DNA from: Desulforegula conservatrix Mb1Pa
GTDB taxonomy: Bacteria > Desulfobacterota > Desulfobacteria > Desulfobacterales > Desulforegulaceae
Assembly: GCF_000426225.1 (NCBI RefSeq)
Contig: NZ_AUEY01000045.1
Coordinates: 1 to 33,121 of the forward strand
Reading direction: 5' to 3'
DNA: 33,121 nt
Each line of letters opens with the position of its first letter. Position 1 is the first letter of the stretch. The notes under the pieces were generated by a model. The model saw only the letters and a list, made by a program, of their open reading frames with translations. It searched no databases and was not told the DNA's origin. Positions 1 through 33,121 of the stretch are shown here, one piece after another. Position numbers and translations under genes: made by a program.

Positions 1-195
1 GTGACACTTGTGGCATTGGTACAGATCTCTTGATTTGAGCTCGCAAAATTTCGAACCGCCGCAATTCGGACAACTAAAACCATGCGGCCATCTAAGTCTG
101 AATAATGAGTCTTGGCACTTATCTTCGGTCCCATATTCGGACAGGAATTCGTGAATACTCTTTCCTTTTTGAAATTGGATCATATTTTTTGCCAT
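1..195 (-). CDS. IS1595-family transposase, N-terminal part (runs off window)
   Basis: This is the first 65 codons of a transposase that continues beyond the left edge. The visible protein begins MAKNMIQFQKGKS and contains FLSEYGTEDKCQDSLFRLRWPHG, here cited by its key parts: the YGTE-x-C-x4-LF-x3-RWP-x-GF block. A zinc ribbon follows, with CPNCGG near residues 42-47 and CHKCH at 61-65. This arrangement is typical of the N-terminal domain of IS1595/ISXO2-like transposases, whose catalytic DDE/DDN domain would lie outside the window. A strong ribosome-binding site (GGAGGTG) lies about 5 bases before the ATG. The family call is firm from the motif order. Whether the gene is intact cannot be judged here. 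Confidence 0.85.
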   Translation of the reverse strand, partial: MAKNMIQFQKGKSIHEFLSEYGTEDKCQDSLFRLRWPHGFSCPNCGGSKFCELKSRDLYQCHKCH

Positions 196-660
196 GCTAC
201 ACCTCCATCATATCTGGATAATCTTTCACATGCCTTAAGATAAGCATGGCGGAGTAAAAATGGTAATCAAAAAAATCAATAAGTTTAACACTCTCCCCAA
301 ACAGTAGAGAGAAACATGCCACAACAAGCTATGTGCAACGATTACTTCTTTTGACGCATTTACAATTGGATAGATGGTCTTTCTTTTGGTTTTTTGCAGG
401 ATTTAGGTATAAACAATTTTGGGGGCAGCCATTCATCTGTTTTGATCATTTTTTCATGTGGTTCTGTCTTATTTTCAGTTGTAAGTGCCAGCGGATCGCT
501 TATTGTAAAAAGCCAAAAAAAAATTTATGACTATTGTGGATGCTTGCTAAACGGCTCTTTCGGTGTTTTCGGTATCTTCGTTTTTCTGACCAGCCGATCA
601 TACCGAGAATAGTGCATAGCCACGTTTCTTTATAGGATTCATCGTTTGAAAGCATGAAAT
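196..660. other. AT-rich gap upstream of the IS1595-type transposase
   Basis: No convincing gene is present. The two short plus-strand reading frames (333-530 and 394-612) are rich in Phe, Cys and Trp, lack ribosome-binding sites and resemble no known family. The end of the IS1595-type element must lie somewhere in this stretch. I could not identify its terminal inverted repeat because the other end is outside the window. The G-rich stretch near 420-430 is one possible boundary, but this is only a guess. Confidence 0.5.
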
Positions 661-694
661 CAAAAAAACCGACTCCGAAGGGGCCGTTTTTTTT
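661..694 (-). terminator. Rho-independent terminator of the flavoprotein gene
   Basis: On the minus strand a GC-rich stem (CGGCCCC paired with GGAGUCG, one mismatch and one G-U pair, loop UUC) is followed by a run of T (GTTTTTTT). It lies about 90 bases after the stop of the flavoprotein gene. The plus strand also has eight T after the stem, so it may work in both directions. Confidence 0.55.
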
Positions 695-781
695 GATATC
701 AATGATAGCTGACTGAGAATTTGTAAGACTTGAGACCAGCTGAAACCATAATGTTTGTGTATTGCAAATGGATTAACTTTT

Positions 782-1510
782 TTATAATGGAAGGAATTTC
801 CCTGCCTCCAGGCATTTTTCATGAAACTTGTTGCTTCCAAGAAGCCACATTTCCTTGTCGATAGGCGTATTGCTGACCTGATCCAGCGTATCCTGCGAGA
901 AAGCACCATTCTTCACAAGCTCGGCTCCTGCTCTGACAATGCCTTCCTTTATTTTTTTGACGTCATCTGTAAAGATTTGATCCATACCAAGAATATAGCT
1001 GCTTGGTCTCAGAACCGAACCGACAAATTCACTCTGGATGTGTAGGGTGAATTTTTTCACGTGCTCTTCAACCGCATCAAAATTGTCCATTTCATAGAAT
1101 CCTGCAACACTTAAAAGAGCAACTTTTGGAAGTTTTTCATGTAGTTTGATATGGCGGTAGTGGCCATACACAATTTCAAACCTGACGTCAATCAGGGGAA
1201 CGAACCTGTCCATAAATGTTTTCATCTGTCCTGAAACTCCGTCTGCGTAAACAGGCGTTGCCATAACCATGTAATCGGCCTTGAGTATTTTCTGATGAAC
1301 CTCAGCCATGCCGTCCTTGTGAACGCAGAGATGATCCTTTGAATAGAAACAGTGCATGCATCCCAGGCAGAATTTGGGTTTCATGGTCTGAAGATCAATC
1401 TGCTCTACGGTCGCCCCTGCTGACTCGCACCCCTTTATAAAGTTGGAGATCAACTGATATGTCATGCCTTTTTTGAGCGACGGACTCCCGTTGATTACAA
1501 TAATATTCAT
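782..1510 (-). CDS. Iron-sulfur flavoprotein / NAD(P)H-dependent FMN reductase-like
   Basis: This is a 242-residue protein of the flavodoxin-like FMN reductase superfamily. The N-terminus MNIIVINGSPSLKKGMTYQL is the phosphate-binding loop for FMN. Residues 48-62 hold four cysteines spaced C-x2-C-x2-C-x7-C (C48, C51, C54, C62). This fits the compact CX2CX2CX4-7C motif that binds a 4Fe-4S cluster in the Isf iron-sulfur flavoproteins of anaerobes. The block ATPVYADGVSGQMKTFMDR (about 85-103) is the second flavin-contact region of the family. The C-terminal third is longer than in classical Isf. The ribosome-binding site GGAGGAATTATC-ATG supports the start. The gene is divergent from the CrtI-like operon and shares its control region. 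A role in low-potential electron transfer or detoxification of oxygen species is inference. Confidence 0.8.
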   Translation of the reverse strand: MNIIVINGSPSLKKGMTYQLISNFIKGCESAGATVEQIDLQTMKPKFCLGCMHCFYSKDHLCVHKDGMAEVHQKILKADYMVMATPVYADGVSGQMKTFMDRFVPLIDVRFEIVYGHYRHIKLHEKLPKVALLSVAGFYEMDNFDAVEEHVKKFTLHIQSEFVGSVLRPSSYILGMDQIFTDDVKKIKEGIVRAGAELVKNGAFSQDTLDQVSNTPIDKEMWLLGSNKFHEKCLEAGKFLPL

Positions 1511-1534
1511 GATAATTCCTCCATGTTGGTCTTT

Positions 1535-1563
1535 GATGATATATCCATTGGATATATATCATC
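1535..1563. promoter_or_regulatory. Palindromic operator 1 (TATATC-N5-GATATA)
   Basis: The core is TATATC-CATTG-GATATA at 1540-1556. With a two-base slip, the arms extend outward to GATGATATATCC / GGATATATATCATC. It lies about 30 bases upstream of the flavoprotein start codon. A second site with the same half-sites and the same 5-base spacer lies at 1599-1619, centred 61 bases away. The shared architecture suggests binding sites for one dimeric repressor. The nearby PadR-type protein is the obvious candidate, but that is inferred. Confidence 0.6.
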
Positions 1564-1598
1564 TTTCAAAAAATATTTGCAATAATAATTTTTTAAGG

Positions 1599-1619
1599 TA
1601 TATATCAAGTCGATATATA
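1599..1619. promoter_or_regulatory. Palindromic operator 2 (TATATATC-N5-GATATATA)
   Basis: Perfect 8-base arms TATATATC and GATATATA are separated by AAGTC. The site lies 44 bases before the start codon of the CrtI-like gene. It matches operator 1 in half-site and spacer, so the divergent genes probably respond to the same regulator. Confidence 0.6.
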
Positions 1620-1662
1620 AAATTTAGTTCGTGTAGCAACATAAAAGAATGCAGGAGGCAAT

Positions 1663-3168
1663 ATGACTGATTATGATGTGATAATAATTGGCGCCGGAAA
1701 CGGAGGGCTGACATCTTCCGCCACACTCGCAAAATCAGGAAAAAAGGTGCTTCTTCTTGAAAAGCACAATATTCCTGGAGGATGCGCGACAAGCTTTATA
1801 AGGGGAAGATTTGAATTTGAGACCGCTCTTCATCAGTTAAGCGGAATGGGTTCGAAAGAAAAACCCGGACCGCTTCGCGGTATTATGAGAAAACTTGAAG
1901 TTGAGGACAAAATCGATTGGGTTGAATCAGATATCATATATCGTGTTGTCGTTTCCGATGAACTTGACCTGACGCTCCCATCAGACAGAAAGGCTGCTGT
2001 GGCCATACTTCAGGAAAGATTTCCTCACGAAAGGGATAATATCCGTAAGTTTTTCGAAATGATCTATGCATATATAAGGGAGTTTGTGGGCAGTCTGTTC
2101 GCAGAAGAAAAGAAAGTCGAGAAAGAATCCTTCCCGACATATTTCAGATATAATCTCAAAAGCTTTGAAGAAGTGTTTGACGAATTTTTTACAGACCCGC
2201 TTCTGAGAACGGCCCTTAATTTTTACTGGTGCTACGTGGGCCTTCCTCCTGAAAGGATTTCCTTTGACCCTATTGCGAAATGTTTTTTTTCGTACCTGGA
2301 GTTCAAACCCTACCACATCAAGGGTGGTTCCCAAGTTATGTCAACGGCATTGACTGAGACCATACTGAAATATGGTGGAGAAATCAGATTCAACTGCGGA
2401 GCCCAAAATATAATTGTAAAGGATGGCCGTATATCAGGAGTCGTGACCGAGCATGGCGATGTCTGTACCGCACCATACATAGTGTCAAATATTTCGCCAA
2501 TCCGCATCTATGCTGATCTCATACCCCCAGAGCATGTAAGCAGCGAAGCTCTTTCCAGTATGAGAAACAGCAAGGTCGGGGTTTCCGCCTTCACGCTTTA
2601 TATTGGTCTTGACTGTTCGCCGGAAACAGTGGGTATCACCGAAGCTACAACCTTCTGTTACGACAATGCTGATATGAATGAGGTTTTTAACGCTGTCAGC
2701 AGAATGGACACTCAAGATGATTTCTATCTTATGTCCTGCTACAACATCGACAATTCTGATGCATCTCCTTCAGGAACCACCCAGATTTCAGCATTATGCC
2801 TGAAATACGGGGAGCCTTGGGAAAAGCTTAAGCCGGAACAATATTATGAAACAAAATTTGCTGCCGCAGAGACGCTGCTTCAAAGAATAGAAAAAAGATT
2901 TCCTGGGTTGCGGGCACATATCGAAGAGCTGGAAGTGGCAACTCCTATCACGCACATGAGATATCTGGGACATCCGGGCGGAGCCATCTATGGCTTTGAC
3001 AAAAGCATGAATGATTCAGGCGTTTTCTTCCCGAAAAATGCAATCATGGAAGGACTTTACTTTGCAGGCGCCTGGTTTGAATGGGATGGATTCCAGCCGA
3101 CTCTTACATCAGGCCATGACGTTGCAAAGGAAATACTTGAAAAGATGAAAGAAACAGGGAGGGCATAA
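1663..3168 (+). CDS. CrtI/RetSat-like FAD-dependent oxidoreductase (phytoene desaturase superfamily)
   Basis: This is a 501-residue flavoprotein. The Rossmann motif GAGNGG (residues 10-15), the acidic E33 and the following GGCATSF (39-45) form the dinucleotide-binding start typical of carotenoid desaturases, carotene isomerases and all-trans-retinol 13,14-reductases. The C-terminal FAD contact is AGAWFEWDGFQPTLTSGHD, near residues 467-485. The family either desaturates or saturates conjugated C=C bonds, and the substrate cannot be read from sequence. No prenyl synthase, phytoene synthase or cyclase is nearby, so a carotenoid pathway is not supported. The gene has a good ribosome-binding site (GGAGGCAAT-ATG). 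It is followed after one base by a reductase gene with NAD(P)H, FAD and 2Fe-2S domains, so I infer a reductive (saturase-like) role fed by that partner. Confidence 0.75.
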   Translation: MTDYDVIIIGAGNGGLTSSATLAKSGKKVLLLEKHNIPGGCATSFIRGRFEFETALHQLSGMGSKEKPGPLRGIMRKLEVEDKIDWVESDIIYRVVVSDELDLTLPSDRKAAVAILQERFPHERDNIRKFFEMIYAYIREFVGSLFAEEKKVEKESFPTYFRYNLKSFEEVFDEFFTDPLLRTALNFYWCYVGLPPERISFDPIAKCFFSYLEFKPYHIKGGSQVMSTALTETILKYGGEIRFNCGAQNIIVKDGRISGVVTEHGDVCTAPYIVSNISPIRIYADLIPPEHVSSEALSSMRNSKVGVSAFTLYIGLDCSPETVGITEATTFCYDNADMNEVFNAVSRMDTQDDFYLMSCYNIDNSDASPSGTTQISALCLKYGEPWEKLKPEQYYETKFAAAETLLQRIEKRFPGLRAHIEELEVATPITHMRYLGHPGGAIYGFDKSMNDSGVFFPKNAIMEGLYFAGAWFEWDGFQPTLTSGHDVAKEILEKMKETGRA

Positions 3169-3169
3169 C

Positions 3170-4324
3170 ATGAAAGCATATGCGAAGCACTTTGACAGGT
3201 TCGAGGCTCTGAAAAACGAGATGGAGGAAGGCCGCAGGAACGGCATTGACTATCGGGCAGACAGAGGAAAAACTGGAGCAATTATCAATCTTTATCACCC
3301 CAAAACCATAGACTGCCAAGTTTCTGAGATAATTGAGGAAACACCTGATGCAAAGACTTTCAGGCTTTCTCCTGCAAACGGATATATGCCGCCTTTTCTT
3401 GCAGGTCAATACATCAATGTTTTTGGAGAAGTTAACGGCATAAGAACAAGCAGGCCATACAGCATATCATCGTCACCGCTCCAGAGGATGTATTACGACA
3501 TTACAGTCGCGCGTGTGGCAGACGGATTCTTTTCAGACTATATGCTGAATATAGTAAAAAAAGGCGACCGTCTCCAGACATCCGGGCCATCAGGACATTT
3601 TTATTTCAACCCGCTCTTCCACAGCAAACATTCCGTATTCATCGCAGGTGGATGTGGTATCACTCCATTTATGAGCATGATAAGAGAAATATGCGATGCA
3701 GGGCTGAATAGAAATGTAACCCTTCTTTATGGAAACAGGGGAGAAAAGAACATCATTTTCCATGACGAGCTTAAGGAACTATCAGAACGCAACAGCAACA
3801 TAAACTATATTCCTGTGATTTCTGACCCGTCCGGGATTTATTCAGGCCAGTGCGGTTTCATAGATGCCTGCTGCGTCCAGAAATTCGTACCGGATATCTC
3901 TGAATGCACATACTACATCTGCGGGCCTGAAGCCATGTATGAATACTGTTTGCCCCAGCTTGAATCCATGAATCTACCGCTAAGAAAAATTCGGCGAGAG
4001 ATGTTTCCCTCTGCAAGGGACATCACAAAGGAAAAGGGATGGCCAGCAGGGGTGACAGGACAGGAAGAATTTTCTGTGAAAGTCAGGGGAGTAAGAACCA
4101 TCACTGCAAAATCAGGAGAAACATTGCTTGCTGCACTTGAAAGGGCGGGAATAATCATCCCTGTTAATTGTAGATGTGGAGAATGCAGTATATGCAGGGT
4201 AAAGCTTATATCAGGAAAGGTCTTTCAGCCAAGAAATGTTCATCTCAGGCTGGCTGATGCAAGATTCGGGTACATCCATTCATGCAAATGCTATCCGCTG
4301 GAAGATATTGAAATAATGCTCTGA
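3170..4324 (+). CDS. Ferredoxin-NAD(P)H reductase-type electron-transfer protein with C-terminal 2Fe-2S domain
   Basis: This is a 384-residue protein with three recognisable parts. The FAD-binding barrel carries RPYSISSSP (RPYS at 95-98). The nicotinamide-binding domain carries AGGCGITPFMSMI (159-171) and CGPEAM (251-256). The C-terminal plant-type ferredoxin domain has cysteines C334-x4-C339-x2-C342 and C372. Electrons would pass from NAD(P)H to FAD to 2Fe-2S to a partner. The order of domains resembles HcR/phenol-hydroxylase-type reductases. The first ~45 residues are charged, helical and of unknown role. The start lies one base after the CrtI-like stop (TAA-c-ATG), indicating translational coupling, so the upstream flavoprotein is the likely electron acceptor (inference). 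A strong terminator follows. Confidence 0.82.
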   Translation: MKAYAKHFDRFEALKNEMEEGRRNGIDYRADRGKTGAIINLYHPKTIDCQVSEIIEETPDAKTFRLSPANGYMPPFLAGQYINVFGEVNGIRTSRPYSISSSPLQRMYYDITVARVADGFFSDYMLNIVKKGDRLQTSGPSGHFYFNPLFHSKHSVFIAGGCGITPFMSMIREICDAGLNRNVTLLYGNRGEKNIIFHDELKELSERNSNINYIPVISDPSGIYSGQCGFIDACCVQKFVPDISECTYYICGPEAMYEYCLPQLESMNLPLRKIRREMFPSARDITKEKGWPAGVTGQEEFSVKVRGVRTITAKSGETLLAALERAGIIIPVNCRCGECSICRVKLISGKVFQPRNVHLRLADARFGYIHSCKCYPLEDIEIML

Positions 4325-4338
4325 TCATTAAAAACATT

Positions 4339-4363
4339 GGGGAGCTTTTTTAAAAAGCTCCCC
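4339..4363. terminator. Strong bidirectional terminator hairpin
   Basis: Perfect 12-base arms GGGGAGCTTTTT and AAAAAGCTCCCC surround a single central base. The hairpin sits between the convergent reductase gene (plus) and PadR gene (minus) and can serve both. Confidence 0.75.
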
Positions 4364-4417
4364 CCTAACATTTCTATTTTGCCTTTTTTAAGTTAAAAAC
4401 AAGATTAACAAAATGCG

Positions 4418-4954
4418 TCAATTATGAGTAGCCCCGCTGATTTTTTCTTTAAGTTCGTCAAATATCTTTGTATAGCTGTCTCTCATGTGTAGATAATAGT
4501 CAATTCCGAAATCAAGAGTCTTTATTTTCCAGGGATCTATATCATAATCCGCATATTTGCTTTTTAATCCACGCATCATGTCGATCTGGGCTGTTAGTTC
4601 GGATATATAGGTATTCAGTTGTCTTTCAATTTCATCATTTTCAAGGAAAGAGAAAAAGAACATCCTGCAAAGAGCTTCATCCCTTATCATGGTTATGGCT
4701 GAATTCTGGGCCATCCATTCCCTGAACTGGGCCCGACCACTCTCTGTGATGGTATATATCTTGTTAAGTTTACCGTTGTTTATCTCTTCGGTGGATGTAA
4801 CGTGGCCTGCGCTCTCCAACTTTTTCAGAGCAGGATATATGCTACCGTAGCTCGTATTGAAGAAATGATTGGTGCTTTTCTCCATGGCTTTTTTGATGTC
4901 ATAGCCTGTAAGGTTTTTTTCCATCAAAAAACCCAGAATGATATTCTCTATCAT
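4418..4954 (-). CDS. PadR-family transcriptional regulator
   Basis: This is a 178-residue regulator. Residues 1-80 are the PadR winged helix: ILGFLMEKNLTGYDIKKAME, then SYGSIYPALKKLESAGHV (recognition helix) and a basic wing ending KIYTITESGRAQF. The remainder is the helical dimerisation domain seen in longer (PadR-s2/Vir-type) members, ending KIFDELKEKISG. I chose the ATG at 4954 because AGGGA lies 7 bases upstream. A longer frame from 5020 exists but has no ribosome-binding site and would precede the conserved fold by 22 unrelated residues. It is convergent with the CrtI-like/reductase operon. It probably senses a small hydrophobic or phenolic ligand and may act on the paired palindromes at 1540-1619, although its own upstream region lacks that palindrome. 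Confidence 0.88.
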   Translation of the reverse strand: MIENIILGFLMEKNLTGYDIKKAMEKSTNHFFNTSYGSIYPALKKLESAGHVTSTEEINNGKLNKIYTITESGRAQFREWMAQNSAITMIRDEALCRMFFFSFLENDEIERQLNTYISELTAQIDMMRGLKSKYADYDIDPWKIKTLDFGIDYYLHMRDSYTKIFDELKEKISGATHN

Positions 4955-5044
4955 GACAATCCCTGTTTTCAGCATTTTTTTATAAGATAAAACTTTTTCC
5001 AATGGAGTCTGCCAAGACAATCAATACTTTTCTTGTACAAACTT

Positions 5045-5067
5045 AAATCCTGCAAACGAAGGATTTC
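5045..5067. promoter_or_regulatory. Inverted repeat upstream of the PadR gene
   Basis: AAATCCT and AGGATTT are separated by 8 bases. The repeat lies about 90 bases upstream of the chosen PadR start and could be an operator or a leader hairpin. Its half-site differs from the TATATC operators between the divergent redox genes. Confidence 0.3.
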
Positions 5068-5145
5068 AATAGGTGTCATATAAAAAAGGTAATATTCACT
5101 ATTTGTTAGAGGCCAATCAAGCAACATGCAGATATCACCTTTTTC

Positions 5146-5475
5146 ATGCAGAAGATAACATGTAAAAAGGCGGCTACCAAGGCAAAAATTAAGGCGGTAC
5201 TGACGGGTAAAAACCTGACTTCAAATACGGGGCTGCTGCCAGTGTTGAGATTCATAAAGAAGCTTTCACTTGTGAAGGATACAGACAGTCTCTCAAAGAC
5301 ATGGACACCAGAGGATCAAACTCGGGAATCCGCTTTCCCTTGGCAATTGGGCGTATAATAATCGCTCTGATAGCAGAAGCGACGGAATTGGAACACGTAA
5401 GCAGAATTTGCTCAGATAAAGATATTGATCCGGTGATTAAACATATAAAAAACCTGAAGCGTGATTCCTTCTAAA
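5146..5475 (+). pseudogene. Decayed transposase fragment (possibly IS1380/IS4-like N-terminus)
   Basis: Two short overlapping frames look like pieces of one protein. The first (5146-5358) contains VLTGKNLTSNTGLLPVLRFIKKL, cited here by its core TSNTGLLPVLRFIKKL. The second, in another frame from about 5300 to a TAA at 5473-5475, reads DTRGSNSGIRFPLAIGRI and then ALIAEATELEHVSRICSD. The 'x-GLLPVxxFxxKLxL' block followed by a hydrophobic helix and 'AEATELEHVS' recalls the N-terminal domain of IS1380-type transposases. The catalytic part is absent and a frameshift lies near 5280-5300. The family assignment is tentative. A stem followed by Ts at 5533-5580 could end transcription from this direction. 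Confidence 0.35.
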
Positions 5476-5532
5476 TCATGCAATAACGTAGAATCAAAAA
5501 TTTATATATTATGCCACCGGAGCAATATTATA

Positions 5533-5580
5533 ATTTTGGCTATGTTCCCTTGAGAGGAAAATAGCCAAAATTTTTGTTTT
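5533..5580 (+). terminator. Terminator hairpin between the IS remnant and feoB
   Basis: Perfect 11-base arms ATTTTGGCTAT and ATAGCCAAAAT carry a further inner TTCC/GGAA pairing. A T-rich tract (TTTTGTTTTTTT) follows on the plus strand. It lies downstream of the convergent feoB gene and may also stop feoB transcripts, although the minus-strand tail is only AT-rich. Confidence 0.6.
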
Positions 5581-5614
5581 TTTCATGATTAAGGTTACAA
5601 AAAAAACCTAAGGC

Positions 5615-7795
5615 TCACACAAAAAGCCACATACCTATATTATAGACAGCCACTGAAAAAACAAATGCAACCGTAGTGTTAAAAACCATGCTGAAGGCAG
5701 CCCATTTTCTGGAAGCTTCCTTTGCAATTGCGACCACTGTTACAAAGCACGGAGAATAAAGCATAACAAAAATCATAAGAGCAAGCGCCACAGCAACATT
5801 CCAGCCAGGATCAGACGCGAGCCTTTTTCCAAGGCCTTCAGAATGTTCTGCGTCAACATTTCCCATTGAATAGGCTGTACCAAGGGATGATACGATTACT
5901 TCCTTGGCCGCAAAACCGCCTATCAGCGCAATATTCACGCGCCAGTCAAAACCGGCAAGTTTTGATATCGGCTCAAGAGCCTGTCCAAGCATTCCTGCAT
6001 AAGACACCCTCAGAGTCTTCATGGATTCCTCAGCTGATATTTCTTCAAGCTTTGCTTCAAGCCCGGCTTTTTCGTCATTATCAGAGACAGAACTGATCTT
6101 GGTCTGAATTTCAGATTTTTTAGTTTCAAAACCGGCCTTCTGAGCCTCATCCAATCCGGGATATGTCATCCCTGCCCATATTATCACGGAAAGACCAAGT
6201 ATTACTGTTCCAGCCTTTTTTATATACTGCCACGCTCTTTCCCAAGTATGAATAATCAGGCCTTTAAAAGTTGGAAGCCTGTAAGGAGGAAGCTCCATCA
6301 AAAAAGGAGTCGCATCTCCGCGGATCAAGGTCGATCTTAAAAACCTTGCTGCAAGAAGGGCAAAAATCCAACTTGTGATAGTAGCCCCGAACATTGCAAG
6401 CGCTGCTTTTTCGCCAAAAAAGGCTCCGCAGATCAGAATGAAAACAGGAACCTTTGCTCCGCAGTTCATGAATGGCACGACAAGAAGGGTGGCAAGTTTT
6501 TCCTTGGGACTCCTTAATATGCGGCTCGCCATTACGCCTGGAACTGCGCATCCTCCAGGAATTCCTCCTGCGATTATCAGGGGCATTACAGAGGAGCCAT
6601 GAAGGCCGAAAATCCTGAGAACCCTGTCCATCATATAAGCCATTCTGGCCATATAGCCGGAGTCTTCAAGAAAAGTTACCATCATGAACATGATTATAAT
6701 CAGAGGAACAAAGCCAAGAACACCGCCTACGCCGCCAATAACCCCTGAAACAACAAGGGATTCGAGATCACCATCAGGCATTATGGACGCAACCGTATCC
6801 CCAAGCCATCCGAACAAAGCCTCAAGCCAGCCCATTGGTGCGGCCCCGAGCTTGAAGGTGATTGCAAACATGGCATATAAAACCATAAGCATTATGACTG
6901 GCCCGAAAAACCGGTTTGTTAGCAGGGCGTCAATCCTGTCAGAAAGGATCACCCTATCTAGGGCCGAATCATCCGCCATAACTCCATCTTTCAGAATGGA
7001 TGCAATGAATCCGTATCTGTAGTCTGCAATCAGGGATTCTGGATATATTCCAAGAGTGTCCTTGCAATGCTTTGCTGTTTTTTCCGCGAGTTTTTTAATG
7101 GCTTCAGATTTTTCTCCGGCTTTTGTCACAATATCCAGAATCTGGTCATCGCCCTCAAGATATTTGATTGCAAGCCATCTTGAAGGAAAACGTCCATCGC
7201 ATAATTTCAAATCTTCAATCATGTCTGCAATCTGGGTAATTACAGGATCAAGATCAGGGCCATAGGTTATAACAAGAGGATTCAGAGCCCCCTGCCTGTC
7301 ACAACTCATTTTCATGGCAGCGGTTATCATATCATCCTTGCCTTCTCCTGTTCTTGCAACGGTTTCAATCGCAGGAGCGCGAAGGTGGTGTGAAAGAAGA
7401 CTTGTATTTATGTGCCTGCCCTGCTTTCTTACCTCGTCCATCATATTAAGAGCGACCACAAGCGGAGATCCAAGCTCAAGAAGCTGTACTGTCAGATAAA
7501 GATTTCTCTCAAGGTTTGTTGCATCAACTATATTGATTACACAGCCTGGCTTGGAATCAACAAGATAGGTTCTTGAGACCAACTCTTCCTGTGTATAGGC
7601 CGTAAGCGAATAAGTTCCTGGAAGATCGACAATATTAAGATCGTCCGAACCAAAACGCATTGATCCTTCGCGTTTTTCTACAGTAACGCCGGGATAATTT
7701 CCAACTCTTTGCCGACCTCCGGTGAGAGTATTAAACATTGTGGTTTTACCGGCATTTGGGTTTCCGGCAAGGGCGAATTCATAATTCTGTTTCAT
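5615..7795 (-). CDS. feoB: Ferrous iron transport protein B
   Basis: This is a 726-residue inner-membrane Fe(II) transporter with a GTPase head. The G1 loop GNPNAGKTT lies at residues 11-19, G3 DLPGTYSL near 57-64 and G4 NMMD near 117-120. The C-terminal membrane core carries the two gate motifs of FeoB: GGCAVPG (usual form GCNVPA/G, here Ala replaces Asn) and PFMNCGAKVPVF. A charged helical insert of about 50 residues (KKSEIQTKISSVSDNDEKAG region) lies between core segments. The length is normal. The gene follows feoA after 23 bases and is co-transcribed. No feoC follows. Expression is probably iron-controlled through the DtxR-like boxes ahead of feoA. Confidence 0.96.
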   Translation of the reverse strand: MKQNYEFALAGNPNAGKTTMFNTLTGGRQRVGNYPGVTVEKREGSMRFGSDDLNIVDLPGTYSLTAYTQEELVSRTYLVDSKPGCVINIVDATNLERNLYLTVQLLELGSPLVVALNMMDEVRKQGRHINTSLLSHHLRAPAIETVARTGEGKDDMITAAMKMSCDRQGALNPLVITYGPDLDPVITQIADMIEDLKLCDGRFPSRWLAIKYLEGDDQILDIVTKAGEKSEAIKKLAEKTAKHCKDTLGIYPESLIADYRYGFIASILKDGVMADDSALDRVILSDRIDALLTNRFFGPVIMLMVLYAMFAITFKLGAAPMGWLEALFGWLGDTVASIMPDGDLESLVVSGVIGGVGGVLGFVPLIIIMFMMVTFLEDSGYMARMAYMMDRVLRIFGLHGSSVMPLIIAGGIPGGCAVPGVMASRILRSPKEKLATLLVVPFMNCGAKVPVFILICGAFFGEKAALAMFGATITSWIFALLAARFLRSTLIRGDATPFLMELPPYRLPTFKGLIIHTWERAWQYIKKAGTVILGLSVIIWAGMTYPGLDEAQKAGFETKKSEIQTKISSVSDNDEKAGLEAKLEEISAEESMKTLRVSYAGMLGQALEPISKLAGFDWRVNIALIGGFAAKEVIVSSLGTAYSMGNVDAEHSEGLGKRLASDPGWNVAVALALMIFVMLYSPCFVTVVAIAKEASRKWAAFSMVFNTTVAFVFSVAVYNIGMWLFV

Positions 7796-7818
7796 TGAAC
7801 ACCTTGTATTTTTAATGC

Positions 7819-8058
7819 TTAAGATTTGCCTTGCTCTACAAAAATATAATCAGCCTCACTGTTTCTAAGGGTCAGGGTAAATCCTTTCAACCTCAGAGCC
7901 ACAGGATCCTTAAGCGGAGCTTCACCAATCACTTTAATCTCTGTATTCGGAACAAGGCCCATGGCCCTTATTCTTCTGCCAAGCTCACCCTCGGCCTTAA
8001 CAGCGCTTATAACAGCCTTTTCATTCACCTTCAGTTTTCTTAAACACACAATATCCAT
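7819..8058 (-). CDS. feoA: Ferrous iron transport protein A
   Basis: This 79-residue SH3-like protein partners FeoB at the membrane. The motif GRRIRAMGLVPNTEIKVIGEAPLKDPVALRLKGFTLTLR is characteristic of the family (key parts: RAMGL-x-P, DPV-x-L-x-L-x-G and LR near the end). It is the first gene of the feoAB operon. The ATG at 8058 is preceded by AGGTGCTTT, a modest ribosome-binding site (AGGTG). The promoter and two DtxR-like boxes lie just upstream. Confidence 0.93.
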   Translation of the reverse strand: MDIVCLRKLKVNEKAVISAVKAEGELGRRIRAMGLVPNTEIKVIGEAPLKDPVALRLKGFTLTLRNSEADYIFVEQGKS

Positions 8059-8070
8059 AAAGCACCTGTT

Positions 8071-8089
8071 TTTGGTTAGACTAAATTAT
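8071..8089. promoter_or_regulatory. DtxR/IdeR-like box 1 upstream of feoA
   Basis: TTTGGTTAGACTAAATTAT is centred on TTAGACTAA (8076-8084). Compared by eye with the DtxR consensus TTAGGTTAGSCTAACCTAA, it agrees at 14 of the 18 non-central positions. It lies between the likely -10 and the feoA start, where a bound repressor would block transcription. Confidence 0.55.
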
Positions 8090-8111
8090 TAAGCTCAATC
8101 AAGTGAGCTTA
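8090..8111. promoter_or_regulatory. Perfect inverted repeat over the likely feoA transcription start
   Basis: TAAGCTCA and TGAGCTTA (8-base arms, 6-base spacer) lie immediately downstream of the proposed -10. It may be a second operator or a stabilising 5' hairpin of the feoAB messenger. Confidence 0.4.
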
Positions 8112-8139
8112 AAATATATAATAGGCACTTAGAGGTCAA
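8111..8139 (-). promoter_or_regulatory. Likely sigma-70-type promoter of feoAB
   Basis: On the minus strand TTGACC (8139-8134) and TATTTT (8116-8111) are separated by 17 bases. The AT-rich stretch allows alternative -10 choices, such as TATATT with a 15-base spacer. The position between two DtxR-like boxes supports the assignment. Confidence 0.45.
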
Positions 8140-8166
8140 GCATAAAATTAAAGAATGGAAATAAAA

Positions 8167-8185
8167 ATAGATTAGACTAACTTAT
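8167..8185. promoter_or_regulatory. DtxR/IdeR-like box 2 upstream of the feoA promoter
   Basis: ATAGATTAGACTAACTTAT contains the same TTAGACTAA core (8172-8180) as box 1. It also agrees at 14 of 18 positions with the DtxR consensus. The centres of the two boxes are 96 bases apart. Confidence 0.5.
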
Positions 8186-8293
8186 AAATAAAACGACCAA
8201 GATCAGATAGCCAGAAAAGTCTTTAAATCCAATAATACAGGGGAGTAATCAGACTCTCTTTGACAGCTGGCAGAAAAAACAGGGGCTTATAAA

Positions 8294-8427
8294 TGACAAT
8301 GCCGCAAAAAGTCCAGTTCCCGTCATTTAGGCGCAGACTGGAATCCAGAAGTGCCTGAAAATACAAAGAGCCTGATCAAGTCAGGAATGATGATGAAGCA
8401 CTTTTCTGTCTATTTGCGAGTCCAGCG
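8294..8427 (+). repeat. Palindromic MITE-like element, copy A
   Basis: Left end TGACAATGCCGCAAAAAG and right end TTTGCGAGTCCA enclose the inner arms CGTCATTTAGGCGCAGACTG and CTGATCAAGTCAGGAATGAT. This is the typical family layout: outer inverted ends plus inner GTCATtcCGG/CCGGaATGAC arms. The right tip is degenerate (GCGA instead of ATCA). The copy lies downstream of the minus-strand PAS kinase. Confidence 0.75.
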
Positions 8428-8453
8428 ATATTCATACATGACTGAAGTCAGTC

Positions 8454-8472
8454 AAAAAATGATCGAAGATCA
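8454..8472 (-). terminator. Weak terminator after the PAS kinase
   Basis: On the minus strand a short stem TGATC-TTC-GATCA is followed by TTTTTT. The stem has only five pairs, so this is a modest candidate. It lies 23 bases after the kinase stop. Confidence 0.35.
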
Positions 8473-8494
8473 GCCGAGCGTTTTTTTTGCAAAA

Positions 8495-9625
8495 TCATAA
8501 GATATCCAGGGCAAGACTAAAAACAGTTCCTTTATTCTCAGAGGTTTTGAAGCTTACGATCCCGTTCAGTATTGTTTCCCCGAAAAACTTCATGGAATAT
8601 GTCCCAAGCCCTCTTTCCAGACCTTTCTTTGTGCTGAAATTACGTTGAAATATTCTCTGTGAAATATTTTCCGGTATAAACGATCTGTTCCATACTGAAA
8701 AAGCGATCTTCCTTTCATCCACTTCAAAAAACACCCTTACCTCATCGTCAGAATCTGTTGCTTCAAGGGCATTTGTAATCATGTTGCACAGGATTCTTAA
8801 GAGGAGAGAACGATCTGTCCTTAAAATAGTATCTTTATCAAACGCCTTAAAGACCAGTTTTTTATTGTTTACGGCGGTATGTTTTTTATAAATTGTTTTA
8901 AGCTCATCAAGGATCATTTCCGCTGAAATATCACAGTAAACCGGATTTGGAATGCACGAATCTTCAGAGAAAAATTTTTTTTGTATTGCTATCTCACTAG
9001 CTATACGCAGAGAGAAATCGTAAATTTCCTTCAAATCTTGTTGTGCAGTATTAAGATGATCATGGAGAAGGAGTTCACATCTTCCGAGAAGCCCCACAAG
9101 AGTATTGCTGATGTCATGAAAAAAAACTTTTTTAAGATTAAAAAGCTGTTGTTCCTTGCTGATGTCCTGAACAAAAAGAAGAAGAAATCTTCTTCCGCCA
9201 ATATCAAGCGGACAGCATTTGATACTCAGAAATAAATCTACAACCCTGTCACCCCTCATAACCTCAAGCGCACACGTGCGCTCGTCAGCCTTATTCCGAC
9301 CAAGCACCGCAACCATTGAAATAGCTGCGCCGCAACTTGAGCAGAATCTTGAGGTTCCGCATCCGCCGGGCATGTCGCGGGAATGAATACAGTCCACAAC
9401 CTCACCAAGCCTGAGGCCAAAAAACTTAGAAGTATCTTCAATACCTATGAGCTCAAAAAAGGAATTATTCAAAGCAATGACCTGACGATCCTGGTTAAGC
9501 ACTGCAAAAAGCCCGCTCACAAAATTCATCAGGCCATCAATGACAGGATTCTGGGAAATCAGATCAAGATCTCTTTCAAGAACCTGAAAATCTGATCTGT
9601 GGGGGCTGGCAAAAAAAGTCTTCAT
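8495..9625 (-). CDS. Soluble PAS-domain sensor histidine kinase with four-cysteine motif
   Basis: This 376-residue kinase has no membrane segment. A PAS domain covers about residues 25-160 (LFAVLNQDRQVIALNNSFFELIGI). It contains a Cys cluster C79-x9-C89-G-x5-C95-x2-C98 (CIHSRDMPGGCG then FCSSCG). This motif is seen in a family of PAS kinases from anaerobes and could bind a metal or Fe-S centre; that is inference. The phospho-acceptor region is FFHDISNTLVGLLG (H170). The ATPase domain has the N box ILCNMITNALEAT and the G box KGLERGLGTYSMKFFG. The ATG at 9625 is chosen because GGAG lies 7 bases upstream; an upstream ATG at 9646 has no such site. No response regulator is adjacent, so it is an orphan kinase. 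Confidence 0.85.
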   Translation of the reverse strand: MKTFFASPHRSDFQVLERDLDLISQNPVIDGLMNFVSGLFAVLNQDRQVIALNNSFFELIGIEDTSKFFGLRLGEVVDCIHSRDMPGGCGTSRFCSSCGAAISMVAVLGRNKADERTCALEVMRGDRVVDLFLSIKCCPLDIGGRRFLLLFVQDISKEQQLFNLKKVFFHDISNTLVGLLGRCELLLHDHLNTAQQDLKEIYDFSLRIASEIAIQKKFFSEDSCIPNPVYCDISAEMILDELKTIYKKHTAVNNKKLVFKAFDKDTILRTDRSLLLRILCNMITNALEATDSDDEVRVFFEVDERKIAFSVWNRSFIPENISQRIFQRNFSTKKGLERGLGTYSMKFFGETILNGIVSFKTSENKGTVFSLALDIL

Positions 9626-9727
9626 GATTTCTCCATATCTGAACATAAGGTTTGCAAATAAATAACCTTGAACAAATCAAAAACCATTTTTTTGAAAGGG
9701 CATAATTTCAGAAAAAAAAAGTAGCGT

Positions 9728-9865
9728 TGACAAGATCGCAAGAGCTCCGATTCTCGTCATTCCGGCGCAGGCCGGAATCCAGAAGCACCTGAAAATACAA
9801 AAAAAATACCTGATCAAGTCCGGAATGATAATGAAGCACTTTTCTGTCTTTTTGCGAGTCCATCA
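9728..9865 (+). repeat. Palindromic MITE-like element, copy B
   Basis: The copy runs from TGACAAGATCGCAAGA to TTTTTGCGAGTCCATCA. The inner arms are CGTCATTCCGGCGCAGGCCG and CTGATCAAGTCCGGAATGAT. The copy occupies the gap between the divergent PAS kinase and hybrid kinase genes. The remainder of the 9626-10217 gap is AT-rich and I see no gene in it. Confidence 0.85.
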
Positions 9866-10217
9866 GGGTTTGAGTGTGCAAAAAAACAGTCCCTGCAGAA
9901 TATGCGAATTAGAGCAATATAGGACGAGGAAAAGCTTATATCAAGATGTTTATCCTGAAATGGTATTTGTCTGATTTTTTTCTGGAAAAAAGCGCTTTAA
10001 AAATTGTATACTAAAAAAAATAATACCACCGACACCTTATTGGGCAAGAAATTAACACTAATTTCTTTTCACAAACAAAAGCACGATAAGCCTATCTGAA
10101 TACTGGCGTATGGCAGAATCAAATTTTTGATGTAGAATTCCGCTACCTGTTTTAAGCCATACTTGCCTGTCCACCTGAATTCAGGCCTTATGACAAAACT
10201 TAAGATGGGGTAAAATC

Positions 10218-13200
10218 ATGAACTGGTTATTACCATCAATAACTGTGTGCCTTACCGGAAGTCTTGTTCTTTTTTTCTTTTTTTTCTACCTTTACCGCGC
10301 ATACAGGGAAAACGCTTTCTTATTATTGGCTTCGGCCTGGCTGATCAATTCATTCAAATTCATTTTCGAATTAACAGGAAAAACTGAGCCATCAGGCCTG
10401 CAGATAATTTTGGCCAATATTACTTCAATCGCAAGCGGGGTTTTACTGCTTCATGGCACATCTTATCTTATGGGAAAACCAATTTCAAGAGCATGGACAA
10501 CCCTTGCCGCGACAGGAATACTATGGCTAATTATTGCAAAAGCATCTGGTGCGCAATTCCTTTTTATGGCAGTTCCTGCCGGTGCTGTGCTTGCTGCGAT
10601 TTATATATTCACCGGCTTTACAATCATAAACGCCATGGGCAGTGCAAAGGCGAGCGCTCTCGCAACTGGTTTAGCCTTCATTCTTATAGGTATTTTCACG
10701 GTTTGCAGTCCATATCTTCTTAATATCTCATGGTTCATACCATGGAAATTCACACTCAGCACCATACTCGAATCAGCTTCGGCAATTGGAATATTCATTA
10801 TCTCCTTTGATATTTTTGAAGCTAAGCTGAAAAAATCAGTACAAACTCACTTATCCATATTCAATGCCACAAGCGAAGCAATTTTCATCCACGATTCAGA
10901 TACGGGAAAAATACTGGATGTTAACGACACAGCGACCATGATGTTCGGATATGGCAGAGAGGAATTTCTGTCCTTTGACTCAAAAAACCAGCCAGATGCC
11001 ATTATGCAGTTTACAAACCAAGACGCATGGTTAAAGATTTTCCATACATTGAAAGAAGGAAAACAAACATTTGAAAAACTTTGCAGAAATAAAGACGGAA
11101 ACAGTTTCTGGACAGAGGTATCTTTGAAAGAATTCTCTTCGGGAGAAAATCAAGCTGTACTTGCTGTAGTAAGGGATATTTCCGAAAGAAAGGCGGCGGA
11201 TCAGGCCTTTGAACATTCAAAGAGCAGTCTCCGCCAGCTTTTTGAAGAAGGCCTGCTAATTTTCATAATGCTTGATGAAAATGGCAAAATAACATTCAGC
11301 AACAGCAATTTTGCCAGAATGACCGGCTGGAGATCCGATGAGATATCCGGTTGCGACTGGTTCAAAAACTTCCTTCCTGGACAGGAAGATGCAAAAGAAT
11401 ATTTTATTGATACAGTTACAAGCAAAAGAAGCTGCAATGCATCCGTACGCTATAGCAAAATCCGAATAAGATCAGGCAAGGACAGACTCTTGAGGTGGAA
11501 CTGCGCGCCCATTTATGACTCCGGAACAAAATGTGACGGAGCTGTTATTATTGGCGAGGATATTACAGAACACAGAATGGCAGAGGAAGAAAAAGAATTC
11601 AGGAATGCCCTACTGACAACGGAAATGGAAACTACGATCGACGGCATTCTTATTGTCGATTCAGAGTCGAAAATAATCATGTCCAACAAAAGGTTCTCAG
11701 AAATATGGGGAATACCTGAAGGCATAATGAATTCTGCTTCAGACGAAGAGGCTCTTGGCCATGTCATAAACAAGCTGAAAGCCCCGGAAAAATTCATTGA
11801 GAGGGTAAAATATCTATATGCGCACCCTGATGAAAAAGCCAGGGATGAAATAGAGCTTAATGACGGCAGGATTCTTGACCGATATTCGGCGTCAATGTTC
11901 GGAAGCACAGGAAAATACTACGGAAGAGCCTGGTATTTCAGGGATATCACAGAACAGAAACAAACAGAAAATATCCTGCGCGAAAGGGAAGAACAACTCA
12001 GTGGACTTGCGGAAAATCTGCCCGGAGTTATTTTTCAGTTCTACGCAAGGCAGGACGGAAGCATGGGAATCTATTACATCAGCGACAGGGCAAAAGAGAT
12101 ATTTGACATTGATGATTCAGATATAAAAGCCTCTTTCAAAGTCTTTTTGGAATGCGTCCATAATGATCACAAGGAAGCGTTCATTTCCTCAATTGAAGAG
12201 GCGGTAAAAAATAAACGCAAATGGGATTTTGAAGGCAAATTCATCAGGCCGGATGGACTGAGCCTCTGGTTCAAAGGCATTTCAATTCCTGTAGAAAGAA
12301 ATGGAGAGCTTGTTTTCAATGGGCTGTTTCTTGACATCACAGAAAAGAAAATGACTGAAGAGGCCTTAAGAGAAAACGAAGAAAAATTCAGGGCTCTTTT
12401 TAATAATATGACTGAAGGAGTTGCCCTCCATGAGATTATTTTTAACGAAAATGGCGTGGCAGAAGACTATCGGATCATTGATGCAAATCCCGCATACTCA
12501 AAACATGTCGGAATCAATTATAATGAAGTTATAGGTAAAACGGGCAGAGTTATCTACAAAACGCATGAGCCCCCTTTTTTAATAGAATTTGAAAACGTAG
12601 CCAAAACACGCGTTCCATATACTTTTGAAACTTTTTTCAAGCCTTTGAGCAAATACTTCTCCATATCTGTGGTATCACCAAAAGCAGGTCAGTTCGCCAC
12701 TGTTTTTGAGGATATAACAAATCGAAAAAAGGCTGAAGCTGACAGACTTGAAATTGAAAGAAAAATGCTCCACGTCCAGAAACTTGAAAGCTTAGGCATT
12801 CTTGCCGGAGGAATTGCACATGATTTCAACAACATCCTGACTTCCATACTTGGAAATGCGGATATAGCGCTCATAAAACTTCCACCTGCTTCACCTGCCA
12901 GGGACAGCCTTGCCGAGATTGAAAGATCCGCACAGAGAGCCTCTGATTTATGCAGACAAATGCTCGCCTACTCCGGCAGGGGCAAATTCATTATTGAAGA
13001 CATTAATCTTGATGAAATTATTCAGAATATGGCCCAGCTCTTCAAGGCATCTATTTCAAAAAAAGCCTCTCTTACAGTTAATTCGGCAAAAGACCTGCCT
13101 TCCATTAAAGGTGATCCGACGCAGATCAGACAAATACTTATGAATCTGGTTACAAACGCATCAGATGCCATAGAAGAAAAAAGCGGAACTGTAATGATCA

Positions 13201-13910
13201 ATACAGGGTCATTGTACTGTGCAGGAGATTTCCTGATCGAGATTTCATTGGGAGAAAAACTTCCTGAGGGTCTTTATATTTTTCTTGAAGTATCTGACTC
13301 GGGATGCGGAATGAGTCCTGAAACAGCAAGCAGAATATTTGAACCTTTTTTCACCACAAAATTTACGGGCAGAGGTCTTGGAATGGCTGCTGTTCTTGGA
13401 ATTGTCAAAGGCCATAACGGCGGAATAGAAATCAAAAGCGAACCTGGGAAAGGAAGCATATTCAGAATTTTCTTCCCTGTATCGGAAACTGCAACAGAAA
13501 AGAAGGTCTCGGAAAACGGGGTGTTATTAGAAAAGCCCAAAGAAGGATTTGCTCTTGTTGTTGATGATGAAGAAACAATCCGAACCGTGGCTGCAGAAAT
13601 GCTTGAAATGCTCGGACTCTACGCCATTACTGCTAAAGATGGCTTTGAGGCCATAAAAACATTCACAGAATCTCATGACAGAATCGACCTTGTTCTCCTT
13701 GACCTTACCATGCCAGGTCTTAGCGGGGAAGAGACTTTGCAGGAGCTCAAAAAAATCAGGCCGGATATCAAGGTCATTATTTCAAGCGGATACAGCGGAG
13801 AAGAGATATCAGAAAAGCTTTATGAATCAGGAATTTCTGGGTTTATTCAAAAGCCCTTTAACGTCAAAGCTCTTTCAGAAAAAATAAATGAGATAATGCA
13901 GGCTCCATAG
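10218..13910 (+). CDS. Membrane hybrid histidine kinase, seven-TM sensor, five PAS domains, kinase, receiver
   Basis: This is a 1230-residue protein. Residues 1-205 contain about seven hydrophobic segments ending before EAKLKKS. Five PAS domains follow, roughly at 211-330, 340-460, 470-585, 595-715 and 725-840. Examples are AIFIHDSDTGKILDVNDTA, IMLDENGKITFSNSNFA and VIFQFYARQDGSMGIYYIS. The HisKA segment is LGILAGGIAHDFNNILTS (H868), of the subgroup with HDFNN. The ATPase has QILMNLVTNASDAIEE, DSGCGM and GRGLGMAAV. The C-terminal receiver has VVDDEE and LLDLTMPG (D1162) with KPF at the end. A GGGGTAAAATC-ATG site supports the start. The gene appears to stand alone, and a palindromic element begins 20 bases after its stop. 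The signal is unknown. Confidence 0.92.
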   Translation: MNWLLPSITVCLTGSLVLFFFFFYLYRAYRENAFLLLASAWLINSFKFIFELTGKTEPSGLQIILANITSIASGVLLLHGTSYLMGKPISRAWTTLAATGILWLIIAKASGAQFLFMAVPAGAVLAAIYIFTGFTIINAMGSAKASALATGLAFILIGIFTVCSPYLLNISWFIPWKFTLSTILESASAIGIFIISFDIFEAKLKKSVQTHLSIFNATSEAIFIHDSDTGKILDVNDTATMMFGYGREEFLSFDSKNQPDAIMQFTNQDAWLKIFHTLKEGKQTFEKLCRNKDGNSFWTEVSLKEFSSGENQAVLAVVRDISERKAADQAFEHSKSSLRQLFEEGLLIFIMLDENGKITFSNSNFARMTGWRSDEISGCDWFKNFLPGQEDAKEYFIDTVTSKRSCNASVRYSKIRIRSGKDRLLRWNCAPIYDSGTKCDGAVIIGEDITEHRMAEEEKEFRNALLTTEMETTIDGILIVDSESKIIMSNKRFSEIWGIPEGIMNSASDEEALGHVINKLKAPEKFIERVKYLYAHPDEKARDEIELNDGRILDRYSASMFGSTGKYYGRAWYFRDITEQKQTENILREREEQLSGLAENLPGVIFQFYARQDGSMGIYYISDRAKEIFDIDDSDIKASFKVFLECVHNDHKEAFISSIEEAVKNKRKWDFEGKFIRPDGLSLWFKGISIPVERNGELVFNGLFLDITEKKMTEEALRENEEKFRALFNNMTEGVALHEIIFNENGVAEDYRIIDANPAYSKHVGINYNEVIGKTGRVIYKTHEPPFLIEFENVAKTRVPYTFETFFKPLSKYFSISVVSPKAGQFATVFEDITNRKKAEADRLEIERKMLHVQKLESLGILAGGIAHDFNNILTSILGNADIALIKLPPASPARDSLAEIERSAQRASDLCRQMLAYSGRGKFIIEDINLDEIIQNMAQLFKASISKKASLTVNSAKDLPSIKGDPTQIRQILMNLVTNASDAIEEKSGTVMINTGSLYCAGDFLIEISLGEKLPEGLYIFLEVSDSGCGMSPETASRIFEPFFTTKFTGRGLGMAAVLGIVKGHNGGIEIKSEPGKGSIFRIFFPVSETATEKKVSENGVLLEKPKEGFALVVDDEETIRTVAAEMLEMLGLYAITAKDGFEAIKTFTESHDRIDLVLLDLTMPGLSGEETLQELKKIRPDIKVIISSGYSGEEISEKLYESGISGFIQKPFNVKALSEKINEIMQAP

Positions 13911-13930
13911 ATTCAAAAAAATATCAAAAT

Positions 13931-14065
13931 TGGCAAGGTCGCAAAAACCCTGATTACCGTCATTCCGGTGCAGGTCGGAATCCAGAAGCGGCTAAAATCA
14001 CAAAGATGCCTGATCAAGTCCGGCATGACGCTAAAGCAATTTTTTGACTTTTTGCGAGTCCGTCA
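13931..14065 (+). repeat. Palindromic MITE-like element, copy C
   Basis: The copy runs from TGGCAAGGTCGCAAAAAC to TTTTTGCGAGTCCGTCA, with inner arms CGTCATTCCGG and CCGGCATGACG. It starts 20 bases after the hybrid kinase stop codon, where its stem could act as a 3' end hairpin. A separate lone end TGATGGTCTCGCAAAAAAC lies at 14100-14118 without a matching right end, possibly a relic of another copy. Confidence 0.88.
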
Positions 14066-14265
14066 GAATTATTTTCTTTCTCAAAACTAATCCCGTTTTT
14101 GATGGTCTCGCAAAAAACAGGCTCAACTTGTTATTACAATAAAATTGTAGCATTTTTGAAGTGCCTCAAGGATCTTATTTCAAAAACCCGCCGCTCAAAA
14201 AAGCACTCATCGAACATCACATATCACAAAAGCACCATTTTATTATTATTCTTACGTTAATTAAA

Positions 14266-14295
14266 TTGACAACAATATGAATTACTGATTTTATA
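14266..14295 (+). promoter_or_regulatory. Candidate sigma-70-type promoter of the CHASE4 kinase operon
   Basis: TTGACA at 14266-14271 is followed after 17-18 bases by TTTTAT/TTTATA. It lies about 72 bases upstream of the kinase start. The -35 is a perfect match, while the -10 is weak. Confidence 0.4.
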
Positions 14296-14366
14296 TCCGC
14301 TAAAACAGCGAATACAGACAAAACAGATCACTACACATCTGATTTTACATCAAAACAGGTTATACA

Positions 14367-16238
14367 ATGTCTCTGCGAACGAAAGCTTTGATTATTCTTG
14401 GTATATTTTTCGTTCTATATGGTGCCATTGATTATGGAATTCACAGACTTTATATCCTCCCCCAGTTTCTGACGATAGAAAGAGAAGAAGCAAAAAAGAA
14501 TCTTGACAGGTGCATGGCTGCGCTGGACAGGGAAATAAAAAACCTTGACCAGACCACCAATGATTGGGCTGCATGGGATGATTCATGCAAATTCATGAAA
14601 AATACAAATAAAAACGAATACATAGAAACCAACCTCCTTTTAAAGACGTTTACTGACAACAGAATAAATCTCATCTGGTTTCTTAACGCTGACGGCACAA
14701 AAGAGTGGGGAAATTTCGTCAGCATGAAAAATGAAAAGCCACAGCCAGCATTCACTCTCGGAGACACTCGCCATTTTTTGGTAAACAACAAGGCAGGATA
14801 TATAAGAGGCATATCCAAAATAGATTCAAGATTATTTATTATTTCCTGCAGGCCGATAATAACAAGCGACAGGGAAGGACCGGTGCATGGAACTCTTGTA
14901 ATGGGAAGAGTCGTTGATGATGAATACATCTCACAGCTTGCGGCCCAAACATCTACTGACATGAAGCTTGACATTATTACAGAAGAAAAATCGGCGGCAG
15001 AAGAAAATGACAGCACATCATTTCTGAAAGTCTCCGGGACATACCCTGACATCCATGGGAATCATATAATAAAAATCACGATAAAGTATTTCAGGAACAT
15101 AGCAACAAGGGGCGATACCATTATTAAAGAGTCGATTTTTATGACTTTATTGGCAGGCAGCTTTCTCTCAATCGCACTACTGTCAATGATGCGAACAAGT
15201 ATAATAATACCTATAAAAAGACTGACTGTTCACGCATTGGAGATAAGGGAAACCGGGCAGTTCATTCCAGTTTCAGGATATGATGGTGATGGAGAAATAG
15301 GCCTGCTTTACGGCGCGTTTGCATCAATGCTGAATGAACTGAGAGAAACCCACACAGAGCTTGAAAAAAGAGTAGAAGGAAGAACAAGAAAACTTGAGGC
15401 TCTCAATGAAAAACTAAAAACAGAAGTTGCTCGTAGAATCGAAACTGAAGAAAAACTGAAAAAAGCAAAGCAGAATTTAGAAGAAAAAGTTCTTGAAAGG
15501 ACCAGAAAACTCATCGCTACGAACCAAAAGCTGATGGAAGAAATTGAAGAAAGACTGAAAAGCGAGGTTTCCCTTAGAATATATCATGAAAAATTGATCC
15601 GCATGACGTCAGAACTGACAATAGCCGAAGAAAGGGAAAGACGAAAAATAGCAACAGGGCTCCATGACTGCATAGGCCAGACCCTCACTGTCGCTAAGAT
15701 GAAAGTGGACCTTGTTTCAAAGAAGGCCGAGGATGAAGAGATTCGAAAAAATACGACATCAATAAGTTCCATGCTTGAACAGGCAATAAGTGACACAAGG
15801 GATTTCACATTCAGGCTAAGCCCGCCTGTGCTGCATGAACTTGGCCTTACCGCAGGTCTCGAATGGCTTGCCGAATATGCGGAAAACGAATACGGCTTAA
15901 CAGTGATATTTGAAAAAAATAATTTTACGGTGGAAATTGATGAAACCATAAAAATAACGGCTTTTCAGGCCGCAAAAGAACTGGTGTTCAATGCCTTCAA
16001 ACATGCAGAGGCATCCATTATCAGAATTGGTCTTACCATGACAGAAAAAAAGCTAATCCTTTTTGTTGAAGACAACGGGAAGGGTTTTGATTATCGCCCA
16101 GCCTCATTACAAAGCCATAGCAAAGGATTCGGACTTTTCAGCATAACAGAAAGACTTTCCCATTCAGGAGGAAGAATATCAGTGGTCTCCGGTGAAGGAA
16201 GGGGAAGTAAAATAACCATAATTGTACCAACTGCCTAA
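14367..16238 (+). CDS. CHASE4-HAMP sensor histidine kinase (NarL-partner type)
   Basis: This is a 623-residue kinase. A membrane helix (ALIILGIFFVLYGAIDYGI) is followed by an outside CHASE4-type domain (about 35-245), recognisable from LDREIKNLDQTTNDWAAWDD and NLIWFLNADG. A second helix (MTLLAGSFLSIALLSMM) and a HAMP region (IIPIKRLTVHALEIRETG) follow. A long charged coiled coil spans about 325-410, with two VxxRTRKL repeats. The dimerisation/acceptor motif ERERRKIATGLHDCIGQTL (H433) is of the HisKA_3 class, and the ATPase ends with DNGKGFD and KGFGLFSITERL. The ribosome-binding site is weak. The partner regulator starts 26 bases after the stop. CHASE4 ligands are unknown. Confidence 0.9.
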   Translation: MSLRTKALIILGIFFVLYGAIDYGIHRLYILPQFLTIEREEAKKNLDRCMAALDREIKNLDQTTNDWAAWDDSCKFMKNTNKNEYIETNLLLKTFTDNRINLIWFLNADGTKEWGNFVSMKNEKPQPAFTLGDTRHFLVNNKAGYIRGISKIDSRLFIISCRPIITSDREGPVHGTLVMGRVVDDEYISQLAAQTSTDMKLDIITEEKSAAEENDSTSFLKVSGTYPDIHGNHIIKITIKYFRNIATRGDTIIKESIFMTLLAGSFLSIALLSMMRTSIIIPIKRLTVHALEIRETGQFIPVSGYDGDGEIGLLYGAFASMLNELRETHTELEKRVEGRTRKLEALNEKLKTEVARRIETEEKLKKAKQNLEEKVLERTRKLIATNQKLMEEIEERLKSEVSLRIYHEKLIRMTSELTIAEERERRKIATGLHDCIGQTLTVAKMKVDLVSKKAEDEEIRKNTTSISSMLEQAISDTRDFTFRLSPPVLHELGLTAGLEWLAEYAENEYGLTVIFEKNNFTVEIDETIKITAFQAAKELVFNAFKHAEASIIRIGLTMTEKKLILFVEDNGKGFDYRPASLQSHSKGFGLFSITERLSHSGGRISVVSGEGRGSKITIIVPTA

Positions 16239-16264
16239 TCAGTCAAAAATATCAGGAATAAACA

Positions 16265-16909
16265 ATGCCGACAGTTATGCTTGCAGATGATCATGAGATA
16301 GTAAGGGAAGGGCTGAGAGCCATGCTTCAAACCCAGGATGACATAAAGGTTATAGGAGAAGCTGAAAATGGTCGTCAGATTCTTAAAATGATGAGACAGA
16401 AAAAACCTGATCTTGTGATTATGGATATAGCCATGCCTGAACTTAACGGAATAGATACGGCAAGAAGCATACGCGACGAATTTTCGGATGTAAGGGTTAT
16501 TGCCCTTTCCATGCACTCTGACAAAAGATTTGTGCTTGGGATGCTAAAGGCCGGGGCATCGGGCTATCTCCTGAAAGAATGCGCATTCCAGGAACTGATA
16601 ACAGCGGTCAACTCGGTTCTGTCAGGCGGAGTTTACATAAGTCCCCAAATTGCATCTCATCTGGTTTCGGATTATGTCCATATCTCAGAAGATACAGTTC
16701 GTTCTGGAATTGAAGTACTTTCAGGCAGGGAAAGAGAAGTGCTCCAGCTGATAGCCGAAGGGAAATCCACGAAAGAGATCGCATCAAAGCTTAACATCAG
16801 TATCAAAACAGTTGAAACGAGAAGAAAAGGAATAATGGATAAGTTAGAAATGAGAAGCATAGCCGATCTTGTGAAACTTGCCATACGCGAGGGGCTGACA
16901 AAAGCCTGA
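16265..16909 (+). CDS. NarL/FixJ-family response regulator
   Basis: This 214-residue regulator has a receiver domain at 1-120 (acidic pair D8/D9, phospho-acceptor D54 in VIMDIAMPELNG, and K in GYLLKEC). A LuxR-type helix-turn-helix occupies about 145-212 (LSGREREVLQLIAEGKSTKEIASKLNIS, then VETRRKGIMDKL). It is the cognate output of the CHASE4 kinase directly upstream, whose HisKA_3 class normally pairs with NarL-type regulators. No obvious target operon is adjacent. Confidence 0.93.
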   Translation: MPTVMLADDHEIVREGLRAMLQTQDDIKVIGEAENGRQILKMMRQKKPDLVIMDIAMPELNGIDTARSIRDEFSDVRVIALSMHSDKRFVLGMLKAGASGYLLKECAFQELITAVNSVLSGGVYISPQIASHLVSDYVHISEDTVRSGIEVLSGREREVLQLIAEGKSTKEIASKLNISIKTVETRRKGIMDKLEMRSIADLVKLAIREGLTKA

Positions 16910-17381
16910 GCCTTCTATGCCTTAACTTAACAGAGCCCAGAGTGACCCCTTAAGAGCCTGTAAACCGTTCTTCAGTTAAATAGAAGCGAGGATTTCAATA
17001 ACAATATTTAATATTTTCAGGATTTTATATCTTTGGGCTTTTTTTAAATCCGTCAACTGTGATATAATATCCAAAAAGTCTGGCTTCCAGAATCATTCCG
17101 GCGCAGACCGGGAAACAGAAGTAGGTGAAAACACTGGATACCGGATCAAGTCCGGCATGTCACCGACGCCTTTTTTGACTTTTTACGAGACCATCAGGCT
17201 TAGTATAAGATATATGGCTAAACTACTGTATTATCGAAGCTTATAACCTCAACTTCAGGTTTATGCACGTTTTTTGCGAGGCTACGGGTTAGATTATCCC
17301 GGCCTAACCGACATAGTTCCAGCTCCCTCATTTCTCGGCAACCTACAACCAGCCTTCCCATAATTTAGCGGGGTGAACAGA
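16910..17381. other. Intergenic gap with palindromic element copy D
   Basis: No gene is seen in this 470-base gap. It holds a small AATATTTAATATT palindrome near 17000, repeat copy D (17060-17196) and a lone element-like end TTTTTTGCGAGGC near 17266-17280. The start signals of the following kinase gene lie at its right end. Confidence 0.5.
17060..17196 (+). repeat. Palindromic MITE-like element, copy D
   Basis: The copy runs from TGATATAATATCCAAAAAGT to TTTTTACGAGACCATCA. The inner arms are ATCATTCCGGCGCAGACCGG and CCGGATCAAGTCCGGCATGT. The left end is diverged but the length and layout match the family. Confidence 0.75.
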
Positions 17382-19070
17382 ATGATAAAGGATAATAAGC
17401 CATCTTGTCTCGGCCGATTTTTTTTTAGCCAGTTCATCGTATTTCTGATTTTTTTATTCCATGAAGCTGCTTATGCAGGAGCAGATGAGCGGGTTGTGAA
17501 AGTAGGTGTCTATGAAAATGCGCCCAAGGTTTTCACAGCAGATTCAGGAAATCCGTCAGGTATTTTTATTGATATCATTGAATATATAGCCAGGGAAGAA
17601 GGCTGGAATCTGGTTTATATTTCCGGAACATGGGCAGAAGGCCTTGATCGCCTGTCAAAAGGGGAAATTGATCTTATGCCAGATGTCGCCTACAATGCAG
17701 AGAGGGAGAAAAAATTTTTCTTCCACAAGGTGCCTGTCTTGTCTTCGTGGTCCCAGGTTTATTCTGCAAGTGGCGCCAAAATCCAGTCAATTCTTGATCT
17801 GGACAAGAAAAAAGTGGCGGTTCTTGATGGTTCAGTACAACAGACCGCTTTTGCCAAACTTGCAGGCAGCTTTGGCCTGAATATAAGCCTTGTTTTTGTT
17901 CCTGATTACAAAACCATGTTTGAAATTATAGCCAAAGGTGAAGCAGACGCAGGTATTACCAACCGTTTTTTCGGACTGATGCAAGCCAAAAAGTACGGAC
18001 TTGAAGATACAACAGTTATTTTTGATCCATCAGATCTTTTTTTTGCGGCCTCTCAAAACACGCCGAAGCAGCTTCTTGATATAATTGATAGCTATCTTTC
18101 TGATATAAAAAAAGACTCACAATCTGTGTATTATGAGTCTGTGAAACGATGGACATCTGAAGATGTTAAATTCAAATTACCGGCATGGGTACAAATCGTT
18201 GGCTTAACTGTCGGCATAGCACTGGTTCTGAGCATTGTGGGAAGCTTTTTCCTAAAGTATCAGATTAATGCACGCACGCGGGAGCTTCAGAAAATAAACC
18301 AGGAAATAGAAGAACGTATAACAAAGCGCACCGAAGAGCTGGCTGCGGCAATGGAAAAAGCTAAGGCAGCCGACAGAATCAAGTCCGCATTTCTGGCAAC
18401 CATGTCCCACGAATTGAGAACGCCGCTGAACTCCATCATCGGGTTTACGGGTATAATGCTCCAGGGGCTTGCAGGCCCGTTGAATCCTGAACAGAACAAA
18501 CAGATGTCCATGGTGCAAAACAGCGCACGCCATCTTTTATCCCTTATCAACGATGTTCTGGATATTTCCAAAATTGAAGCAGGTCAGCTTGATCTTGCAT
18601 GTGTATCTGTTGACCTGAGAGCGTCACTTGAAAAAATTGTTAAAATAGTATCACCTCTGGCCGAAAAAAAAGGGATAGAACTTAAACTTGATATCGCAGA
18701 TAATATCGGGACGATTAATACTGATCAGCGCCGTTTGGAACAGATCATTCTAAATCTGCTCAACAACGCGGTCAAATTTACGGAAAAAGGGCATGTCTGC
18801 GTTTCATGCCGTATGGACAATAATCATTATATCCTTTCATTTTCAGACACTGGCATAGGCATGCAGCCTGAGGAAATTCCCAACCTGTTTCAACCGTTCC
18901 ACCAGATTGATAGTGGTCTTTCAAGAAAACGGGAAGGAACAGGGCTTGGCCTTTCAATATGCAAAAAAATTATAGAAATTATGGGCGGTTCCATAAGCGT
19001 GGAAAGCCGATGGGAGCATGGCAGCACCTTTACCGTGCGCATCCCTTTACAAACAGGAGATTTGTCATGA
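17382..19070 (+). CDS. Sensor histidine kinase with periplasmic solute-binding (SBP_bac_3-like) domain
   Basis: This is a 562-residue kinase. An N-terminal signal/anchor (FFFSQFIVFLIFLFHEAAYA) leads into a periplasmic domain of about 230 residues. That domain resembles family 3 solute-binding proteins (VVKVGVYENAPKVF, GIFIDIIEYIAREEGW, GEIDLMPDVAYNAER, KVAVLDGSVQQ, GEADAGITNRFFG). A membrane helix (VQIVGLTVGIALVLSIVGSF), a short coil, HisKA (FLATMSHELRTPLNSIIGF, H343) and a full ATPase (NLLNNAVKFTEKG, DTGIGM, GTGLGLSI) follow. The ATG at 17382 is preceded by GGGGTG 8 bases upstream; an in-frame GTG at 17373 is less likely. The stop overlaps the next gene by ATGA, so the proteins are co-expressed. 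The ligand is probably a small polar metabolite (inference from the fold). Confidence 0.92.
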   Translation: MIKDNKPSCLGRFFFSQFIVFLIFLFHEAAYAGADERVVKVGVYENAPKVFTADSGNPSGIFIDIIEYIAREEGWNLVYISGTWAEGLDRLSKGEIDLMPDVAYNAEREKKFFFHKVPVLSSWSQVYSASGAKIQSILDLDKKKVAVLDGSVQQTAFAKLAGSFGLNISLVFVPDYKTMFEIIAKGEADAGITNRFFGLMQAKKYGLEDTTVIFDPSDLFFAASQNTPKQLLDIIDSYLSDIKKDSQSVYYESVKRWTSEDVKFKLPAWVQIVGLTVGIALVLSIVGSFFLKYQINARTRELQKINQEIEERITKRTEELAAAMEKAKAADRIKSAFLATMSHELRTPLNSIIGFTGIMLQGLAGPLNPEQNKQMSMVQNSARHLLSLINDVLDISKIEAGQLDLACVSVDLRASLEKIVKIVSPLAEKKGIELKLDIADNIGTINTDQRRLEQIILNLLNNAVKFTEKGHVCVSCRMDNNHYILSFSDTGIGMQPEEIPNLFQPFHQIDSGLSRKREGTGLGLSICKKIIEIMGGSISVESRWEHGSTFTVRIPLQTGDLS

Positions 19071-19438
19071 ACGACACTCTGCTTATTATTGAAGATAACG
19101 AACAGAATTTCTATCTGATGCGTTTCTTGCTTGAAAAAAATGGTTTTACAATCATTGGTGCGGAAGATGGCAGGGCAGGAATAAAAATGGCTCTGCTTCA
19201 CAAACCTATTGGTATTCTACTGGATATCCAGTTGCCTGAAATGGACGGATATGCGGTTGCCGCAGAGCTTAAAAAGCACGAAGAGCTTGATGGAGTGCCG
19301 ATCATCGCCGTAACATCCTATGCAATGGTTGGAGACAGGGAACATATTTTGGCGGCAGGAGCGACAGGTTATATTGAAAAGCCCATAAATCCTGAGACAT
19401 TCGTGGCAGAAATTATTCGGTATTTGTCGAAAGAATAA
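19067..19438 (+). CDS. Single-domain response regulator (DivK/CheY-like)
   Basis: This 123-residue protein is a lone receiver: acidic IIEDNE at 7-12, phospho-acceptor D53 in ILLDIQLPEMDG, then AVTSYAM and the conserved Lys in YIEKPINPETF. It has no output domain, so it probably works as a phosphotransfer intermediate or by protein binding. Its start overlaps the stop of the solute-binding kinase (ATGA), and 13 bases separate it from the hybrid kinase, so the three genes form one unit. Confidence 0.93.
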   Translation: MNDTLLIIEDNEQNFYLMRFLLEKNGFTIIGAEDGRAGIKMALLHKPIGILLDIQLPEMDGYAVAAELKKHEELDGVPIIAVTSYAMVGDREHILAAGATGYIEKPINPETFVAEIIRYLSKE

Positions 19439-19451
19439 GGGGAAAAATATT

Positions 19452-21482
19452 ATGAATATCCTCATTGTTGATGACAGAGATGAGAATTTGTATCTGCTGG
19501 AAGTTCTGTTCAAGGGGAATGGATATGATGTCCAGTCTGTCCCGAATGGCGCGGAGGCACTTGAGCGTCTTGAGTCAGGCGGAGTTGACCTGATAATCAG
19601 TGATATCCTCATGCCGGTCATGGATGGATTTGAGCTGTGCCGAAGAGTCAGGGCAAATGAAAAACTATGCCATATCCCTTTTATCTTCTATACAGCCACT
19701 TATACCGGCCCCCAGGATGAACTGTTTGCTCTCAAGATCGGAGCAGACCGGTTTATTCAAAAACCCTGTGAGCCGGATGTAATTATGGGGGCTGTCCGGG
19801 ATGTTATGACAATTGCCAGAAGCAAGGAAATAGTTTTAGCCACAGAATCAGCTCATGAAGAGGAAATTCTCAAACTTTACAATCAACGCCTGGTTAGAAA
19901 GCTTGAGCAGAAGATGCTGGAATTAGAAAAAGAGGTTCAGGATAGGCAAAAGGCGGAGGAAATCCTGAAACAGAGTGAAACAAGATACAGATTCCTTTTT
20001 AATAGCATCCGGGATGCTATTGTAGTCGTGGACACAAAAAGAGCAGTAATTGACTGCAATCCGGCCTTTGTTGATCTTTTTGGTTATTCCCTGGAAGACA
20101 TTATAGGGAAAGAAACATTTATGTTTTTTGCAAATGACGAAGCATTAAGACAAGTGGAAAACGAGTTTAAAAAATATATAGCAGATTACCGTTTCTTATA
20201 TAAGGTCGATTTCAAGAAAAAGAACGGGGCTGTTTTCCCGGGAGAGGTCAATATTTTTTATTTAATGGCCGAAAAAGGTATTCTGAAAGGTTTCATAGGG
20301 ATTATAAGGGACATAACCGAGCGGATACACGCTGAAAAAACTGAAAAAGATTTGGAATCCCGGCTGCATCAATCCCAAAAAATGGAAGCAATAGGAAGGC
20401 TTGCAGGAGGCGTTGCGCATGACTTCAACAACATGCTCAGCATAATTATTGGCTATGCAGATATGGCCTTGACTCGCCTGAATCCACTTGATCCGCTTTA
20501 TAATGATGTTCTTCAAATCATAAACGCAGGAGAGCGATCTGCTGATCTTACAAGACAGCTTCTGGCCTTTTCGCGTAAACAACCCATCTTACCGGTTGCG
20601 ACAAGCCTGAACAGTCTTATCGAAAACCGACTTAAAATGTTGGGTAGATTGATAGGAGAAGATATCAACGTCAAGTTCTTCCCAGGTGCAGGCCTTTGGA
20701 ACATAAAAATTGACACAAGTCAGATGGATCAGATCCTTGTCAATCTGACTGTAAATGCAAGGGACGCCATTTCAAGCGGGGGAATTATTACAATAGAAAC
20801 TGCAAATGTTGACCATGTTGCAGAGGATTCTATTATCGCACAGGGAGAGTATGTCATGATTTCTGTGGCGGATACAGGAAAAGGCATGGACGCTGAAACA
20901 ATTGAACATATATTCGAGCCTTTTTTTACAACAAAGGAAAACTTGGGGACAGGACTGGGACTTGCAACCGTATATGGGATAGTGAAGCAGAATGAAGGCT
21001 TCGTAAATGTTTACAGCGAGCCAGGAATAGGAACTACGTTCAAGATATATATTCCAAGATTTTATGGCGAGGCTACTGAAAAAATTGAAAAGGAACAAAC
21101 CTCAAATCTAAATGGGAAAGAAACCATACTTGTTGTTGAAGATGAGGAAATTGTTCTGGCCATGGCTAAAAAAATCCTATCTGTTTATGGATATAAAGTG
21201 TTTGAGGCCAAAACACCCGGCGACGCATGCCTGATAGCTGAAACACATAAAGGGGAAATAAATCTTTTCCTTTCTGATATGGTCATGCCGGGAATGACTG
21301 GCGTAGATCTTCAGAAAAAAATACACAAAATAATACCCGATCTGAAAACCATTTTTATGTCAGGTTATACACCTCAGTTTATCGCGCAGAAAGGCTTTAT
21401 AGAAGAAAACTTTAATTTCATTCAAAAACCTTTTTCTGTGGTAGCTCTGGCTCAAAAAGTCAGGGAGGTTTTGGATCGTTAG
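19452..21482 (+). CDS. Hybrid kinase REC-PAS-HisKA-HATPase-REC, cytoplasmic
   Basis: This 676-residue protein has no membrane helix. The first receiver spans residues 1-120 (VDDRDEN, D51 in IISDILMPVMDG, KPCEP). A short coiled linker and a PAS domain follow (about 175-295, RYRFLFNSIRDAIVVVDTKRA). The kinase core has AIGRLAGGVAHDFNNMLSII (H323), NLTVNARDAISSGG, DTGKGM and GTGLGLATVYGIV. The second receiver has VVEDEE and D609 in LSDMVMPGMTG. The site AAGGGGAAAAATATT-ATG supports the start. The layout suggests a relay from the upstream kinase and lone receiver into this protein. The final output is not in the window. Confidence 0.93.
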   Translation: MNILIVDDRDENLYLLEVLFKGNGYDVQSVPNGAEALERLESGGVDLIISDILMPVMDGFELCRRVRANEKLCHIPFIFYTATYTGPQDELFALKIGADRFIQKPCEPDVIMGAVRDVMTIARSKEIVLATESAHEEEILKLYNQRLVRKLEQKMLELEKEVQDRQKAEEILKQSETRYRFLFNSIRDAIVVVDTKRAVIDCNPAFVDLFGYSLEDIIGKETFMFFANDEALRQVENEFKKYIADYRFLYKVDFKKKNGAVFPGEVNIFYLMAEKGILKGFIGIIRDITERIHAEKTEKDLESRLHQSQKMEAIGRLAGGVAHDFNNMLSIIIGYADMALTRLNPLDPLYNDVLQIINAGERSADLTRQLLAFSRKQPILPVATSLNSLIENRLKMLGRLIGEDINVKFFPGAGLWNIKIDTSQMDQILVNLTVNARDAISSGGIITIETANVDHVAEDSIIAQGEYVMISVADTGKGMDAETIEHIFEPFFTTKENLGTGLGLATVYGIVKQNEGFVNVYSEPGIGTTFKIYIPRFYGEATEKIEKEQTSNLNGKETILVVEDEEIVLAMAKKILSVYGYKVFEAKTPGDACLIAETHKGEINLFLSDMVMPGMTGVDLQKKIHKIIPDLKTIFMSGYTPQFIAQKGFIEENFNFIQKPFSVVALAQKVREVLDR

Positions 21483-21523
21483 CCTGAATTTTAAAAGCTA
21501 TATTTCTTTTAAATATTGAAATT

Positions 21524-21678
21524 TGACAAGGTCGCAAAAAGTCTGATTTCCGTCATTCCGGCGGGCCTACCCAGGTGAAAACAGGGAGCCCAAATCCATA
21601 AACACCTAAAAATACTAAATATCAAATCAAGTCAGGCATAACATCACCGTCTTTTTTGACTTTTTTGCGACCCCATCA
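21524..21678 (+). repeat. Palindromic MITE-like element, copy E (long form)
   Basis: The copy runs from TGACAAGGTCGCAAAAAGTC to TTTTTTGCGACCCCATCA. At 155 bases it is about 20 longer than other copies because of extra sequence near 21565-21600. It lies between the convergent hybrid kinase and pilY1 genes, where a stem could terminate both. Confidence 0.85.
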
Positions 21679-21702
21679 TTATTGAGAAACTTCGGTCAGC
21701 CC

Positions 21703-24700
21703 TTACTGTTTCTCTCTCCAGTAAAACACATGCATATCATGCACTGGCAGGCTAAAGGCTTTCATATTGTTATTTACCCCAACAAGTACCTGGGTGCCAC
21801 CTGTCTTGGGGAAAAACAGCTGAGGCTCACCAGGAATTCCTGACCCAATCACGGTGCATCGGTCATTCTTGTGAAGCCCAACAGATTGTTCGCCATTATC
21901 CTGGTTTTCATCATTACCATTCCTATTCCTCCTGCCTGCCCCCTGCTTTTTTGTGCTTGACGCGCTGTCAAGATCAAGAACAGCCTCACCTGTTTTATAA
22001 TTAAGACAGTAAAGACGTGCGATTCCGGCATCATCAGCACCCTGACAGGGATCGTTGCCTTGACCGTCACCATGTCCACCTCTGTCCCCATTAGCGCTCT
22101 GGTTCGCATTGTCCCCCCTCCCGCTGCCATTCCCATTTTCTTCCTGGTAACGATATCTGTGACGGTATCTGTGGCACTTGCCCCTTCTGCCAGGATCATC
22201 ATCATCATCCGAAGGGGTATAGGTTGTGAAAAACAGCATCCCGTTATATGCGAGGGGAGAACAGACAACTTTTTCGCCAGGATTTTCCAGCCTGATATAC
22301 CAGCCCCTATTGCCGAACGACAAAAGGGTGTCTTTCTCTGCCTGATCATCCTGCATCTGAATTCTGTCTGCGGTCACGTCAAGAAGATCGCTTTCAGTAG
22401 CCGGAGTATCGTCTCCTTTGAGCCAGTAATTCTTGACGGCATAAAATCTGTCCTGCCTTGTTTCTTCCTGATTTTCAGCAGGCAGATAGGTCGGATCTTC
22501 CCTGTCTCCTGTGCCGAAATAAACATATTCGCCCTTATGCGTAACATAACCGGTGATTTTACCGTTTGCGTCCGTAATGGTCTGGATGAATGATTCCATA
22601 ACTATTTCAGGACTTGAGAACACCTTTCGCTGTGGATCAGTACCAGCTGAGAATATTTTTTTCATTATCCATGAGCCGTCCTTGATTCCTGGGCCACGGA
22701 CAGATACAGTATTCTCAGGTATTTCGTCATCTCTGAAACCCCATAAATTTGAGCCCATGTCGCAAGCATACATTCTGCTGTTTGCATTCTTCTGTTCACT
22801 GGTCGCAGGATTTTCAGCATCGCCGCCAGAGAATCCGGGATTGAAGCTCACTGGGTCCAGTATGCAATTTTTTATGGAAGAAAAACTCGTTCCTGAAATT
22901 ATATCGAGCCTCTGCCCATATTCGGCATCAATGGAATAAACTCCTTTGCCGACATTGTCCTCAAGCGCGGGGCCAGTCTCTTTTTCCTGATTTGTTTCGT
23001 CATAGCCACCACCTATCCAGAAAATATTTCTAAGACTGTTTCCGTACAGTACTGGTACGACCTTAGGACTTGTCCATGACTGACCGAATGAGTTGTCTGT
23101 ATCAAGTATAACCCTGTAAGCAAGGGAAGGAGAATCAGGATCAGACACATTAATTGAATAATAATTCTTACCGCCCCTTCTTTCTCCAAAAACAAGAAAT
23201 TTCTGACCAGATCCACCCTCATATATGGTTCTTCCTCCATCCACAAAACTCGAATGGATACTGACAGACCCAGATTGATGCCCTTCAGGTGTAAGCAGCC
23301 TGAGCCTTTTAAGCTGGTCATCAGGAATATAAGCCCATTTTTCCTTACCAGTAAGATCATCAAAACAGTGGATCATTCCATCGTTCCCACCTGCAAATAT
23401 CCTTGTCTTTTCATAAGCCCCGCCTGCTGTCCGGTAATGGTTCACCAAGGGAAGAAAATGGATCATATCACCAAGGGCATATGCCCCGGGTTTTCCGTCC
23501 ACGCACATCCCGCCGCATCTTATATTTTCAATGATTGATTCCGTAAGATTGTACGAATTAAGCTCTCCATCTGAAAAATTTTCTTTCTTGAATTCAACAA
23601 AATTTGAGGACGCTGTTTTGTTAGTGTATATTTTCCTCTCATCCATTCTTGATTCAAGAAGAACCTGTCTTGCTCCTCCATTGGCAGCGTCGTCAGAGTC
23701 ATTATTTGTCCATACATCCACTGTATTCAATGTTGAATTATCGAGGATTCTGTATTTTTTTATATTGCCAATCCATCTTTCCTCTGTGGTAATTTTCTTA
23801 AACATGGAAAGATAGGCATATTCGCCTGAATAACTTTTTGCGTCATTGCTTACGGGGACAGTCAGACCACCTGATGTTGAATTGGCGAGGGAGTTTTTTA
23901 TACTCAGCAGATAAGATTCCAGGGCATTTACTTCCGTAAGTTCCGTAAACTCGCCGCCTCCCCTCTGGGCTGCGCTGATCAGGTTATCTTTCTTAGATAT
24001 GGCTTTGGCATGGTTTCTGAATCCTGCAGTGAATGTTCTGACATTCTGGACTCCCTGATGATTTGTTCCAAGATCCGTTGTATAAAGTTTTTCTGCGACA
24101 TCATCCAGATAATCAGGAACAACTGCCTTATCCTCAAAATCCATTGCAGGAGCCCATGGCCATGAAAAGGAATTGCCTCCGCTCCATCTTGAAAGTCCGT
24201 CAGAGATCAGAACGACTGCATTGGGCTGACACCAATATCTGATTGTATTTGAATATGTCCTGTTTTCATATATCGACTTTTTCTCCATGAAGTATGCGCT
24301 TGTCTCAAGGAGGGACCTTTCAAGGGCGCTCTGGCATGGGAGGCCTTCGATCTGCCGGATATGCACTTGCGTACAGTTCCCCTGACCACAATCCTGGACA
24401 TAACCTTTGAACGATGCCGGGCTTTGGTATGCATCAGGTCTTATTATTGAAAAATTTATGTCGTGGGTTCTGGTTTCAAGAAAATTGTATATAGATCTTT
24501 TGGCAAAATTGAACCTTGATTCATAAAACCAGTTCAGATAATTTCCCGTATAATAGACAATCCCCCCTGATTTCGCGAAGCCTTTTACATCAAGCTCTTC
24601 CTTGAGGGCATGCTGTTCCTGCCCCATGTCGGCAATTGCCCTGCCTGCCAACTTCTGCAGATCAGGAATTTGTTTTTCAGGAAGTTCACTAATTGAGCCT

Positions 24701-24945
24701 GTATCATCATAATAATATTTGTTCTGATCAAATGGAGTTGCAGGCCCGCCGTAATTAACTGACTTTTCGTAGCTACCTTTCGGTCCTTCTATTGCACTGA
24801 CCATAGTTGATGAATTATCAAGAATCAATACGATGTTGGGCATCACGTCCGTCTCTTTTGGAATCATAGTATCTATGTCTTCAGCATGGACATAAGATAT
24901 TAGAAACAAAAAACAAACGGCTGCTTTCAGTACTATTTTCTTCAT
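21703..24945 (-). CDS. pilY1: PilY1-type type IV pilus tip/assembly protein
   Basis: This is a 1080-residue exported protein with signal peptide MKKIVLKAAVCFLFLISYVHA. The N-terminal third is a von Willebrand A-like domain (NIVLILDNSSTM near 37-48, a DxSxT variant of the metal site; VVLISDGLSRW near 235-245). The C-terminal half is the PilY1 beta-propeller, seen in FAGGNDGMIHCFDD, KNYYSINVSDPDSPSLAY and YACDMGSNLWGF. A low-complexity insert at about 912-972 starts with five Asp and continues with HRYRHRYRYQ and Gly/Asn/Asp repeats. PilY1 proteins sit at the pilus tip with minor pilins and act in adhesion, extension and surface sensing. It is the last gene of the fimT-pilVWXY1 operon. The site GGGGG-ATTTC-ATG supports the start. 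Confidence 0.9.
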   Translation of the reverse strand: MKKIVLKAAVCFLFLISYVHAEDIDTMIPKETDVMPNIVLILDNSSTMVSAIEGPKGSYEKSVNYGGPATPFDQNKYYYDDTGSISELPEKQIPDLQKLAGRAIADMGQEQHALKEELDVKGFAKSGGIVYYTGNYLNWFYESRFNFAKRSIYNFLETRTHDINFSIIRPDAYQSPASFKGYVQDCGQGNCTQVHIRQIEGLPCQSALERSLLETSAYFMEKKSIYENRTYSNTIRYWCQPNAVVLISDGLSRWSGGNSFSWPWAPAMDFEDKAVVPDYLDDVAEKLYTTDLGTNHQGVQNVRTFTAGFRNHAKAISKKDNLISAAQRGGGEFTELTEVNALESYLLSIKNSLANSTSGGLTVPVSNDAKSYSGEYAYLSMFKKITTEERWIGNIKKYRILDNSTLNTVDVWTNNDSDDAANGGARQVLLESRMDERKIYTNKTASSNFVEFKKENFSDGELNSYNLTESIIENIRCGGMCVDGKPGAYALGDMIHFLPLVNHYRTAGGAYEKTRIFAGGNDGMIHCFDDLTGKEKWAYIPDDQLKRLRLLTPEGHQSGSVSIHSSFVDGGRTIYEGGSGQKFLVFGERRGGKNYYSINVSDPDSPSLAYRVILDTDNSFGQSWTSPKVVPVLYGNSLRNIFWIGGGYDETNQEKETGPALEDNVGKGVYSIDAEYGQRLDIISGTSFSSIKNCILDPVSFNPGFSGGDAENPATSEQKNANSRMYACDMGSNLWGFRDDEIPENTVSVRGPGIKDGSWIMKKIFSAGTDPQRKVFSSPEIVMESFIQTITDANGKITGYVTHKGEYVYFGTGDREDPTYLPAENQEETRQDRFYAVKNYWLKGDDTPATESDLLDVTADRIQMQDDQAEKDTLLSFGNRGWYIRLENPGEKVVCSPLAYNGMLFFTTYTPSDDDDDPGRRGKCHRYRHRYRYQEENGNGSGRGDNANQSANGDRGGHGDGQGNDPCQGADDAGIARLYCLNYKTGEAVLDLDSASSTKKQGAGRRNRNGNDENQDNGEQSVGLHKNDRCTVIGSGIPGEPQLFFPKTGGTQVLVGVNNNMKAFSLPVHDMHVFYWREKQ

Positions 24946-24963
24946 GAAATCCCCCTTCTAAAT

Positions 24964-25488
24964 CTATCCACCGTTAGGAATATATTTATATATCCCGACC
25001 TGAAGCTGAACGCCTCCATCCTGCGGTTCAGCTGTCACGGCATATCTGCTTATCATTGTCTTTCCAGTAACTCCGGTTCCTGAATCAATTAAAGGGTCAT
25101 CGATATGCTTCATCTTTGGAACACCATTTGTCGCAAAGTCAGAAAGATCGTTTGTAAAAGCTGTTTTTTCTTCCTCTGCTTCTATTCTGACAACTTCAAC
25201 TGTTGACCTGGAACCGGATTCGCCTTCTGTTTCGAGTTGAAATTTATGCCCGTTGCTGGGAGAGGCATCCACCAAAGAGTTCCAGTCCCTATATTTATCA
25301 ATGGATTTTGCAGCTGCAGACTCAGCCTCATAAAAATTGTCGAAATATATTCTTTCGTTCCTTACTATCCCGGATTCGGTCTGAGACAGCATTGATATGG
25401 CAGCCGCACTTATGGTCAGCACCGCGAGTATGCACAGGCTTATGACCATCACGTATCCTGTTTCATCATTCAGTTTTCTTATAGTCAT
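24964..25488 (-). CDS. pilX: Minor pilin PilX-like
   Basis: This 174-residue prepilin-like protein has the N-terminus MTIRKLNDETGYVMVISLCILAVLTISAAAISM. The short leader ends in Gly and is followed by a long hydrophobic helix without Glu at mature position 5, as in PilX. The segment NFYEAESAAAKSIDKYR after the helix is typical of PilX proteins. The site AGGAAGGGAATC-ATG supports the start. It lies between pilW and pilY1, with 18 bases to pilY1. A repeat element separates it from pilW. Confidence 0.82.
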   Translation of the reverse strand: MTIRKLNDETGYVMVISLCILAVLTISAAAISMLSQTESGIVRNERIYFDNFYEAESAAAKSIDKYRDWNSLVDASPSNGHKFQLETEGESGSRSTVEVVRIEAEEEKTAFTNDLSDFATNGVPKMKHIDDPLIDSGTGVTGKTMISRYAVTAEPQDGGVQLQVGIYKYIPNGG

Positions 25489-25548
25489 GATTCCCTTCCT
25501 TTTATAGGCAGATTTTTTCTGACGGAAATGCTACTCTGTATTTATATT

Positions 25549-25679
25549 TGATGAACCCGCAAGAAGCCTGATTTCTGTCATTCCGGCGCAGGCAGGAATC
25601 CAGAAGTGGGTGAAATAACTGAACCGGATCAAGCCCGGCATGACGCCGCCGCTGTTTTTGACTTTTTACGAAGCCATCA
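25549..25679 (+). repeat. Palindromic MITE-like element, copy F (inside the pilin operon)
   Basis: The copy runs from TGATGAACCCGCAAGAAGCC to TTTTTACGAAGCCATCA. The inner arms are GTCATTCCGGCGCAGGC and CCGGCATGACG. It fills most of the pilW-pilX gap. Read on the minus strand, its first three bases TGA are exactly the pilW stop codon. Confidence 0.85.
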
Positions 25680-26270
25680 TATTTCCCCCAGATTCCTGCA
25701 TTTGACTACGGTACGGTATTCTCTTTTTTCACTCCCTGATCCGCCCCAGTATTTTTCATTTGCTGATACGTATATATCAACAGCTCTTATTTTTTCAGGG
25801 TTCCGGACGGATTCGGCGTCAGGATTAAGAGAGTCTCCATTTTTGTCCAGAAAAGTAAATCTGAGGGTTTCAATATTTGAAAGCATTGGCTGGGATACTC
25901 CGTTATTCTGAAACTGAAGGGACTTTGTAGAGCTTGAAACATAATATCTGAAGCGTTCATCTGCCTCGAAGTATCCATTGACATTTATATCCGAGTTGAA
26001 CTCTATTTCATCTTCTTTAGCCTTTATTATCTTGAAATCCCCCTTTTTAAAGGGATCCAGACTGGCCTGCCTTATGTCAAATGCAATTACATTTACTGCT
26101 GATCTTAATCCCTGCTGTAGAGAGACCCTGACATTTTCACCGCTCATGCTCCGGCTCATGGAAGAGAACACAGTAACAACTACAACCATGATTATCCCGC
26201 TTATGGCCAGAGTCACAAGAACTTCGATCAGAGTAAAGCCATCATGACCTGTTAGTTTTTTTATAATCAT
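25677..26270 (-). CDS. pilW: Minor pilin PilW-like
   Basis: This 197-residue prepilin has an 11-residue leader MIIKKLTGHDG, then FTLIEVLVTLAISGIIMVVVV with Glu at mature position 5, as required by the prepilin peptidase and assembly system. The downstream part (LRSAVNVIAFDIRQASLDP) matches the PilW pattern. The start at 26270 is chosen because its ATG overlaps the pilV stop (ATGA) and gives a normal leader. A longer frame to 26336 adds 22 residues without support. The stop codon is the terminal TGA of repeat copy F, so the original C-terminus may have been altered by that insertion. Confidence 0.87.
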   Translation of the reverse strand: MIIKKLTGHDGFTLIEVLVTLAISGIIMVVVVTVFSSMSRSMSGENVRVSLQQGLRSAVNVIAFDIRQASLDPFKKGDFKIIKAKEDEIEFNSDINVNGYFEADERFRYYVSSSTKSLQFQNNGVSQPMLSNIETLRFTFLDKNGDSLNPDAESVRNPEKIRAVDIYVSANEKYWGGSGSEKREYRTVVKCRNLGEI

Positions 26271-26839
26271 ATTTCGATATTCCCCCTTGTCAGAACTGAA
26301 TATGTAACACTTTTCGGAGAGCCGTTTCTGGTCCATGAAACAGAGACTTTTATTCTTTTTAGAGAAGAACTGTCAGGATCTGTGGTTACCCAAGTCTGCC
26401 TTCTGAATATCCCGGAAGGGCTTTCATATCCGTCACAATCGACATTTTCCTCTATGATCGGACTTTCCTCGCCAGTTTCCTGCCCAAGAATTGAAGTCGA
26501 GTCATTTAATCTTGCGATGGAAACCTCCTCGATCCTTTTTTGGGTGATCATATTCGCTATTGTTGTGATATTTCCGCCTGTATTGAACTGGGATGACGAA
26601 AGCTGGAGGGAAAGCACCGCGAGAAGACCAATGGACAAGAGTCCCATGGCCATCATGACTTCTATCAGGGAAAAGCCCTTCTGATTTCCCCCATCAATTG
26701 TTTTTGATGAAATCACAGGCAATACTGTTGCCATCATCCCTGTAAAGGCCGGAATCCTCAAATTACTATAAATCCCGGATGCAGGATCAAGTAAGACATG
26801 ACGCATACGCTCATTTTTGATTTTCTGCGACCTTATCAT
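26267..26839 (-). CDS. pilV: Minor pilin PilV-like with repeat-derived leader
   Basis: This 190-residue prepilin has the processing motif QKG-FSLIEVMMAMGLLSIGLLAVLS, giving a mature chain that starts at residue 56 with Glu at position 5. The first ~42 residues are encoded by repeat copy G: the ATG overlaps the TGATAAGGTCGC end of the element. GGAGG lies 8 bases before this ATG, so translation from it is likely. Later in-frame starts (ATG at 26737 or 26734, GTG at 26716) would give ordinary leaders of 21, 20 or 14 residues but have weak sites. The stop overlaps pilW by ATGA. The protein would join FimT, PilW and PilX in the pilus-initiating minor pilin complex. Confidence 0.82.
   Translation of the reverse strand: MIRSQKIKNERMRHVLLDPASGIYSNLRIPAFTGMMATVLPVISSKTIDGGNQKGFSLIEVMMAMGLLSIGLLAVLSLQLSSSQFNTGGNITTIANMITQKRIEEVSIARLNDSTSILGQETGEESPIIEENVDCDGYESPSGIFRRQTWVTTDPDSSSLKRIKVSVSWTRNGSPKSVTYSVLTRGNIEI
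26712..26838 (-). repeat. Palindromic MITE-like element, copy G (within pilV 5' end)
   Basis: On the minus strand it begins TGATAAGGTCGCAGAAAATC and continues with GCGTATGCGTCATGTCTTAC, CTTGATCCTGCATCCGG and GATTCCGGCCTTTACAGGGA. The far end is eroded near 26712. It overlaps the pilV start codon and is read in frame. The left-hand limit is approximate. Confidence 0.7.
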
Positions 26840-26861
26840 TATAAAAACCTCCGAATTATAT

Positions 26862-27326
26862 TCAAATAAACCGGATTCTTCCGGCCCTGCTTACTGCCAT
26901 TGCCTGCTCTCTACCACCAAGTCTTACCAGTATCCTCCCGCCCGCTGTTGTATCAGAAGTAAGCATTCCCCTTGGGCTGAATCTGGCGTATGATCTTGAC
27001 CCGAATCTGGTTTCGGTTGAGTCAATGGATGCTCCTTCAAGTTTTTTTTCAAATACTTCCTCGCCGTCATCCATTTCACCGTTATTGTTAAAATCATGGA
27101 AGGCCCTGTATCCGTCCTGAAAAAAATCAACCCTGACTATAAATTTCCTGCACATTGCCTGGATTCTTGCACGTTCAAGGTCTGCCTTGATATTGAACGC
27201 CGAAGACCTTACTATTGCAGAATTGCGCCATGACACGAAATTTGGCACAGCCACGCATGACATGATTGCGATTATGGAAATCACCACAAGAAGCTCAAAC
27301 AGAGAGAAACCATCATAATTATCCAT
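26862..27326 (-). CDS. fimT: FimT/GspH-type pseudopilin
   Basis: This 154-residue prepilin has a very short leader MDNYDG, then FSLFELLVVISIIAIMSCVAVP with Glu at mature position 5. The region SSAFNIKADLERARIQAMCRK and the C-terminal SPRGMLTSD / MAVSRAGRIRF pattern are those of the GspH/FimT domain. It is the first gene of the minus-strand operon. The site AAGGGGGCATTATTT-ATG is good, with 22 bases to pilV. FimT-type proteins take part in minor pilin function and, in some species, DNA binding during uptake; which applies here is unknown. Confidence 0.87.
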   Translation of the reverse strand: MDNYDGFSLFELLVVISIIAIMSCVAVPNFVSWRNSAIVRSSAFNIKADLERARIQAMCRKFIVRVDFFQDGYRAFHDFNNNGEMDDGEEVFEKKLEGASIDSTETRFGSRSYARFSPRGMLTSDTTAGGRILVRLGGREQAMAVSRAGRIRFI

Positions 27327-27373
27327 AAATAATGCCCCCTTCGTAAGAAATGAGTATTAAAACTTCTTGTTTT

Positions 27374-27506
27374 TGATTGACTCGCAAAAAGCCAAAAAGG
27401 GCGCTCACGTCATGCCTGAGTTGATCCTGAATCCGGTATTTTATACTGCTCGCGAATTTCGGTCTGCTGAGAAATGACAGGAATCGGCCTTTTTGAAGCC
27501 TTGTCA
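27374..27506 (-). repeat. Palindromic MITE-like element, copy H (opposite orientation)
   Basis: The copy runs from TGATTGACTCGCAAAAAGCC to TTTTTGAAGCCTTGTCA. The inner arms are CACGTCATGCCTGAGTTGATC and GAAATGACAGGAATCGG. Orientation is inverted relative to copies A-F. It lies 48 bases upstream of fimT, so it may carry or influence the operon promoter. Confidence 0.75.
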
Positions 27507-28044
27507 TTTCAAACAACCCTGCATGTATTTCAGTTACTATCTTGCTTAGGGAAATGCAGTTCTTGAAAAGACTTGGTGAAGAGCTTATATTATTCCGTCA
27601 AAATGGTGGATCAGGGATATCCTGTATTTAGAGTTCGAAAAACCTGATTTCATTTTTCCAGTTATTCTTTATCGGGTGGACGGCCTCTCTAAAAAGAGAG
27701 AAAAATTTATTCTGTTGAGAACGAGGGCCTTCATGGGAGAGCTTATTTTATTGTGGTTATGCTCAATTCTCAGTAACATTTGAAAGTTCATGGGCTTAAC
27801 ATTTTTTAAACTCTAAAAATATCAGTTTTTTGCCTACTAACAAAACCATAAAGTTTTTGCGGAGCTTTTTACAAAAAGCGACCCGCCGGAGGCACTCGGC
27901 TTAACGTCGGATTACGGACAAAGGGCGTCCTAATCCGCCTTACGCCCCCCCCTTGTTTTGATGGCAAATTAACCTACAAGGCACTTTTTAACTGGAAATC
28001 AGACTATGTGCCATCTTCTAATCTAACAATTCTTTCAGCCTTAA
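27507..28044. other. Intergenic region upstream of the pilin operon
   Basis: No gene is supported. It contains a CTCTCT-AAAA-AGAGAG hairpin at 27685-27700 and, near 27848-27950, a GC-richer unit unlike its surroundings that includes a long hairpin (separate entry). Confidence 0.5.
27908..27937. repeat. GC-rich hairpin, second palindromic unit type
   Basis: CGGATTA-c-GGAC pairs with GTCC-TAATCCG around a 7-base loop, with one bulged base. It is preceded by GTTTTTGCGGAGC / ACCCGCCGGAGGC. The style recalls REP-like intergenic units of proteobacteria. Only one copy is in this window. Confidence 0.5.
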
Positions 28045-28081
28045 AATAAACAAAGGCTTTGAAGCAAAAAACTTCAAAGCC
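28045..28081 (-). terminator. Terminator downstream of tRNA-Thr
   Basis: On the minus strand GGCTTTGAAG-TTTTTTG-CTTCAAAGCC (perfect 10-base arms) is followed by TTTGTTTATTTT. It starts 12 bases after the tRNA 3' end. Confidence 0.75.
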
Positions 28082-28092
28082 CTTATTATTAA

Positions 28093-28168
28093 TGGAGCCG
28101 ATGAGCGGAATCGAACCGCTGGCTTGCTGATTACGAATCAGCTACTCTACCGGCTGAGTTACATCGGC
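28093..28168 (-). tRNA. tRNA-Thr (anticodon CGT)
   Basis: This 76-base cloverleaf has acceptor arms GCCGATG and CATCGGC, a D-arm region AACTCAGCCGGTAGAGT, and an anticodon stem GCTGA/TCAGC with loop TTCGTAA, so the anticodon is CGT reading ACG (Thr). The T-arm is GCGGTTCGATTCCGC. The 3' CCA is encoded. A terminator follows. I found no copied 3' end that would mark an integrated element. Confidence 0.95.
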
Positions 28169-28599
28169 GATACAAACTGCACAAGACTTTAGGCTACCCC
28201 TAAAAATTGCTTTTTTTGCATTAGCTGAGTCAGCATCATATTAGAATCCTCATTTATACGTGCATAAATTTCGGTTCTTAATGAGGCGCTGCTGATTACT
28301 TTTAACTTCGAGATCAGAAATTCTATTTTTTCGAGACACCCTTAATAAATTCAGAGGTGCATGTGTCGCTTTTTAGCACACTTTAGCCTTGTTCATCCAT
28401 CATAATTTTGCAGATATCGTGGTCTTTTTTCAGTCAACGCTTAAGATATGCGAGGCAGCCTGTTCCCATGTATTCTTGAATTTGTATTAATAAAATGGAG
28501 TTAAGAATTTCATAATGGACAAAGCTGGTCAATGATTAGCCCGCTAAACAAAGCCCGCCTGTGTTAGAAAACTTACCAATTATAAATATTTTAGGATAA
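28169..28599. other. AT-rich gap between tRNA-Thr and the HesB-like gene
   Basis: No gene is supported in this 430-base gap. A small palindrome ATTTAT-ACGTGC-ATAAAT lies at 28253-28270. The stretch just left of 28230 must hold the tRNA promoter on the minus strand, but no clear boxes stand out. Confidence 0.45.
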
Positions 28600-28917
28600 T
28601 TAGCCGCAGTTGCCAGAGTCTTTGCATTTGGAGCATCCCGTTCCTGTTAAAACAAGGTTTGATGAAATCCTGAACCCAGTAGCATCGTGATCTATAAAAA
28701 CAGGAGTTGCTGATTTCAAAAACTCCTTGTCAGCAATGTATCTGAATCCAGAAATATCAAAAACAAGATCTGTGTCCTTTGCGTTATCAAGGGCAAGAGC
28801 TATATATGGAGGAGCGCAGCCACCACTTACAAGAAAAACCCTGATCGCCATAATTTCCTTACCGCCAAAATATTCCTTAACCTGATCCTGGGCAGCCGTA
28901 CTTGCTTCTACAATCAT
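28600..28917 (-). CDS. HesB/IscA-family protein with Cys-rich tail
   Basis: This 105-residue protein has the HesB/IscA-like beta fold. It shows MAIRVFLVSGGCAPPYIALALD with one Cys in the position of the first ligand loop, the segment GFRYIADKEFLKSATPVFIDHDATGFRISS, and a Cys-rich end GTGCSKCKDSGNCG. True IscA has C-x(64)-CGCG; here the tail spacing is C-x2-C-x5-C. It is closest to the HesB-like (seleno)protein group of anaerobes, in Cys form. It may carry or scaffold Fe-S clusters or metals (inference). The ATG at 28917 has AGGAAAGG upstream; an ATG at 28941 has no such site. It is not linked to isc or suf genes here. Confidence 0.75.
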   Translation of the reverse strand: MIVEASTAAQDQVKEYFGGKEIMAIRVFLVSGGCAPPYIALALDNAKDTDLVFDISGFRYIADKEFLKSATPVFIDHDATGFRISSNLVLTGTGCSKCKDSGNCG

Positions 28918-29044
28918 TTTCAAAACCTTTCCTTGCGACATTTTAAAATTTATCAGACAAATCTGTTCCCAAAACAGCCTGAATAAGGCCTGCCAACAAA
29001 TTAATTGTGGACTATTTCCTCAATGATCCATTATTGAAGTTTTT

Positions 29045-29707
29045 ATGATTATTCACTTTATCGACATTTTGGCCACCTTTGTTTTTGCGGTTTCAGGAGC
29101 TTTCCGCGCCGTGAAACATGAACTCGATCTTCTGGGGGTCCTTGTTCTCTCCATCGCAACCGGCGTAGGCGGAGGAATAACAAGGGATATCATATTAGGA
29201 ACTACACCTCCCATGGCTTTCAGAGACGAGAACTATCTGCTTGTATGCATTCTGGCTGGCTTCACGGTTTTTCTTGTTGCGCCCTGGATAGCAAAAAGAT
29301 GGAATATTGTGCTCATAGCAGACGCAGTGGGGCTGGGACTTTTCTCTGCGACAGGCGCTGAAAAAGCCATGTCGCTTGGGCTTGGCCCGATAGGAGTAAT
29401 GTTTTCAGGCGCACTTACTGCAACAGGAGGAGGAGTTATAAGAGACATCCTTGTTAGAGAAATTCCTGATGTCATAAAAGAGGACTTTTATGCAACCGCA
29501 GCCATAGCGGGCGGTGCAGTCTTTTATTTTTCATCAGTCCTTTGCATATCAAATTTCTACTCATTCATGGCAAGTTTTGTTTTCACAACAATGCTGAGAT
29601 TCATTGCCATGCACGTAAAAATAAAACTTCCCAAAATAAAACGTCTACCTGATTCACCATCAAGGCTTACCAAAGGCAGAAAAACAAGGCGTAAATATAA
29701 TGAATAA
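29045..29707 (+). CDS. TRIC-type cation channel family membrane protein (UPF0126/YadS-like)
   Basis: This 220-residue protein has about seven membrane helices arranged as two repeats, each with a glycine-rich turn followed by RDI: GVGGGITRDIILG (about 40-52) and TATGGGVIRDILVRE (about 126-140). This is the hallmark of bacterial TRIC channels. Basic residues fill the C-terminal tail (RLTKGRKTRRKY). Members conduct monovalent cations. The gene stands alone, with no clear ribosome-binding site before the ATG, and is convergent with phnM. Confidence 0.88.
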   Translation: MIIHFIDILATFVFAVSGAFRAVKHELDLLGVLVLSIATGVGGGITRDIILGTTPPMAFRDENYLLVCILAGFTVFLVAPWIAKRWNIVLIADAVGLGLFSATGAEKAMSLGLGPIGVMFSGALTATGGGVIRDILVREIPDVIKEDFYATAAIAGGAVFYFSSVLCISNFYSFMASFVFTTMLRFIAMHVKIKLPKIKRLPDSPSRLTKGRKTRRKYNE

Positions 29708-29759
29708 TGGTCTGCCTCATACTGGTACAAGGGAAAGCATCATTATAAATAATAATTCT

Positions 29760-30920
29760 TTAGCAGTGAGCCCTGTAAACACACCCGCCGGACACCCATG
29801 TCTGTTCAACAGATGCCCAGTCATTGGATGGAGAAACAATAATAATATCAGCCGGAGTGCCTTCATCAAGCCGTCCTGCTGATCCTGAAGATTTGAGATA
29901 CTCACCTGGGCCGCTTGTGGCGAGTCCAAAAGCCTCGGCCAAGTTTATCCCAACCTGTTTCCCCGCAACAAAAGGAGCCTGAACAAGGGATTCAGGGTAA
30001 TAGTCGCTGATAAAACCATTGCACAACCTGTTTTTGACTGTTTCTGACGCCGTGAGATGACCGTTGGAAGACAGGCCCCTGATCATGTTGGGAGCGCCCA
30101 TGAAGACCTTCATGCCTTTTCCCCTTGCTGATAAAGCGGCTTCCATGGTGACAGGAAATTCAGACGCAGTTACGCCCAAAGCATTAAGAAGCTCCACTTT
30201 TGCATTGGTATCGTCGTCATGGCTCATGACTGGAACTCCTTGATCCACAACCTTTTCTATCAGATTTCTTATTGATTCCCATCCTTCTGCCTGCCGCTTC
30301 TGTTTTCTGTCCACCATTGTAACAAGTTCATGTTCTGTCAGGGCGTAGGTTTTGCCGTAATAATTACCGAAGCTTTCAAGATCCCTGAACTGTCCCTGGC
30401 CAGGAGTATGATCCATGATCGAGACAAGATCAAGAAGCCCGGAATCGAGCAGGCCTTCAACATAATCAGTGCCGTTTATGGTTCCAATCTCATACCTTGC
30501 ATGAACATAATGCCTTACACATGCTTTCCCTGAATCGGAGAACGCCTTCACCAGCCTTAAAAGCCTGTCGGCCTCTTTTTGGCTTCTGAGTCCCATTTCT
30601 CCTTCTCCAAAGCTTATGGCATGACAAAAGGACGTTATTCCGCAGGCAGCAAGCCTTCTGTCGAGATTCTGGATCGCAAATCTTTGGTCAAAAAAAACTC
30701 CGGGCCTCATTTCTATGCATTTTTCAAGGGCGTCTGAATGGAGATCCACAAGACTAGGCATTATATATTTGCCGTCAACGTCATGCAGTTCATCAGCCAG
30801 ATGTATTGCAAGCGGATTGTTTATTGAAATTATGCCGCTTTTATCAAAAAGGATTATACCTTCATCATGAATGTTTTTGCCGTCAAAAAGTGGGCCTCCA
30901 AAAAGGCATGTTTTTTTCAA
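29760..30920 (-). CDS. phnM: PhnM-like amidohydrolase (ribose 1-methylphosphonate triphosphate diphosphatase family)
   Basis: This 386-residue amidohydrolase is of the PhnM type. The motifs, numbered from the TTG start, are PSLVDLHSDALEK (H61, D63), RHYVHARYEI (H137, H140), MDHTPGQGQF (D170, H171) and MSHDDDT (H234, D235-D237). These match the metal-binding histidines and aspartates of PhnM, which releases diphosphate from the triphosphorylated methylphosphonate ribose in the C-P lyase pathway. No other phn gene is in the window, so its role here is uncertain. I chose TTG at 30920 because AAGGAG lies exactly 6 bases upstream; the ATG at 30926 would abut that site. The 5' end overlaps the decayed end of the RHS frame. 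Confidence 0.82.
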   Translation of the reverse strand: MKKTCLFGGPLFDGKNIHDEGIILFDKSGIISINNPLAIHLADELHDVDGKYIMPSLVDLHSDALEKCIEMRPGVFFDQRFAIQNLDRRLAACGITSFCHAISFGEGEMGLRSQKEADRLLRLVKAFSDSGKACVRHYVHARYEIGTINGTDYVEGLLDSGLLDLVSIMDHTPGQGQFRDLESFGNYYGKTYALTEHELVTMVDRKQKRQAEGWESIRNLIEKVVDQGVPVMSHDDDTNAKVELLNALGVTASEFPVTMEAALSARGKGMKVFMGAPNMIRGLSSNGHLTASETVKNRLCNGFISDYYPESLVQAPFVAGKQVGINLAEAFGLATSGPGEYLKSSGSAGRLDEGTPADIIIVSPSNDWASVEQTWVSGGCVYRAHC

Positions 30921-32835
30921 AGTCATCTCCTTGCGGTTTTGAACAATATTTAAATATTTGAAATTTCAAGATAATGTTAATAAGACAGAATAAATATACC
31001 AAAATATTCTTCCCTCCTTTTTCTTCCGTTGGATCTCGATTTATCCACCTTCCCATCTCTGCATCATAGAATCTGAACCCGTAGTAATATAAGCCTATCT
31101 CCCCATCCAGATACTTGGTACTGAATCTGTATGGATTCTCTCCCGCCATCGGGCCTTCGCTAAATAAGGCTTTGCCGAATGGGTCATATTCATAACGCGC
31201 GGCTATCGAGCCATCAGATGATTTAATCATCTGACCCACATTGCCGTTGCCATCATAAGAATAAAGATACTCGTTCCCTGATTTTACGCTTGCGATAAGC
31301 CCGCCGACGCCGCCAGCTCCCTGCATGGATTGGGAGAGATCGAGGCCCCAGACGTAATAGGCAGGAACTTCTGGTGAAGAATCCGAGGCTTTTTCTGATT
31401 CTTTGACCATGTCCCAGCCGTCGTAGATGAAGGACTGATCTTTTTGTTTCTGCCACGAGCCTGAAGAATAGGTGTAAAGGGTCTTTTGGGCGCGTCTGCC
31501 CATGTAATCGTAGATGTAGGTTGACTTGATGCTTCCCTGCTGAGGATTCTGCGGAGAAGCTTCAATCAGACGGTTTTCGGCATTATATGTGTAGACCATG
31601 CCCTTGGCTACGGTCATGTTGCCGTCGAAATCGTATGCCGGGGTTTCAGGATTTGCTGCCCCTGAGATTGACTCGTACTGGTTCAGGCTGTTTGCTGAGT
31701 AAGCAAAATTGTTTGCGGCCTCTGTTGCGGTTTTCCTGTTGCCGATCGGGTCGTAAGCATAAGCCCTGCTTCTGTCAGAAAGCGGATTGTTCTTGTTTGC
31801 CAGATCCTCGCCTGTGAAGGAATTTGAGGCCGTGACCTCGCTTCTGTCGTTGTATCCGTAGATGTTAAAGTTTGGATTGTTAAAGGCAGAGCCTGTGTTT
31901 TTGACAGATTTTCTTCTGCCAAGCTCGTCGTATTCGTATGTGTATGTTGAAACCGCCGTGTTTCCGAAGGAGTTGGAAACAGCTGTCTTAACGTTTCTGT
32001 GGTCTTCGTAGGTGTATGAAGTTGTAAGGCCGCTTCCTGTCTTCATGGAAGAAAGGAGGTGGCTGCTTTCGAGATATTCGTAGGTGGCTGAGTCTGCCTT
32101 TCCGCCAGCATTCCAGGAGAGTGTTTTTATGCGGCCGGATGGGTCGTAGCCGTAGGAAATTTCATATCTCGCATCCCCGGTTTTTTCTACTGAAAAGCCT
32201 TTTGGCCTGCCCTTCACGCCGTCAATCTCGTAAAGCCTTGTGATTGTTGCTTGCGTAAGGCCGTCAATCTTTTCGCTCTGGAGCTGGAGGCTGTCGTTAT
32301 AGGCAAAGGTTCTGGTTCCGACTGCGTCTGTTATGGATTTTTGCCTGCCTATGCGGTCGTAGGCAAAGGTTATGTCAGCTGTTTCGTCTGAATAATCGAT
32401 TTTGTTTAAGCTTGCTGTTGAAGGATCGTACACATATGAAGTCGAGACAGCATTAGCGCCATTTTTTCTGGCCCAGATTCTGGAATCCAGCCTGCCAGCT
32501 TCCGCATATCTGTATTCCGTCTTTGTTCCGTCCGCGTATTCCTTTGCAAGAAGAAGCCCTGTCGCAGGGTCGTAATGCCATTTTGTGGTGTCGCCGGTGG
32601 CGTTTTCTGGAAAGGTTTCTCCGTTCCAGCCCGTTTCAGCTCGATAAGTCGTCATGGAAACCATTCTGCCGGTTTCATCATATGAATAAGCAACAGGATA
32701 GACAGAATCGCCCCAGGTCTTGGAAATTCTGCCCTTCACGTCGTAAGCGTAGCGGGTAAATTTACCGGACGCGTTCTTTTCCCAGACTTTTCTGCCTGTG
32801 GTTTCATCGTATCCGAATTCTGTCTTGTTGCCAGC
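30883..32835 (-). pseudogene. RHS-repeat protein, C-terminal part, cut at its 5' side by an IS21 element
   Basis: The open frame holds 650 codons of YD/RHS repeats (YDETGRMVSM, YDPATGLL, YDRIGRQKSI, YDPIGNRKTA). It ends in the RHS core signature YLDGEIGLYYYGFRFYDAEMGRWINRDP near the end. The N-terminal portion, including any secretion or delivery domain, is missing because the frame stops at 32835, where IS21-type sequence begins. The tail after the core reads KNILVYLFCLINIILKFQIFKYC and then charged residues. It lacks the usual NxP...DPxG pattern and any toxin domain, and ends inside the phnM start in another frame. A GTG at 32739 could start a shorter product with no good site. It is most likely a remnant. 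Confidence 0.85.
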
Positions 32836-33121
32836 TGATCAACGACAATTATTTTTCCGTGTCAGCGACAGTTATAATTCCCGATCCAGTTTCCTAATTT
32901 AAGGCGCATTTTCCTCACTTTTTTCCTCGTTAATTTTCTGTTTTGACTTTTCCAGCCTGTAGCTTGGCAAGTTAAGTTCAAGAATGATGCTATGATGTAC
33001 AAGTCTGTCAATGGCAGCGGCGGTAGTCATGGGATCCTTGAAAATCTGCTCCCATTTGGAAAAGGGAAGATTACTTGTGAGCATGACAGATCCACGTTCG
33101 TATCGATCTGCGAGCAGGGTA
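32836..33121 (-). mobile_element. IS21-family insertion sequence, one end (runs off window)
   Basis: The element end starts with TGATCAACGACAATTA at 32836. Two related repeats, AACGACAATTA (32841-32851) and AGCGACAGTTA (32864-32874), fit the multiple terminal repeats of IS21 elements, which end in TG...CA. The istB gene reads toward this end. The other end and any target duplication lie beyond the window. Confidence 0.75.
32899..33121 (-). CDS. istB: IstB-like helper ATPase, C-terminal part (runs off window)
   Basis: Only the last 74 codons are visible. They read TLLADRYERGSVMLTSNLPF then SKWEQIF and AAAIDRLVHHSIILEL, and end with SYRLEKSKQK and a charged tail. These blocks match the end of IstB, the AAA+ ATPase that works with the IstA transposase in IS21 elements. 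TSNLPF contains the sensor-1 Asn. The Walker motifs would lie outside the window. Confidence 0.9.
   Translation of the reverse strand, partial: TLLADRYERGSVMLTSNLPFSKWEQIFKDPMTTAAAIDRLVHHSIILELNLPSYRLEKSKQKINEEKSEENAP

What the first reader, a model, noticed from the sequence alone, without database searches (positions are those of the whole stretch)
26712..26839. Repeat element forms the start codon and a 40-residue leader extension of pilV
The pilV ATG overlaps the TGATAAGGTCGC end of copy G, and a strong GGAGG site sits 8 bases upstream. The element stays open in the pilV frame. The prepilin leader would therefore be 55 residues instead of the usual 6-25, with the normal cleavage site (G-FSLIEV) kept. 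This parallels in-frame palindromic elements in Rickettsia proteins. It would be a natural test of how long a prepilin leader can be, or else the gene has shifted to a weaker internal start.
Basis: partly seen in the sequence, partly recalled or inferred. Interest (0 to 1): 0.74.

Follow-up and report, generated by a model that had tools for sequence, protein, structure and literature searches.

The report
Repeat-built leader on a pilus protein
A decayed mobile repeat supplies the start codon and most of the throw-away leader of a pilus protein, and copies of the same repeat sit in frame in the export signals of four other proteins of this bacterium, which suggests that disposable leaders tolerate such insertions.

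Summary
A full-length, strongly diverged copy of a 136-bp palindromic repeat occupies 26704-26838 (62.9 bits, E 3.6e-19, model trained without it). Its edge forms the ATG at 26839, 8 nt after GGAGG, and it stays open into the pilV-like prepilin gene. No ATG, GTG or TTG lies in frame between repeat and cleavage site, so with standard start codons the leader must contain repeat sequence. The upstream ATG has a Shine-Dalgarno energy of -10.7, like fimT (-10.8) and pilW (-10.5) of the operon; internal starts reach at most -5.3. The predicted leader is 55 residues; no translation data exist. The paralogous PilV has 12 or 8. The repeat consensus is a head-to-head dimer of CGTC-tagged REPs, the super-family of Rickettsia RPE-4 and RPE-6. 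The case is not isolated: of 195 copies examined, five are fused in frame to real genes with no start codon between repeat and export signal, and all five encode apparently exported proteins, though my rule favours such genes. Two gspJ-like prepilin genes have other repeated DNA in their leader region. No selection on the leader's amino acids is detectable. New variant of a known kind.

The parts
26704..26838 (-). copy G: full-length, diverged copy of the 136-bp CGTC-REP-dimer repeat, read in its one commonly open ('HAGLDPAS') frame as residues 2-45 of the leader
   Evidence: nhmmer with a model trained without it: 62.9 bits, E 3.6e-19, model 2-135; translation compared with other copies
26837..26839 (-). 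ATG start codon at the repeat/flank junction (flanking A + TG of the repeat's end)
   Evidence: sequence; edge codon is TTG in 105 and ATG in 23 of 161 full-length copies
26848..26852 (-). GGAGG Shine-Dalgarno site, 8 nt before the ATG, outside the repeat
   Evidence: anti-SD duplex energy -10.7
26675..26839 (-). predicted 55-residue prepilin leader; 10 residues (KTIDGGNQKG) outside the repeat
   Evidence: translation; pLDDT under 50 for residues 1-53
26267..26839 (-). pilV-like minor prepilin gene, 190 codons
   Evidence: PF07963 33 bits over its cut-off of 21.2; TIGR02523 PilV 44.5 bits, below its 52.2 cut-off; pilin-like helix plus four strands after the leader, low overall confidence
26862..27326 (-). 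fimT/GspH-like prepilin gene, its stop 22 nt before the pilV ATG, leader 6 residues
26714..26737 (-). weak internal start codons of the rival reading: ATG 26737, ATG 26734, TTG 26722, GTG 26716 (leaders 21, 20, 16, 14)
   Evidence: SD energies -3.1, -4.9, -5.3, -1.8
25547..25680 (.). another copy of the repeat, between pilW and the next gene of the same operon

Best explanation
A CGTC-type REP dimer inserted, long ago, between the Shine-Dalgarno site of a pilV-like gene and its coding region. Many copies end in TTG-ATG or ATG-ATG and some are open in one frame, so the insertion brought its own start codon to the existing ribosome site (start-codon capture). The old start was then free to decay; an ATG>ATT change at codon 48 would fit, giving an ancestral MDGGNQKG leader (inference). 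PilV is now translated from the ATG at 26839 as a precursor with a 55-residue, basic, probably unstructured cytoplasmic leader. PilD should remove it at G55|F56, so mature PilV is unchanged. Shown: the repeat, its frame, the junction ATG, the Shine-Dalgarno site, the absence of a later standard start codon, one prepilin-peptidase domain in the genome. Inferred: translation from 26839, cleavage by PilD, the order of events.
For: Repeat homology. Shine-Dalgarno -10.7, matching the neighbours fimT -10.8 and pilW -10.5, against -1.8 to -5.3 for internal starts and 0.66% of background ATGs. No ATG, GTG or TTG in frame after the repeat. TTG or ATG at the edge followed by ATG in 93 of 161 full-length copies. 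The paralogous operon on C6 has the same gene order and a PilV (49% identity) with a 12 or 8 residue leader and no repeat in it. The genome has one PilD-type peptidase domain. Same architecture in four other genes, clearest in an outer-membrane efflux protein: its own ATG and MKKIIKYLN precede the repeat, and the hydrophobic segment and lipobox follow it. A gspJ-like gene on C14 has no standard start codon closer than 45 codons to its cleavage site, and 297 of the 345 nt before that site are repeated DNA. The mature part is modelled as pilin-like; the leader has low confidence.
Against: No purifying selection is visible in the repeat-derived codons: differences from consensus by codon position 12/16/16, pN/pS 0.78, P 0.36 among random open sequences; a frame open after 44 random substitutions has probability 0.20. 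No true ortholog without the repeat was found; the 57 relatives searched are only of the same order. No expression data. Loss of the RNA hairpin in copy G is ordinary for copies this old: 10 of 19 other low-scoring copies fold as weakly or more weakly.
Confidence: 0.65

Rival explanations
1. The repeat sits in the 5' region, but translation starts inside its 3' part (ATG 26737/26734, TTG 26722 or GTG 26716), giving an ordinary leader of 14-21 residues that is still partly made of repeat sequence.
For: These starts exist and give normal leader lengths. A methionine codon at residues 31-40 of this frame is present in 41 of the 47 copies that are open in it, so the repeat commonly offers such a start. 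PMC3733652 (section 15 read) argues that many REPs at annotated N-termini are extragenic because translation starts downstream.
Against: Shine-Dalgarno energies only -1.8 to -5.3; 18.8% of background ATGs reach -4.9. A strong upstream GGAGG-ATG in the same frame would load ribosomes first. The upstream half has kept its frame and start codon although the copy has diverged to 67% identity, though chance alone would do so in about one case in five.
Confidence: 0.18
2. Two prepilin forms are made, a long one from 26839 and a short one from an internal start, as described for Geobacter sulfurreducens PilA (10 and 29 residue leaders, both cut by PilD).
For: Both classes of start are present. The Geobacter case is reported in PMC6201914 (passages read).
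Against: Internal starts are weak; no expression data.
Confidence: 0.12
3. The insertion has crippled this pilV and the C6 paralogous operon carries the function; the open frame is a leftover.
For: A paralogous fimT-pilV-pilW-pilX-like cluster exists. No selection on the leader residues is detectable.
Against: pilV and its neighbours are intact, the Shine-Dalgarno site and ATG are intact, and the copy is old, so a dead gene should have acquired lesions (inference).
Confidence: 0.05

Closest known systems
CGTC-tagged REP elements, including Rickettsia RPE-4 and RPE-6 (PMC3733652; section 15, part 1 of 4 of section 4, and search passages read)
   Same: Consensus has the CGTC tag, 8-bp stems starting with AT, loops of 4 and 5 nt, CCA tails and head-to-head dimer layout; REPs are reported in frame inside ORFs and often at their N-termini
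   Different: Here the dimer is set in a larger 136-bp palindrome, and the five in-frame copies sit in export leaders with no start codon between repeat and export signal. The sections read describe N-terminal REPs as often extragenic and name DNA synthesis and repair genes as frequent hosts
Rickettsia palindromic elements in protein-coding genes (as cited in PMC10969869 and PMC3733652, passages read; the original papers were not read)
   Same: In-frame palindromic repeat of similar size (about 150 bp) in protein-coding genes
   Different: Here the encoded peptide should be removed with the leader and not kept in the mature protein
Geobacter sulfurreducens PilA long and short leaders (PMC6201914, passages read)
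   Same: Prepilin made with two leader lengths, one longer than the classical 6-7 residues
   Different: 29 against 55 residues; no repeat element is mentioned in the passages read
Long prepilin/archaellin leaders: S. sanguinis PilE1/PilE2, 18 residues (PMC5389465); O. meridianum ArlB, 26 residues, called unusually long (PMC12448462); passages read
   Same: Leaders longer than classical ones
   Different: All far shorter than 55; no repeat origin is mentioned in the passages read

Membership tests
CGTC REP (CGTC-1/CGTC-2 dimer) | Terminal CGTC (or TGTC/CCTC) tag | tested here: met
   Both units of the consensus start with CGTC
CGTC REP (CGTC-1/CGTC-2 dimer) | Stem of 8-9 bp with A-T pairs in the first two positions, loop of 4-5 nt | tested here: met
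   ATTCCGGC/GTTG/GCCGGAAT and ATTCCGGA/CTTGA/TCCGGAAT in the consensus; at least one unit with at most one mismatch in 149 of 195 copies, both in 61
CGTC REP (CGTC-1/CGTC-2 dimer) | CCA tail and predominance of head-to-head dimers | tested here: met
   CCA in both units of the consensus, tags outside
CGTC REP (CGTC-1/CGTC-2 dimer) | The units are recognisable in copy G itself | tested here: not met
   No unit found in copy G; it belongs by whole-length profile homology only
MITE (miniature inverted-repeat transposable element) | Terminal inverted repeats with target-site duplication | tested here: inconclusive
   Inverted ends (TTGA..TCAA type) are clear; no consistent target duplication was seen by eye among 31 copies
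MITE (miniature inverted-repeat transposable element) | Mobilised by a transposase of the same genome | not tested
   24 Y1_Tnp matches exist, most of them partial; no link to this repeat was tested
Type IV prepilin | Class III signal: hydrophilic leader ending in G, then hydrophobic stretch with E5 | tested here: met
   PF07963 33 bits, cut-off 21.2; QKG|FSLIEV
PilV (TIGR02523) | Score over the equivalog cut-off | tested here: not met
   44.5 bits against 52.2; called PilV-like, also from operon order
Type IV prepilin | Leader cut by PilD | not testable with these tools
   One Peptidase_A24 domain in the genome

The most novel reading that the evidence does not exclude
Cleavable export leaders are a recurrent safe harbour for in-frame mobile repeats. 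In this genome a REP dimer that carries start codons at its edge and one commonly open, basic reading frame has become the leader, or part of it, of a prepilin, two lipoproteins, a TonB receptor and an M23 peptidase, and other repeated DNA has entered the leader region of two gspJ-like genes. The repeat acts as a portable leader cassette: it captures an existing ribosome site, the extra residues are cut away, and the mature protein is untouched. Prepilin peptidase and Sec/SRP would then accept n-regions of 45 to over 100 residues.
Probability: 0.42. Interest if true: 0.75.

Novelty: new variant of a known kind. Interest (0 to 1): 0.6.

Why it matters
If translated as predicted, this is a natural insertion series on two questions: how long and how arbitrary a prepilin leader or a signal-peptide n-region can be, and how selfish repeats settle in coding DNA without harming the product. 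It also warns annotators that ORFs running through these repeats upstream of export signals may be real and should not be trimmed by rule.

Tried and rejected
Amino-acid selection on the leader: tested against the 135-nt-class consensus, no codon-position bias; not claimed. Open frame as evidence by itself: rejected, 47 of 161 full-length copies have it. RNA hairpin bringing the Shine-Dalgarno site near an internal start, or hairpin loss as a sign of domestication: rejected, folding of copy G is within the range of other old copies. Initiation at ATT 26698 (codon 48): no Shine-Dalgarno support (-3.5). Target-site duplication: none seen by eye. A relative of the protein in genome contigs: none (53 pattern matches, none confirmed). 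Other in-frame crossings: of 11 ORFs with at least 100 codons outside the repeat, 6 were set aside. L082 and L061 have start codons after the repeat. L040, L041, L075 and L235 have no Pfam match; L041 runs antisense to a permease-like ORF and L040 overlaps a long ORF in another frame.

The prepilin surveys read mostly one strand and missed loci; one search replaces them. A second efflux-protein gene on C51 has a copy upstream but not fused. In the other main frame of the repeat all but about nine of the 150 listed matches contain a stop, usually TGA.

Bias to state: my rule for a 'real fusion' (no start codon between repeat and first recognisable feature) favours exported proteins, because their hydrophobic segment begins near the N-terminus; five of five is therefore suggestive and no test of enrichment. 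No signal-peptide predictor was available; 'exported' and 'lipoprotein' rest on hydrophobic segment, lipobox seen by eye, and Pfam family.

Full report
THE OBSERVATION. The pilV-like gene lies on the minus strand, 26839-26267, 190 codons. It follows a fimT/GspH-like gene by 22 nt and precedes a pilW-like gene, a gene without a Pfam or NCBIfam match (called pilX from its position, recalled) and a pilY1-like gene. A profile of the repeat built with copy G masked finds it at 26704-26838 with 62.9 bits, E 3.6e-19, from model position 2 to 135; the window holds eight copies. The ATG at 26839 is a flanking A plus the repeat's terminal TG. GGAGG at 26852-26848 is outside the repeat, 8 nt away. The 55-residue leader is MIRSQK...VISS from the repeat, then KTIDGGNQKG, then FSLIEV of the mature protein.

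WHICH START. Every in-frame ATG, GTG or TTG before the cleavage site lies in the repeat or at its edge, so with standard start codons the leader always contains repeat sequence. Anti-Shine-Dalgarno energies: 26839 -10.7; 26806 -2.7; a TTG giving a 29-residue leader -4.1; 26737 -3.1; 26734 -4.9; 26722 -5.3; 26716 -1.8; the ATT at 26698 -3.5. fimT has -10.8 and pilW -10.5. Of 5455 ATGs sampled from the fetched own-genome loci (overlaps included), 0.66% reach -10.7 and 18.8% reach -4.9. This favours 26839 strongly, but it is not proof of initiation.

HOW UNUSUAL. Of 19 prepilin-like genes in this genome, the start with the best Shine-Dalgarno energy gives a leader of 4-24 residues in 16, 55 in this pilV, 115 (at least 45 with any standard start) in a gspJ-like gene on C14, and is undefined (no standard start codon) in a gspJ-like gene on C27. 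In relatives of the same order, 80 prepilin-like motifs were found by pattern in 29 loci; the 28 with a Shine-Dalgarno energy of -8 or better have leaders of 6-31. Against my reading: among the other 52, the best but weaker start gives leaders of 53, 55, 55 and 59 in four, and three of the 80 have forced minima of 31, 38 and 44 residues. So 55 is beyond all strongly supported cases seen, but long leaders may not be as rare as the textbook range suggests. Papers seen in passages give 29 residues for the long Geobacter PilA form (PMC6201914), 18 for S. sanguinis PilE1/2 (PMC5389465) and 26, called unusually long, for an archaellin (PMC12448462).

THE REPEAT. The consensus consists of two CGTC-tagged hairpin units in head-to-head order, one with 8-bp stem and 4-nt loop, one with 8-bp stem and 5-nt loop, both with CCA tails. 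These are the defining features of CGTC-1 and CGTC-2 REPs in PMC3733652 (section 15, part 1 of section 4, and search passages read), which equates R. conorii RPE-6 and RPE-4 with CGTC-1 and CGTC-4. Copy G itself has no recognisable unit left. In the own genome 195 distinct near-full-length copies were recovered from 205 fetched loci, overlaps included; the total is probably larger, because the searches scored only 40 of 602 and 150 of 681 first-look candidates. In the pilV orientation one frame, translating as HAGLDPAS...FWIPACAGMT, is open and a multiple of 3 in 47 of 161 full-length copies; in the next frame all but about nine of 150 listed matches contain a stop. The edge codon is TTG in 105 and ATG in 23 of 161, and TTG or ATG is followed by ATG in 93 of 161. 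A fresh copy thus often brings start codons and sometimes an open basic frame. Related repeats, often the REP core only, occur in 15 of 39 other genomes of the order (16 of 40 with the own genome).

SAME ARCHITECTURE ELSEWHERE. Among the 195 copies, 11 ORFs cross a copy in frame with at least 100 codons outside it. Five are real genes with no standard start codon between the repeat's end and the export signal: pilV; an outer-membrane efflux lipoprotein (C27:5568-7136, PF02321; ATG and MKKIIKYLN before the repeat, NLFYIISVCAIFFSGC after it); a TonB-dependent receptor (C53, PF07715 and PF00593; the repeat's edge gives ATG-ATG, and the hydrophobic LIFVFILFASSICISA follows the repeat); an M23 peptidase (C107, PF01551; weak TTG codons lie inside its hydrophobic segment); and an NlpC/P60 lipoprotein (C178, PF00877). 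In the four others than pilV the best start before or at the edge of the repeat has only a moderate Shine-Dalgarno energy (-5.4 to -7.0), and a late ATG inside the repeat remains an alternative in each. The other six ORFs were set aside for the reasons given under Tried and rejected. For comparison, 4 of 11 efflux-protein loci of relatives could be read at the start (the others were lost to a strand error in that script): two have short n-regions (MKIKRNW, MIKK), one a longer one of about 20 residues, one is ambiguous.

OTHER REPEATED DNA IN PREPILIN LEADERS. In the C14 gspJ-like gene, whose TTG overlaps the stop of the gspI-like gene, 297 of the 345 leader nt (L243:1848-2144) match other places of the genome: a 45-nt core with about 40 loci, the rest with a few. 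The nearest standard start codon is 45 codons from the cleavage site. The C27 gspJ-like gene has the same core and no standard start codon; a CTG with energy -9.5 lies 25 codons before the site. Both are called gspJ-like from gene order and weak matches under the curated cut-offs.

MECHANISM. The simplest account is start-codon capture: insertion between Shine-Dalgarno site and old start, initiation at the repeat's edge, decay of the old start, and removal of the extra residues with the leader by PilD, whose peptidase domain is present once. The leader has a net charge of +5 and no confident structure, while the mature part is modelled as a long helix plus four strands (mean pLDDT 58, alignment of two sequences). 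The charge fits an n-region that stays in the cytoplasm, as the review PMC10191384 describes for prepilins (passages read).

LIMITS. Differences of copy G from the 135-nt-class consensus (44 of 135 sites; consensus from 21 of the 27 other copies of that length in the set) fall 12/16/16 on codon positions, pN/pS 0.78, which is what chance gives (P 0.36 among open simulations), and chance leaves the frame open with probability 0.20. No genome of the same family was offered by the search (57 relatives, all same order), so no ortholog without the repeat was seen; the C6 paralog is the nearest comparison (49% identity). My rule for fusions favours exported proteins. Ten full-text searches listed no paper that I recognised as describing REP or MITE copies that form prepilin or signal-peptide leaders; I saw listings, opened only some of the papers, and did not open the single hits (PMC2996958, PMC12350097). 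The library lacks most subscription journals, so this is weak evidence of novelty.

Noticed in passing
L243:1828-2172 (own genome C14:44127-44471): A gspJ-like prepilin gene has a 115-codon open stretch before its cleavage site, 297 of 345 nt of it repeated DNA; the only in-frame standard starts give leaders of 115, 99, 90 or 45 residues. A better length test than pilV.
   Followed up: partly
L244:2044-2205 (own genome C27:36843 onward): Another gspJ-like prepilin gene has no ATG, GTG or TTG between the last stop and its cleavage site; a CTG 25 codons before it follows a GGAGG that belongs to the same other repeat.
   Followed up: partly
window 25547-25680 and L039:1501-1636: Copies of the 136-bp repeat sit between pilW and the next gene in both paralogous pilin operons, either kept since duplication or inserted twice at the same place.
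   Followed up: no
window 27850-27894, also 488-526: A second repeat with a 45-nt hairpin core ending in GGAGG; about 40 fetched own-genome loci match it (overlapping loci counted).
   Followed up: partly
L035 (relative G030): A prepilin-like gene of a relative has a forced minimum leader of 44 residues whose sequence looks internally repetitive. (A note names the genome wrongly.)
   Followed up: no
L112 (Desulfobacterales MAG SMBSF49, JAIOSR010000471.1): The only exact match returned for the repeat's 24-base end in genome contigs; records of the own genome may be left out there.
   Followed up: no
window 28093-28168: tRNA-Thr (anticodon CGT) on the minus strand.
   Followed up: no
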